From the NCBI RefSeq assembly GCF_001556185.1, contig NZ_LSIJ01000029.1, forward strand, positions 1 to 52,062: a DNA stretch of 52,062 nt, read 5' to 3'. This document shows, piece after piece, positions 1-52,062 of the stretch. The translations under genes were made by a program, and so were the position numbers. The notes under the pieces are model-generated. The model did not search any database and was not told the DNA's origin. It saw nothing but the letters and a program-made list of their open reading frames with translations. The number at the start of each line of letters is the position of its first letter. Within the stretch, counting starts at the first letter, position 1. Source of the DNA: Sphingomonas sp. CCH10-B3. GTDB lineage: Bacteria > Pseudomonadota > Alphaproteobacteria > Sphingomonadales > Sphingomonadaceae.

Positions 1-425
1 CCCCAGGTCAGCCCTGCCAGCCGGGGCGTTACCCCGCCATAACTGTCGAGTGCGAAGATCGCTGCCGGGGTTTCGGTCGCGATCGGCAGGATCATGATGT
101 CGCCGTCGAGCCTGGCGTCGAGTGCGGCGAGCGAGGCCGCGCCTTCGGCCTTGGGCAGGACGATGCCGTCAGGCCGTGCGGGGAGCACGGCCGCAAGATC
201 ATCGTCGGCCAGCCCCGAATCGAGCGGGTTGATCCGCACGAAGAGTGTCGTCGAGCGCGGCCGGCCTAGGAACTCGGCTACCGCAGTGCGCGCGCCTGAC
301 TTGTTCGCGAGCGCCACCGAATCCTCGAGGTCGAGGATGAGCGCATCGGCCCCCAATGTCAGCGCCTTCGCCATGCGTTCGGGCCGGTCCCCGGGGACAA
401 ACAGCAAGGATCGCAAGCGTGGCAT
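1..425 (-). CDS. HpcH/HpaI (CitE-like) CoA ester lyase, partial
   Basis: The N-terminal 141 codons of a CoA ester lyase of the citrate lyase beta / HpcH-HpaI aldolase superfamily, cut by the left edge of the window. Family members cleave or form C-C bonds of acyl-CoA esters such as malyl-CoA or citramalyl-CoA, using a metal ion. The start MPRLRSLLFVPGDRPERM is typical of the family, followed by the DLEDSV metal/CoA segment near residues 32-37, VRIN near 63-66 and VLPKAE near 88-93. An AAGG ribosome-binding site lies upstream of the ATG. It is 76 bases downstream of galE on the same strand. The substrate cannot be told from this part. Confidence 0.82.
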   Translation of the reverse strand, partial: MPRLRSLLFVPGDRPERMAKALTLGADALILDLEDSVALANKSGARTAVAEFLGRPRSTTLFVRINPLDSGLADDDLAAVLPARPDGIVLPKAEGAASLAALDARLDGDIMILPIATETPAAIFALDSYGGVTPRLAGLTW

Positions 426-501
426 CGGATTGGCCTTATTCCACCGGCAGCGGCAGCGCCAGCACCGCGTGACGGGGCAAGGCTTGCCACAAGATCACCG
501 A

Positions 502-1491
502 TCAGCCACGCTCCGCCAGTTTCCGCTCCCACGCCAGCGCATGCGCGACGATCGTGTCGAGATCGTCGAGCTTCGGCCGCCATGGCAGGGTCGCCAGAAT
601 CCGCGCATTGTCCGCGGTCAGCGCATCGGGGTCGCCCGCGCGGCGGCCTTCGTAGCGGCGCTCGATCTTAACGTTGGTCACCCGGTCGACCGCGTCGAGC
701 ACGTCGTTGACCGAATAGCCGCGCCCATAGCCGCAGTTCATCGTGTGGCTCTCGCCCGGTCGCGCCATCAGCAGGTCGAGTGCGTGGACGTGCGCCGCCG
801 CCAGATCGCTCACATGAATGTAATCGCGCACGCCGGTGCCGTCGGGCGTCGCGAAATCGGTGCCGAAGATGCTGACATGGCCGCGCTTGCCGGTCGCCGC
901 TTCGACCGCGACCTTGATCAGATGCGTCGCGCCCGCTGTCGACTGGCCCGACCGCCCCTCCGGATCGGCACCTGCGACGTTGAAATAGCGCAGCGCGCAG
1001 TAATTGATCGGATGCGCCGCGGCGACATCGGCGAGCATATGCTCGGTCATCAGCTTCGACATGCCATAGGGATTGATCGGGCGTTTGGGCATGTCCTCAC
1101 GCACCGGCACCACTTCGGGAATGCCATAGGTCGCCGCCGTCGACGAAAAGATGAAATGCGGCACGCCACAGGCGACCGCGCTTTCGATCAGCGAGCGGCT
1201 CGCGGCGGTGTTGTTGCGGTAATATTTTAGCGGGTCGCTGACCGATTCAGGGACCACCACCGATCCGGCGAAATGCATGATCGCGCGGACATCATGCTCG
1301 CGCATCACGTCGCGCACCGCCGCGTCCTCGATGTTTGCCTGCACCAGCGTCGCGCGGCAGTCGACTGCCCAGTCAAAGCCGGTGACGAGATTGTCGACCA
1401 CCACCACCCGGTGCCCCGCGTCGCACAGCGCCAGCACCGCGTGGCTGCCGATATAGCCCGCCCCGCCCGTCACCAGTATCGCGCCGTCCAT
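502..1491 (-). CDS. galE: UDP-glucose 4-epimerase
   Basis: A cytosolic short-chain dehydrogenase-fold epimerase that interconverts UDP-glucose and UDP-galactose with tightly bound NAD. This supplies galactose for surface polysaccharides or for Leloir metabolism. The Rossmann motif GGAGYIGS is at residues 9-16, the catalytic SST at 116-118 and the YxxxK pair at Tyr142/Lys146. The length of 329 residues matches bacterial GalE. It is divergent from msrA, with a 72-base gap. Other extended SDR sugar epimerases share the fold, but the overall sequence is typical GalE. Confidence 0.93.
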   Translation of the reverse strand: MDGAILVTGGAGYIGSHAVLALCDAGHRVVVVDNLVTGFDWAVDCRATLVQANIEDAAVRDVMREHDVRAIMHFAGSVVVPESVSDPLKYYRNNTAASRSLIESAVACGVPHFIFSSTAATYGIPEVVPVREDMPKRPINPYGMSKLMTEHMLADVAAAHPINYCALRYFNVAGADPEGRSGQSTAGATHLIKVAVEAATGKRGHVSIFGTDFATPDGTGVRDYIHVSDLAAAHVHALDLLMARPGESHTMNCGYGRGYSVNDVLDAVDRVTNVKIERRYEGRRAGDPDALTADNARILATLPWRPKLDDLDTIVAHALAWERKLAERG

Positions 1492-1563
1492 CCTTGGTCC
1501 TTCCCGATTGCGTGCCGCGCCCGCGCTCCTATCTAATGCGCAGAGAGATTAAAGGAGCAATTG

Positions 1564-2112
1564 ATGGCCACGGAAATCGCGACGCTTGCCGGCGGGTGCT
1601 TCTGGTGCACCGAAGCGGTGTTCAACGACGTGATCGGCGTCGAAAAGGTCGAAAGCGGCTATATCGGCGGCCATGTCCCCAACCCGACCTATCGCCAGGT
1701 CTGCGGCGGCGACACGGGGCATGCGGAAGCGATCCGGGTGACGTTCGACAATGACGTGGTCAGTTATGGCGACATCCTCGACATGTTCTTCGCAACGCAC
1801 GACCCGACGACGCTCAATCGCCAGGGCAATGACGTCGGCACGCAATATCGCTCGGCGATCTTCCCGCATTCGGACGAGCAGCGGATCGAAGCGAAAGCCG
1901 CGATGCAGCGCGCCGCCTCCGGCTGGCCCGCGCCAATCGTGACGACGATCGAGCCCTTAAGCGAATGGTATGTGGCGGAGGATTACCACCAGGAATATTG
2001 GGACGGCGAAGGCCAGCGGAATCCGTACTGCATCGCGGTGATCCCGCCCAAGCTCAACAAGCTGCGCAAGAGCTTTGCGGCGCGATCGAAGTCGGCGCAG
2101 GCAGTGGGGTGA
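1564..2112 (+). CDS. msrA: Peptide methionine (S)-S-oxide reductase MsrA
   Basis: Reduces the S epimer of methionine sulfoxide in proteins and free methionine, repairing oxidative damage with thioredoxin as electron donor. The signature [11 protein letters not shown] lies at residues 10-20, and Cys12 is the nucleophile. The later block with YHQEYWDG is also typical. The ATG at 1564 is chosen over the TTG one codon upstream because a GGAG ribosome-binding site at 1554-1557 sits six bases before it. It is 182 residues long, normal for a stand-alone MsrA. It converges with aqpZ across a short hairpin. Confidence 0.95.
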
Positions 2113-2123
2113 AGGTTCTTGGT

Positions 2124-2148
2124 CCTTCCCCACTGTCGTCGGGGAAGG
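2124..2148. terminator. Hairpin between convergent msrA and aqpZ
   Basis: Perfect 8-bp arms CCTTCCCC and GGGGAAGG around a 9-base loop, in the 50-base gap between two genes that end facing each other. There is no T-run, so it may be a bidirectional stop signal or a short palindromic repeat. Confidence 0.45.
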
Positions 2149-2162
2149 CGGGGTAAACGCCC

Positions 2163-2894
2163 TTACCGCGCATCCCCCTCGATAGGCGGCTTCGGCAGCG
2201 CGTCCGCGCCCAGCGCCTTGTACGCGATCCCGCCAAGCGCGCCGCCCAGGATCGGGGCGACCCAGAACAGCCACAGCTGCTCCACTGCCCAGCCGCCGAC
2301 CAGCAGCGCGGGGCCCGTCGAGCGCGCGGGATTGACCGAGGTGTTGGTCACCGGAATGCTGATCAGGTGGATGAGCGTTAGCCCGAGGCCAATCGCGATC
2401 GGCGCGAAGCCGGCAGGCGCACGGCCGTCGGTTGAGCCCATGATGATGATCAGGAAGAAAAAGGTCATCACCACTTCGGTCACGAAACCCGCGACCATCG
2501 AATATTGGCCCGGCGAATGCGCGTCGAAGCCGTTGGCGGCAAAGCCGCTCGCGACCAGATCGAACCCCGGCTTGCCGCCCGCGATTACTGCGAGCACGAC
2601 GGCGCCGACCGCTGCGCCCAGCACTTGCGCGATCACATAGAGCGGCACGTCCTTCGCCGGGAAGCGTCCGCCCGCGACCAGCCCGATCGTCACCGCCGGG
2701 TTGAGGTGGCAGCCCGAGATATGGCCGATCGCATAGGCCATCGTCAGCACAGTGAGGCCAAAGGCGAGCGACACGCCCGCCAGGCCGATCCCGACTTGTG
2801 GGAACGCCGCCGCCAGCACCGCGCTGCCGCAGCCGCCCAGCACCAGCCAGAAAGTCCCGATGAATTCCGCAAGGCCCCGCCGCGCCACGTCCAT
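2163..2894 (-). CDS. aqpZ: Aquaporin Z-type water channel
   Basis: A six-helix inner-membrane channel of the MIP family for passive water flux. The two half-helix NPA motifs are at residues 65-67 and 188-190. The selectivity filter has His176, a Thr near 183-185 and Arg191, the pattern of water-specific AqpZ rather than glycerol facilitators. The length of 243 residues is close to the family norm (about 230). It is transcribed alone toward msrA. Confidence in the water-channel call is high; regulation cannot be seen. Confidence 0.93.
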
Positions 2895-2953
2895 TGCCCA
2901 ACTCCCCCCGAAGCAGGCGTAAAGCTATAACCCGTTTCGGTGACGGTCGGAAG

Positions 2954-3898
2954 TCAGTGCGCGGCGCGCGCGAGCCGGTCGTTGATGGCGGCGCCCAGCC
3001 CTTCGTCGGGCACCGGCGCCACCGCGATGCGCGGCTTGGCGCTGGCGTCGGCGCCGTGGAGCGTGTCGAACAGGTTTGCCGCTGCCTCGATCAGGTCACC
3101 GGTCGCCGACAGCGTGTCGTCACCGGGGACGGGTCCGAAACCGATCAGCCATTCGTCGGCGCTCGCTACGTCTGCGTGGAGCCGCAGCGGCTTGGCCGGC
3201 GCATAATGGCTGGCGAGCTGGCCCGGCGCGATAATGCCGCCAACCGCATTGGCGAGCGGCTGGCCGAGCACTGCCGCGACTGCTGCTGCGGTGATCGGCC
3301 CCGGGCGCAAGAGGCGCGGCGCCTCGCCGGTCATGACGATCGTCGATTCGAGCCCCTCAGGGCACGGCCCGTCGTCGAGCACCAGCGGGATGCGGCCTTC
3401 GAGGCTCATCAGCACATGCGCGGCGCGGGTAGGACTGATGCCGCCGCTCGCATTGGCGGATGGCGCCGCGAGCGGCTTGCCCGATGCTTCGATGAGGCCC
3501 TGGATCGCGCGGTGGGCGGGTATGCGAATCGCGATTGTAGGCAGCCCGGCAGTGGTGAGCGACGCGATCCCTGAATCCTTCCGCGCGGGCAGCACTAACG
3601 TCAGTGGTCCCGGCCAGAACGCCTCAGCCAGCGCGCGTGCGCCTGCATCGAACACTGCGAGCGCCTCGGCGGCGGCAAGGCTTGCGACATGCACGATCAG
3701 CGGGTTGAAGCTCGGGCGTCCCTTGGCGGCGTAGATGGCAGCAACCGCGCGTGGGTTGGTCGCATCGGCGGCAAGGCCATAGACCGTCTCGGTCGCAACC
3801 GCGACCGGATGGCCCTCGGCAATCAATCTGGCGGCTTCCGCCAATGCGGCTGCGTCGAAAGCCCGGCAGCGTGTGGCGAAGGAATTTGTTGCGTCCAC
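2954..3898 (-). CDS. L-threonylcarbamoyladenylate synthase (Sua5/YrdC/TsaC family)
   Basis: Makes threonylcarbamoyl-AMP from threonine, bicarbonate and ATP, the first step of the universal t6A37 tRNA modification. Residues about 15-200 form the YrdC domain, with TETVYGLAADA and the KGRPSFNPL block that binds ATP and threonine. After about residue 205 a shorter Sua5-type C-terminal domain follows, seen as ASHYAPAKPLRL. At 314 residues it is the long Sua5 form rather than the short TsaC form. It is divergent from the acyl-CoA dehydrogenase, with 47 bases between the start codons. Confidence 0.92.
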   Translation of the reverse strand: MDATNSFATRCRAFDAAALAEAARLIAEGHPVAVATETVYGLAADATNPRAVAAIYAAKGRPSFNPLIVHVASLAAAEALAVFDAGARALAEAFWPGPLTLVLPARKDSGIASLTTAGLPTIAIRIPAHRAIQGLIEASGKPLAAPSANASGGISPTRAAHVLMSLEGRIPLVLDDGPCPEGLESTIVMTGEAPRLLRPGPITAAAVAAVLGQPLANAVGGIIAPGQLASHYAPAKPLRLHADVASADEWLIGFGPVPGDDTLSATGDLIEAAANLFDTLHGADASAKPRIAVAPVPDEGLGAAINDRLARAAH

Positions 3899-3945
3899 AC
3901 GCGCGAGCTATAGCGATGATTGGCTTTCGACAAGAGAGGATGAAC

Positions 3946-5667
3946 ATGCCCTTCACTGCCGCCGTCGCCGATCAGCGTTTCGTTCTGGATCATGTCGTGC
4001 GCCTAGGCGAAATCGCCGCGAGCGATCGCTTTGCTGCCGCCAGCCCCGATGTCGTCGATGCCGTGCTCGAAGGTGCAGGCGCCTTTGCGGAAGGCGAATG
4101 GGCGCCGCTCAGCCGGTTGGGCGACACGGTCGGGGCAAAGTGGACGCCGGACGGCGTGGTGATGCCCGAAGGCTTTGGCGCGGCCTATCAGGCCTATGTC
4201 GAGGGCGGCTGGGGCACGATCGGCGTGCCGGAGGAGTTCGGCGGGCAGGGCCTGCCCTTCGTGCTGCAGACCGCGGTACTCGAGACTTTGGGTGCGGCGA
4301 ACATGGGCTTTGCGCTCTGCCCGACGCTGACGGTCGGCGCGATCGAGGCGCTGGGGCATCATGGTAGCCCCGAGCAACAGGCACTCTACCTGCCGCATCT
4401 GGCGACCGGCGCGTGGACCGGCACGATGAACCTCACCGAGCCGCAGGCGGGCAGCGATGTCGGTGCTGTCCGCAGCAAGGCCGAGCCGCGCGGCGACGGG
4501 AAGTGGTCGATCACGGGGCAGAAAATCTACATTTCATTTGGCGACCACGACATGGCCGAGAATATCGTCCACCTCGTGCTCGCGCGCACGCCCGATGCCC
4601 CGCCGGGGACCAAGGGACTGTCGCTGTTCCTGGTGCCCAAATACCGGCTCGATGCCGAGGGCAAGCCGGGCGTGCTCAACGACGTCCGCGTCGTCTCGAT
4701 CGAGCATAAGTTGGGCTTGCATGCCTCGCCCACCTGCGTGCTCAGCTTCGGCGACAATGGCGATTGCATCGGCGAGTTGATTGGGCCGGAACTGGGCGGC
4801 ATCCGCGCGATGTTCACGATGATGAACAACGCGCGACTCAATGTCGGCCTGCAGGGCGTGCAGATCGCCGAGCGCGCGACCCAGCATGCGGTCGCCTATG
4901 CCCGCGAGCGCATCCAGTCCGCGCGCGCCGGGGGTGGGCGCGAGCCGGTCGCGATCATCGAGCATCCCGATGTCCGCCGCATGCTGATGCGGATGAAGGC
5001 GCAGACGCAGGCGGCGCGCGCGCTCGTCTATCTGGCGGCAGGCGAAGTCGACCGGGCGACGCTCGGGGTGCCGGGCGCGCAGGCGCGGGTCGATCTGCTG
5101 ACGCCGCTCGCCAAGGCGCATGGCACCGACATCGGCTGCGAAGTATCGTCGCTTGCCATCCAGGTGCATGGCGGCATGGGCTATGTCGAGGAAACCGGCG
5201 TCGCGCAGTTCTTCCGCGATGCGCGGATCACGCCGATCTACGAAGGCACCAACGGCATCCAGGCCGCCGATCTGGTCGGGCGCAAGCTCAGCATGGACAA
5301 TGGCGGGGTGATGCTCGGGCTGATCGACGAAATGCGCAGGGACGCACAGGATGCGGGGCTGCGCGGGCTGATCGATGCGTGTGATGAGGTTGCACGGCGG
5401 CTGCTGACGGCGGACGTCGATGACCGGCTGGCGGCGAGCTATCCCTTCCTGACGATGCTCTCGACCGCGGTGTGCGGCTGGCTGATGGAAGCGCAGGGCC
5501 GCGCGGCGGCGAATGCCGACGGCGATCCCGAATATCTCGCGATGAAGCGTGCCGTCGCCGATTTCTATGTGGCCCAAATCGTGCCCGAAGCACTGGGGCT
5601 GAAGGCGGCAGCAATGGCGTCGGCGGCGCAGCTTTACGCGCTTGAGCCGACGGCGTTCGCGGCGTGA
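3946..5667 (+). CDS. Acyl-CoA dehydrogenase, DmdC-like long form
   Basis: A flavoprotein that introduces an alpha-beta double bond into acyl-CoA substrates and passes electrons to ETF. It is 573 residues, longer than the usual 380-400, with an extra N-terminal stretch and a C-terminal extension as in 3-methylmercaptopropionyl-CoA dehydrogenases. Visible signatures are MNLTEPQAGSDVGAVR in the flavin/substrate domain and QVHGGMGYVEET with FRDARITPIYEGTNGIQ near the C-terminal catalytic region. The ATG at 3946 follows GAGAGGA by five bases, so it is preferred to upstream in-frame ATGs at 3916 and 3940. The stop overlaps the next gene by four bases. The exact acyl substrate is unknown. Confidence 0.9.
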   Translation: MPFTAAVADQRFVLDHVVRLGEIAASDRFAAASPDVVDAVLEGAGAFAEGEWAPLSRLGDTVGAKWTPDGVVMPEGFGAAYQAYVEGGWGTIGVPEEFGGQGLPFVLQTAVLETLGAANMGFALCPTLTVGAIEALGHHGSPEQQALYLPHLATGAWTGTMNLTEPQAGSDVGAVRSKAEPRGDGKWSITGQKIYISFGDHDMAENIVHLVLARTPDAPPGTKGLSLFLVPKYRLDAEGKPGVLNDVRVVSIEHKLGLHASPTCVLSFGDNGDCIGELIGPELGGIRAMFTMMNNARLNVGLQGVQIAERATQHAVAYARERIQSARAGGGREPVAIIEHPDVRRMLMRMKAQTQAARALVYLAAGEVDRATLGVPGAQARVDLLTPLAKAHGTDIGCEVSSLAIQVHGGMGYVEETGVAQFFRDARITPIYEGTNGIQAADLVGRKLSMDNGGVMLGLIDEMRRDAQDAGLRGLIDACDEVARRLLTADVDDRLAASYPFLTMLSTAVCGWLMEAQGRAAANADGDPEYLAMKRAVADFYVAQIVPEALGLKAAAMASAAQLYALEPTAFAA

Positions 5668-6578
5668 GCGACTGGTCGTGGGTCCCGCCCGCCGACAGCG
5701 GGATCCGCGTCCGGATGCAGCCCGCAGGTGGCATCGACTTCGAACTCGCCGAACTCGACGCAGCGGACGGCGGCACCGACCGGCTGGCGCTGTGCCTGCA
5801 CGGCTTCCCTGAACTCAACTTCAGCTGGCGTTACCAGATGCCGCTGCTCAGCGCGCTTGGCTGGCGGGTATGGGCGCCGAACATGCGCGGCTATGGCGCT
5901 TCGTCGCGGCCGGACGGAATCGAGGCGTACCGGCTCGACACGCTCGCCGCCGATGTCGCCGCGCTGATCGATGCCAGCGGCGCGCGTGAAGTGATGCTGG
6001 TCGCGCATGACTGGGGCGCGATCGTCGCCTGGCATTTCGCGATCAAGCGGCTGCGTCCGCTCGCCCGGCTCGTCATCATGAATGTGCCGCACCCGATGGT
6101 GACCCGACGCGAGCGTAGCAATTGGCGGCAAATGGCCATGAGCTGGTATGTCTTCTTCTTCCAGCTGCCATGGCTGCCCGAATTCGGGTTGAGGCAGAGC
6201 GGCGCGCGGCGCATCGCCGGGGCCTTCACAGGTATGGCAATCGACAAGGCGCGCTTCCCTACCGAAGTCACCGATGTCTATCGCGCGGCGGCGCTGCGGC
6301 CGGGCGCGTTGACGGCCATGGTCAATTACTATCGCGCGTTGCTGAAGACGCCCGATTATGCCGATATCGGCGATGGCCGCGTCGAAACGCCGACGCTGAT
6401 GATCTGGGGCGAGGAAGACAAGGCACTCGGCATCTGGTGTACCGAGGGCGTCGAGCAATGGGTGCCGAAGCTGACGCTGCACCGCCTGCCGGGCGTGTCG
6501 CACTGGGTCCAGCAGGAAGCCCCCGAGGCCGTCAATAAGCTACTCGGCGACTGGCTCGCGCAACCACTCCCGGCCTGA
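5664..6578 (+). CDS. Alpha/beta hydrolase, epoxide-hydrolase-like
   Basis: An alpha/beta-hydrolase-fold enzyme of 304 residues. The nucleophile elbow reads VAHDWGAIVAWHF, with Asp in place of Ser. This, with the LHGFPELNFSWR oxyanion segment and the late GVSHWVQQE histidine motif, is the pattern of epoxide hydrolases and haloalkane dehalogenases. It starts at a GTG inside the stop of the acyl-CoA dehydrogenase gene (GTGA overlap), so the two are translationally coupled and probably work on related compounds. The natural substrate is unknown. Confidence 0.85.
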   Translation: MSDWSWVPPADSGIRVRMQPAGGIDFELAELDAADGGTDRLALCLHGFPELNFSWRYQMPLLSALGWRVWAPNMRGYGASSRPDGIEAYRLDTLAADVAALIDASGAREVMLVAHDWGAIVAWHFAIKRLRPLARLVIMNVPHPMVTRRERSNWRQMAMSWYVFFFQLPWLPEFGLRQSGARRIAGAFTGMAIDKARFPTEVTDVYRAAALRPGALTAMVNYYRALLKTPDYADIGDGRVETPTLMIWGEEDKALGIWCTEGVEQWVPKLTLHRLPGVSHWVQQEAPEAVNKLLGDWLAQPLPA

Positions 6579-6583
6579 CGGCT

Positions 6584-6784
6584 TCAGGCCGCGCGCGCGA
6601 ACTGGCCGCGCGAGGGCATGCCGCCGGCCGCAATCGGCAAGGCAGTGGCGCAAAAGGCGCATTCGGCAGTCATTCGACCGACGTACCAATGCGATTTCCC
6701 GCACCCCGGGCAAGGATTGGCGCCGTCGAGGCGAAAGGCCGGTCGAAAACCCGATCGACCGAGTTGAATAGGCGAGTGCAACAT
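6584..6784 (-). CDS. Small zinc-ribbon protein
   Basis: A 66-residue protein with two CxxC pairs, CPGCG near residues 25-29 and CAFC near 43-46, separated by HWYVGRMTAE. This is a rubredoxin-like or zinc-ribbon knuckle. The ATG at 6784 is preferred over a TTG 21 bases upstream because GGGAG lies six bases before it. Its function is unknown; from memory, similar short proteins are common in sphingomonads. It converges with the hydrolase gene (5-base gap). A pair of 11-bp direct repeats lies upstream, suggesting its own control. Confidence 0.7.
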   Translation of the reverse strand: MLHSPIQLGRSGFRPAFRLDGANPCPGCGKSHWYVGRMTAECAFCATALPIAAGGMPSRGQFARAA

Positions 6785-6817
6785 TTGCGGCTCCCAATGC
6801 TTCAATGGTCTAAAGCA

Positions 6818-6849
6818 CGATGAACCGTATCCGGTTCCCGATGAACCGT
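6818..6849. promoter_or_regulatory. Tandem operator-like repeat upstream of the zinc-ribbon gene
   Basis: CGATGAACCGT occurs at 6818-6828 and again at 6839-6849, exactly 21 bases apart, about two turns of the helix. A palindrome GAACCG-TATC-CGGTTC (6822-6837) overlaps the first copy. It lies between the GntR gene and the zinc-ribbon gene and looks like a protein-binding site. Confidence 0.5.
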
Positions 6850-6887
6850 TGATTTATGTACGCGACCGGAAATTTGACGCGAAGAAC

Positions 6888-7244
6888 TCAGGCTAACTCG
6901 CCGTTGAGCAATTCGTCGGCATCGAGCCCGAGCAGATCGATCTGAGCGCGCACCTTGGGCCAGACCGAATCGATAAAGTGCGTGCGTTCGGCATGGCGGA
7001 GTTTTTCGGCCGCGCCCGCCAGCACAAACATGCCAACCCCACGCCGGACCTCGACATAGCCGTCGTCCTGGAACCGCTGATAGGCCTTGGCGACGGTGAG
7101 CGGATTGGCGCCATGTTCGGCCGCCAGCGCCCGCACCGATGGCAGTTGATCGCCCGCCTTGAAATCGCCGCGCAGAACCGCAGCGGCGATATATTGCCGG
7201 AGCCGGATATAGACCGGGCTGTCTTCGCTGTTCAGGGCCGTCAT
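6888..7244 (-). CDS. GntR-family transcriptional regulator, YtrA-like
   Basis: A 118-residue DNA-binding protein. The N-terminal winged helix-turn-helix covers about residues 10-76, with PVYIRLRQYI, GDQLPSVRALA and NPLTVAKAYQ. The short tail of about 40 residues is too small for an effector-binding FadR or HutC domain, so it fits the YtrA subfamily, which usually represses nearby transport genes. It lies 38 bases downstream of the nitroreductase gene on the same strand. The 21-bp spaced repeat just downstream of its stop could be one of its targets, but that is inference. Confidence 0.88.
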   Translation of the reverse strand: MTALNSEDSPVYIRLRQYIAAAVLRGDFKAGDQLPSVRALAAEHGANPLTVAKAYQRFQDDGYVEVRRGVGMFVLAGAAEKLRHAERTHFIDSVWPKVRAQIDLLGLDADELLNGELA

Positions 7245-7282
7245 GCTGCCTTAATACACCAATTGCTCGCCGGGTCCACCCC

Positions 7283-7891
7283 CTAACCGTCCCAGCGGGA
7301 GACCAGCCTGCCCGGATCGGGGCGCGCGCGCTCCTCGACCGGCTGGCCGGGAGTGCCGATGAAGACGAAGCCGGCGACGCGTTCGGGCGCCGATCCGAAG
7401 GCATCGCGCACCGCGTCCGAATAGGCCGCCCAGCCGGTCAGCCAGCCGCCGACGAACCCCATCGCGTGCGCGGCATGGAGCAGGTTCATGCACGCCGCCC
7501 CAGCCGACAGCTCCTGCTCCCACAGCGGGATATGGCTTTCGGGCCGCGGCGACGACAGGACGACCACCAGCGTCGGCGCCTGCCGCGCAAAACTCTCCAT
7601 CGCCTCAATCTCGAGCCGCGCGGCCTGCGGGCGCTCGGCGCGATACGCGGTGACGATCACTTCGGCGAGCCGGTCGCGCTGGTCGGCGTCGACGATCACG
7701 AACCGCCAGGGGGCGAGCTTGCCGTGATCGGGGGTGCGCATCGCAACGGCGAGCATGGCGTCGAGTTGCGCGGCATCGGGGCCGGGCGCGACCATATCGC
7801 GCGGGCGCCCCGAGCGGCGGGTGGCGAGCAGGGAAAGCGGAGAGGTACTATCGTTGAGCATGACGGCGTCGATACCGCCTAAACCGGCCAT
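7283..7891 (-). CDS. Nitroreductase family protein, YdjA-like
   Basis: An FMN-dependent oxidoreductase of about 202 residues. The N-terminal phosphate/FMN-binding block is LLATRRSGRPRD, followed by RTPDHGKLAPWRF and, near the end, GFVFIGTPGQPVEERARPD, all typical of the small YdjA subgroup. Such enzymes reduce nitro compounds or quinones with NAD(P)H in the cytosol; the real substrate is unknown. An in-frame ATG at 7861 is a possible later start, but the upstream ATG has a weak GGGG site. It is divergent from the peptide transporter gene. Confidence 0.86.
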   Translation of the reverse strand: MAGLGGIDAVMLNDSTSPLSLLATRRSGRPRDMVAPGPDAAQLDAMLAVAMRTPDHGKLAPWRFVIVDADQRDRLAEVIVTAYRAERPQAARLEIEAMESFARQAPTLVVVLSSPRPESHIPLWEQELSAGAACMNLLHAAHAMGFVGGWLTGWAAYSDAVRDAFGSAPERVAGFVFIGTPGQPVEERARPDPGRLVSRWDG

Positions 7892-7981
7892 TTACAGCCC
7901 CGCGTTTGCCGTTAGTGTCGCGACCTTTGCCGCCACATAAGAAGCGGCAGGGACATCAGGGCCAGTTTGGGGAGCGTATCA

Positions 7982-9772
7982 ATGACCGACAGCAGCAGCG
8001 GCGCCGCGCACGGCGGCGTGCCAGAGGGCAAGACCTGGTTCGGCCACCCGGTGCAACTCGCGCGCTTGTTCACGACCGAAGCGATGGAACGCTTTGGCTA
8101 TTACGGCATGCGCGCGCTGCTGACGCTCTATCTGGCGCAGCATTTCCTGTTCAGCGACACCACGACGACCGGCATTTATGGAGGCTTCACCGCGCTCGTG
8201 TACCTCACGCCGCTGATCGGCGGGCTGATGGCCGACCGCTTCCTTGGCTCGAAGCGCTCGGTCAAATTCGGCGCGGTCATGATGTCGCTCGGCTATCTGA
8301 CGCTCTGCTTTGGCGGCCAGCCGGCCAAGCCGTTCGCGACGATCGACGGCCAGCGTTACGAAGTCACCGTCAAGGGCAGCGGCGACGCCCGCCAGCAGTT
8401 CGTGGTCGACGGCGGTAGCGAACTGCAGATCAAGGGCAATGAAGACAAGACCGTCTCGCTGCTCGGCACAGACGGCAAGGAAGCCCGCCGCATCGCCGCC
8501 GGGGGCTTCGAAGCGGGCGGCGATCGCGCGCCCCTTTCGGTGTTCCTGCTGTTGATCGGGTTGGCGCTGGTGACGATCGGTAACGGCTTCTTCAAGCCCA
8601 ACATCTCGACGATGGTCGGCGCGCTCTATGCGCAGGGCGATCGGCGCCGCGATGCCGGGTTCACCATTTTTTACATGGGCATCAATCTCGGGTCGCTGTT
8701 CTCGCAGATCCTGTGTCCGCTGCTTGCCGTCGGCATGGGCAGCTGGGGTGGGCTCGGCTGGTGGGCGGGCTTTGCGCTTGCCGCCACCGGCATGCTGATT
8801 TCGTGGACGTTGATCCAGTTCGACGGCGGTCGCCTCGACGGCATCGGTGATCGCCCTGCGGACGCACCGACCAACCGCGATTTCCTGATTTATGGCGGGG
8901 CGATTCTGGCGATTCCGGTCGTGTGGTTCCTGTTTTCGAACCTGATGAGCTACGTCCGCCCCGAGGCGGGAGCGGGTATCGTCGGGTATTTCCTCGGCCT
9001 GCCGATCATGGGCAAGATCATGTTCGGCACGTTCCTGATCAGCGTGCCCGGCATCCTGATCTGGGCGCGGCTGAAAGGATCGACGCAGGAATTCCAGATG
9101 ATGCTGGCAGCGATGGTGCTCATCACCTTCAACACCGTGTTCTGGACCCTGTTCGAACAGGCGGGATCGTCGCTGACGCTGTTTGCCGATCGCAATACTG
9201 ATTTGTCGGTGTTCGGGTGGTTCTCGATCTCGGCGGGGCAGACGCAGTTTTTCAACGCGCTGTTCATCGTGCTGCTTGCGCCGCTGTTCAGTGTGATGTG
9301 GAACGCGATGGCCAAGAGCGGTATCGAGCCGACGATTCCGATCAAGTTCGCGATCGCGCTGATGGCGGTGGGTGGCGGGTTCCTGTTCCTCGTCTGGGGA
9401 TCGCAATTCGCCGGCCCCGATTTCAAGGTCGGGCTTTGGTGGCTGGCGGGGCTCTACCTGATCCACTCGATCGCTGAGCTGTGCATTTCGCCGGTCGGGC
9501 TGTCGATGATCACTAAATTGTCGATTGCGCGCGTCGTCGGGCTGATGATGGGCGTGTGGTTCCTGTCGATCGCGGTTGCGCAATATGTCGCCGGGATCGT
9601 CGCGCAGTTTGCCAGCGTCGAGACGGTCGGCGGACAAGTGACCAACCTCAAGGTCAGCCTCGACACCTATGTCGGCGTGTTCACGACGATCGCCGAAGTG
9701 TCGATCGCGCTGGGCGTGTTGCTGCTGGTGCTGTCCTTCCCGCTCAAGAAGTGGATGCACGGCGTCAAGTGA
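7982..9772 (+). CDS. POT/PTR family proton-coupled peptide transporter
   Basis: An inner-membrane symporter that takes up di- and tripeptides with protons. The family signature TEAMERFGYYGMR (ExxERFxYY) is at residues 32-44, and the second motif FYMGINLGSL is present. Many hydrophobic helices fill the 596 residues. The ATG at 7982 follows GGGGAG by seven bases, so it is preferred over an upstream TTG. Residues about 113-182 form an extra hydrophilic segment between early helices, making the protein longer than the usual 500 or so. It is followed by an NnrU-family gene 39 bases on. Confidence 0.92.
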   Translation: MTDSSSGAAHGGVPEGKTWFGHPVQLARLFTTEAMERFGYYGMRALLTLYLAQHFLFSDTTTTGIYGGFTALVYLTPLIGGLMADRFLGSKRSVKFGAVMMSLGYLTLCFGGQPAKPFATIDGQRYEVTVKGSGDARQQFVVDGGSELQIKGNEDKTVSLLGTDGKEARRIAAGGFEAGGDRAPLSVFLLLIGLALVTIGNGFFKPNISTMVGALYAQGDRRRDAGFTIFYMGINLGSLFSQILCPLLAVGMGSWGGLGWWAGFALAATGMLISWTLIQFDGGRLDGIGDRPADAPTNRDFLIYGGAILAIPVVWFLFSNLMSYVRPEAGAGIVGYFLGLPIMGKIMFGTFLISVPGILIWARLKGSTQEFQMMLAAMVLITFNTVFWTLFEQAGSSLTLFADRNTDLSVFGWFSISAGQTQFFNALFIVLLAPLFSVMWNAMAKSGIEPTIPIKFAIALMAVGGGFLFLVWGSQFAGPDFKVGLWWLAGLYLIHSIAELCISPVGLSMITKLSIARVVGLMMGVWFLSIAVAQYVAGIVAQFASVETVGGQVTNLKVSLDTYVGVFTTIAEVSIALGVLLLVLSFPLKKWMHGVK

Positions 9773-9811
9773 TCGGCTAGCGTCTGCCCGGGCACCAACG
9801 GGAGAGACGAT

Positions 9812-10501
9812 ATGGACGGTACGATGATGGTCGCACTCGCGGTCGCGCTCTTCGTGGGCAGCCATTTGCTGCTGTCGCATCCCTTGCGCGCGCCGCTGGT
9901 GAAGGCGCTCGGCAACGGCGGGTTTACGGGCGTCTATGCCGTGGTTGCGCTCGCGAGCCTGTGGTGGATCAGCAAGACCTACAAGGATGCGCCGCCGACT
10001 GACCCACTCTGGGCTGTCGGCGATGGGCTGTGGGCGGTCGCCAGCGTGATCATGCTGGTGGCGAGCGTGCTGCTGGTCGGCTCGCTGATCGGCAATCCGG
10101 CGATGCCCGGCATGGTCAAGACCGCACCGACGCAGGCGCGCGGCGTCTATGCCGTCACTCGCCACCCGATGCTGTGGTCGTTCGCGCTGTGGGGGCTGGC
10201 GCACATCATCGTCTATCCGATCGCGGCGAACCTGATCGTCGCGGGAGGGATTGCGGCGTTTGCGCTGGTGGGCGCCGCCGCGCTCGATGCAAAAAAGGCC
10301 AAGCTGGTCCCCGAACTTTGGACCCCGTGGAAGGCCGTGACGAGCTATGTGCCGTTTCAGGCGATTGCCGAGGGGCGCGCCAAGTTCGGCGGTTTTCGCC
10401 CGCATGATATCGCAGGCGGTTTGGTGATCTGGCTGGCGGCGACCTGGGCGCATATCCCCGCCGCGGGGATCGCGGCAGGCATCTGGCGCTGGCTCCTCTA
10501 G
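9812..10501 (+). CDS. NnrU family integral membrane protein
   Basis: A 229-residue polytopic membrane protein. The N-terminal FVGSHLLLSHPLRAPL, the central GVYAVTRHPMLWSFALWG and several hydrophobic helices are typical of NnrU, a relative of isoprenylcysteine methyltransferase-type membrane proteins. NnrU was first noted near nitric oxide and nitrite reductase genes, but its biochemical role is not settled, and no denitrification gene is present here. Its TAG stop overlaps the stop of the convergent symporter gene in the tetranucleotide CTAG. Confidence 0.85.
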   Translation: MDGTMMVALAVALFVGSHLLLSHPLRAPLVKALGNGGFTGVYAVVALASLWWISKTYKDAPPTDPLWAVGDGLWAVASVIMLVASVLLVGSLIGNPAMPGMVKTAPTQARGVYAVTRHPMLWSFALWGLAHIIVYPIAANLIVAGGIAAFALVGAAALDAKKAKLVPELWTPWKAVTSYVPFQAIAEGRAKFGGFRPHDIAGGLVIWLAATWAHIPAAGIAAGIWRWLL

Positions 10502-11763
10502 CCCTTCAGCAACGCATCGGCTTCGCTCGTTTCGGCGCCGCCGCCGACGCGCTCCGAAATCACCGTCGTCACCGCGACGTCCATCGTCACATTGCCGATC
10601 GTGCGGAAAATGTCGGGGATCGTCTCGACCGCGATCAGCAACCCGAGCGCTTCGATTGGCACCCCAATCGCCAGACAAATCGGCGCGACCCCGGCGTAGA
10701 AGGTAATCTGCCCCGGCAGCCCGACGCCGCTGAAGGTCGTGACCGTGGCAGCGCCCACGGCGGCGACATATTGGAACGGCGTCAGCTGAATGCCGTACCA
10801 ATGCGCGATGTAGAGCGCGACCGCGAGGTTCATCGGCGGCGCCGTCACCCGGAACACCGCGACCGCAAGCGGCAGCACTACGCCTGACGTTTCGACCGGC
10901 ACGCCCAGCGTCGCTGCCCCGCGCAGCATCGCCGGGAGCGAGGCAAGCGAACTCTGCGTGCTGATCGCGACCGCCTGCGCCGGCGCCACGCCGCGCGCAA
11001 AGGCGATCAGCCCGCGCCGCCCGCCGATCAGCGCCACCGGATAGGCAACCAGCCCGATCGTCGCGCCCACCGCCGACACGATCAGGATATAATGGAGCAG
11101 CGCCCCGACCGCGCCCGTCCCCGCCCGCGCGCCGACGACGAACGCCAGCGCGCCGACCCCGATCGGCGCCAGCCACAACACCCAGCCGACGATCACCAGC
11201 ATCGCATCGGCAATCGCCTGGAAAAAGTCGGTCAGCGTCTTGCGCTGTTCGGCGGGCAGCCGGGTGATCGCGAACGCAAACGCCATGGTGAAGACGATCA
11301 GCGGCACGATCGCGTCGTTTGCGGCGGCCGCAATCGGATTGGTCGGCACGACCGATTTCATGAAGGCGCCGAGCCCTGGCACCTCGCCCACCTTCTGCGC
11401 GCCGCTCAGCGCTGCCTTCAGCGCCGCCGCCGATTGCTGTGGCAGCGGGAACAGCGCGAGATAGGCCGGGGTCAACACCGCCGCGAGCGCGGCGCCGCAC
11501 ATCAAAAAGCTCAGGAACAGCATCAGCGACCTTGCCGCGATCCGCCCCGACCGCGCGGTCTCTGCCGTCGCCGCGATCCCGGTGACGAGCAGCGATACCA
11601 CCAGCGGCACGATCGTCATCCGCAAGCCGTTGAGCCACGTGTCGCCGATCGGCTGCGCAACCGCCACCGCGCCATCGACCCACGCGCCGCCGCTCGCCGC
11701 CGCCGCAATCCCGACGATCAGCCCCAAAATTAGCGATAGCAATATGCGGGTGGGTTGTGACAT
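10498..11763 (-). CDS. Dicarboxylate/amino-acid:cation symporter (DAACS family)
   Basis: An inner-membrane sodium- or proton-coupled carrier of the glutamate/C4-dicarboxylate (GltP/DctA) family, 421 residues. Visible family blocks are LRMTIVPLVVSLLVTGI, the STQSSLASLP serine-rich hairpin, APPMNLAVALY (equivalent of the NMDG region) and a late TIGNVTMDVAV segment. The ATG at 11763 (MSQPTRILLSL) follows AAGAGG and is preferred to a start 28 codons upstream that lacks hydrophobic context. It is divergent from glmM. The substrate cannot be fixed from sequence alone. Confidence 0.88.
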   Translation of the reverse strand: MSQPTRILLSLILGLIVGIAAAASGGAWVDGAVAVAQPIGDTWLNGLRMTIVPLVVSLLVTGIAATAETARSGRIAARSLMLFLSFLMCGAALAAVLTPAYLALFPLPQQSAAALKAALSGAQKVGEVPGLGAFMKSVVPTNPIAAAANDAIVPLIVFTMAFAFAITRLPAEQRKTLTDFFQAIADAMLVIVGWVLWLAPIGVGALAFVVGARAGTGAVGALLHYILIVSAVGATIGLVAYPVALIGGRRGLIAFARGVAPAQAVAISTQSSLASLPAMLRGAATLGVPVETSGVVLPLAVAVFRVTAPPMNLAVALYIAHWYGIQLTPFQYVAAVGAATVTTFSGVGLPGQITFYAGVAPICLAIGVPIEALGLLIAVETIPDIFRTIGNVTMDVAVTTVISERVGGGAETSEADALLKG

Positions 11764-11840
11764 GCGGCCTCTTGTAAGGTCGTAAAACCCAACACCTGTC
11801 GCGCGGCTCCGCCCACGGCAAGCGAAATGAGCGATTGCAG

Positions 11841-13178
11841 ATGGCAAGAAAATATTTCGGCACCGATGGCATCCGCGGCCTGACCAACATCTCCCCGATG
11901 ACGGCCGAGATGGCGATGAAGGTCGGCATGGCCGCCGGTGCGCATTTCCGCCGCGGCGACCACCGCCACCGCGTCGTGATCGGTAAGGATACGCGGCTTT
12001 CGGGCTATATGCTCGAATCGGCGATGGTCGCGGGCTTCACCAGTGTCGGCATGGACGTGGTGCTGGTCGGGCCGATGCCGACCCCGGCGGTCGCGATGCT
12101 CACTCATTCGATGCGCGCCGACATGGGCGTGATGATTTCCGCCAGCCACAATCCCTTTGCCGATAACGGTATCAAGCTGTTCGGCCCCGACGGCTACAAG
12201 CTGTCCGACGCCGACGAAATGGCGATCGAGGAACTGATCGCGGGCGACATTCCGCTTGCCCCCGCGCCGCAGATCGGGCGTGCGCGCCGGGTCGAGGATG
12301 CGCGCGGGCGCTACATCAATTCGGCGAAGGCGACCTTTCCGTCAGAACTGACGCTCGATGGCCTGCGCATTGTCGTCGATTGCGCCAACGGGGCCGCCTA
12401 TAACGTGGCCCCCTCGGCGCTGTGGGAGCTCGGCGCCGACGTCGTCGCGATCGGGGTCGAGCCCAATGGCCGCAACATCAACGACGGCGTCGGATCGACC
12501 GCGCCGCAATTGCTGCGCGAGACCGTGGTCGCCAGCGGCGCGCAGATTGGCATCGCGCTCGACGGAGACGCCGACCGGCTGATCGTGGTCGACGAGGCGG
12601 GGCGGGTGGTCGACGGCGACCAGCTGATGGCGACGATCGCGATGGGCTGGGCGCGGCGCGGCTTGCTCAAGAACGGGTCGCTCGTGGCGACGGTGATGTC
12701 GAACCTCGGCCTCGAACGCTATCTCGAAAGCCATGAACTGGGGCTGATCCGCACCAAGGTCGGCGACCGTTATGTGCTGGAGGCGATGCGGTCGCGCGGC
12801 TGCAACGTCGGCGGCGAGCAATCGGGGCACATTATCCTGTCGGATTATGCGACCACCGGCGACGGGCTGGTCGCGGCGCTCCAGATTTTGGCCGAGATCG
12901 TCCGCGCGGGGAAACCCGCAAGCGAAGTGCTCCACCGCTTCGACCCGCTGCCACAATTGCTGAAGAATGTGCGTTTCGCGGGCGGCAAGCCGCTGGAGGA
13001 CGCAGGCGTGAAAGCGGTGATCGCCGACGCCGAGGCCGAACTGAACGGCAAGGGCCGTCTGGTGATCCGCCCGTCAGGGACCGAGCCGGTGATCCGCGTG
13101 ATGGCGGAAGGGGATGATCTGGGGCAGGTGGAAGCGGTGGTGGACCGGATTTGCGAGGCGGTAAGGGCGGTGGCGTGA
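11841..13178 (+). CDS. glmM: Phosphoglucosamine mutase
   Basis: Converts glucosamine-6-phosphate to glucosamine-1-phosphate on the way to UDP-GlcNAc for peptidoglycan and lipopolysaccharide. The active phosphoserine is Ser102 in [13 protein letters not shown]. The metal-binding DGDADR loop is near residue 240 and the phosphate-binding [12 protein letters not shown] is near the C-terminus. The start [13 protein letters not shown] and the length of 445 residues are canonical. It is probably monocistronic, since the following gene begins 84 bases later and is unrelated. Confidence 0.96.
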
Positions 13179-13262
13179 GGGCGGCGGCCTTTGGGTCGTT
13201 TACGGTTGCCTAAGCCTGCGCTTGCTGGTGACAAATCGAAGGTGCTCGACTAAGCGCCGCTT

Positions 13263-13658
13263 GTGACCAACTGGCGCGCCCTCATTCGCAACCATCCGCG
13301 GCTCGCACTGCTGCTGGTGGCGCTTGCCCTGAGCATGCGGGCATTGTTGCCGCAGGGCTATATGGTCACGCCGTCGAACGGCACGATCATGGTCTCGATC
13401 TGCTCGGGCCAGGCCGCGCAAATGGTTGCGATCGACGTCGACAAGCATGACGGCGATCATCAAGACGGCGCGACAGCCGATCACCCCTGCGCCTTCTCAG
13501 GCCTCGGCATGTCGGCGATGGGCGGCGCGGACATCGTGCTGCTGGCAATTGCCTTCGCTTATGTCCTGACGCTCGGCTTTCTGGCGATCACTGCACCGCC
13601 GCGCCCCGCTGTCGCGCGGTTGCGACCACCACTCCGCGCCCCTCCCGTCCTCGGCTGA
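13263..13658 (+). CDS. DUF2946-type small membrane/periplasmic protein
   Basis: A 131-residue protein starting at GTG. A hydrophobic N-terminal segment at about residues 13-30 is a signal or anchor. SICSGQ follows near 46-51, then a His/Asp-rich stretch with DKHDGDHQDG and DHPCAFSG, and a second hydrophobic helix near 86-108. This is the layout of DUF2946 proteins, which are often encoded beside copper-handling genes. The His, Asp and Cys residues could bind a metal. The context of PCu(A)C, SCO1 and PepSY downstream supports a role in copper handling. Function is inferred. Confidence 0.72.
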   Translation: MTNWRALIRNHPRLALLLVALALSMRALLPQGYMVTPSNGTIMVSICSGQAAQMVAIDVDKHDGDHQDGATADHPCAFSGLGMSAMGGADIVLLAIAFAYVLTLGFLAITAPPRPAVARLRPPLRAPPVLG

Positions 13659-13732
13659 TCATATCCGTTTGATCCGCTGACGCGCGCGCCATCCCGAAGG
13701 GATGGCTCCGCACCCTGACGAGAGATTTTCGC

Positions 13733-14221
13733 ATGACCTATCATGTCGTCGGGCGACCCGAGCGGTCGTCCGGGGGCGCATTCGAACTGCATATGCAGGC
13801 GAATCGCTCCTCCTTGCCGTTTCCGACGCACTATGTCGTGGTTGCAGCGGGCATTGTGCTCGCGTTGCTGTCGATCCGCTTCGTGGCGCTTGGCGCCTGG
13901 CCGGTGGCGATCTTTTCGCTGATCGACATCGGCCTGCTGGCAGGCGCGTTCCACATATTTGCCCGCCGTTCACCACCCACCGAACGGCTAAGCCTTCGAG
14001 ATGGCGAAGTCGCCTGGTGCGCCAGCGACGGGCGCGAGATCGCCATGCCCGCCTATTGGGCAAAGTTCGAGGCGGAGGAGCGCGCACCGCTCGACCTGAC
14101 ACTGTGGCTACGCTTCCGGCAGGATCGGCATCAGGTCGGCCAGTGCCTTTCGCTGGACGAGCGCCGCGAAGTAGCTGGGCTGATCCACAAAGCGCTGGGC
14201 GATGTGCGGGGGTGGGCATGA
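13733..14221 (+). CDS. DUF2244 domain-containing membrane protein
   Basis: A 162-residue protein with two adjacent transmembrane helices (about residues 34-52 and 56-75) followed by a cytosolic domain of about 80 residues. The helices are followed by RRSPPTERLSLRDGEV, as in DUF2244 proteins. DUF2244 members are often encoded close to cytochrome oxidase genes, but their function is not known. The stop overlaps the next start in ATGA, so translation of the following small protein is likely coupled. Confidence 0.82.
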   Translation: MTYHVVGRPERSSGGAFELHMQANRSSLPFPTHYVVVAAGIVLALLSIRFVALGAWPVAIFSLIDIGLLAGAFHIFARRSPPTERLSLRDGEVAWCASDGREIAMPAYWAKFEAEERAPLDLTLWLRFRQDRHQVGQCLSLDERREVAGLIHKALGDVRGWA

Positions 14222-14394
14222 CCAAGTCGGCTGCCCCACCTCTGCCCCGCCATATCGCCGCGCTGCGTCGTATCCGCCGATCCGCGTGGCTCGCGATCCT
14301 GTGCTGCACGCCGCTCCAACTTGCCGATCAGCACCCCGCCTCGGCCGTTGCGCAATCAACCCCATCCCAATCCATGCCGGAGTATCATCGATGA
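14218..14394 (+). CDS. 58-residue hypothetical protein coupled to the copper chaperone gene
   Basis: A short reading frame whose ATG overlaps the DUF2244 stop (ATGA, 14218-14221) and whose TGA overlaps the next gene's ATG (ATGA, 14391-14394). Perfect coupling at both ends is the main support. The product is basic near the start (LRRIRRS), then has a short hydrophobic run AWLAILCC with a CC pair, then a polar tail rich in Gln, Ser and Pro. It could be a membrane-anchored or exported small protein with a metal-binding Cys pair, or simply a coupling leader. No family is recognised. Confidence 0.5.
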   Translation: MTKSAAPPLPRHIAALRRIRRSAWLAILCCTPLQLADQHPASAVAQSTPSQSMPEYHR

Positions 14395-14861
14395 CCCGTT
14401 CATTCACGCCCCTTGCCCTGATTGCCCTTGCCGTCGCGACGCCGCTTGCCGCGCATGGCGTTACCGTCGGCACGCTCAAGATCGGCCATCCCTGGGCACG
14501 CCAGACCGCGCCCGGCCAGCAGGCGGGTGGCGCGTTCCTGTCGCTGACCAATAATGGCAAGCAGGAGGAGCGCCTGCTGAGCGCAACCGCTGATGTCGCC
14601 GCCAGAGTCGAGCTGCACAGCATGTCGATGGACGGTGGCGTGATGCGGATGCGCCCGGTCAAGGGCGGCCTGACCATTCCGGCGGGTGAGACCGTGACGC
14701 TCGCGCCCGGTGGCTATCACATCATGCTGATCGGGCTGAAACGCCCGCTCAAGCTCGGCGAGTTGGTGCCGATGACGCTGCGCTTCGCCCGCGCCGGCGT
14801 GGTGAAGGTCGCGCTCAAGATCGAGCCGGTCACCTATGGAGGCCCCAGCCATGACCACTGA
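14391..14861 (+). CDS. Periplasmic copper chaperone PCu(A)C
   Basis: A 156-residue exported protein that carries Cu(I) to the CuA centre of cytochrome c oxidase, working with SCO proteins. A signal peptide ends near AAHG (residue 22). The metal site residues are seen as HSMSMDGGVMRM near 76-87 and YHIML near 108-112, matching the HxM pattern of the family (DUF461). The C-terminus PSHDH is His-rich. Its last bases overlap the start of the SCO1 gene, consistent with joint action. Confidence 0.92.
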   Translation: MTRSFTPLALIALAVATPLAAHGVTVGTLKIGHPWARQTAPGQQAGGAFLSLTNNGKQEERLLSATADVAARVELHSMSMDGGVMRMRPVKGGLTIPAGETVTLAPGGYHIMLIGLKRPLKLGELVPMTLRFARAGVVKVALKIEPVTYGGPSHDH

Positions 14862-15477
14862 TGCGTCGGCGAGACCGGGCATGGCCCGCGTGCGTCGCTG
14901 GCTGTGGGGCGTCGCGATCGTCGTGGCGCTTGCGGCAGGGGTGGCGCTATTGCTGCGCCAGCCCGGCGGCAGCACGACGACACAGATCGCGGACGCGAAG
15001 CAAATCGGCGAGGACTTCGCGCTGACCGATCGCAACGGCAAGACCGTCACGCCCGCCACCCTGCGCGGCCAGCCCTATGCCATCTTCTTCGGCTTCACCC
15101 GCTGCCCGGACGTGTGCCCGACGACGCTGACCAAGGTTGCCCGCTGGCGCAAGCTGATGGGCAAGGACGGCGACAAGTTCCGCATCGTGTTCGTGTCGGT
15201 CGATGCCGCGCGCGACACGCCCAGGGATGTCGGCGCCTATGTCGACCTGTTCGGCACGCCGATCCTAGGACTCGGCGGCAGCCAGGCGCAGATCGACCGT
15301 GCGACCAAGTCGTTCAGCGTCTTCTACAAGAAGGTGCCGCTTGAGGGCGGCGATTACACGATCGACCACAGCGCCGCGATCTATCTGATGGACCGTGAAG
15401 GCCACTTCGCCTCCGCTATCACCCACGACGACGATGACGCCGCTGCGCTCGCCGAGCTGCGCAAGCTCATCGCCTGA
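14851..15477 (+). CDS. SCO1/SenC/PrrC family copper-binding assembly protein
   Basis: A membrane-anchored thioredoxin-fold protein for maturation of the CuA site of cytochrome c oxidase. An N-terminal anchor helix covers about residues 17-36. The copper ligands are Cys85 and Cys89 in TRCPDVCP and His173 in TIDHSAAIYL. The length is 208 residues. A GGAGG ribosome-binding site at 14838-14842 lies eight bases before the ATG, inside the end of the copper chaperone gene. It forms an operon with the upstream chaperone. Confidence 0.93.
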   Translation: MTTDASARPGMARVRRWLWGVAIVVALAAGVALLLRQPGGSTTTQIADAKQIGEDFALTDRNGKTVTPATLRGQPYAIFFGFTRCPDVCPTTLTKVARWRKLMGKDGDKFRIVFVSVDAARDTPRDVGAYVDLFGTPILGLGGSQAQIDRATKSFSVFYKKVPLEGGDYTIDHSAAIYLMDREGHFASAITHDDDDAAALAELRKLIA

Positions 15478-15509
15478 TCTCCATTTCCACAAACGAAAGA
15501 CCAAGAACC

Positions 15510-17591
15510 ATGACAAAGGGAACACTTCTGCTCGCCGGCACCGCGCTGGCCGCCATCGCCAAGCCTGCTTTCGCCCAGCAAAGCGCCGAGCGCGCTGACG
15601 ACATCGTCGTCACCGGGACCAAATCCGGTGATTTTGGGGAGAAATCGGGCATTCCGTTAGATCGGCTGCCGCAATCGGTGCAGATCATCTCTGCGGACGA
15701 AATCATCCAACGCGGGGCGACGAGCATCGCCGACGTGCTTCGCACGGTGCCCTCCGCCAGCATCGGCAACAGTCGCGTGTCGCGTTATCAGAGCTTCAGC
15801 CTGAACGTCCGTGGCTTCCTGCTCGATCAGATGCGCAACGGCATCCGGCAACGTTACTATGAAGATGTCGATGCGTCGGCGCTGTCGAACATCGAGCGAA
15901 TCGAAATTCTGAAAGGGCCTTCAGCGGTCCTATATGGCCAGTCCGCTGTGGGGGGCATTGCCAGCATCATCACCAAGCAGCCCACCGCCAAATGGGCGGG
16001 ATCGGCAGCGTTCACCGTCGGCAGTTTCGATCAGCGTGTCGGCACGATCGATATCGGCGGGCCGATCAGTTCGACGTTTGGCATTCGAGTGACGGGTGAA
16101 ATCGAGCGGTCGGGGACATTTGTCGATTTTCAGGACATCGATCGCGATAACATCGCCCTGACGCTCAACTGGCGGCCGACCCCGGGGGTCGATGCCCATT
16201 TCGTCGCTGAATATGTCGAGCGGCGCACGCTCAGCAATCCGGGGCTGCCGGCGGTTGGCACCATCACCAGCAATGGCATCGCGCCGATCCGGCGCGAGAC
16301 GTTTCTGGCGGAACCGGCATTCTCGCCATTGAGCGCCAATTCGCCGCTGTTACAGGCGTGGGTCTCCATCGATCTTGGCAGTGGCTGGACGATCACGCCG
16401 AGGGCGCAATATTCCGAGCTCAACACGCCGTTCACGCAAATCCGTGTTCTGGGCGTTAATGCCGCCAATCCGTCGGACGTCCGCCGCAATGGGCGGATCG
16501 GCGCGGAGGATGACAGCTACACCATCGTGCAGCTTGACCTGACCGGCACGGTCAAGACGGGCGCGATCACGCACAAGCTGCTGCTTGGCTATGAGTATGA
16601 CCGGGAGCGCAGCGTGTTCATCCAGTCGAACTTCGTCAGCGTCCCGTCGATCAACGCGCTGAACCCGGTGTATCTCAGCGCCGCTCAGCGCCCCGCGCTC
16701 ACCTTTGCGTTCAACTTCCGCCAACGCCTCGACGGCCATGCCCTGTACGCGCAGGATCAGGTGTCGATCGGCGAACGGCTGGGGATCGTGATCGGCGTGC
16801 GACACGCATGGCTCAGCAACGATGGCTTTTTCAGCAGCGATCCGACGACCTTTGGCACACCCGATACCGAGCGGGTCGAGCAGACCAGCATTCAGGCGGG
16901 CGCAACGTACAAGCTGGGCGGCGGGTTTAGCGTCTTCGGCGGCTATAACAGCGGCTATGACGTCGAGAACAGCTTCGGCGGTGCCCCGACCGTGACAGGG
17001 CAACGGCTTTCCCCCGAGACCTCCGAACAATATGAACTTGGTGCACGGTTCAGCCGACCCGGCGCGCGCCTCAGCATAGCGGCATTCGAGATTCGCCGCC
17101 GCGACGTGGCGGGCGACGATCCCGACAATCCCGGCTTCTCGCGCAATTTCGGCGCCTTCCGGGTGCGCGGAATTGAATTGGAGGGCGAATTGGAACCGAC
17201 GAAGCATCTGCAGCTGAGCTTCGGTTATGCTTATCTCGACGGTGTCGTGTCCCGCAGTGCGACCGCAAGCGAAGTGGGCGGGCGCATCGTCGATCTCCCT
17301 TCACATTCGGGCAATATCCGTGCGCGCTATCTGGTGCCGGGCACCCCGATCGATGTGCGCGGCGGCGTCAATTATCAGGGACCGCGCGCCGCCGCCACGG
17401 CCAGCACCGTGCTGATTCCCGAGGTCGTCCTCGCTGATCTCGGCATTGGCGGCAGCATCGGCCGCTTCCGCGCCGATCTTAGCGTGAACAATCTCTTCGA
17501 TCGCCGCTATTTCACCAGCACCGGCAATGCCAGTGCGGTGTTTCCGGGAGACCCGAGAACAATTGCACTTCGCCTCGGTGTGGCCTTTTGA
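15510..17591 (+). CDS. TonB-dependent outer-membrane receptor, siderophore type
   Basis: A 693-residue outer-membrane beta-barrel that imports metal chelates using TonB energy. The signal peptide ends at AFA-QQ near residue 22. The TonB-box-like DDIVVTGT follows, then the plug domain (about 35-150, with QSVQIISADEI and IERIEILKGPSAVLYG), then the barrel, ending in an aromatic terminal Phe. Plug features resemble ferric siderophore receptors, but its place after copper chaperone and SCO1 genes raises a copper or copper-chelate substrate as an alternative. The next gene is a PepSY protein, often paired with such receptors. Confidence 0.9.
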   Translation: MTKGTLLLAGTALAAIAKPAFAQQSAERADDIVVTGTKSGDFGEKSGIPLDRLPQSVQIISADEIIQRGATSIADVLRTVPSASIGNSRVSRYQSFSLNVRGFLLDQMRNGIRQRYYEDVDASALSNIERIEILKGPSAVLYGQSAVGGIASIITKQPTAKWAGSAAFTVGSFDQRVGTIDIGGPISSTFGIRVTGEIERSGTFVDFQDIDRDNIALTLNWRPTPGVDAHFVAEYVERRTLSNPGLPAVGTITSNGIAPIRRETFLAEPAFSPLSANSPLLQAWVSIDLGSGWTITPRAQYSELNTPFTQIRVLGVNAANPSDVRRNGRIGAEDDSYTIVQLDLTGTVKTGAITHKLLLGYEYDRERSVFIQSNFVSVPSINALNPVYLSAAQRPALTFAFNFRQRLDGHALYAQDQVSIGERLGIVIGVRHAWLSNDGFFSSDPTTFGTPDTERVEQTSIQAGATYKLGGGFSVFGGYNSGYDVENSFGGAPTVTGQRLSPETSEQYELGARFSRPGARLSIAAFEIRRRDVAGDDPDNPGFSRNFGAFRVRGIELEGELEPTKHLQLSFGYAYLDGVVSRSATASEVGGRIVDLPSHSGNIRARYLVPGTPIDVRGGVNYQGPRAAATASTVLIPEVVLADLGIGGSIGRFRADLSVNNLFDRRYFTSTGNASAVFPGDPRTIALRLGVAF

Positions 17592-17605
17592 GCGGGACTG
17601 GAGCG

Positions 17606-18976
17606 ATGGCAACGCTTTCCCCCGCACACCACCGCACGATCTGGCGCTGGCATTTCTATGTCGGCCTGTTGGTGGCCCCGGTAATGATCGTGCTGGCGGC
17701 GACCGGCGCGCTCTATCTGTTCGATCGCGAGATCGAGGGCTGGTGGAACGCGCGCTATTCGCAGATCAATCCTGCCGGGCGAGCCGCGCCGCTTGCCCGG
17801 CAGGAAGCGGCGGTGCGCGCCGCTTTTCCGGGCGCGTCGATCCGTCAGGTCCGGATTCCGCACGATGCGGGGGAAGCAAGCGAATGGGGGATCACGCTGG
17901 CGAGCGGGGCTGCGCGCAAGGCCTATGTCGATCCCTATCGCGTGCGGGTGACGGGCGTGGTCGATCCGGCGTATCAACCGCTCGACATGGCCCGGCGGCT
18001 GCATGCCGGGCTGATGCTCGAGCCCTGGGGGCGCTATCTCGTCGAGCTTGCCGCTTGCTGGACGCTCGCGATGATCGTCTCGGGGCTGGTCCTGTGGTGG
18101 CCGAGAACGTGGCAAATCGCCGGAGTTTTCGTGCCCCGGCTGAGCGCCAAGGGGCGGATTTTCTGGCGTGATCTGCACGCGGTGCCATCGGTGTTCGTGG
18201 CGCTGTTCCTCGGCTTTCTGGTGCTGAGCGGGCTGCCCTGGTCGGTATTTTGGGGCGATCAACTTTCCCGGATCGGCCAGAGCATCCCGTTCGTCGCGCC
18301 GTCGCCGAACTTCGGGGCGCCGGCACCACAGCCGGTGGCCGCGGTAGCGGCGCAGGCGCCGGTGGTCGATCCGCATGCCGAGCACCGGGCCGACGCGGGC
18401 ATCCCCTGGACGATCCGCCACAGCATGCCGCCTGCGGGGTCCGGTGGCCGCGCGGTGGGAATCGCCGAAGTCGAGGCGTTGCTGCCGATGCTCGATCAGT
18501 CGCGCTGGGGGCCGGGTATCCGCATCTTCTATCCGCGCGGCGCCGGCGATGTCTTCATGATCAACTACCTGCCCGACAAGGCCGAGGGGCAACGCACCCT
18601 CTATGTCGATCCGGGCAATGGCCGGGTGATCGGCGACGTCGGCTGGGCCGATTACAGCCCGGCGGCAAAGGCCATCGAATGGGGCGTGATGACGCACATG
18701 GGCCGCCAGTTCGGCCTCGCCAACCAGCTCGTCAATCTGGCGTTCTGCCTCGCGATCATCGGGGCGGTGATCGCGGGATTGGCGGCATGGTGGAAGCGTC
18801 GCGCGCCCGGCACGCTCGGCGTCCCGCCCCGGCAAGCGGGCGATCGGCTGCCCGGGCCGCTCATCGCCACGGGCCTAGTCATGGCGTTGCTGTTCCCGCT
18901 CGTCGGGGCGTCGCTGCTGGTGGTCGGCGTGATCGGCTTGACGCAGCGCGAGCGGTCGGTTCGCGCGGCGCGGTGA
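17606..18976 (+). CDS. PepSY-associated transmembrane protein
   Basis: A 456-residue inner-membrane protein with helices near residues 15-38 and in the 145-165, 195-215 and C-terminal regions, with soluble PepSY-like segments between. WRWHFYVGLLVAPVMIVLAATG at the start and RIFWRDLHAVPSV in the middle, with conserved His, are typical. Relatives are found beside TonB receptors and are thought to act as reductases or accessory parts in siderophore or metal release. The ATG at 17606 lies 14 bases after the receptor stop; a TTG overlapping that stop is an alternative. Confidence 0.86.
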   Translation: MATLSPAHHRTIWRWHFYVGLLVAPVMIVLAATGALYLFDREIEGWWNARYSQINPAGRAAPLARQEAAVRAAFPGASIRQVRIPHDAGEASEWGITLASGAARKAYVDPYRVRVTGVVDPAYQPLDMARRLHAGLMLEPWGRYLVELAACWTLAMIVSGLVLWWPRTWQIAGVFVPRLSAKGRIFWRDLHAVPSVFVALFLGFLVLSGLPWSVFWGDQLSRIGQSIPFVAPSPNFGAPAPQPVAAVAAQAPVVDPHAEHRADAGIPWTIRHSMPPAGSGGRAVGIAEVEALLPMLDQSRWGPGIRIFYPRGAGDVFMINYLPDKAEGQRTLYVDPGNGRVIGDVGWADYSPAAKAIEWGVMTHMGRQFGLANQLVNLAFCLAIIGAVIAGLAAWWKRRAPGTLGVPPRQAGDRLPGPLIATGLVMALLFPLVGASLLVVGVIGLTQRERSVRAAR

Positions 18977-19061
18977 CCGATCGGGCGGTGACTGGATTGG
19001 GTTCACAGGGCTTTGCCGTCATGGGACGGCAGCGCGGCCTTTGCAGCAAGGGAGAAAGACC

Positions 19062-19886
19062 GTGACGATTGACCGACGAATGCTGCTGGGCGGCATGGCA
19101 GGCGCAGCGGCGCTTTCCCCGTTCCTCGCGCTCGAACGCGCGGTCGCTGCCGTTGCGCAGGATGGCGCCGCGCATGCCGATTTGATGGCGATCCCGGGCA
19201 TGAAGATGCACGGCGATGAAAAGGTCGCGATGCTGCTCTATCCGGGGTTCACTGTGCTCGATCTCGTCGGCCCGCATTATTTCTTCGCGTGCATGATGGG
19301 AGCGACGGTGCATCTGGTGACGACCGGTACGCCGCATGCGGCCGTGCCTTCCGACCTCGGCCTTGCGATCCAGCCGACCGCGACGCTCGACAGCGTGCCC
19401 CGCAATCTCGACCTGCTGTTCGTCCCCGGGGGCACCACCGGCACGATCGCGGCAATGGACGACAAAAGGATCACCGGTTGGCTAGCGGATCGCGGCGCAC
19501 GCGCCAAGCTCGTCACCAGCGTCTGCACCGGCTCGATGCTGCTCGGCAAGGCGGGGCTGCTGAAGGGCAAGCGCGCGACTTCGCATTGGGTGACCCGGCC
19601 CTTGCTGACCCGGGTCGGCGCGACCCCTGTTGATGCCCGCGTGGTCACCGACTGCAGTGTCGTGACGGGCGCAGGCGTTTCCGCCGGGCTCGACTTCGCG
19701 CTTGCCATCGTCGCGCGGCTCCGCGGCGCGCCCTATGCGCAGGCGCTGATGCTGCAGGCCGAATATCACCCCGAGCCGCCGCTCGCTGGCGGGACGCTCG
19801 CCACGACACCACCGCCGATCGCCACCGCGATGGATGATATGTTCGCGGCGGTCCGGGAAGGATTTGCAAAGGCGGCGCGGGGTTAA
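19062..19886 (+). CDS. Exported DJ-1/PfpI family protein, isonitrile-hydratase-like
   Basis: A 274-residue protein starting at GTG after an AAGGGAGA ribosome-binding site. The N-terminus has a twin-arginine-like DRRMLLGG followed by a hydrophobic stretch, suggesting Tat export. The rest is a DJ-1/PfpI domain, with VAMLLYPGFTVLDLVGP near 50 and the nucleophile elbow TSVCTGSMLLGKAGLLKG, where Cys is the likely catalytic residue. The sequence resembles cyclohexyl-isocyanide hydratase. Its place next to PepSY and receptor genes may be accidental or linked to ligand processing. The substrate is unknown. Confidence 0.82.
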   Translation: MTIDRRMLLGGMAGAAALSPFLALERAVAAVAQDGAAHADLMAIPGMKMHGDEKVAMLLYPGFTVLDLVGPHYFFACMMGATVHLVTTGTPHAAVPSDLGLAIQPTATLDSVPRNLDLLFVPGGTTGTIAAMDDKRITGWLADRGARAKLVTSVCTGSMLLGKAGLLKGKRATSHWVTRPLLTRVGATPVDARVVTDCSVVTGAGVSAGLDFALAIVARLRGAPYAQALMLQAEYHPEPPLAGGTLATTPPPIATAMDDMFAAVREGFAKAARG

Positions 19887-20083
19887 GTTCCGAGAGCTAT
19901 CCCTGCAGGCCGTAGGCCCTAACCTGCCAGACCAGAGGCTGATTTTGGTATTGATGCTAAGTCGCCCTGATGACGGGTGATGAGACGCAAAGCCGTCACC
20001 TCCCCAACGCCCCCTCCACCCCGCCGCCAATCCGCGCTATAGCTCCCGCATCACCGCCATCCCTCCAGAAAGGGGCTCACCCC

Positions 20084-20512
20084 ATGAAAACGCTCTATAC
20101 TGCCGTTGCCACCGCGCATGGGGGCCGTCAGGGCCATGTCACCAGCGATGATGGCGTGCTCGATCTCGACACTGCGACGCCCAAGGCAATGGGTGGCCCC
20201 GGCGGCGCGGCGACCAATCCCGAACAGCTGTTCGCGGCGGGCTATGCGGCGTGTTTCCAGTCGGCGATGATGTTCGTCGCGCGCAGCCAGAAGCTCGACA
20301 TCGGCGATTCGACGGTTGAGGGGCATGTCTCGATCGGCCCCAACGACAATGGCGTGGGCTTTGGCCTTGCGGTCAAGCATGTCGTCACCCTGCCGACGCT
20401 CGATCAGGCGGCGGCCGAAAAGCTCGTCCATGACGCGCATCAGGTCTGCCCCTATTCGAACGCGACGCGCGGCAACATCGCGGTCGATTTCGAGGTGAAG
20501 GGCGGCGCCTGA
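20084..20512 (+). CDS. ohr: Organic hydroperoxide resistance protein
   Basis: A thiol peroxidase that reduces organic hydroperoxides using lipoylated partners. The catalytic residues are all in place: Arg15, Glu47, the peroxidatic Cys57 in YAACFQ and the resolving Cys122 in QVCPYSNATRGN. It is 142 residues long, the canonical length. An AAAGGGG ribosome-binding site lies before the ATG. No OhrR regulator gene is adjacent. Its stop overlaps the start of the DUF1272 gene by one base. Confidence 0.95.
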   Translation: MKTLYTAVATAHGGRQGHVTSDDGVLDLDTATPKAMGGPGGAATNPEQLFAAGYAACFQSAMMFVARSQKLDIGDSTVEGHVSIGPNDNGVGFGLAVKHVVTLPTLDQAAAEKLVHDAHQVCPYSNATRGNIAVDFEVKGGA

Positions 20513-20736
20513 TGCTCGAGATGCGCCCGGATTGCGAACGTTGCGGGGCCGATCTGCCCGCCGACGCGCCCGGCGCGTTCATCTGTTCGTTCGAGTGCAG
20601 CTTTTGCGCCGAATGCGCCGATGCGCTCGACGAGCGCTGCCCCAATTGCGGGGGTGAGTTGCTCGATCGCCCGACGCGCACGGGCAAGGCGCTGAAGCAA
20701 TATCCGGCGAGCAGTGCGCGCAAGTTCCAGTCGTGA
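20512..20736 (+). CDS. DUF1272 zinc-binding small protein
   Basis: A 74-residue protein with cysteine pairs CERCG, CSFECSFCAEC and CPNCGGEL that would hold two zinc ions in a RING-like or knuckle fold. This is the DUF1272 pattern. Function is unknown. It begins on the last base of the ohr stop codon (TGATG), so the two are translated together, which suggests a link to peroxide stress. Confidence 0.85.
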   Translation: MLEMRPDCERCGADLPADAPGAFICSFECSFCAECADALDERCPNCGGELLDRPTRTGKALKQYPASSARKFQS

Positions 20737-20746
20737 TCGCGAAACT

Positions 20747-21904
20747 GTGACGCCGCGCATCCTGATTATCGCCGGCTCGGATTCCGGCGGTGGTGCCGGC
20801 ATTCAAGCCGACATCAAGACGGTGACGATGCTCGGCGGCCACGCGATGACGGCGGTGACGGCGATCACCGCGCAGAATACGCTTGGGGTGCAGCTCGTTG
20901 CTCCGGTTTCGCCCGATGTGGTCGCCGAGCAAATGGCCTCGGTGCTCGACGACATTGGCGTGGACGCGATCAAGATCGGGATGTTGCCCAATGAGGAGGT
21001 CGTCCGGATTGTTGCTGGCGTGCTGCTGGCCTGGCGCGGGCCGCCCGAACGATGGCTTCCCGGCACGCGAATGCCAGTGCCGGTGGTGCTCGATCCGGTG
21101 CTCGTCGCGACCAGCGGTGACGCATTGGCCGACACCTCGGTGGCCAGGGCCATAGTAGGCAGGCTGATGCCGTTCGCCAGTCTGGTTACGCCCAACCATC
21201 ACGAAGCGCGTATTCTCTTCGATATCCCGGGCTTCACCGATCGCGGCGTACCGATCCTCTATAAGGGGGGCGATGCAGCCGGGGACGAGATCACTGATAC
21301 GCTTTTCGGGCTGGAAGGCGATAACATCGATTGGACGGCGAAGCGTATCGAAACCACCAGCACCCACGGCACCGGCTGCACGCTTGCCTCGGCGATCGCG
21401 ACCTACCTCGCTTATGGCTATCCACTGCAGGCCGCCGTGGCTCGTGCGCGCCAGTTCGTGCGGATCGCGCTCAAGGATGCGCCGGGATTCGGCGGCGGGC
21501 ATGGGCCGATGGGGCATCAGAAAGTGCGGCTCGATCTTGGCCCCGGCGTGCGGCTCAATCAGGTGACGGTGCCAATGGCGGCGGGGTCGGAGGCCTTCTA
21601 CCGCACGCTCGGCCTCACGCAGATCGTCGATACCGAGGACGGCCATTATGCCCGCTTCGAGGCTGCGGGCGGCGCGACACTCTCGGTCGAGCATGGCGCG
21701 GCGCCGACGATCTTCTTCGAATGCGAAGACCTCGATGCCGAAGTCGCGCGGTTGCTGGCGGCGGGCGTCGTGTTCGACCATCTGCCGACCGAGCAGGAAT
21801 GGCTGTGGCGCGAGGCGCGGCTCACCGATCCGGCGGGCAATGCGATCTGCCTCTATCAGGCCGACGAGAACAGGCGGTTCCCGCCGTGGCGGCTGGCGAG
21901 GTGA
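20747..21904 (+). CDS. thiD: ThiD-VOC fusion: HMP/HMP-P kinase with C-terminal glyoxalase-like domain
   Basis: Residues about 1-262 are a ThiD kinase, which phosphorylates hydroxymethylpyrimidine and its monophosphate in thiamine synthesis. They show the start RILIIAGSDSGGGAGIQADI, LDPVLVATSG, LVTPNHHEA and the anion-hole THGTGCTLASAI. Residues about 265-385 continue without a break into a vicinal-oxygen-chelate fold: VTVPMAAGSEAFYRTLGL, DTEDGHYARFEAAGGATLSVEH and LTDPAGNAICLYQ. The total of 385 residues is too long for ThiD alone (about 265). The GTG at 20747 is preferred to an upstream GTG inside the DUF1272 gene. Its stop overlaps the rnhB start (GTGA). Confidence 0.88.
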   Translation: MTPRILIIAGSDSGGGAGIQADIKTVTMLGGHAMTAVTAITAQNTLGVQLVAPVSPDVVAEQMASVLDDIGVDAIKIGMLPNEEVVRIVAGVLLAWRGPPERWLPGTRMPVPVVLDPVLVATSGDALADTSVARAIVGRLMPFASLVTPNHHEARILFDIPGFTDRGVPILYKGGDAAGDEITDTLFGLEGDNIDWTAKRIETTSTHGTGCTLASAIATYLAYGYPLQAAVARARQFVRIALKDAPGFGGGHGPMGHQKVRLDLGPGVRLNQVTVPMAAGSEAFYRTLGLTQIVDTEDGHYARFEAAGGATLSVEHGAAPTIFFECEDLDAEVARLLAAGVVFDHLPTEQEWLWREARLTDPAGNAICLYQADENRRFPPWRLAR

Positions 21905-22473
21905 TCGCAGGCGTCGACGAAGCCGGGCGCGGGCCGCTCGCGGGGCCCGTGGTAGCGGCGGCAGTCGTGCTGTGCCCTGACGGCATCGTGGGGCTGGCGG
22001 ACAGCAAGAAGCTCACCGCCCTCCAGCGCGAACGGCTGGCCGAAGCGATCCGGCGCCACTGCCACGTCGGCGTCGGCATCGCGAGCGTCGAGGAAATCGA
22101 CGAACTCAACATCCTCTGGGCGACGATGCTGGCAATGGAGCGCGCGGTCGCCGCGCTGACGGTCGACATCCGCGAGGTGCTGGTCGACGGCAATCGCTGC
22201 CCCAACTGGCACTGGCCTGCCCGTGCGATCATCGGCGGCGATGCGACCGAGCCGTGCATCTCCGCCGCCTCGATCATCGCCAAGACCACGCGCGACGCGA
22301 TGATGATCGAGGCCGACCGCACGCACCCCGGCTATGGCTGGGCCTCGAACAAGGGCTATGGCGCGGCGGTGCACCTGGCGGCGCTCGAAACGCTGGGCCC
22401 CACGCCGCTGCACCGGCGAAGCTTTGCGCCGGTCGCGCGCTGTATGGAAAAATCGCAAGCCCGTTGCGGGTGA
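21901..22473 (+). CDS. rnhB: Ribonuclease HII
   Basis: Cleaves RNA in RNA-DNA hybrids, including single misincorporated ribonucleotides. The start MIAGVDEAGRGPLAGP carries the catalytic Asp-Glu pair, DSKKLTALQRERL follows, then VLVDGNRCP and ISAASIIAKTTRD with the later acidic residues and PGYGWASNKGYG. The length of 190 residues is normal. It starts at a GTG overlapping the ThiD-VOC stop by four bases. It lies just before ccrM, an order common in alphaproteobacteria. Confidence 0.95.
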   Translation: MIAGVDEAGRGPLAGPVVAAAVVLCPDGIVGLADSKKLTALQRERLAEAIRRHCHVGVGIASVEEIDELNILWATMLAMERAVAALTVDIREVLVDGNRCPNWHWPARAIIGGDATEPCISAASIIAKTTRDAMMIEADRTHPGYGWASNKGYGAAVHLAALETLGPTPLHRRSFAPVARCMEKSQARCG

Positions 22474-22514
22474 GTCTTCCGCGCCACACCGCAGCTAATA
22501 GCGGCTGTGGATAA

Positions 22515-23774
<1,260 letters not shown>

Positions 23775-23797
23775 CGGTCAAGCAAGACGAGGCTTCG

Positions 23798-24858
23798 ATG
23801 GCATCGCTCCACCTCCGCCCCGTCCAGTTCGTCGATTCGCCCATTGGCCGCGATGGCGAAGTCGCGCGGCTCGCGGGCGGCATGCAGTGGTTCGCCGCCT
23901 ATGAGGTAATCGAGGGCGGGGCCAAGCGCACTGTCGCCATCGCCGAGTTCGAAGCCACCCTCGCGCGCGACAACGAACGCGCCGCCGCGCTCCATACCGC
24001 GATCACCGCGCCGCGCGCGCCAATCACGCTTGGCGATCGCGTGCTGCGCTTCGACCAGCCGCATGTCGTCGGCATCCTCAACGTGACGCCGGACAGCTTC
24101 TCCGACGGCGGCAAGCTCGAGGATGACCCGCAGGCCGCGGCAGAAGCCGGGTTCGACATGATCGCCAGGGGCGCGGCGCTGATCGACCTTGGCGGTGAAT
24201 CGACCCGCCCCGGCGCGCCGCTGGTCTGGGAAGGCGACGAGATCAAGCGCATTGCCCCGGTCGTCGATCGGCTCGCGCGCACCGCGCCGGTCTCGATCGA
24301 CACGCGCAAGGCGGCGGTGATGGAGGCCGCGCTCGCGGGTGGGGCGGCGATGGTCAACGACGTGTCGGCGCTATTGTGGGACAGCCGCTCGGCCGAAGTG
24401 GTGGCCGGGGCCGGGGTGCCGGTGGTGCTGATGCACTCGCCTGATCCGGCGAAGGGACCGCACGGCGGGAAGGGCTATGATAATCCGCTGATCGAGACCT
24501 TCGACTGGCTCGAAGCGCGCATCGCCGCAGCGGTCGCGGCGGGCATCGACCGGGCGAAGATCATCGTCGATCCCGGCATCGGCTTCGGCAAGGCGCTTAC
24601 CGACAACCTCGCGCTGCTCAACGGTCTGGCGCTGTTCCACGGGCTCGGCTGTCCGATCATGCTCGGCGCCAGCCGCAAGCGCATCATCGGCGCGCTGTCG
24701 GGCGAGGCACCGGTCAGCGAGCGGCTCGGCGGCAGCCTCGCGCTCGCGCTGAAAGGCGCCGAGGCAGGGGTGCAGTTGCTGCGCGTGCATGACGTCTCGG
24801 AAACGGTGCAGGCCGTGCGCGTGTGGCGCGGGATGCGCGATGCAGCGCTGGTGGGACG

Positions 24859-24862
<4 letters not shown>
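23798..24862 (+). CDS. folP: Dihydropteroate synthase
   Basis: Joins p-aminobenzoate to the pterin pyrophosphate to make dihydropteroate in folate synthesis; it is the sulfonamide target. The hallmark VVGILNVTPDSFSDGG begins near residue 89, DLGGESTRPGA near 130, VSIDTRKAAV near 165 and the late GASRKR near 287. At 354 residues it carries about 70 extra N-terminal residues compared with the E. coli enzyme. It lies 23 bases downstream of ccrM. Its stop overlaps the stop of the convergent regulator gene. Confidence 0.93.
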
Positions 24863-26280
<1,418 letters not shown>

Positions 26281-26416
26281 GGCACCTGTCTCATCCCCAT
26301 TCAGCGGGTAACCTTAATGCCCGGGAGTAAAGGCGGCCTTAAACCGCGCGGGGCTTGAGGAGTCGGGGAGGCGCGGTTAAGGGTCGAGACATAAACATGA
26401 CCGAACGGAGGGGCTG

Positions 26417-26542
26417 ATGACCGGCAACGGCAATATCGATTCGCACCGTGCGACCTATAATTTTGTGGTGGGGTTGCTGAAATATGGCGCGGCCGCGTCG
26501 GCGGTGCTGACGTTCTTCGTCATCCTGCTGATCAAGCGCTAG
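26417..26542 (+). CDS. aa3-type cytochrome c oxidase subunit IV (small, PF07835-like)
   Basis: A 41-residue protein that opens with a soluble part containing HRATYNFVVGLLKYG and continues into one transmembrane helix (about residues 23-39) ending in KR. The HxxTYxxF...LLKxG layout is that of the bacterial aa3-type oxidase subunit IV family. GGAGGGG lies six bases before the ATG. It sits eight bases before the transhydrogenase alpha gene rather than in an oxidase operon, an arrangement I recall from other sphingomonads. It may bind the oxidase or another respiratory complex. Confidence 0.75.
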   Translation: MTGNGNIDSHRATYNFVVGLLKYGAAASAVLTFFVILLIKR

Positions 26543-26549
26543 CCTGCGC

Positions 26550-27671
26550 ATGAAGATCGCGGTCCTGAAGGAGCAGCAGGCGGGCGAGCGGCGCGTGGCG
26601 GCAACGCCCGAGACGGTCAAGAAATTCGTCGGTCTTGGCGCCAGTGTCGCGGTCGAGGCGGGCGCGGGCGAGCAGGCCGCGATCAGCGACGCGCAGTTCG
26701 CCGAAGCGGGGGCGACGGTCGCCGATCGCGCCGCGACGGTCGCGGGCGCCGACATCCTGCTTGGCGTGCAGGGTCCCGATCCGGCGAGCCTGAGCGGCGC
26801 TGCGCCCGGCGCTTGGATCGTCGCCAGCCTTAATCCCTTCGTCGAGCGCGCGCGCGTCGATGCTTATGCCGCTGCGGGCTTCGAAGCGCTGGCGATGGAA
26901 TTCATGCCGCGCATCACTCGCGCGCAGTCGATGGACATATTGTCGAGCCAGGCGAACCTTGCCGGTTACAAGGCGGTGCTCGATGCCGCCGCCGAATATG
27001 GCCGGGCTTTCCCGATGATGATGACGGCGGCGGGCACGGTGTCGGCCGCGCGGGTGTTCGTGATGGGGGTCGGCGTCGCGGGGCTTCAGGCAATCGCGAC
27101 GGCGCGGCGGCTCGGCGCGCAGGTATCGGCCACCGACGTGCGATCGGCGACCAAGGAGCAGATTCTGTCGCTGGGTGCGAAGCCGATCTTCGTCGAGAAT
27201 GTGAAAGGCATCGAGGGCGAGGGATCGGGCGGCTATGCGACCGAGATGAGCCCCGAATATCAGGCAGCGCAGGCCGAGCTGGTATCGTCGCACATCGCCA
27301 AGCAGGACATCGTCATCACCACTGCGCTGATCCCCGGCCGCCCGGCGCCGCGGCTGATCAGCGATGCGCAGATCGCGACGATGCGGCCGGGCAGCGTGAT
27401 CGTCGACCTGGCGGTAGAAAGCGGCGGCAACGTCGAGGGGTCGGTGGCGGGCGACGTGGTCGAGGTCCACGGCGTGAAGCTGGTCGGTCACCGAAATGTC
27501 GCCAGCCGCCTGCCCGCCGACGCCTCGGCGCTGTTCGCGCGCAACCTGTTCAACTTTCTCTCGACCTTCTGGGACAAGGAAGCGGGCAAGCCCGTGCTCG
27601 ACGAAGAAATCGGCAACGCCGTGCGGCTGACGCAAGGCGGCAAGGTTGTGAGCGAGAGGTTGCTGGCGTGA
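26550..27671 (+). CDS. pntAA: NAD(P) transhydrogenase, alpha-1 (NAD-binding) subunit
   Basis: The cytosolic NAD(H)-binding domain I of the proton-translocating transhydrogenase, which uses the proton gradient to drive NADPH formation from NADH. The 373 residues show MKIAVLKEQQAGERRVAATP at the start, the Rossmann region MGVGVAGLQAIATARRLGAQVSATD and the mobile-loop region EMSPEYQAAQ. In the three-gene type found here, alpha is split into this soluble subunit and a small membrane subunit. A repeat-flanked DUF559 gene separates it from that next subunit. Confidence 0.95.
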   Translation: MKIAVLKEQQAGERRVAATPETVKKFVGLGASVAVEAGAGEQAAISDAQFAEAGATVADRAATVAGADILLGVQGPDPASLSGAAPGAWIVASLNPFVERARVDAYAAAGFEALAMEFMPRITRAQSMDILSSQANLAGYKAVLDAAAEYGRAFPMMMTAAGTVSAARVFVMGVGVAGLQAIATARRLGAQVSATDVRSATKEQILSLGAKPIFVENVKGIEGEGSGGYATEMSPEYQAAQAELVSSHIAKQDIVITTALIPGRPAPRLISDAQIATMRPGSVIVDLAVESGGNVEGSVAGDVVEVHGVKLVGHRNVASRLPADASALFARNLFNFLSTFWDKEAGKPVLDEEIGNAVRLTQGGKVVSERLLA

Positions 27672-27690
27672 CGCTGTCGGTTGTCCTGCC

Positions 27691-27745
27691 AATCCTCCCC
27701 CGCTGGGGGAGGTGGCAGCGCGAAGCGCTGACGGTGGGGGCGTAG
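27691..27745. repeat. Left arm of a long inverted repeat (palindromic element family A)
   Basis: About 50 bases beginning ATCCTCCCCCGCTGGGGGAG and ending near GACGGTGGGGG. It holds an internal hairpin of its own (CCTCCCCC/GGGGGAGG). Its reverse complement is at 28095-28148 with only two or so mismatches. The end of the arm also supplies the G-rich ribosome-binding region of the DUF559 gene. Confidence 0.85.
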
Positions 27746-27746
27746 C

Positions 27747-28163
27747 GTGGAAGATCACACGCCCGAAGCGCTCGCAGCAGCCCGTCGCCTCCGTAGGACC
27801 ATGTCCCTCCCGGAAGTTCTGCTGTGGAATCATCTTCGTGGCAAACCGCTGGGCCTGAAGTTCCGCAAACAACACCCGGTCGGCGATTTTGTCGTCGACT
27901 TCTATTGTGCAGAAAAGCGCCTCGCGGTCGAGATTGACGGTATCGCCCATGATCTGGGCGATCGCCCCGCACGCGATGATCGTCGCGAAGCGTGGCTGCA
28001 TGCACAAAAAATCGATGTCCTGAGATTGTCCGCTGTCGATGTCCTCAATGACGTGGCAGGCGCAGCCGACGCGATTGTTCGCCACTGCGCCACTGTTCCC
28101 CCACCGTCAGCGCTACGCGCTGCCACCTCCCCCAGTGGGGGAGGATTTCATCAGGTGTCTTGA
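27747..28163 (+). CDS. DUF559 domain protein, Vsr/restriction-like nuclease fold
   Basis: A 138-residue protein starting at GTG directly after the left repeat arm. Core motifs are MSLPEVLLWNHLRG, LKFRKQHPVGDFVVDFYC and LAVEIDGIAHD, the PD-(D/E)XK-like pattern of DUF559, related to very-short-patch endonucleases. The Asp and Glu of DFYC and VEIDG would be the metal ligands. The last 25 residues or so are encoded inside the right repeat arm and are probably not part of the domain. It sits alone between two inverted arms inside the pnt operon and is unrelated to transhydrogenase. Confidence 0.85.
   Translation: MEDHTPEALAAARRLRRTMSLPEVLLWNHLRGKPLGLKFRKQHPVGDFVVDFYCAEKRLAVEIDGIAHDLGDRPARDDRREAWLHAQKIDVLRLSAVDVLNDVAGAADAIVRHCATVPPPSALRAATSPSGGGFHQVS
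28095..28148. repeat. Right arm of the inverted repeat (family A)
   Basis: Reverse complement of 27691-27745, about 50 bases with two apparent mismatches. It encodes the tail of the DUF559 protein and ends 18 bases before the pntAB start. Confidence 0.85.
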
Positions 28164-28166
28164 CCG

Positions 28167-28484
28167 ATGGACTTCATCTCAACCCTTTCGATTTTCGTCA
28201 TGGCGTGTTTCGTCGGCTATTACGTCGTCTGGTCGGTGACGCCGGCGCTGCACACGCCGCTGATGGCCGTCACCAATGCAATTTCGTCGGTGATCATCGT
28301 TGGCGCGCTGATCGCGAGTGCGGCGGCCGGCATCGGCAGCGGCGGGGCAACCTCAAAATGGCTGGGGCTGCTCGCGGTCGTCCTGGCGAGCGTCAACATC
28401 TTCGGCGGCTTTGCCGTCACCCAGCGCATGCTGGCGATGTACAAGAAGAAGGACAAGCCGGCCGCGGCTGCGACTAAACATTGA
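28167..28484 (+). CDS. pntAB: NAD(P) transhydrogenase, alpha-2 (membrane) subunit
   Basis: A 105-residue membrane subunit with about three to four helices that forms the alpha-side part of the proton channel (domain II). It starts [20 protein letters not shown], has the [15 protein letters not shown] segment typical of the subunit and ends in a Lys/Ala-rich cytosolic tail. It lies between pntAA and pntB, though the DUF559 gene now separates it from pntAA. Its ribosome-binding region follows the right repeat arm closely. Confidence 0.93.
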
Positions 28485-28572
28485 TTTCGTCACCCCGGGC
28501 TCGACCCGGGGTCCCGCTTTTTGGTGCAAGCGGGAAGAACAGCGGGACCCCGGCGCAAGGCCGGGGTGACGA
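28485..28572. repeat. Palindromic intergenic repeat between pntAB and pntB
   Basis: CGTCACCCCGG...CCCGGGGTCCCGC is followed after about 20 bases by GCGGGACCCCGG...CCGGGGTGACG, two facing copies of one unit. It fills most of the 103-base gap and could form a strong RNA hairpin that adjusts pntB expression. Confidence 0.85.
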
Positions 28573-28587
28573 GAGGGGTAGAAAAAC

Positions 28588-30021
28588 GTGGAACATATGG
28601 CGGTAAATCCCTGGGCAGCACTGGCCTATCTGGTGGCGGGGGTGTGCTTCATCCTCGCGCTGCGCGGGTTGTCGAGCCCCGCGACCAGCCAGCGCGGCAA
28701 CCGCAACGGCATGATCGGCATGACGATCGCGGTGGTGACGACGCTGATCGTCCATGCGCCGCGCATCGACGCATCGACGATCGATTTCGTCACCGCTGCT
28801 GAAATCCTCGTCGCGATCGGCATCGGGGCCGCCATCGGCATCGCGACCGCCCGCCGCATCAAGATGACCGACATGCCGCAGTTGGTCGCTGCCTTCCACT
28901 CGCTGGTGGGCTTGGCGGCGGTGCTGGTCGGGATGTCGGCCTATCTCAACCCCGATGCGTTCGGCATTGCCGAAGCCGGGAAGATTCTGCTTCAGAGCCG
29001 CGTCGAGCTGGGCCTTGGCGTCGCGATCGGTGCGATCACCTTCAGCGGATCGGTGATCGCCTTTGCCAAGCTCAACGGCAATATGAGCGGCAAGCCGATC
29101 ATCCTGCCCGCGCGCCACGTGATCAATCTCGGCACGCTGGCCGCGATCCTCGGGCTGGTCGGCTATTTCCTGACCGACCAGAGCCCCTGGGTGTTCTTCA
29201 CGATCACTATCCTCAGCTTCGTGATCGGCTTCCTGCTGATCATCCCGATCGGTGGCGCCGACATGCCGGTCGTGGTGTCGATGCTCAACAGCTATTCGGG
29301 CTGGGCAGCGGCGGCGATGGGCTTCACGCTCCACAACACCGCGATGATCATCACCGGCGCGCTGGTCGGCTCGTCGGGCGCGATCCTGTCCTACATCATG
29401 TGCGCGGCGATGAACCGCAGCTTCATCAGCGTGATCGCCGGCGGCTTCGGTGCCGAGGCGGGCGCGGGCGGCGGTGCCGCCAAGGAACAGCGCCCGTGGA
29501 AGCGCGGCAGCGCCGAGGACGCAGCTTTCCTGATGGGGCAGGCCGAACAGGTCATCATCGTCCCCGGCTACGGCATGGCGGTCGCGCAGGCACAGCATGT
29601 GCTGCGCGAGATGACCGACAAGCTGAAGGAACACGGCGTCAAGGTGAAGTTCGCGATCCACCCGGTCGCCGGGCGCATGCCGGGGCATATGAACGTGCTG
29701 CTGGCCGAAGCCAGCGTGCCCTATGACGAAGTGTTCGAGCTCGAGGACATCAACAGCGAATTCGCGCAGACCGATGTCGCGTTCATCATCGGCGCCAACG
29801 ACGTCGTCAATCCGGCAGCCAAGACCGACAAAGGATCGCCGATTTACGGCATGCCGGTGTTCGACGTCGAAAAGGCCAAGACCGTGCTGTTCATCAAGCG
29901 GTCGATGGGCGGCGTGGGCTATGCCGGCGTCGACAACGATGTCTTCTACATGGACAATACCATGATGCTGCTCGCCGACGCCAAGAAGATGGTCGAAGAC
30001 ATCGTCAAGTCGCTCGACTGA
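28588..30021 (+). CDS. pntB: NAD(P) transhydrogenase, beta subunit
   Basis: A 477-residue beta subunit. Residues about 5-290 hold roughly nine transmembrane helices of the proton channel. From about 310 onward is the NADP(H)-binding domain III, with VIIVPGYGMAVAQAQH, GRMPGHMNVLLAEA and GANDVVNPAA. GTG at 28588 is used, as GAGAGGGG precedes it; ATG at 28597 is an alternative. With pntAA and pntAB it completes the three-gene transhydrogenase. Confidence 0.95.
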   Translation: MEHMAVNPWAALAYLVAGVCFILALRGLSSPATSQRGNRNGMIGMTIAVVTTLIVHAPRIDASTIDFVTAAEILVAIGIGAAIGIATARRIKMTDMPQLVAAFHSLVGLAAVLVGMSAYLNPDAFGIAEAGKILLQSRVELGLGVAIGAITFSGSVIAFAKLNGNMSGKPIILPARHVINLGTLAAILGLVGYFLTDQSPWVFFTITILSFVIGFLLIIPIGGADMPVVVSMLNSYSGWAAAAMGFTLHNTAMIITGALVGSSGAILSYIMCAAMNRSFISVIAGGFGAEAGAGGGAAKEQRPWKRGSAEDAAFLMGQAEQVIIVPGYGMAVAQAQHVLREMTDKLKEHGVKVKFAIHPVAGRMPGHMNVLLAEASVPYDEVFELEDINSEFAQTDVAFIIGANDVVNPAAKTDKGSPIYGMPVFDVEKAKTVLFIKRSMGGVGYAGVDNDVFYMDNTMMLLADAKKMVEDIVKSLD

Positions 30022-30030
30022 TCGCACGCG

Positions 30031-30933
30031 ATGAATGATTGGGGTGCGGCAGCACCGACTGCTCTACTGATCGCCAGTGCAGCCGCGGTCGACGCCGCCG
30101 CCACGGCGATCGCGGCGAGTGGCGCCCGGCAACTTGCGACGATCGATTTGACTCATGCAGCGGCAGGGCTGGACGATCAGCCCGATGCCGATGCGCTGCT
30201 GGTCGAAACCGCGGGGACCGACCCCGAGCTGCTCGGCGCCGTGCTTGAGGTGATCGCTGATCCGGCTGCGCGCGGCGTCGCCGTGATCGTCAGCTTCCCC
30301 GAAACCCAGCTCGATCAGGTCGCCGCAGCGATGCTTGGCCGCCGCGCGCAGCTTTTATGTGCCCCCGGGCCAGCCGACCGCGCCGCCGCCTTGGCAGTTG
30401 CGCTGGCGGGACGACGTGGCGGGCGGCTGCGCGAGAGCGATCCCGAGTCCGAAACGGCGCGGCTGCGGCGGCTCAATGACGAGGTCGCGCGCATTGCCGA
30501 TCTGCTGGCGCGGATCGGGCACGCGCCGCAGCCGTCGGGGTTTGCCGATCGCAGTTTGGCCTTCGCGGGCGAGCGCGACGATAGCGCGATTGCCCCGGCC
30601 GAGATTCGCCGCGCGATCCGGGCACGGCGGCTGCGCGACCAATTCTTCGGCGGCGGGCTGTTCGAGGATCCGGCGTGGGATATGCTGCTCGACCTGTTCG
30701 CCGCCGACCTCGAACGTGCGCGGGTGTCGGTATCGAGCCTGTGCATCGCCGCCGCCGTCGCTCCTACTACGGCGCTGCGCTGGATCGGTCGCATGAGCGA
30801 CGCCGGGCTGTTCGAACGCGAGCCCGATCCCGGCGACCGGCGGCGCGCCTTTCTGAGGCTTTCGCCAGCCGCGCGGGCGGGGATGGTCGGTTATTGGCAA
30901 GCGCTGAGAAAACTGGGCGCAGCTCCGGCGTGA
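30031..30933 (+). CDS. Winged-helix (MarR-like) regulator with degenerate receiver-like N-terminus
   Basis: A 300-residue protein. The C-terminal half (about 185-295) has a MarR-like winged helix: FAADLERARVSVSSLC, TTALRWIGRMSDAGLFER and DPGDRRRAFLRLS. The N-terminal 125 residues look like alternating strands and helices of a receiver-type fold (TALLIASAAAVDAAATAI, VAVIVSFPET), but I cannot point to a clear phosphoacceptor aspartate, so phosphorylation is unlikely. It begins nine bases after pntB, so it may be co-transcribed with it. Target genes are unknown. Confidence 0.72.
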   Translation: MNDWGAAAPTALLIASAAAVDAAATAIAASGARQLATIDLTHAAAGLDDQPDADALLVETAGTDPELLGAVLEVIADPAARGVAVIVSFPETQLDQVAAAMLGRRAQLLCAPGPADRAAALAVALAGRRGGRLRESDPESETARLRRLNDEVARIADLLARIGHAPQPSGFADRSLAFAGERDDSAIAPAEIRRAIRARRLRDQFFGGGLFEDPAWDMLLDLFAADLERARVSVSSLCIAAAVAPTTALRWIGRMSDAGLFEREPDPGDRRRAFLRLSPAARAGMVGYWQALRKLGAAPA

Positions 30934-30934
30934 G

Positions 30935-30962
30935 TTGACGCACGCGGTGCAGCGGCTAGAAG
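30935..30962 (+). promoter_or_regulatory. Likely promoter of tRNA-Val
   Basis: TTGACG (30935-30940) and TAGAAG (30957-30962) are separated by 16 bases and end 16 bases before the mature tRNA, a normal distance for a sigma-70 start site. Confidence 0.45.
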
Positions 30963-30978
30963 CAGCCTCCCGGCGCGG

Positions 30979-31054
30979 GGGCGATTAGCTCAGTTGGTAG
31001 AGCGTCTCGTTTACACCGAGAATGTCGGCGGTTCGAGCCCGTCATCGCCCACCA
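30979..31054 (+). tRNA. tRNA-Val (anticodon UAC)
   Basis: 76 bases with encoded CCA. The acceptor stem GGGCGAT pairs with ATCGCCC, the D-arm has AGCTCAGTTGGTAGAGC, the anticodon stem TCTCG/CGAGA carries the loop TTTACAC with anticodon TAC, and the T-arm has GGTTCGAGCCC. No disrupted copy or direct repeat of its 3' end was seen nearby, and there is no integrase. Confidence 0.96.
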
Positions 31055-31066
31055 TCCGGCCACCAT

Positions 31067-31651
31067 TCAAAGCTTGCGGACCAGCCGCACGGCCTGTGCG
31101 ATCCATGCCGGGTCGGCGACCACCTGTTGCCGTGCGCCCGCGCCGAGCGGCAGCAGCTGGAGCTTGCCGGGCGCATCCTCGCCCGTCGGGGCCTCGCGCC
31201 CGATCAGCCGCGCGAAGACGAAGCGACCCGCGGGGCGCGGCACCAGCACGTCGCGGTTGAGCGCGCGCGCGAAATCAGCAGGGGCGAGCCGCTCAGCCCA
31301 GATTTCGTCGCCACTGCGATAATCCCCGATGCTGGCGGCGACCGTGATCGCGACGAGCCCGGCGGCGGGGCGCGGCGGCACGACGCTGGCCGGCTGGCGC
31401 GGGGCGTGCGCGCCGCTCGCGTCGAGGATCGCCGCCACGGCGATGTCGGCCGATTCGGGCAGCTTAACGAGATCGGCAGCTTCGACGCCCAACGCGGCAG
31501 CGATGCGGTTGAGCCAGCCGACCGACACAGTTCTGGTGCCGGTTTCGAGCCGCCCGATCGTCTGCGCCGTCGTGGGCGGCACACAGGCCCGGGCGACATC
31601 GTCAAGCGTCATGCCCTTGGCGCGGCGCACTTCGCGAATCGCCGTGATCAT
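31067..31651 (-). CDS. XRE-family helix-turn-helix regulator
   Basis: A 194-residue protein. Residues about 1-62 form a Cro/CI-type helix-turn-helix (MTLDDVARACVPPTTAQTIGRLETGTR, read in two parts, with VGWLNRIAAALGVEAADLV). The remainder resembles an S24/LexA-fold or cupin-like sensory part, with AERLAPADFARALNRDVLVPRPAGRFVFARL, but I see no clear Ser-Lys protease dyad. It ends 13 bases after tRNA-Val on the other strand and is divergent from the DUF6456 gene, which it may control. Confidence 0.8.
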   Translation of the reverse strand: MITAIREVRRAKGMTLDDVARACVPPTTAQTIGRLETGTRTVSVGWLNRIAAALGVEAADLVKLPESADIAVAAILDASGAHAPRQPASVVPPRPAAGLVAITVAASIGDYRSGDEIWAERLAPADFARALNRDVLVPRPAGRFVFARLIGREAPTGEDAPGKLQLLPLGAGARQQVVADPAWIAQAVRLVRKL

Positions 31652-31746
31652 CCCGCGCTCCTATAACCCATCTGGTTTTTTCACTTTCCAACATCGGTGC
31701 CGTTGTGGCAATAGCCTTCGCGAATCGGAACAAATGAGGTACAACG

Positions 31747-32235
31747 ATGCGCGAGCTTGCCGAACGGACGATCGACGACCGCGGGCTGCTGCCCGAAGGC
31801 AAGGCGGCCTCGGCGCGGCGCGCGCGCAGCGTCACCGTGAACCTTGCCGAATCGCCGCTGGCGTGGTTGCGCTCGCGCGGGATGGTCGATGCGCGCCAGT
31901 TCGAGGCAGGCGAGCGGCTGCGCGCCGATTACGAAACTGCCCAGCTTGGCCCGCGCGTGACGATGCGCTGGGAAGCGACGCCGGTTGCGCGCGGGCGCCG
32001 CGCCGCCGATGCGCCGCTCGATCCGACCCTCGCGCAGATCGCCGCCAAGCGCCGTTTCGGCGAAGCGATCGCTGCCGCCGGGCCGGGGCTGAGCGACATA
32101 TTGTGGCGCGTGGTGTGCGCGTGTGAAGGGCTGCCGATCGCCGAGAAAGCGCTGGGGTGGCCCGTCCGTTCGGGCAAGCTCGTGCTCGGCCTCGCGCTCG
32201 ACCGGCTCGCCGATCATTACCGGTTTCCCTGTTAA
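31747..32235 (+). CDS. DUF6456 domain-containing protein
   Basis: A 162-residue protein of the alphaproteobacterial DUF6456 family. The N-terminal SPLAWLRSRGMVDARQFEAGERLR and the C-terminal LSDILWRVVCACEG...RSGKLVLGLALDRLADHY are the family hallmarks. The helical C-terminus resembles a sigma-70 region 4-type or other helix-turn-helix fold, so a regulatory DNA-binding role is possible, but no function is proven. It is divergent from the XRE regulator with a 95-base gap. Confidence 0.8.
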   Translation: MRELAERTIDDRGLLPEGKAASARRARSVTVNLAESPLAWLRSRGMVDARQFEAGERLRADYETAQLGPRVTMRWEATPVARGRRAADAPLDPTLAQIAAKRRFGEAIAAAGPGLSDILWRVVCACEGLPIAEKALGWPVRSGKLVLGLALDRLADHYRFPC

Positions 32236-32312
32236 GCTTTGGCCTGAGTCGATGCGTTGCCGATCGAAACTGAACGGCGTAGATCGGGCGAAACAGGAGC
32301 AGGAGAGTCGCA

Positions 32313-32975
32313 ATGATCCTTTACGGCAACAGCATGTCCCCATTCGTCCGCAAGACCATGGCCTTCGCGCATGAAAAGGGCATCGAGCTGACGCTCGAGC
32401 GCGCCGGGCTGGGCGGCGGCTCACCCGAATTTTACGAGGCCAGCCCGTTCCGGAAAATGCCGGCTTTCCGCGACCCCGGCGCCGATGCGGGCCGCGATTT
32501 CGTGATTTCGGATTCGACCGCGATCATCGCCTATCTCGAAGCCAAATTCCCGGAGCCGAATCTGATCCCGACCGACCCGATCGCCCGTGCCCGTACGATC
32601 TGGTTCGAGGAATTTTCGGACACGATTTTCGTGGCTTGCGGGGGCAAGATCTTCTTTAACCGCCTGGTTGCGCCGAAATTCTTGAAGCGTGACGGCGATC
32701 TGGCGGTGGCCGACGAAGCCGAGGCCAAGGAATTGCCGCCGCTGCTCGATTATCTCGAAGGCATGATTCCCGACAGCGGCTTCCTGGTCGAGGATCGCAT
32801 CACGCTCGCCGACCTCGCGGTGGCGAGCCCGTTCGTCAATCTGTCGCATTGCAGCGACCCGATCGACGCGGCGCGCTGGCCCAAGACGGCGGCCTATATC
32901 GCGGCGATTCTGGCGCGGCCGAGCTTTGCGCCGATCGTTGCCGCCGAAAAGGCGATGGTCGCGGCAATGGCGTGA
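32313..32975 (+). CDS. Glutathione S-transferase family protein
   Basis: A 220-residue protein. Residues about 1-78 form the thioredoxin-like glutathione-binding domain (LYGNSMSPFVRKTMAFAHEKG, read across two short blocks, and ISDSTAIIAYLEAKFP). The remaining helical domain ends with ITLADLAVASPFVNL. The Ser in GNSMSPFVRK is the likely catalytic residue, as in beta- or theta-like bacterial GSTs. It would conjugate or reduce electrophiles in the cytosol. The substrate is unknown. Confidence 0.88.
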   Translation: MILYGNSMSPFVRKTMAFAHEKGIELTLERAGLGGGSPEFYEASPFRKMPAFRDPGADAGRDFVISDSTAIIAYLEAKFPEPNLIPTDPIARARTIWFEEFSDTIFVACGGKIFFNRLVAPKFLKRDGDLAVADEAEAKELPPLLDYLEGMIPDSGFLVEDRITLADLAVASPFVNLSHCSDPIDAARWPKTAAYIAAILARPSFAPIVAAEKAMVAAMA

Positions 32976-33002
32976 GGCGCTGCGGCGCGCTACATCGGCG
33001 GC

Positions 33003-33959
33003 ATGCGGATCGCTTTCACCAAATGCCATGGGTCGGGGAATGACTTCCCGCTGATCGACGCGCGCGCGCTTCAACTGCCCGATGCGACCTGGGCGGGGAT
33101 TGCGCGCGCGCTCGCCGATCGCACCGGGCCGGTCGGCGGCGACGGGTTGCTGCTGCTGACCGCGGGCGACGAGGCGCACGCGTTCGGCATGCGGATGTTC
33201 AATTCGGACGGGTCCGAGGCCGAGACGTGCCTCAATGGGCTGCGCTGCGTCGCGCGCGCGGGCTTTGCGGCGCTGGGCGGCAGCGAGGCGCGGGTCAGGC
33301 TCAAGACGTCGAGCGCGGTGGTGGCGATCGATCCCGATCTTGCCCCCGGCGTCGTCACGATCCGCGAGACCGCCGGCCCCGCCGATCCCGATGTCAGCCA
33401 CTGGCCGCTGGCTGGCGCGGCGCTGCTGGTCGATGCGCGGGTGCCGAACCTGCCGAGCGAACGGCTGTTCACCGCGATCGCGATTCCCAACCCGCATCTG
33501 ATCAGCTTCGTCGATACCGTCGACGATGCCGAGCTGAGCGCGTTGGGTGGGGTATGCGAAGCCGCGCCGTCGTGGCTCCCCAATCGCGCCAATGTGTCGT
33601 TCGTGACGTCGCGCGGCGGCGATTTGTTCGTGCGCACTTTCGAGCGCGGCGTCGGGCTGACTGACAGTTGCGGGTCGGCGATGGCCGCGTCGACCTATGC
33701 CGCCTGCCTGACCGGGCGCGTGCCGTTCGCGGTGCCGCTGACGGTGTTCAATGCGGGCGGGATGGTCCGCGCCGAAGCGGCGTCGGATGGCATGGTCACG
33801 CTGAGCGGCAATGCGACCTTCGAATGGGAAGGATCGGTCGAGCTCGACGCCGGGCGCGGGCTGGCCGGCGATCTGGTGATCGATCGCTGGCACAATGACG
33901 AGATTGCCGCCTGGGCAGGCGTGATCGAGCGACTAACCAATCAGGCACAAAACGCTTGA
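33003..33959 (+). CDS. Diaminopimelate epimerase-like protein with altered active-site loops
   Basis: A 318-residue protein of the DapF fold, which uses two cysteines to invert LL-diaminopimelate for lysine and peptidoglycan synthesis. The start TKCHGSGNDFPLIDAR, Cys76 in GSEAETCLNG, the IPNPH and RANVSF asparagines, and Cys223 in LTDSCGSA are all present. However, the usual CGNG is CLNG, the usual GET before the second Cys is GLT, and GSGA is GSAM. It is also about 40 residues longer than normal DapF. It may be a paralog with another substrate; whether it is the cell's only DapF cannot be told here. Confidence 0.72.
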   Translation: MRIAFTKCHGSGNDFPLIDARALQLPDATWAGIARALADRTGPVGGDGLLLLTAGDEAHAFGMRMFNSDGSEAETCLNGLRCVARAGFAALGGSEARVRLKTSSAVVAIDPDLAPGVVTIRETAGPADPDVSHWPLAGAALLVDARVPNLPSERLFTAIAIPNPHLISFVDTVDDAELSALGGVCEAAPSWLPNRANVSFVTSRGGDLFVRTFERGVGLTDSCGSAMAASTYAACLTGRVPFAVPLTVFNAGGMVRAEAASDGMVTLSGNATFEWEGSVELDAGRGLAGDLVIDRWHNDEIAAWAGVIERLTNQAQNA

Positions 33960-33984
33960 CATCGTCACGCTAATTTGGTACATA
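33956..33984 (+). promoter_or_regulatory. Sigma-70-type promoter of the GTA cluster
   Basis: TTGACA (33956-33961) is a perfect -35 box; TACATA (33979-33984) follows after exactly 17 bases. It overlaps the end of the DapF-like gene and lies about 130 bases before the first GTA gene, leaving a structured leader. Confidence 0.65.
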
Positions 33985-34011
33985 ACAGGAACGCTGAAGA
34001 ATTGCGAGTCG

Positions 34012-34044
34012 GGGCGGTCAGGCGATGAGCCGGGCCGCCCTTTT
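34012..34044 (+). terminator. Terminator-like hairpin in the GTA leader
   Basis: GGGCGGTC pairs with GGCCGCCC (8 bp with one G-T, two more pairs beyond a mismatch), followed by TTTT. A second hairpin, CGCCGCC-AAGT-GGTGGCG, lies just downstream near 34052-34069. Placed between the promoter and the first gene, it would stop or attenuate transcription unless read through. Confidence 0.6.
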
Positions 34045-34113
34045 GCGTTGGCGCCGCCAAGTGGTGGCGTGAAGTGCGGCTGTCTGGCTCCGGCGGTTGG
34101 CGAAAGGCGGTTG

Positions 34114-34632
34114 ATGACCGACAAGATTTCCAGCGGCAAGGACCGCCCGATCCAGCGCCGGACACCCCGCCGTGACGGCTGGACCAATGCCAAGCGCAAG
34201 GCATTCCTGAACACGCTTGCGGCCACTGCCAATGTTGCTCAGGCAACGCGCGGCGTCGGGCTGAAGCCGCATGCGGCCTATAGTTTGCGGCGGCGCGACC
34301 CGGCGTTTGCAGAGCTTTGGCAGACGGCCTTGCAAACCGCTTATGCACGGCTTGAGGGCGAAGTGCTGGCCCGCGCGCTCGGGACTTCGACTGTCGATGA
34401 AGAGGTCGATGCCGACCGCGCCGTGGAGGAAGCCGCCTTTGCCAAGCGGATCGACCCCGAAGTCGCTTTGAAAGTCCTTGCACGGCGGGGGGCAAATCCC
34501 GATCGCCATGCGCCGAATGCGCCCGGACCCAAGTATAAGAAGATCGACCGCGACCAGTTGACCAAAGCGCTCGAACGGCAGCTGGCGGCCCTTGAAAAGC
34601 GGCTGCGCGCTTCGCGAGGGGGTGCGCCTTGA
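34114..34632 (+). CDS. GTA-type terminase small subunit-like protein (gp1 position)
   Basis: A 172-residue basic protein in the place of RcGTA gp1, the small terminase. Residues about 25-65 look like a helix-turn-helix (AKRKAFLNTLAATANVAQ, LKPHAAYSLRRRDPAFAELW), as expected for DNA recognition during packaging. The C-terminus is helical and Lys/Arg-rich (RDQLTKALERQLAALEKRLR). The ATG at 34114 follows GAAAGGCGG. Its stop overlaps the TerL start by four bases. The call rests on position and the helix-turn-helix pattern. Confidence 0.7.
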   Translation: MTDKISSGKDRPIQRRTPRRDGWTNAKRKAFLNTLAATANVAQATRGVGLKPHAAYSLRRRDPAFAELWQTALQTAYARLEGEVLARALGTSTVDEEVDADRAVEEAAFAKRIDPEVALKVLARRGANPDRHAPNAPGPKYKKIDRDQLTKALERQLAALEKRLRASRGGAP

Positions 34633-35936
34633 GTGCGCTGGATGCCGCCGTCATGCGACTGGCGCTGTTACCCGCCGAACAGCGTCGAAAGCTGCTCGCT
34701 CGGCTAACCGAGCCCGAATTACGGGCGCTGCTCGATAGTTGGGATGTCTGGGCCCTGCCCGGCCAGAACGCGCCGCCCGGTGACTGGCATGTCTGGATGA
34801 TCCGCGCCGGTCGCGGATTCGGCAAGACCCGTGCGGGCGCCGAATGGATCAGTGGCATCGCCCGCGCGAAGCCCGACGCCCGGATCGCACTGGTGGGCGG
34901 CACCGTCGACGATGTGCGCCGGGTGATGATCGAGGGCGAGAGCGGCCTGATGGCGGTGCGCCACGGCGGCGAGCGGATCGAGTGGCGCCAGGTCGCGGGC
35001 GAAGTGATCTTTGATTCGGGCGCGCGGGCCTATGTCTATTCGGCCGAGGCGCCCGAAAAGCTGCGCGGGCCCGAACATCATGCCGCCTGGTGTGACGAAC
35101 TGGCAAAGTGGCGCAGCGGGGATGCCGCGTGGGACAATCTGTTGCTCGGGCTGCGGCTTGGCCAGCATCCGCGCGTCTTGGTGACGACGACGCCGCGCGC
35201 CAATGCGTTGATGCGGCGGGTGATGGCGATGCCGGGCTTTGTCGAAACGCGCGGGGCAACGCGCGACAATCCGCATCTGCCAGTGCATTTTGCCGAGGCG
35301 ATGGGGCGGCTGTACGGCGGCACCCGGCTGGGGCGGCAGGAACTGGACGGTGAGCTGATCGAGGATGCCGCGGGCGCCTTGTGGACCCGCGCACTGCTGG
35401 AGGTATGCCGGGTGCGCGTGCTGCCGTCGCTGGTGCGAGTGGTGGTCGGCGTTGATCCGTCGGCGAGCGTCGGCGGCGATGCCTGCGGGATCGTCGCGGT
35501 CGGGCTGGGCGACGACGGGCTGGGCTATGTGATCGAGGATGCGAGCGTCGCGGGGGCCTCGCCCGAGGGCTGGGCGCGCGCGGTGGCGGATTGCGCCGCG
35601 CGGGTCGGCGCCGATCGGGTGGTAGCGGAGGCGAACAACGGCGGCGCGATGGTGCGCAGCGTGCTGATCGGCGCCGACGCCGCGTTGCCGGTGACGTTGG
35701 TCCACGCTGCCCACGGCAAGAGCGCGCGGGCCGAGCCGGTCGCGGCGCTGTACGAGCGCGGGCGTGTGAAGCACCTCGGTGCTTTTCCGGCGCTGGAGGA
35801 CGAGCTGTGCGGCCTGATCGCGGGCGGCGGCTATGAGGGGCCGGGACGGTCGCCGGATCGGGCGGATGCGCTGGTGTGGGCACTGAGCGAGCTGATGCTG
35901 CGGCGGCGGCGCGAGGTGGGGGTGCGGCGGTTGTGA
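34629..35936 (+). CDS. Terminase large subunit (GTA/phage DNA packaging ATPase-nuclease)
   Basis: A 435-residue packaging motor. The ATPase part has Walker A RAGRGFGKTRAG near 60-70 and Walker B AAWCDELAK near 150. The RNase H-like nuclease part has VGVDPSASVGGDACG near 275, VVAEANNGGAMVRS near 330 and the final acidic residue in PDRADALVWALSEL near 415. It starts at a TTG overlapping the TerS stop, or possibly at ATG 34653. In GTAs this subunit packages random host DNA by headful filling. All catalytic motifs look intact. Confidence 0.93.
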   Translation: MSALDAAVMRLALLPAEQRRKLLARLTEPELRALLDSWDVWALPGQNAPPGDWHVWMIRAGRGFGKTRAGAEWISGIARAKPDARIALVGGTVDDVRRVMIEGESGLMAVRHGGERIEWRQVAGEVIFDSGARAYVYSAEAPEKLRGPEHHAAWCDELAKWRSGDAAWDNLLLGLRLGQHPRVLVTTTPRANALMRRVMAMPGFVETRGATRDNPHLPVHFAEAMGRLYGGTRLGRQELDGELIEDAAGALWTRALLEVCRVRVLPSLVRVVVGVDPSASVGGDACGIVAVGLGDDGLGYVIEDASVAGASPEGWARAVADCAARVGADRVVAEANNGGAMVRSVLIGADAALPVTLVHAAHGKSARAEPVAALYERGRVKHLGAFPALEDELCGLIAGGGYEGPGRSPDRADALVWALSELMLRRRREVGVRRL

Positions 35937-35975
35937 GCTTTGCCGACGACCGGGGCCGAACAAGAGCAGCTCTAT

Positions 35976-36073
35976 CCGTCATTCCCGCGAAGGCGGGAAT
36001 CCATTCTGGCTGACGCTCAAGAGACTCGCGCCAATGAAGGACTATGGATCCCCGCCTGCGCGGGGATGACGGT
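35976..36073. repeat. Palindromic repeat (family B) after TerL
   Basis: Two facing units, CGTCATTCCCGCGAAGGCGG at the left and GGATCCCCGCCTGCGCGGGG then ATGACGG at the right, separated by about 40 bases. It has the form of a repetitive extragenic palindromic pair and fills most of the gap before the next gene. Confidence 0.85.
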
Positions 36074-36097
36074 GCAAAGCTCAGGGAGTGGGCTCAA

Positions 36098-36376
36098 TCA
36101 GGACCGCCCCCGCTTGCGCCAGGCGCTCGCCGCCGGGAACAGGGTGAACACCGCCACCGCAAACCCCGTCATCGCGGTGTGGGGATCGTTCATCGCCACG
36201 CCGATCGCGCCGATGACGGTGCAATAGAGCGGCAGGATATAGACCAGATAGGGCGTGATTCCGCCAAGGTGGCGGCGTGCGCTATCTTCATGGACGAAGA
36301 ACCAGCCGAAACCGATCAGCGGCACCGCAAACAGCAGCGCGAGCGCGATCCAACCGGCCTGGGCGAGACTGGGCAT
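36098..36376 (-). CDS. Small membrane protein, cargo gene within the GTA cluster
   Basis: A 92-residue protein with three hydrophobic segments (about residues 7-27, 42-62 and 66-84) and a positive C-terminus RKRGRS, so an inner-membrane protein. No family is recognised. It is on the strand opposite to the GTA genes and lies between two palindromic repeats of different families, so it is probably not a virion gene but an insertion between the TerL and portal genes. Confidence 0.6.
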   Translation of the reverse strand: MPSLAQAGWIALALLFAVPLIGFGWFFVHEDSARRHLGGITPYLVYILPLYCTVIGAIGVAMNDPHTAMTGFAVAVFTLFPAASAWRKRGRS

Positions 36377-36436
36377 GGGGGCATCCTATCGCGCGGGGGC
36401 GGGCGCGGCTATAGCGAGCGCTTGCCCATGGCGATC

Positions 36437-36527
36437 CGTCACCCTGAACTTGTTTCAGGGTCCATCGTGCAACACGGAGGTTGGCTGATCTGGCGCAGTG
36501 GATGCTGAAACAAGTTCAGCGTGACGC
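36437..36527. repeat. Palindromic repeat (family C)
   Basis: CGTCACCCTGAACTTGTTTC at the left and GCTGAAACAAGTTCAGCGTG at the right face each other across about 40 bases. It lies between the small membrane gene and the methyltransferase-like gene. Confidence 0.85.
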
Positions 36528-36599
36528 ATTGTGCTGTAACGAGCCCCGGGCGCAATCGGCCCGGCAGCGGGTCACGCGAACCAGCATTATGGAGGCCCG

Positions 36600-37262
36600 A
36601 TGATCCCGCGCGAACTGATCGATACGGTGCAGGTGCCCGGTGGCGGCGAGATGCGGCTGGTGCGGCGCGGCACCGACTGGTTCATCATGCTCGGCCGCGA
36701 GGAACTGATGTCGAGCCGGATGAGCGGCTCCGAAGAAGCGCTCGGCACGATGGCGTGCGACCGGATCGGGACGGACGCGCGGGTGCTGATCGGCGGTTAC
36801 GGGATGGGCTTTACCTTGCGTGCGGTGCTCGGGCGGCTGGGGCCGACGGCGCAAGTGACGGTCGCCGAGCTGGTGCCGGCGGTGATCGCCTGGGCGAAGG
36901 GGCCGATGGCGGCGTTCGCCGCCGGGTGCCTCGACGATCCCCGCGTTCGGGTGGTCGAGGATGATGTCGGCGCGGTGATCGCGCGCGGCGCGGGGGCGTG
37001 GGACGCGATCCTGCTCGATGTCGACAACGGCCCCGACGGGCTGACGCGCAAGGGCAACGACCGGCTCTATTCGGAGGCGGGCCTGGCGGCGGCACGCGCG
37101 GCGCTGCGGCCCGGCGGGGTGCTGGCGGTGTGGTCGGCAGCGGCCGATCCGGCGTTCGCCAAGGCGCTGGAGCGGGCGGGATTGGACGTCGACGAAGTAG
37201 TGGTACGCGCAAGAGCGAGCGGCAAGGGCGCAAGGCACGTGATCTGGTTCGGCCGGCGGTAA
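36600..37262 (+). CDS. Spermidine-synthase-like / class I SAM-dependent protein
   Basis: A 220-residue Rossmann-fold protein. The AdoMet-type glycine loop LIGGYGMGFTLR is at about 63-74, the acidic residue ending strand 2 is Glu90 in VTVAELVPAVI, Asp121/Asp122 follow, and strand 4 is ILLDVDNGPDG at 137-147. The order is that of spermidine synthases and related methyltransferases, but it lacks much of the N-terminal beta domain of true spermidine synthase. It lies between the TerL and portal genes, on their strand, and is not part of the standard GTA gene set. Substrate unknown. Confidence 0.75.
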   Translation: MIPRELIDTVQVPGGGEMRLVRRGTDWFIMLGREELMSSRMSGSEEALGTMACDRIGTDARVLIGGYGMGFTLRAVLGRLGPTAQVTVAELVPAVIAWAKGPMAAFAAGCLDDPRVRVVEDDVGAVIARGAGAWDAILLDVDNGPDGLTRKGNDRLYSEAGLAAARAALRPGGVLAVWSAAADPAFAKALERAGLDVDEVVVRARASGKGARHVIWFGRR

Positions 37263-37263
37263 G

Positions 37264-37554
37264 TTAGGCGGAGGCTCGGCGCCGCCGAGCGCGGATGAAT
37301 ATCGCGATACCCAAGAAGCACATGGCGAGGACGATCATCGCGGTCGCCCAGTGATCACCTTCCAAGCCGAGGGTGGCAACAGGTAACAACAAGAAAATGC
37401 TCATGATGACTTGGGCCGCGTGGGGGAGTGACGAAAAGCGGCGGTTGAAGCCATCATAATCGGCGAACCACCAAACGAGCATGCACGTCAACACCACCGG
37501 AATCGCGGCTCTGCCGATGGCCAGAATCCACTGGGCGAGGTCGAACAGGGTCAT
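37264..37554 (-). CDS. Small membrane protein next to the portal gene
   Basis: A 96-residue protein with three hydrophobic segments (about residues 8-30, 48-64 and 70-88) and an Arg-rich C-terminus, so an inner-membrane protein. No family is recognised. It is on the opposite strand and converges with the spermidine-synthase-like gene with a one-base gap. Its start lies 14 bases from the portal start, facing away. Like the other two genes here it looks like an insertion in the cluster. Confidence 0.6.
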   Translation of the reverse strand: MTLFDLAQWILAIGRAAIPVVLTCMLVWWFADYDGFNRRFSSLPHAAQVIMSIFLLLPVATLGLEGDHWATAMIVLAMCFLGIAIFIRARRRRASA

Positions 37555-37568
37555 TTCAGGAGCATAGC

Positions 37569-38687
37569 ATGAAAATCTTCGGCTGGAAGGCGGCCGGGCG
37601 GGAGCGATTCCGTCCGGCCCTCTCGCGTTATGGCCTCAGCACGGGCGCGACACTCGGCGAATGGCCTTTGACTTACGAAGCGCAGGTGCGCGAGGGCTAT
37701 GCGCGCAATGCCATCGCCCAGCGCTGCGTGCGGCTGGTGGCGGAAGGGGTGGGTGGGGCGCCGCTCATCGCTTCCGATCCGGCGCTCGCAGCGTTGGTGA
37801 GCGTGCGGTCGGGCGGGCAGGCGCTGGTCGAGACGGTGGCGGCGCAGCTGCTGCTTCACGGCAATGCCTATGTCCAGATCGCGACCGATGGCGCGGGCGA
37901 CGTCGCCGAACTGTTCGCGCTGCGGCCCGAGCGGGTGCGGGTCGCGCCCGATGCGCGCGGCTGGCCGGTCGCGTACGACTACCGCGTCGGTGAGCGGGTA
38001 AGCAGCCTCTCCGCCGAGGAGCCGCGCCCGCAGATCGTTCATCTGAAGAGCTTCAACCCGCTTGACGATCATTATGGGCTGGGCTGCCTGGGCGCGGCGG
38101 CGGGGGCGATCGCGGTCCACAATGCCGCCGCGCGCTGGAACAAGGCGCTGCTCGACAATGCCGCAAGGCCCTCCGGCGCGCTCGTCTACGAACCCGGCGA
38201 CGGGTCGAGCCTGTCGCGCGAGCAGCTCGAGCGGCTGCGCGCCGATATCGAGGCGAGCTTCTCGGGCGTCGGCAATGCCGGGCGGCCGATGCTGCTCGAA
38301 GGCGGATTGAAGTGGCAGCCGCTCAGCCTGTCGCCCGCCGATCTCGATTTCGCCGGCACGCGCGAGGCGGCGGCGCGCGAGATTGCGACGGCGTTCGGGG
38401 TGCCGCCGATGCTGCTCGGCCTGCCGGGGGACGCGACCTATGCCAATTACCGCGAGGCCAATCGCGCGCTGTGGCGGCTGGCGATCCTGCCGCTGGCGGA
38501 GACGATCTTGAGCGGGCTGGGGCAGGCGCTCGGCGGATGGTTCGACAATGCAAGCCTGCGCGTCGATCTCGACCGGGTGACGGCGCTTGCCGAGGACCGC
38601 GAGCGGCTTTGGGCGCAAGTGAGCGCGGCGGATTTCCTGAGCCCGCAGGAGAAGCGAGCGATGCTCGGCATTGCGGGAGAAGCATGA
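37569..38687 (+). CDS. HK97-type portal protein (gp3)
   Basis: A 372-residue portal that forms the ring at the capsid vertex through which DNA enters. Typical blocks are AIAQRCVRLVAEGVG near 50, LLLHGNAYVQI near 95, PERVRVAPDARGWPVAYDY near 120, IVHLKSFNPLDDHYGLGCL near 160 and the late AFGVPPMLLGLPGDATYANYREANRAL, given here in shortened form. The ATG has a nearby GGAG site. The stop overlaps the next gene in ATGA. The sequence looks intact. Confidence 0.9.
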   Translation: MKIFGWKAAGRERFRPALSRYGLSTGATLGEWPLTYEAQVREGYARNAIAQRCVRLVAEGVGGAPLIASDPALAALVSVRSGGQALVETVAAQLLLHGNAYVQIATDGAGDVAELFALRPERVRVAPDARGWPVAYDYRVGERVSSLSAEEPRPQIVHLKSFNPLDDHYGLGCLGAAAGAIAVHNAAARWNKALLDNAARPSGALVYEPGDGSSLSREQLERLRADIEASFSGVGNAGRPMLLEGGLKWQPLSLSPADLDFAGTREAAAREIATAFGVPPMLLGLPGDATYANYREANRALWRLAILPLAETILSGLGQALGGWFDNASLRVDLDRVTALAEDRERLWAQVSAADFLSPQEKRAMLGIAGEA

Positions 38688-38995
38688 TGAACGACGGGGC
38701 GATCCTGGCGCAGCTGATGGCGCAGGGGCAGGCGGCGGGCGCCGATCTCGCGACGCTGCGCGCGCTCGCCGAGGAAGCGGGCGCATTGGCGGCCGAGCGG
38801 GCGCTGGCGCGGCTGGGGCTCGACGATGCGGCCGCGGCGAAGGACATGGGCGAGCTGCGCGAGTTGCTGGCGCTGTGGCGCGATGCGCGCGCGTCGCTGT
38901 GGAAGGCGGCGCTGGGGTGGGTCGCGCGGCTGGCGGGCACGGTGGTGCTGGCAGGGCTGGCGATCAAGTTCGGGGTGCTGGAGCCGTTCAAATGA
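38684..38995 (+). CDS. DUF6127 family GTA-cluster protein (gp3.5 position)
   Basis: A 103-residue protein with an amphipathic, Ala/Leu-rich N-terminal two thirds that is likely helical (LMAQGQAAGADLATLRALAEE) and a single transmembrane helix near the C-terminus (about residues 74-97). This is the DUF6127 layout found between portal and protease in GTA clusters. Its function is not known. It overlaps both neighbours by four bases (ATGA), so the three are translated together. Confidence 0.78.
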   Translation: MMNDGAILAQLMAQGQAAGADLATLRALAEEAGALAAERALARLGLDDAAAAKDMGELRELLALWRDARASLWKAALGWVARLAGTVVLAGLAIKFGVLEPFK

Positions 38996-39381
38996 GCGTG
39001 CGCTTTGCGGGCTATGCGGCGGTGTTCGATCGACCCGATCGCGGCGGCGATGTGGTGCGCGCCGGGGCTTTCGGGGCGCCGCGCCCGGTGCCTTTGCTGT
39101 GGCAGCATCGCGGGCGCCCGGTCGGGGTGATCGAGACAATTACCGAGGACGCCAAGGGCCTGCGCGTGATAGGGCGGATCGACGATCCGGCGCTCGCGGC
39201 GCAAGTGCGTGGCGGGGCGGTGACCGGCCTCTCGTTCGGCTATCGCGCGACGGGGGTGAAGCACCGCCACTACCGCGAGCTGACGCACGTCGCGCTGGTC
39301 GAGGTCAGTCTGGTCGCGCAACCGATGCAGCCGCTGGCGCGGGTGCATGCGGTGGTTTCGGATGCTAACGAAGGCGCATGA
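38992..39381 (+). CDS. HK97-type prohead protease (gp4)
   Basis: A 129-residue serine protease that trims capsid subunits during head maturation. The active-site His is His39 in LLWQHRG and the nucleophile Ser81 is in TGLSFGY; RFAGYAAVFDRPDRGGDVV at the start is typical. The length is short for the family but normal for GTA gp4. It starts within the stop of the DUF6127 gene and its stop overlaps the start of a HEAT-repeat gene. Confidence 0.92.
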   Translation: MSVRFAGYAAVFDRPDRGGDVVRAGAFGAPRPVPLLWQHRGRPVGVIETITEDAKGLRVIGRIDDPALAAQVRGGAVTGLSFGYRATGVKHRHYRELTHVALVEVSLVAQPMQPLARVHAVVSDANEGA

Positions 39382-39857
39382 CCAAGGAGTATTTTCCGCC
39401 ATCCGATTTTCTGTGTTTATGCATGAACGAACACGTGCCGTTCAGCGGGTCTGCGTTTGCCGAAGCCAATTTGCGGCGGCTGATTGCTTTGACGAGCGAC
39501 CCCGACACGGCCAATCGCGACTGGGCGACGATGCTGTTGGCGCAGACTGAAATCGATACGGCAGAAGTCCGGGCGGCACTATTGGAGCGGGTCGGCGATA
39601 CCGACGCGATCGTCCGCGCTGAAGCGCTGGTCGGTTTGGTGCAACGCGACCGTGAACTGGCGCTGCCGCTCGTTGCCGCCGAACTGCAGGGAAATGACTG
39701 TAACACGGTCTTGATCGAGGCCGCCGAGGCACTTGCCGATCGGACGCTGCTGCCGATTTTGATGGCATGGTGGGGGGATCGAGCCAATCCGCCCGACCGG
39801 ATCGACAAGGCTTTGGCACATGCCATCGCGGCATGTGGTGGGTCGACAGCAGGCTAA
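39378..39857 (+). CDS. HEAT-repeat-like helical protein between protease and capsid genes
   Basis: A 159-residue helical protein. Residues about 28-140 form repeated helix pairs (NLRRLIALTSDPDTANRDW, VRAALLERVGDTDAIVRAEA, LVAAELQG...VLIEAAEALADRTLLP) like HEAT or ARM repeats, which bind other proteins. The N-terminus carries CLCM. It begins in the ATGA overlap with the protease stop, so it is coupled to the head genes, but it is not part of the standard GTA gene set. A structural accessory or immunity role are both possible; neither is shown. Confidence 0.65.
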   Translation: MTKEYFPPSDFLCLCMNEHVPFSGSAFAEANLRRLIALTSDPDTANRDWATMLLAQTEIDTAEVRAALLERVGDTDAIVRAEALVGLVQRDRELALPLVAAELQGNDCNTVLIEAAEALADRTLLPILMAWWGDRANPPDRIDKALAHAIAACGGSTAG

Positions 39858-39885
39858 CCGCCAAATCTGAATACACAAATCATTC

Positions 39886-39917
39886 AGGCGCGTCGCACCC
39901 TTGCGGCGCGCCTTTTT
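39886..39917 (+). terminator. Rho-independent-type hairpin just before the capsid gene
   Basis: AGGCGCG (39886-39892) pairs with CGCGCCT (39907-39913), extended to an 11-bp stem with one G-T pair, and is followed by TTTTT at 39913-39917. It ends 14 bases before the capsid ATG. It would reduce or reset transcription before the most strongly expressed gene, or form the 5' end of its message. Confidence 0.7.
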
Positions 39918-39931
39918 CGTGGGAGAAGGAC

Positions 39932-40978
39932 ATGGACATGACGACCGATACGCTCGCGGCGAGCTTCGAGCAGGTGACGATGAAGGGCGCCGTCGAGCGG
40001 CCGATGCTGAGCGGGGCGCGCGCCGGGGGTGCGGCGTTCGAGGGCTATCTGCGCAGCGGCGCCACTACCGAGGTGAAGACGTTTGCGGGCACCAGCGATG
40101 CGACTGGTGGCGTAGCGATCCCGCAGGAAATCGATGCGATGATCGATGCGACGCTCAAGTCGATCTCGCCCATCCGCAGCATCGCCAATGTCGTGCAGGT
40201 CGGATCGGCGGGCTATCGCAAGCTGGTGACGACCGGCGGCACCGCGTCGGGCTGGGCGGCCGAGGATGGCGCGCGTAGCGAGACGGCGACGCCTGCCTTC
40301 GTCGAAATCGCGCCGCCGTTCGGCGAGCTTTACGCCAATCCGAGCGCGACCCAGGCGATGCTCGACGATGCGGCGTTCGATGTCGAGGCGTGGCTGGCGA
40401 GCGAAATCGCGACCGAATTCGCCAAGGCCGAAGGCGCGGCGTTCGTCAACGGCAGCGGTACCAACCGGCCCAAGGGTTTCCTCGCCGCGCCGACGGCGGC
40501 GACCGGCGACGGGACGCGCGCGTTCGGGACGCTGCAATATCTGGCGAGTGGTGCGGCCGGCGATTTTGCCGCCAATCCGCAGGACCGGCTGATCGACCTC
40601 GTCCAGAGCTTGCGCAGCCCCTATCGCCAGGGCGCGGTGTTCGTAATGAATTCGGCGACGCTCGCGCGGATCCGCAAATTCAAGACGAGCGAAGGCGCGT
40701 TCATCTGGTCGCCGGGGCTGGCGGCGGGGCAGCCCGATACGCTGCTCGGCTATCCGGTGATCGAGGCCGAGGACATGCCCGATATCGCCGCGAATTCGCT
40801 GTCGATCGCGTTCGGCAATTTCCGCGCCGGCTATCTGATCGCCGAGCGGGCCGAAACCGCAATCCTGCGCGATCCGTACAGCAACAAGCCGTTCGTTACC
40901 TTCTACGCGACCAAGCGGATTGGCGGTTGCGTGAGCAATTCGGAGGCCATCAAGCTGATGAAGTTCGCCGCGAGCTGA
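39932..40978 (+). CDS. HK97-type major capsid protein (gp5)
   Basis: A 348-residue capsid subunit. The N-terminal about 45 residues are a scaffold-like delta region; the HK97 fold begins near VKTFAGTSDATGGVAIPQEI. Later blocks IRSIANVVQVGSAGYRKLV, GRPVFLL-like YPVIEAEDMPDIAANSLSIA and FVTFYATKRIGG are typical. A strong GGGAGAAGGA ribosome-binding site precedes the ATG at 39932, as fits an abundant structural protein. The sequence looks intact. Confidence 0.93.
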   Translation: MDMTTDTLAASFEQVTMKGAVERPMLSGARAGGAAFEGYLRSGATTEVKTFAGTSDATGGVAIPQEIDAMIDATLKSISPIRSIANVVQVGSAGYRKLVTTGGTASGWAAEDGARSETATPAFVEIAPPFGELYANPSATQAMLDDAAFDVEAWLASEIATEFAKAEGAAFVNGSGTNRPKGFLAAPTAATGDGTRAFGTLQYLASGAAGDFAANPQDRLIDLVQSLRSPYRQGAVFVMNSATLARIRKFKTSEGAFIWSPGLAAGQPDTLLGYPVIEAEDMPDIAANSLSIAFGNFRAGYLIAERAETAILRDPYSNKPFVTFYATKRIGGCVSNSEAIKLMKFAAS

Positions 40979-40993
40979 GGCGCGACCGATCTA

Positions 40994-41113
40994 ACCCCTC
41001 CCCTTCAGGAGTTCGCGCGCAGTCCCGTCCCCCGGACGGGACCAAGGGCGCCCGAACTGGAAAGGGGTGGGGCCTCTCCGCAAGTGCTTCGCCCGTTGAA
41101 GCGCCCCACCCCA
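40994..41113. repeat. Palindromic repeats (family D) between capsid and spike genes
   Basis: CCCCTCCCCTTCAGGAGTTC faces GAACTGGAAAGGGGTGGGG, with an inner GTCCCGTCCCCCGGACGGGAC palindrome. A further GGGGTGGGG / CCCCACCCC pair reaches to 41113. The block fills most of the 204-base gap. Confidence 0.8.
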
Positions 41114-41115
41114 AC

Positions 41116-41141
41116 CCCTCCCCTCAAGGGGAGGGGCTTTG
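41116..41141 (+). terminator. Hairpin with short T-tail upstream of the spike genes
   Basis: CCCCTCCCC (41116-41124), loop TCAA, GGGGAGGGG (41129-41137), then CTTT. Nine perfect pairs make it stable; the short T-run makes termination possible but unproven. Confidence 0.5.
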
Positions 41142-41182
41142 CTTGCCGCGAGGCAGCGGCACACATCAAACCGGAGACCCCC

Positions 41183-41449
41183 ATGACCGATCCCTTCTCG
41201 ACCCGGGCCGACAGCGTGTCGGCACCGGCGGCCCGGGCGCGTGCGGTGACGCCGCATGACGGCAATGCGCTGCCCGAAATTCCCAAGGCGCTCTATATCG
41301 GCAGCGGCGGCGCGATCACGATGCGTGGCAGTGGCGACAGCGCCGACAGCGTCTGGGCGAACGTCCCTTCGGGCAGCGTGCTGCCGTTCCGGCCGAGCCA
41401 TATCCGCGCGACCGGCACCACGGCCGGCGACATATTGGCGCTGTCATGA
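41183..41449 (+). CDS. Head-spike base protein, RcGTA GhsA (Rcc01079)-like
   Basis: An 88-residue protein. The segment IPKALYIGSGGAITMRGSGDSADSVWANVPSGSVLPFRPSHI (read in shorter parts) is the small beta-rich fold of the head-spike base family named after Rcc01079, which is fixed to the GTA capsid and anchors a fibre. Its stop overlaps the following fibre gene by four bases. In Rhodobacter capsulatus these spike genes lie outside the main cluster; here they lie inside it. Confidence 0.75.
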   Translation: MTDPFSTRADSVSAPAARARAVTPHDGNALPEIPKALYIGSGGAITMRGSGDSADSVWANVPSGSVLPFRPSHIRATGTTAGDILALS

Positions 41450-42348
41450 GCCGGCCGCTCGGGCTGGGCCTTGCGCTCGGCACTGGTCGGGCGGGCGCGG
41501 CCGCGGTCGATCCGCGCGGGTTCGATTTCGGCGGCACGCGCCTGCCCGCTGGCGCGACGCTCACTCGCGCGTCGCCTGCCAGCGTCACCGACGCCGACGG
41601 CGTGATGCGGCAGGCGGCCGCCGACGCCCCGCGCTTCGATCATGCCGCGAGCGCGTCCGGCGTGGCGCGGCGCGGCTTGCTGATCGAGCCCGCCGCGACC
41701 AATTTCGTCACCCATGCGGGCAATATCGCGCTGTGGACGACCGATGCCGGCGGCGGCGCGAACCCGGTCGTGGTGACGCCCGCCGACGCGGTCGCGCCCG
41801 ACGGCAGCACCACCGCGACGCGGCTGTTTTTCGAGCACCTCGGCGGCTATGCGCGGGCGATCTTCTATCCGGCGATCGCCGCGCCGGGCGACCATTGCCT
41901 CAGCATCTGGTTGCGCACGCCGCAGCCCGGGCGCTCGATTGCACTCGCGATCGACAATATCCTCAGCCCGGCGCTGACGATCGACGGCGACTGGCGACGC
42001 TATTCGGTTGTCGCGCCGGTGGCAGGCGCCACGCAATGCCAGCTGCTGCTCTGGGCAGCGGTCGCCACGTCACCCGCGACCGCGACGGTGCACGCCTGGG
42101 GCGCGCAGTTCGAGGCAGGCGCTGCCCCCGGCAGCTACATCGCCACCGCGGCGGCGCCAGTGACACGCGCAGCCGATGTGCTGACGCTCGACTGGGGCAC
42201 GCGCGGCGTGCCCGACGGGCCGCTGGCGGTGCGCTACCTGTTCGACGACGGCAGCAGCCTTGCCGCCACCCAGACCGTAAGCGGCGGCACGGCGCACGTG
42301 CCGACCGACCTGCCCCGCGCCCATCTGCGCCGGATCGAGCGCGCCTGA
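41446..42348 (+). CDS. Head-spike fibre protein, GhsB (Rcc01080)-like
   Basis: A 300-residue protein with the pattern of phage head-spike fibres. RFDHAASASGVARRGLLIEP near 62-80 and ATNFVTHAGNIALWT near 83-97 precede a carbohydrate-binding-module-like beta-sandwich (about 100-240, with WLRTPQPGRSIALAI and WGAQFEAGAAPGSYI). In RcGTA such spikes help the particle bind the capsular polysaccharide of recipient cells. It starts in the ATGA overlap with the spike-base gene. Confidence 0.75.
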   Translation: MSRPLGLGLALGTGRAGAAAVDPRGFDFGGTRLPAGATLTRASPASVTDADGVMRQAAADAPRFDHAASASGVARRGLLIEPAATNFVTHAGNIALWTTDAGGGANPVVVTPADAVAPDGSTTATRLFFEHLGGYARAIFYPAIAAPGDHCLSIWLRTPQPGRSIALAIDNILSPALTIDGDWRRYSVVAPVAGATQCQLLLWAAVATSPATATVHAWGAQFEAGAAPGSYIATAAAPVTRAADVLTLDWGTRGVPDGPLAVRYLFDDGSSLAATQTVSGGTAHVPTDLPRAHLRRIERA

Positions 42349-42375
42349 GGCGGCGCTTTTCAAGGGATTGAGACG

Positions 42376-42945
42376 ATGACCATCGAGGCAAACGGCCCCG
42401 GCGCAGTGACGCTGGGCGCTGAGGACCGCGTGCGCGCGGTCGCGGCAGTGAAAGCGGCGCTCGAGCTGAGCCTCGACGACCATGACGATCTGCTCGCGGC
42501 GCTGGCCGAAACCGCGCTGGGGCTGGCCGAACAGTTTCTGGGGCAGATGCTGATCGCGCGGACGGTGGTGGTGACGCTGCCGGTGCGGACGGGGTGGCAG
42601 CGGATCGGCGTTGCCCCGGTGACGGCCATTGCCAATCTGGCGGGCGTGGCGGCGGACGGGAGCGCGGTGATGCTGCCGGTGCATGGCTATGACATCGACA
42701 TCCTGCGCGGCGAAGGCTGGGCGCGGCTGCGCGACGTCGGCGCGGCGGTGCGGGTCACCGCGTCGGTGACGGCCGGGGTCGCCGCCGATTGGGACGCGAT
42801 CCCGGCGGCGATCCGCCAGGGCGCGGTGCTGCTCGCCGCTTACCTCTTCAGCGAGCGCGACACCAGCCGCCCGCCGTCCGGCGCGATCACCGCGCTGTGG
42901 CGCCCTTACCGAACCCTGACACTGACCGGGAGTATCCACGCATGA
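42376..42945 (+). CDS. Head-tail connector / adaptor (gp6)
   Basis: A 189-residue protein of the phage gp6-like connector family. The N-terminal AVKAALELSLDDHDDLLAALAETA is a DNA-packaging-type helical bundle and the second half has a beta insert (VTLPVRTGWQRIGVAPVTAI) and RQGAVLLAAYLFSERDTS near the end. It would form the ring just below the portal. It lies 27 bases after the spike gene and overlaps the next start by four bases. Confidence 0.82.
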   Translation: MTIEANGPGAVTLGAEDRVRAVAAVKAALELSLDDHDDLLAALAETALGLAEQFLGQMLIARTVVVTLPVRTGWQRIGVAPVTAIANLAGVAADGSAVMLPVHGYDIDILRGEGWARLRDVGAAVRVTASVTAGVAADWDAIPAAIRQGAVLLAAYLFSERDTSRPPSGAITALWRPYRTLTLTGSIHA

Positions 42946-43148
42946 GCAATATCGAAGACACCGCGCGCGACATCGCCGCGCAGGTACAAGTCGCCGCAAC
43001 CGAACGCGCGGCGGCGGCCATTCAGGAAGCACTGCCTGAAGCGCGCGTGTCGACCGAGCGCGGCCGCATCATCGTCGAAGGGCGCGGGCTCGCGCGGCGG
43101 CGGCTGGTCAATGCCGCGCTGCGCTGGATCGGGAGCCTGTTGCGATGA
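42942..43148 (+). CDS. 68-residue protein of unknown function at the gp7 position
   Basis: An Ala/Glu/Arg-rich 68-residue protein, probably helical at first (ATERAAAAIQEALPEARV), then a short beta segment (GRIIVEGRGL) and a C-terminal basic amphipathic helix RRRLVNAALRWIGSLLR. It lies between the gp6 connector and the tail terminator, where RcGTA has the larger head-closure protein gp7, and overlaps both neighbours by four bases. No family is recognised. It may be a short head-closure substitute or a remnant. Confidence 0.62.
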   Translation: MSNIEDTARDIAAQVQVAATERAAAAIQEALPEARVSTERGRIIVEGRGLARRRLVNAALRWIGSLLR

Positions 43149-43534
43149 GCGCCGAGGCCGTCTTCCAGGCGGCGCTGACCGACGCACTGACCAATGCGAT
43201 CGGTGACCGGCTGAACGGCGTGTTCGAGGGGCCAGCGGTGAAAGCCACCGCGCCCTATGCCGAGATCGGCGAGCTGCTGAGCATCGACTGGAGCACCAAG
43301 GATGCCGAGGGGCGCGAGCTGCGCAGCTTGATCCAGCTGCGCGACCGGGCCGAGACGGCGGTGCGGCTGCAAGGCCTTGCCTGCGACGCCGATGCCGCGA
43401 TCCGCGGCATGGCACCGGCGCTTGACGGCTGGCGGATCGCGAGCGTCGTGCTGGTGCGCAATCGCATCGTGCGGTCGGGCGTCGGGCAATGGACCGCGCT
43501 GATCGAACACCGCGCGCGGGTGCTGGCGGAATAA
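43145..43534 (+). CDS. DUF3168 tail terminator-like protein (gp8)
   Basis: A 129-residue DUF3168 protein, the family of tail-terminator/completion proteins that cap the tail tube at the head side. LNGVFEGPAVKATAPYAEIG near the start and the closing WTALIEHRARVL are typical. The middle strands SLIQLRDRAETAVRLQG lie between. It overlaps the preceding gene by four bases. A palindromic repeat separates it from the tail-tube gene. Confidence 0.85.
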   Translation: MSAEAVFQAALTDALTNAIGDRLNGVFEGPAVKATAPYAEIGELLSIDWSTKDAEGRELRSLIQLRDRAETAVRLQGLACDADAAIRGMAPALDGWRIASVVLVRNRIVRSGVGQWTALIEHRARVLAE

Positions 43535-43546
43535 CGCGCCCTTCAA

Positions 43547-43627
43547 CGTCATTGCGAGCGCAGCGAAGCAATGCAGAGCACCACGCGAGCATGCCCCTGG
43601 ATTGCTTCGCGGTGCTCGCAATGACGG
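43547..43627. repeat. Palindromic repeat (family E) before the tail-tube gene
   Basis: CGTCATTGCGAGCGCAGCGA at the left and GCTTCGCGGTGCTCGCAATG with ACGG at the right face each other across about 25 bases. This is a widely seen form of repetitive extragenic palindrome. Confidence 0.85.
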
Positions 43628-43677
43628 CGGGTGCTGGGGTGCTGGGGTGCTGGCGACATAATCACGGGAGAAGAGAC

Positions 43678-44085
43678 ATGGCAGCGGAAAAGGGCAGCGC
43701 GTTCCTGCTCAAGATCGGCAATGGCGCGACGCCGCCGGTGTTCACCACGGTCGCGGGGCTGCGCACGACGCAGTTGCAGATCAACGGCGAGGCGGTGGCA
43801 ATCACCTCCAAGGATTCGGGCGGCTGGCGCGAATTGCTGTCGGGCGCGGGTGTGCGATCGGTGAGCGTTTCGGGGGCGGGGATCTTCACCGGTTCCGCCG
43901 CCGAAGCGCGGCTGAAGGGCAATGCGCTGAGCGGGACGATCGACGATTACCGGCTGAGCTTCGAAAGCGGCGAGAGCTTGACCGGGCGGTTCCTGGTGAC
44001 GCGGCTCGACTATGCCGGCGATTACAATGGCGAACGCAACTACACGCTCGCGCTCGAAAGCTCGGGCGCGGTGGTGAGCGCATGA
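43678..44085 (+). CDS. Major tail tube protein (gp9, TP901-1-like)
   Basis: A 135-residue protein of the phage tail-tube family. AFLLKIGNGATPPVFTTVAGL near the start, the AITSKDSGGWRELL region and the beta-rich second half ending RNYTLALESSGAV are typical. It polymerises into the tube through which DNA leaves. A GGGAG ribosome-binding site precedes the ATG at 43678. It overlaps the gp10 start by four bases. Confidence 0.88.
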   Translation: MAAEKGSAFLLKIGNGATPPVFTTVAGLRTTQLQINGEAVAITSKDSGGWRELLSGAGVRSVSVSGAGIFTGSAAEARLKGNALSGTIDDYRLSFESGESLTGRFLVTRLDYAGDYNGERNYTLALESSGAVVSA

Positions 44086-44396
44086 ATCCGCCTGCCAATC
44101 CGGCGAGAGGCGAGGCGGCAGTGCGGGTGGGCGGCGCGATGCTCACCTTGCGGCCGACGTTCACGGCATTGGTCGCCGCCGAGGCGGAACTGGGGCCGCT
44201 GTTCGCGCTCGTCGAGCGCGCCGCCGACCAGCGGCTGGGGCTGGGCGAGCTGGTCGCACTGTTCTGGCACTGTCTGGCCGAAGTGCCCGAGGGGATGACG
44301 CGTGAGGCCTTTGCCGAGGGTGTTGCGGCGGGGGGGCTCGCCAATACGACGCCCGCGCTGAAGGTGCTGCTTGGGCAGATTCTGGCGGGGCGGTGA
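44082..44396 (+). CDS. GTA gp10 family protein
   Basis: A 104-residue protein of the GTA gp10 family, probably a tail assembly chaperone. The start has a beta segment (GEAAVRVGGAMLTLRPTF) followed by TALVAAEAELG and LVALFWHCLAE helices. It begins within the tail-tube stop and ends one base into the next ATG. It acts during tail assembly, likely with the gp10.1-type product. Confidence 0.82.
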   Translation: MNPPANPARGEAAVRVGGAMLTLRPTFTALVAAEAELGPLFALVERAADQRLGLGELVALFWHCLAEVPEGMTREAFAEGVAAGGLANTTPALKVLLGQILAGR

Positions 44397-44716
44397 TGAG
44401 CACGATCCTCCCCCCACGGGGGAGGTGGCGGCCGCAGGCCGACGGAGGGGGTGTGCCACAGGCGAATCGCTCGGGGCCTGCCCCCTCCACCGCCTTCGGC
44501 GGTCCCCCTCCCGCTTCCGGGGAGGATTTTGCGGATCGCGCCGCCAAGCTCGCGGGGCTGGCGGGCGCGCTGTTCGGCTGGAGTCCAGATACTTTTTGGA
44601 ATGCGACCCCGGCCGAACTTGCGAGCGTCGTCGCGGCGCTTGTCGGTGACGCCGCGCCCCCGCCCCCCGACCCCGCGACAATCGCCCAATTGATGGAGGC
44701 ATTTCCCGATGGATGA
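44396..44716 (+). CDS. Phage tail assembly chaperone (gp10.1-like) with a repeat-encoded N-terminus
   Basis: A 106-residue protein. The C-terminal part from about residue 46 (FADRAAKLAGLAGALFGWSP then NATPAELASVVAAL) is the normal phage tail chaperone. Residues about 4-45, rich in Pro, Gly and Arg, are encoded by a palindromic repeat (44405-44530) and have no family counterpart. The frame stays open through the repeat, so a longer chaperone is made. ATG 44396 shares one base with the previous stop. Confidence 0.72.
   Translation: MSTILPPRGRWRPQADGGGVPQANRSGPAPSTAFGGPPPASGEDFADRAAKLAGLAGALFGWSPDTFWNATPAELASVVAALVGDAAPPPPDPATIAQLMEAFPDG
44405..44530. repeat. Palindromic repeat (family A) inside a coding gene
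   Basis: Left unit ATCCTCCCCCCACGGGGGAG...GACGGAGGGGG and right unit CCCCCTCCACCGCCTTCGGC...CCGGGGAGGAT face each other. The left unit closely resembles the arms flanking the DUF559 gene at 27691 and 28148, so it belongs to the same family. Confidence 0.82.
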
Positions 44717-45278
44717 GGAAATCGACCGGCTGGTGGTGAGCGTGCGCGCCGACACCAGCGGCTTTGCGCGCGATGTCGCGGCGATGCGCGGGCAGCTCTA
44801 CGGGCCGCTGCAGGGCGCCGCCGATGCGGCCGGGCGCGGGATCGAAAATGCGCTGGTGCGCGCGACGCGAAGCGGCAAGCTTGGCTTCGACGATCTGCGC
44901 AAGGTCGCGCTGTCGGTGCTCGCCGATATCGCCGCGAGCGCGATCCGGAGCGGCATCGACGCGATCCTGGGCGGTGGCCGCTCGGGCAGCGGCGACGGGG
45001 GCTTGCTCGGCGCGATCGGGTCGCTGTTCGGCGCGCCGGGGCGTGCGACCGGCGGGCCGGTGGCGCCGGGCCGCGCCTATGTGGTGGGCGAGCGTGGGCC
45101 GGAACTGTTCGTGCCGACGTCGAGCGGGCGGGTCGAGACGCGCGGCAGCGGCGGCGGGCGCGATGTGCGGATCGCGATCAACATCGCCGCGCCTGCGGGC
45201 ACCGAACCGCAGGCGCTCGCCCGCTCGAGCCGCCAGATCGCGCGCGCGGTGCGGGCGTCGCTGGCGGAGGACGCGTGA
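44709..45278 (+). CDS. Short tail tape-measure protein (gp11)
   Basis: A 189-residue tape measure. The start EIDRLVVSVRADTSGFARDV, the helical middle (GFDDLRKVALSVLADIAASA) and the ATGGPVAPGRAYVVGERGPE motif near the end are typical of short GTA tape-measure proteins. Tail length should scale with it, so a short tail is expected. It overlaps the chaperone gene by eight bases and the next gene by one base. Confidence 0.85.
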   Translation: MDEEIDRLVVSVRADTSGFARDVAAMRGQLYGPLQGAADAAGRGIENALVRATRSGKLGFDDLRKVALSVLADIAASAIRSGIDAILGGGRSGSGDGGLLGAIGSLFGAPGRATGGPVAPGRAYVVGERGPELFVPTSSGRVETRGSGGGRDVRIAINIAAPAGTEPQALARSSRQIARAVRASLAEDA

Positions 45279-46795
45279 TGGGCCATTGGCTGGCGACGCA
45301 GCGGCGCGGGCAGGCGACGGGGTTCGTCTCGCGCTTCGATCCGGCGTATTGGAGCGTCAATTTCCCGCGCCCGATGATGGCGAGCGTGGTGACGACTGCG
45401 CCCGATGCGTTGCGCGTCGATGCGGTGTTTTACCGCGCCGACGATCTCGCGGGGCTGATCTGGGAGGCGGAGGATCGCTTCGATCATCCGCTGCTTGCCT
45501 ATGAGACGCGGCGCGATTTCCGCGATTGCGCGCTCAGCTTTCGCTGGCGGTCGGGCGGAGTGCTGCCGCTCGATGCGGTTAACGGCCCGACGCTGACGAT
45601 CGAGGGGCGCGATGCCGGGGGCAATCCCCGCGCCTGGTATGTGCGGCTGTGGAATTATGCGAGCGGCTCGCCCGAGGATGCGGTGGTGCGGATCGATTTC
45701 GCCGCGCTCGACGGCGGCTTCCTGCTGCCGGGCGAGGCCGATCCCGTGTGGGCGGGCGATGTCGACCGGATGTTCGTGTCGCTGGTGCCGCCAGGGTTCG
45801 ACCCCGCCGGGGGAATGCTGGCCGCGCCCGCCGAGGGCTGGGTCGAGCTGAGCGACATCGGCTGCACCGGTGCGGGCGCGGTGCTGGGCATCGGCGATGC
45901 GATCGTCCCCGACCATGGCCTCGGCATCGCGAGCGGGTATGACGACAGCTATAATGTCACACCCGCGCGGCTGCTGCGCAATGCGCTCCACCTAGGGTAT
46001 CGCGGCGCGATCAACCATTATGTCGGGATGAGCCACTATTTCCGGCTCGAGGCCAATTCGGGCGGGCTCTATGCGAGCCTGACCGGGGGCGTGCTCAACG
46101 TCGCCTGCGCCGCGTGGCACCGCGATTTCGCCGAGCGGGCCAGGGCGCTCGGATACGACGTGATCTGGTCGCTCAGCTACGAGCTGTTCGACGCACATTG
46201 CTGGGGCGACTGGAAGCAGCGCGCGGTCGATGGGTCGCCTGCCCTCACCGGCTGGGAACCGCCGTCGACGCTGCTGAGCCCGGCGAGCGCCGGCGCAATG
46301 GCCTATCTGCGGGCAGTCGCGGTCGCCTTCATCGAGATTGCGGTGGCGGCGGGGTTGGCACCGAAGTTTCAGGTCGGCGAGCCGTGGTGGTGGGTGATGG
46401 CCGATGGGCGGCCCTGTATCTACGACGATGCCGCGCGGGCCGCGCTCGGCAATCCGCCCGCGATCAATGTCCGGGGGCCGCAGGATGCCGCCACGATCGC
46501 GGTGCTCGATGCGGCGGGGGCGCTGCTGGCGGCGTCGACCGCCGCGCTGGCGGCAGCGGTGAAGGCCGTCGCGCCGGGGTGCGAGACATTGGTGCTCGCT
46601 TATCTGCCGAGCCTGCTCGATGCCGCCGCGCCTGAGGTCGAGCGGATGAACCTGCCGATCGGCTGGGCGTCGCCTGCGTTCGATGTGCTTCAGCTCGAGG
46701 ATTATGACTGGGTGACGGCGGGGGACACATCGCGCAGCGCGCGGGGCGCCGCGGCGGCGACCTTGCGGCTCGGGCGGCGTGGGCGCGCGGCGTAG
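45278..46795 (+). CDS. Distal-tail protein, N-terminal fragment (broken gene, first part)
   Basis: A 505-residue open frame. It starts MGHWLATQRRGQATGFVSRF after a GGAGG site and holds a beta-rich part followed by a TIM-barrel-like part (LGYRGAINHYVGMSHYFRLE, YELFDAHCWGDWKQRA, KFQVGEPWWWVMADGRPCIY, AFDVLQLEDYDWVTAG), reminiscent of a glycoside-hydrolase-like fold. From memory, sphingomonad relatives continue without a break into the DUF2460 part encoded just downstream. Here the frame ends after RSARGAAAATLRLGRRGRAA, so this is probably the N-terminal piece of a frameshifted gene. Confidence 0.75.
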   Translation: MGHWLATQRRGQATGFVSRFDPAYWSVNFPRPMMASVVTTAPDALRVDAVFYRADDLAGLIWEAEDRFDHPLLAYETRRDFRDCALSFRWRSGGVLPLDAVNGPTLTIEGRDAGGNPRAWYVRLWNYASGSPEDAVVRIDFAALDGGFLLPGEADPVWAGDVDRMFVSLVPPGFDPAGGMLAAPAEGWVELSDIGCTGAGAVLGIGDAIVPDHGLGIASGYDDSYNVTPARLLRNALHLGYRGAINHYVGMSHYFRLEANSGGLYASLTGGVLNVACAAWHRDFAERARALGYDVIWSLSYELFDAHCWGDWKQRAVDGSPALTGWEPPSTLLSPASAGAMAYLRAVAVAFIEIAVAAGLAPKFQVGEPWWWVMADGRPCIYDDAARAALGNPPAINVRGPQDAATIAVLDAAGALLAASTAALAAAVKAVAPGCETLVLAYLPSLLDAAAPEVERMNLPIGWASPAFDVLQLEDYDWVTAGDTSRSARGAAAATLRLGRRGRAA

Positions 46796-46824
46796 CGCAG
46801 GCCTTCATCTGGGCGCTGCCGCAA

Positions 46825-47463
46825 GTGATCCGCGATGGCTTCGTCCATTTCGATGAGCAGGAGGAGGAAGAGGACGTGCAGCCCTTTGACGACGTGCTGT
46901 TTCCGCTGGCGCTCGGGCGCGAGGCCGAAGTGACGCCGACCTTCTCGACCGCGATCGTGACGAGCGCGGGCGGGCATGAAGCACGCAACGCGAGCTGGTC
47001 GGCGGCGCGCACGCGCTATGATGTCGGCCCCGGCGTGCGGTCCGAGGCGGACATCGCCGCGCTGCTCGACTTCTTCCGCGCGCGGATGGGGCCGGCGCGG
47101 GGGTTCCGCCTGCGCGATCCGTTCGATGCCGAGGGCGTCGATCAGTCGATCGGGACCGGCGATGGGGTCAACACCCGCTTTGCGCTGGTGAAACATTATG
47201 ACGAGGGGGTGCGGCGGATCACTCGGCCGATCGTGGGCAGCGTGCGGGTAACGGTGGGCGGCGCCGAGACGGCGGCGTTTGCGGTCGAGCCCGGCGGCTG
47301 GGTGGTTCTCGATGCCGCCCCCGCGTCCGGCGCTACGGTGCGCGCGAGCTTTCGCTTCGACGTGCCGGTGCGCTTTGCCGAGGATGCGCTGAGCGTCACC
47401 CGCGCGACTTTCCTCGCGGGTGCGGCGCCTTCGGTCCCGCTGATCGAAGTGCGGGAAGACTGA
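46825..47463 (+). CDS. DUF2460/TIGR02217 distal-tail domain, C-terminal fragment (broken gene, second part)
   Basis: A 212-residue DUF2460 (TIGR02217, gp12) protein: LPLALGREAEV-like FPLALGREAEVTPTFST, RYDVGPGVRSEADIAALLDF, RGFRLRDPFDAEG and VPLIEVRED at the end are diagnostic. The open frame runs upstream to 46708 and encodes AAWARGVAQAFIWALPQVIR across the GTG start at 46825, so the true domain begins before any start codon. No ribosome-binding site is seen. It is most likely the second half of the preceding gene. It abuts the hub gene with a one-base overlap. Confidence 0.75.
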   Translation: MIRDGFVHFDEQEEEEDVQPFDDVLFPLALGREAEVTPTFSTAIVTSAGGHEARNASWSAARTRYDVGPGVRSEADIAALLDFFRARMGPARGFRLRDPFDAEGVDQSIGTGDGVNTRFALVKHYDEGVRRITRPIVGSVRVTVGGAETAAFAVEPGGWVVLDAAPASGATVRASFRFDVPVRFAEDALSVTRATFLAGAAPSVPLIEVRED

Positions 47464-48266
47464 TGCTGACCGGCGACCTCACCACCATAGCCTTGTGCTG
47501 GCGGATCGAGCGGCGCGATGGCGTGACGATCGGGCTGACCGATCACGACCGCGACCTGACCATCGACGGGCTGGTCCATCGTGCCGCGCCGGGGATGACC
47601 CCTTCGGCAATCAAGCGCAGCGACGCGCTGGAGGCCGATACGATGGATGTCGCTGGCGCACTGACCAGCGCGGCGATCGCCGCGCGCGATCTGCTCGCCG
47701 GGCGGTGGGACGGCGCGCGGGTGGCGCTGTTCGCGGTCGACTGGACTGGCGCACCGGGCCGCGTCGACCTGGGTGAAGGGCTGATCGGCGCCATCGAGAC
47801 GCAGGGCGACGGCTTTACCGCCGAGCTGCGCGGGCCGAGCGCGCTGCTCGACCGCGCGGTGGCCGAGGAAACCTCGCCCGAATGCCGTGCTGAGCTGGGC
47901 GACCGGCGCTGCGGCGTGGCGATGGCGGGGCGGCGGCGGTTCGCGCGCGTGGTCGCGGCCGATGGCGCCGCGCTGAGCCTCGATATCGCCGAGCCGAGCG
48001 CCAATGCCTATGGCGGCGGGCGGCTGCGCTGGTTCGACGGCGCCAATGCCGGGCTGGAGGCAGTGATCGCTTCGTCCGACGGCGCGTCGGTCATGCTGCG
48101 CGCCGAACCGGTCTACGCGCCAGCGGCGGGCGAGCTGGTCGAGATCAGCGAGGGTTGCGACAAGAGCATCGCGACCTGCGCCGGACGCTTTGCCAATGCT
48201 GCCAATTTTCGCGGCGAGCCGTTCCTGCCCGGGATCGACCTGCTGACGCGCTATCCGGGCGCGTGA
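47463..48266 (+). CDS. DUF2163 tail hub protein (gp13)
   Basis: A 267-residue baseplate hub. The start CWRIERRDGVTIGLTDHDRD is typical of DUF2163. Cysteines near 139 and 148 (SPECRAELGDRRCGV) and 231 and 238 (EGCDKSIATCAGRF) match those reported to hold an iron-sulfur cluster in RcGTA gp13. It is thought to join the distal tail to the tip proteins. It begins on the last base of the upstream stop codon and overlaps the peptidase gene by four bases. The sequence looks intact. Confidence 0.88.
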   Translation: MLTGDLTTIALCWRIERRDGVTIGLTDHDRDLTIDGLVHRAAPGMTPSAIKRSDALEADTMDVAGALTSAAIAARDLLAGRWDGARVALFAVDWTGAPGRVDLGEGLIGAIETQGDGFTAELRGPSALLDRAVAEETSPECRAELGDRRCGVAMAGRRRFARVVAADGAALSLDIAEPSANAYGGGRLRWFDGANAGLEAVIASSDGASVMLRAEPVYAPAAGELVEISEGCDKSIATCAGRFANAANFRGEPFLPGIDLLTRYPGA

Positions 48267-48571
48267 ATATTGTCGAACGCGCGCGATCGGCAGTCGGCGC
48301 GCGGTTCCGGCTGCACGGGCGCGAGGCGGCAACGGGGCTCGATTGCGTCGGGCTGGCCGCGCTGGCTTATGGCGAAGCGGCGGTGGCAGCGGTCGACGTG
48401 CGCGCAGGCGATCTTCTGCTGTGCGCGAGCGGGCCGGGGCAGTTGCATCTCGCAATCGATAGCGGCGGCGGGGTGATTCACGCCGATGCGATGCTGCGCC
48501 GCGTCGTCGAGCGGCCGGGGCCGGTGCCCTGGACGGTGATCGGCCGCTGGCGGCTGAAGGGAGAGGATTGA
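48263..48571 (+). CDS. NlpC/P60-type cell-wall peptidase (gp14), short form
   Basis: A 102-residue cysteine peptidase of the NlpC/P60 fold that locally opens the recipient cell wall. The nucleophile Cys28 in TGLDCVGLAAL and His62 in GQLHLAID are kept. Family members are usually about 140 residues; here the part between AALAYGEAA and VDVRAGDLLL seems to lack 35-40 residues, an in-frame gap. Whether the protein still folds is uncertain. It starts at GTG in the hub stop (GTGA). Confidence 0.75.
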   Translation: MNIVERARSAVGARFRLHGREAATGLDCVGLAALAYGEAAVAAVDVRAGDLLLCASGPGQLHLAIDSGGGVIHADAMLRRVVERPGPVPWTVIGRWRLKGED

Positions 48572-50691
48572 TGGCGACGCTGTTGCTGACGGCGGTCGGT
48601 GCCGCGTTCGGCGGGCGGATCGGCAGTGCGATTGGTGCCATTGCGGGCCAGGCGATCGACCGCGAGCTGTTCAAGGGCAAGGGTCGCGAAGGCCCCCGGC
48701 TGACCGAATTGTCGGTCCAGACCTCGTCCTATGGCAGCCCGATTCCTGCAATCTTTGGGACGATGCGCGTTGCGGGCACGGTGATCTGGTCGACCGACCT
48801 GATCGAAAGCACCTCGAAGACCAGCAATGGCAAGGGGCAGCCGAGCACCACCAATTACAGCTATTCGGCATCGTTCGCCGTCGCGTTGTCGGGGCGACCG
48901 ATCAAGCGCGTGGGGCGGATCTGGGCCGACGGCAATCTGCTGCGCGGGAGTGGGGGCGACTTTAAGACCGCGACCGGCTTCCGGCTTCATACCGGCGGCG
49001 AGGACCAGCCGGTTGATCCGCTGATCGCCGCTGCCGAGGGTGCGCTGGCGCCTGCGCATCGCGGGCTGGCCTATGCGGTGTTCGAGCATCTCCAGCTTGC
49101 CGATTTCGGCAATCGCATTCCTTCGCTCACTTTCGAAGTTTTCGCCGACGAAGGCCCGGTCGCGATTGGTACCATTGCCGAGGCGATCGGCGCAGGGCTG
49201 GTATCGGCGGACAGGGCAACGACAGTGCTGGCGGGCTTTTCAGCCTATGGCGACAGCGCGCGAGGGACGCTCGGCGCGCTCATCGAGGTGGGCGGCTATT
49301 GGCTCGCGCCGACCGGTGGCACGCTGACGCTGCGCGGCGATGGTCTGCCCGAACGCGCCATTGCCGACGAAGGTGCCGGCGCTGGCCAGCGTGGCGCGCG
49401 GGCGGTCAGGCAGATCGCCGCGATCGAAACCGTGCCGCAACTGATCACGCTCGCCCATTATGACCCGGCGCGCGATTACCAGACTGGTGTCCAGCGCGCG
49501 CGCCGTCCCGGCCCCGGCGAACGCAGCATCCGCATCGAGGTGGCGGCGGCGATCGATGCCGGTCCTGCCAAGGCGATGGCCGAAGCCAAATTGCGCCGCG
49601 CCGAGGCTGGGCGCGAGACCCGACGGATCGCGCACGGCTGGTCGGCTCTCGATCTCGCGCCCGGCGCGGTCGTGTCGATTGCGGGCGAAGCGGGGCGCTG
49701 GCGCGTGACCGGCTGGTCGCTCGAGGCGATGGTGCTGACGCTCGATCTGGTCCGGCTGGGCAGCGCCGTGGCGGGATCGCCGGCAAGCTCGGGCCGGGTA
49801 CTGGCGAGTCCCGACGTGGCGGCCGGGCCGACGATCATCCATGCGTTTGAACTGCCGGCGCTCGACGATACGCTCCTCTCATCGCCGCGGGTGCTGGTTG
49901 CCGCCGCCGGGACCGGTGCGGGCTGGCGGCGCGCCGCGCTGCTCTACAGCACCGACAATGGCGGGCGCTGGACCCCGGCCGGGTCGACCGCGCTGCCTGC
50001 CGTGATCGGTACGGTAGCGGCGCCGCCGCGCGCCGCGGGCAGTGCGCTCCGCGATCTTGTCAGCAGCGTCGAAGTCGAGCTGGCGCGGACCGACATGGTC
50101 CTTGCCGACGCCGATGACGCCGCGCTCGACAGCGGTGCCAATCTGGCGCTGGTCGGTGATGAACTGCTCCAATTCGGTGAGGCTGTGCCGATCGGGCCAG
50201 CGCGCTGGCGGTTGTCGAGGCTGTTGCGCGGACGGCGGGGCACCGAATTTGCTGCAGGCGCCCAGCAGGTTGGCGACCGGTTCGTGCTGATCGAGCGCGA
50301 GGCGCTGGTGGCGATCGACCTGCCCGTCACCGCCATCGGCCGCCAGATTGCCGTGATGGCATCGGGCGTCGGCGACAGCGAGGGCCCCGCGCGCGTCGAT
50401 ATGGTGGTGACGGGCGCATCGGTGCTGCCGGCATCGCCCGTCCACCTGCGCATCGACCACGACGCTGGCATGTTGCGCTGGGCCCGGCGCAGCCGGACCG
50501 GGTGGCGTTGGATCGACGGCAGCGACGTGCCGCTCAGCGAGGAAAGTGAAGCCTATCGCATCGATTTCGCGAATGGCGCAAGCGTTGAGACGCAGGCGCC
50601 CGCGCTCGCGATCGCGGACGGTGCGGCGCTGCCGGTCACGGTGCGTCAGCGCGGCACGCAGGGACTGTCGCGCGCGGCCACGCTTGGCTGA
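48571..50691 (+). CDS. GTA tail tip / host-specificity protein (gp15-like)
   Basis: A 706-residue tail protein. It opens with a glycine-rich hydrophobic segment (LLTAVGAAFGGRIGSAIGAI), then ELSVQTSSYGSPIPAIFGTM, as in phage tail-3 type baseplate proteins. The later region has fibronectin-like or beta-rich segments. It corresponds to the C-terminal part of RcGTA gp15 and lacks a long TIM-barrel insert, which here seems to belong to the distal-tail gene. ATG 48571 follows GGGAGAGG and overlaps the peptidase stop by one base. Confidence 0.82.
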   Translation: MATLLLTAVGAAFGGRIGSAIGAIAGQAIDRELFKGKGREGPRLTELSVQTSSYGSPIPAIFGTMRVAGTVIWSTDLIESTSKTSNGKGQPSTTNYSYSASFAVALSGRPIKRVGRIWADGNLLRGSGGDFKTATGFRLHTGGEDQPVDPLIAAAEGALAPAHRGLAYAVFEHLQLADFGNRIPSLTFEVFADEGPVAIGTIAEAIGAGLVSADRATTVLAGFSAYGDSARGTLGALIEVGGYWLAPTGGTLTLRGDGLPERAIADEGAGAGQRGARAVRQIAAIETVPQLITLAHYDPARDYQTGVQRARRPGPGERSIRIEVAAAIDAGPAKAMAEAKLRRAEAGRETRRIAHGWSALDLAPGAVVSIAGEAGRWRVTGWSLEAMVLTLDLVRLGSAVAGSPASSGRVLASPDVAAGPTIIHAFELPALDDTLLSSPRVLVAAAGTGAGWRRAALLYSTDNGGRWTPAGSTALPAVIGTVAAPPRAAGSALRDLVSSVEVELARTDMVLADADDAALDSGANLALVGDELLQFGEAVPIGPARWRLSRLLRGRRGTEFAAGAQQVGDRFVLIEREALVAIDLPVTAIGRQIAVMASGVGDSEGPARVDMVVTGASVLPASPVHLRIDHDAGMLRWARRSRTGWRWIDGSDVPLSEESEAYRIDFANGASVETQAPALAIADGAALPVTVRQRGTQGLSRAATLG

Positions 50692-50713
50692 GCCACAACC
50701 GAAGGAGCAAGGG

Positions 50714-51217
50714 ATGACCGACGAGACCACCGCACGGCTGGCATTGCCGCTGCTGCAGCCGGGCCAGGCGCAAAAGGAACTCTACCACAATGAAGCGCTC
50801 GCGCTGCTCGATTTTGCGACTCAAGCCGTCGTCGAGGCGGTTGGTGTCGATATGCCACCGGCAGCCCCCGCGATGGGCGCCTGCTGGGTGGTCGGCAGCG
50901 CACCCGTCGGTGGCTGGACGGGGCAGGCGCTGGCGATTGCGGGCTGGACCGGCGGCGGCTGGCGGTTTGTGCCTGCGCGCGAGGGAATGACTGTGTGGAA
51001 CCGCAGCGAAGACCAAGCCAGCCGATTCGACGGAATCGCGTGGCGCAGCGGCGAGTTACGGGGAAGCGTGCTGATGATCGGGGACGATCAGCTGATCGGC
51101 CCGCGTCGTCCCGCGATCGGCGATCCGGCAGGTGGCGCAACCGTTGATATTGAGGCGCGCGAGGCGGTTACCGCGATCCTGACCGCGCTGCGCGGCCATG
51201 GTTTGATCGAGGTATGA
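50714..51217 (+). CDS. DUF2793 protein closing the GTA cluster
   Basis: A 167-residue protein of the DUF2793 family, often the last gene of sphingomonad and rhodobacterial GTA or phage tail clusters. ARLALPLLQPGQAQKELYHN at the start and HNEALALLDFATQAVV are the hallmark; the middle is Trp/Gly-rich beta structure. It may be a tail or tip accessory protein. GGAGCAAGGG precedes the ATG. No GTA gene follows. Confidence 0.82.
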   Translation: MTDETTARLALPLLQPGQAQKELYHNEALALLDFATQAVVEAVGVDMPPAAPAMGACWVVGSAPVGGWTGQALAIAGWTGGGWRFVPAREGMTVWNRSEDQASRFDGIAWRSGELRGSVLMIGDDQLIGPRRPAIGDPAGGATVDIEAREAVTAILTALRGHGLIEV

Positions 51218-51228
51218 CAAGGCGCCGT

Positions 51229-51246
51229 TGTGGCTATTTCGCCACA
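51229..51246. promoter_or_regulatory. Inverted repeat upstream of the OmpA-type gene
   Basis: TGTGGC-TATTTC-GCCACA, a perfect 6-bp inverted repeat, lies 90 bases before the ompA-type start and just after the DUF2793 stop. It may be a transcription stop for the cluster or an operator for the outer membrane gene. Confidence 0.4.
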
Positions 51247-51335
51247 GTTCGGGGTATTTGTTCGCTTGCGTGGAAACCAAGCTTTGGCTAGGGAGTTCGG
51301 GCTGTCCGTAGTGACACTCAAGAAAGGGGATTATG

Positions 51336-52062
51336 ATGCGGAAGCTGGCCGTTTCACTGGCACTTGCCTCCACGATCATCGCCACGCCTGCCCTCGCCCG
51401 CGACAAGTCGTGGTATGTTGGCGTCGATGGTGGTGCGACGATCGTCGAACGAATCAATTACGACATCGGTGCCGCTCGGGATGCGGCGTCTGCCTCGCAT
51501 GACTATGGCTTCGACGTGTCGGGCAACATCGGCTACGACTTCGGCGTGTTCCGGGTCGAAGCGGAAGTCGCTTACAAGCGCGCAACCGTTCGTGACTACC
51601 GCTCGTCGACCCGCACGGCGGCGATCGGTGGCAATGGCACCCTCTACACGGTTGCCCCTGGCCTCTACAACGGCGTTGGCGGCAACACCTCGGCGCTCAG
51701 CTTCATGGTCAACGGCCTGCTCGATTTCGGCGCCGATGATGAGATCCAGGGCTTTGTCGGCGGCGGTGTCGGTGTCGCGCGCGTGAAGGCATCGCGCTAC
51801 GCGATCAGCGCGCCAGGCGCGTTCCTCGACGACTCGGACACGCGCTTTGCCTATCAGGCGATTGCCGGTGTCCGTGCTCCGCTGAGCAAGCATATCGACG
51901 TGTCGGTGAAGTATCGCTTCTTCACAGCGCCCGATGCACGCTTCGTCGACATTCAGGGCCGTAACTTCTCGGGCACTTATCGCTCGCACAGCCTGCTCGG
52001 CGGCATCACGTACAACTTCGGTGGTCCGGAAGCTCCGCCTCCGGCTGAGCCCGCACCGCCGC
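51336..52062 (+). CDS. OmpA-type outer membrane beta-barrel protein, partial
   Basis: The N-terminal 242 codons of an outer-membrane protein that runs off the right edge. The signal peptide ends at ALA near residue 20 (MRKLAVSLALASTIIATPALA, given to residue 20). An eight-strand barrel follows (KSWYVGVDGGATIVERINYD, FGADDEIQGFVGGGVGVARV, VSVKYRFF), then a Pro/Ala/Glu-rich linker EAPPPAEPAPP that normally leads into a peptidoglycan-binding OmpA domain outside this window. The second of two adjacent ATGs is used because AGGGGA lies five bases before it. Confidence 0.85.
   Translation, partial: MRKLAVSLALASTIIATPALARDKSWYVGVDGGATIVERINYDIGAARDAASASHDYGFDVSGNIGYDFGVFRVEAEVAYKRATVRDYRSSTRTAAIGGNGTLYTVAPGLYNGVGGNTSALSFMVNGLLDFGADDEIQGFVGGGVGVARVKASRYAISAPGAFLDDSDTRFAYQAIAGVRAPLSKHIDVSVKYRFFTAPDARFVDIQGRNFSGTYRSHSLLGGITYNFGGPEAPPPAEPAPP

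What the first reader, a model, noticed from the sequence alone, without database searches (positions are those of the whole stretch)
27691..28148. DUF559 nuclease gene framed by near-identical inverted repeats inside the pnt operon
The two arms are about 50 bases long with roughly two mismatches and each can form its own hairpin. The DUF559 gene starts two bases after the left arm, takes its ribosome-binding region from it, and ends just past the right arm. It separates pntAA from pntAB, which normally adjoin. A Vsr-like nuclease between terminal inverted palindromes has the layout of a small mobile element, comparable to REP sequences with RAYT transposases, but with a different nuclease.
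Basis: partly seen in the sequence, partly recalled or inferred. Interest (0 to 1): 0.78.

Follow-up and report, generated by a model that had tools for sequence, protein, structure and literature searches.

The report
Nuclease gene between matching hairpin repeats
A small DNA-cutting enzyme gene sits between two mirror-image hairpin repeats in this bacterium, and relatives show the same compact package plus shorter copies without the gene, which points to a little-noticed class of tiny mobile DNA that seems to use a different enzyme from the known repeat-spreading one.

Summary
Two 50-nt arms (27691-27740, 28098-28147), 48/50 complementary, each folding into two hairpins, frame a DUF559 (Vsr-fold) gene between pntAA and pntAB. 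It is not a local oddity. Of 213 distinct DUF559 domains in fetched loci, 166 have flanking inverted repeats, against 19 of 546 control ORF positions. Compact elements have a median length of 457 bp; arm sequence follows nuclease sequence, also between unrelated sites (r 0.50; largest of 1000 permutations 0.087). Arms of the same kinds occur elsewhere as gene-less inverted pairs, mostly 70-105 nt apart. Hairpin 2 varies freely but stays paired. One genome has three closely similar gene-bearing copies and an internally deleted one. At the pnt site the element is old: shared by several genera, absent from most genomes sampled; no target duplication was found. Best reading: an analogue of REP/RAYT systems with a PD-(D/E)XK nuclease in place of the HUH transposase. 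Association and architecture are shown; that DUF559 moves the repeats is inferred. No paper seen in ten searches makes this link.

The parts
27691..27740 (+). Left arm: hairpin 1 (27694-27712), hairpin 2 (27716-27730), G-rich tail (to 27740) that could serve as ribosome-binding site, 6 nt before the GTG (inferred by eye)
27747..28163 (+). DUF559 (PF04480) nuclease, 138 aa, GTG start; C-terminal tail PPPSALRAATSPSGGG read from the right arm
28098..28147 (-). Right arm, inverted copy of the left arm (48/50), hairpins at 28108-28122 and 28126-28144; overlaps the 3' end of the gene
26550..27671 (+). pntAA, host operon gene upstream of the element
28167..28484 (+). pntAB (PNTB_4TM), host operon gene downstream of the element
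44404..44528 (.). Gene-less mini-element in the same window: left arm 44405-44451 (82% to the left arm), inverted right arm 44481-44528 (73%)

Best explanation
A compact (about 457 bp) palindrome-bounded element: outward C-rich end, hairpin 1, hairpin 2 (or none), G-rich tail, DUF559 gene, and the same arm inverted. The PD-(D/E)XK (Vsr/EDxHD-type) nuclease most likely recognises and nicks or cuts its own structured arms, perhaps extruded or single-stranded at replication forks. That would let the arm pair, with or without the gene, be copied elsewhere by host repair or recombination. Arm pairs without the gene (about 90-180 bp) would be the non-autonomous, REPIN-like offspring. The gene-bearing copy then persists by vertical descent at harmless sites such as pntAA/pntAB, as reported for TnpA_REP. 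Shown: association, architecture, arm-nuclease co-divergence, retained hairpin pairing, mini-elements, similar and internally deleted copies in one genome. Inferred: that DUF559 binds and cuts the arms, that this drives their spread, and the single-strand or fork step.
For: IR at 166 of 213 DUF559 domains v 19 of 546 control positions; at E<=1e-5 139 v 5 (earlier 49 of 58 v 17 of 564). 102 compact elements (of 161 with IR among 208 distinct proteins): outer length 418-515 bp (5-95%), protein/arm similarity r 0.56, and 0.50 for pairs without shared flanks, largest of 1000 permutations 0.087; own partner arm best for 76 of 102. Arm type needs 11 changes on the DUF559 tree; 200 shuffles needed at least 32. 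Close arm pairs in fetched loci: 9 of 9 in the element's orientation. In 145 of the 173 T2 sites counted, 19 of 23 pairs within 300 nt are so oriented, 4 are tandem, and all six pairs at 430-474 nt coincide with DUF559 genes. Hairpin 2 fully paired in 49 of 56 (T2) and 23 of 24 (T1) distinct sequences, stems about twice the swapped-half control. G057: three DUF559 copies, up to 98% identical, at unrelated sites plus an internally deleted copy and a half copy. Repeats track DUF559 presence: T2 17 of 21 v 0 of 9 genomes, T4 6 of 30 v 2 of 85. Residues E23, D51, E62, D64, H68, D77 invariant in 49 sequences.
Against: No target duplication or clean recent empty site. In G057 homology extends 30-40 nt beyond the arms, so the unit copied may be larger than the element or may lie in a repeated target. 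The window's own arm type (T1) is nearly single-copy in relatives: 20 sites in 9 of 21 genomes, 12 of them DUF559 arms. T3 copy number does not follow a cognate T3 nuclease (p 0.20; G008 has 33 copies without one). 47 of 213 domains show no IR, including all four distant seed hits (three Bacteroidota, one unclassified alphaproteobacterium; three of the four had short flanks). The right partner was not the best-matching arm for 26 of 102 elements. Genomes with and without DUF559 may differ in ancestry, were picked by hand, and copy counts include the element arms. No biochemistry; resident TnpA_REP genes were not searched for.
Confidence: 0.58

Rival explanations
1. DUF559 is a free-standing homing-type endonuclease gene that repeatedly colonises pre-existing palindromic mini-elements. 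The repeats are moved by something else and serve as safe landing sites; the nuclease only spreads its own gene.
Against: Arm type follows nuclease phylogeny. Gene-bearing elements have a narrow size range. The T2 pattern was not found in any of 9 genomes without IR-type DUF559.
Confidence: 0.2
2. A resident HUH transposase (TnpA_REP/RAYT) elsewhere in these genomes moves the repeats and DUF559 is a passenger.
For: Inverted pairs of palindromes are a hallmark of REP/BIME systems (PMC8266576 passages). RAYT genes were not searched for here.
Against: What lies between the arms is DUF559 in all six 430-474 nt pairs. The GTAG tag of REPs is not conserved beside the arms: 1 to 4 of 102 elements at each of four arm ends. 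Repeat type co-varies with DUF559 sequence.
Confidence: 0.1
3. DUF559 is a host repair (Vsr-like) gene and the arms are regulatory hairpins (translation, attenuation, mRNA stability) kept for expression control.
For: Caulobacter VsrA, a DUF559 protein, is read as a VSP repair nuclease and is induced in the DNA damage response (PMC12907096 passages). The left arm supplies a G-rich stretch before the start codon. Purifying selection at the pnt site.
Against: Does not explain gene-less arm pairs in fixed orientation and spacing, arm families that follow nuclease clades, or several copies in one genome.
Confidence: 0.12

Closest known systems
REP/REPIN with TnpA_REP (RAYT), 'REPtron'
   Same: Transposase-like gene beside its cognate palindromes; palindrome pairs in inverse orientation dispersed in the genome; gene behaves more like a housekeeping gene; repeat abundance often correlated with gene presence (PMC8266576 passages)
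   Different: Nuclease is PD-(D/E)XK Vsr-fold, not HUH with a catalytic Tyr; no conserved GTAG or CGTC tag; arms have two hairpins, or one plus a G-rich tail; the gene sits tightly inside the arm pair
I-Bth0305I homing endonuclease family (EDxHD)
   Same: Fold and catalytic-domain similarity; PMC9403480 (passages) places a DUF559 gene in the EDxHD family
   Different: No intron or intein seen; many chromosomal sites; own inverted terminal palindromes and gene-less derivatives
Vsr / Caulobacter VsrA (DUF559)
   Different: Vsr repairs T:G mismatches; here there are paired arms and mini-elements. Whether vsrA itself is arm-flanked was not tested
MITEs and their parent insertion sequences (recalled)
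   Same: Autonomous copy plus shorter derivatives sharing termini; internally deleted copy
   Different: Ends are multi-hairpin palindromes, the only gene is a DUF559 nuclease, no target duplication found

Membership tests
REP/RAYT (REPtron) | HUH Y1 transposase | tested here: not met
   The gene's profile and fold matches are DUF559/Vsr-type PD-(D/E)XK
REP/RAYT (REPtron) | Palindromes in inverse pairs dispersed in the genome | tested here: met
   for T2 and T3 types; T1 copies mostly confined to DUF559 arms
REP/RAYT (REPtron) | Cognate palindromes next to the enzyme gene | tested here: met
   166 of 213 v 19 of 546
REP/RAYT (REPtron) | GTAG (or CGTC) tetranucleotide beside the palindrome | tested here: not met
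   In 13-nt zones at the four arm ends GTAG occurs in 1, 2, 4 and 2 of 102 elements, CGTC in 2, 4, 2 and 4
REP/RAYT (REPtron) | Enzyme cleaves its single-stranded palindrome | not testable with these tools
   needs biochemistry
DUF559 / Vsr-like PD-(D/E)XK nuclease | Profile match and conserved catalytic residues | tested here: met
   PF04480 E 2.5e-26; E23, D51, E62, D64, H68, D77 invariant in 49 sequences
Insertion sequence / MITE | Target site duplication | tested here: inconclusive
   none consistent in occupied/empty pairs, but all pairs are diverged
Insertion sequence / MITE | Several near-identical copies at unrelated sites | tested here: met
   G057 copies L106-L108, 98% for the closest pair; one genome only
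Homing endonuclease element | Embedded in a self-splicing intron or intein | tested here: not met
   Only a tRNA reaches an Rfam gathering score in the window; the gene is its own intergenic ORF

The most novel reading that the evidence does not exclude
DUF559 is the engine of a widespread, so far unrecognised class of minimal mobile elements in Pseudomonadota (with arm-flanked cases also in Deinococcota and Cyanobacteriota): a Vsr-fold PD-(D/E)XK nuclease that moves or copies its own terminal palindromes, and so generates many of the G/C-rich palindromic repeats of these genomes. It would be a non-HUH counterpart of REP/RAYT.
Probability: 0.5. Interest if true: 0.88.

Novelty: new variant of a known kind. 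Interest (0 to 1): 0.74.

Why it matters
DUF559 proteins are common in the genomes sampled here (53 of 59 in the family sample, 46 of 150 in the phylum sample) and carry names such as 'DUF559 domain-containing protein' or 'very-short-patch-repair endonuclease'. If most are engines of palindromic mini-elements, that gives them a function and gives a set of G/C-rich bacterial repeats an origin. It would show that the REP/RAYT way of life arose more than once with unrelated nucleases. It also gives a direct test: arm types and nuclease types should pair up.

Tried and rejected
Recent insertion at pnt: rejected; several genera share the occupied site and synonymous sites are near saturation. Target duplications: looked at occupied/empty pairs and at L294/L290 v L247 and L296 v L061/L071/L142; no consistent duplication, and junctions were diverged or replaced. 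The L106 site in G322 and G323 turned out to be a synteny break, with its two flanks on different contigs. A repeated target in G057: the left-flank pattern occurs only at L106 and L107 within 3 mismatches. Phage carriage: 1 of 50,697 phage records matches by protein at E 1e-5, so little sign of a phage-borne family. Defence-system reading: only weak PADLOC hits (HEase E 3.7e-4, DpdF 1.2e-3). T3 copy number v cognate nuclease: not significant. The pnt occupants fall in 8 groups on a FastTree tree, so one ancestral insertion or several could not be decided. Literature: ten searches. All 14 papers naming DUF559 were listed; of these I read passages of PMC12907096 and PMC9403480 only. I also saw passages of PMC8266576, PMC3733652, PMC12306157 and PMC2267715; the rest were search listings. 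Most subscription papers and bioRxiv are not held, so 'not in print' means within this library. PMC3239194 (I-Bth0305I) was not held; what I say of it beyond searches is recalled.

Full report
OBSERVATION. The window carries two 50-nt arms, 27691-27740 and 28098-28147, 48 of 50 complementary. Each contains two hairpins: CCTCCCCC-loop-GGGGGAGG and CAGCGC-loop-GCGCTG, followed inward by a G-rich tail. A DUF559 gene (27747-28163, PF04480 E 2.5e-26) fills the space between them. It starts six bases after the left arm and its reading frame runs through the right arm, so the tail PPPSALRAATSPSGGG is arm-encoded. pntAA ends at 27671 and pntAB starts at 28167. A second, gene-less pair with similar outward ends lies at 44404-44528. 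The window's own assembly is not held, so copy number there is unknown.

ENRICHMENT. In 11 Sphingomonadales genomes reached by similarity to the window, 49 of 58 DUF559 matches have inverted repeats within 300 nt on both sides, against 17 of 564 matched control positions. Adding a family sample, a class sample, a phylum sample and plasmid records gives 166 of 213 distinct domains, against 19 of 546 control ORF positions in the same loci (E<=0.01). At E<=1e-5 the numbers are 139 and 5. By source: seed genomes 51 of 60, family 58 of 72, pnt loci 5 of 5, class 21 of 29, phylum 16 of 23, plasmids 14 of 19, distant seed hits 0 of 4, window 1 of 1. These are not independent (orthologues are included), and in the family, class and phylum samples only part of the matches was fetched: the automatic loci are the best-scoring ones (29 new loci, 23), plus 40 places chosen by hand from genomes with several matches. 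Plasmid loci were 19 of the 35 records found. Cases outside Proteobacteria with an IR at E<=0.01 are plasmids of Deinococcus sp. NW-56, D. aetherius and D. proteolyticus, and of the cyanobacteria Synechocystis sp. B12, Pseudanabaena sp. ABRG5-3, P. galeata and Picosynechococcus PCC 7002; several of the cyanobacterial IRs are weak (68-70% identity, or 22 nt). No IR was found for E. coli KE47, Photobacterium GJ3, Sinorhizobium M103, Methylobacterium aquaticum or Azospirillum brasilense. In three Deinococcus species the gene lies at different points of the hpa cluster. In one search the 40-80-bit DUF559 matches, six of eight of them frames of 183-202 aa, have an IR in only 1 of 8, an internal contrast.

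ARCHITECTURE. Among 102 compact elements (selected from 161 with an IR for arms of 30-90 nt close to the domain) the outer length is 418-515 bp (5-95%), median 457. The stop codon lies inside the right arm in 18, within 40 nt after it in 61, before it in 10, and further out in the rest. Four arm types recur (my labels). T1 is CTCCCCC..GGGGGAGGTGGC + hairpin + ACGGAGGGGG (the window's). T2 is CCTCCCCG..CGGGGAGGGGGACC + hairpin + GGTGGAGGGG. T3 is CCCCTCCCGC..GCGGGAGGGG + TTGGGGGTGGGC. T4 is CCCTCTCCC..GGGAGAGGG. Where both arms could be typed, 49 of 52 elements have the same type on both sides; 118 of 206 had neither arm typed.

CO-DIVERGENCE. Nuclease similarity predicts arm similarity (Mantel r 0.56). 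With 133 of 5151 pairs that share flanking DNA removed, r is still 0.50, against a largest value of 0.087 in 1000 permutations. A left arm's own partner is the best-matching right arm in 76 of 102. On a FastTree tree, arm type needs 11 changes over 75 typed tips of 204; 200 shuffles needed at least 32.

STRUCTURE UNDER SELECTION. Hairpin 2 is hypervariable but stays paired: 49 of 56 distinct T2 sequences and 23 of 24 distinct T1 sequences are fully paired. Mean stems are 5.2 and 5.4 bp, against 2.7 and 2.9 when 3' halves are swapped between sequences of equal length. Folding of either DNA or RNA would give this; the data do not say which strand or molecule matters.

MINI-ELEMENTS. In the fetched loci all 9 close extra arm pairs have the orientation of the DUF559 element. 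One search counted 173 T2 sites; of the 145 that I could take from its cut listing, 23 consecutive pairs lie within 300 nt: 19 in element orientation, mostly 102-106 nt start to start, 4 tandem, none otherwise. All six pairs at 430-474 nt coincide with DUF559 genes. In G008, 33 T3 sites form 13 close pairs at 68-104 nt. In 18 of 20 fetched cases my pattern saw both arms; the units are about 92-180 bp stem to stem. Against the model, T1, the window's own type, is nearly confined to DUF559 arms: 12 of 20 sites, found in 9 of 21 genomes.

ABUNDANCE v NUCLEASE. T2 is present in 17 of 21 genomes with IR-type DUF559 and 0 of 9 without (p 5e-5). At least four T3 copies occur in 11 of 21 v 0 of 9 (p 0.011). 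Class-wide, T4 occurs in 6 of 30 genomes whose best DUF559 match is E<=1e-25 (my threshold), v 2 of 85 others (p 0.004). The 30 genomes were picked by hand, counts include the element arms, and ancestry is not corrected. Type-specific tests: T2 p 0.011 (13 v 3 genomes); T3 p 0.20, not significant, G008 having 33 T3 copies without a T3-armed nuclease.

MOBILITY. In genome G057 three DUF559 copies lie at unrelated sites: 98% identity for the closest pair, 92% and 86% for the others. A fourth copy lacks the middle of the gene, and a fifth is a left half. Homology goes 30-40 nt beyond the arms, so either the copied unit is larger or the target was a repeat. The L106 site is a synteny break in two relatives. 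This is the best evidence for spread; it is one genome.

THE PNT SITE. Of 59 family genomes, 56 have pntAB. By coordinates 9 of these 56 carry DUF559 within about 620 nt upstream of it, two of them apparently broken into out-of-frame pieces (G019, G050). Of 47 loci measured, 16 have pntAA and pntAB within 30 nt, 9 within 31-120 nt and 22 further apart, some with other genes between. Records of Sphingopyxis, Erythrobacter, Novosphingobium and Sphingorhabdus, and a Sphingomonas parapaucimobilis plasmid, carry the element there. Ten T1-like pnt occupants have pN/pS 0.25-0.63 with synonymous sites near saturation, except the close pair L001/L003. On the domain tree the pnt occupants fall into eight groups, the largest (seven) with support 99; whether the site was invaded once or several times is open.

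MECHANISM. The layout and behaviour match a REPtron, a transposase-like gene beside the palindromes it processes, but the enzyme is unrelated to TnpA_REP and the GTAG tag is not conserved. I therefore propose that DUF559 acts on its own folded arms and so lets arm pairs be copied to new places. Cutting, strand preference and the copying route are inferred. It works like REP/RAYT; it is not a member of that family. Rivals are a homing-type nuclease that colonises existing mini-elements, a passenger of a resident RAYT (not searched for here), and a host repair gene with regulatory hairpins.

LITERATURE. Ten searches gave no paper that I saw linking DUF559 to palindromic repeats. The most relevant is PMC12907096 (passages read): Caulobacter VsrA, a DUF559 protein, is responsible for a DNA damage response when a solitary methyltransferase is lost and is read there as a mismatch-repair endonuclease. 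Whether vsrA has arms was not tested. The library lacks most subscription papers and bioRxiv.

Noticed in passing
window 44404-44528: Gene-less mini-element whose left arm is T1-like and right arm T2-like; nearby ORFs at 43489-44085 and from 44709 look by eye like phage tail genes, and the nearest held record is a virus record.
   Followed up: partly
window 28487-28572: A different palindromic repeat (GTCACCCCGGG...CCGGGGTGACGA) between pntAB and pntB, with a terminator-like site; similar-looking ones lie between pntAA and pntAB in L179 and L183.
   Followed up: no
window 41116-41135: A single CCCTCCCC-TCAA-GGGGAGGG hairpin resembling hairpin 1 of another arm type.
   Followed up: no
G009:C22:201116-201327: Four T2 arms in tandem at 62-nt steps directly upstream of a DUF559 gene.
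   Followed up: no
L045/L072, L102, L036/L061: Two DUF559 domains close together: in L045/L072 an IR-flanked one beside a 193-aa IR-free one, in L102 both in one 316-aa frame, in L036/L061 an IR-flanked one followed by an IR-free one.
   Followed up: partly
[not shown]
   Followed up: no
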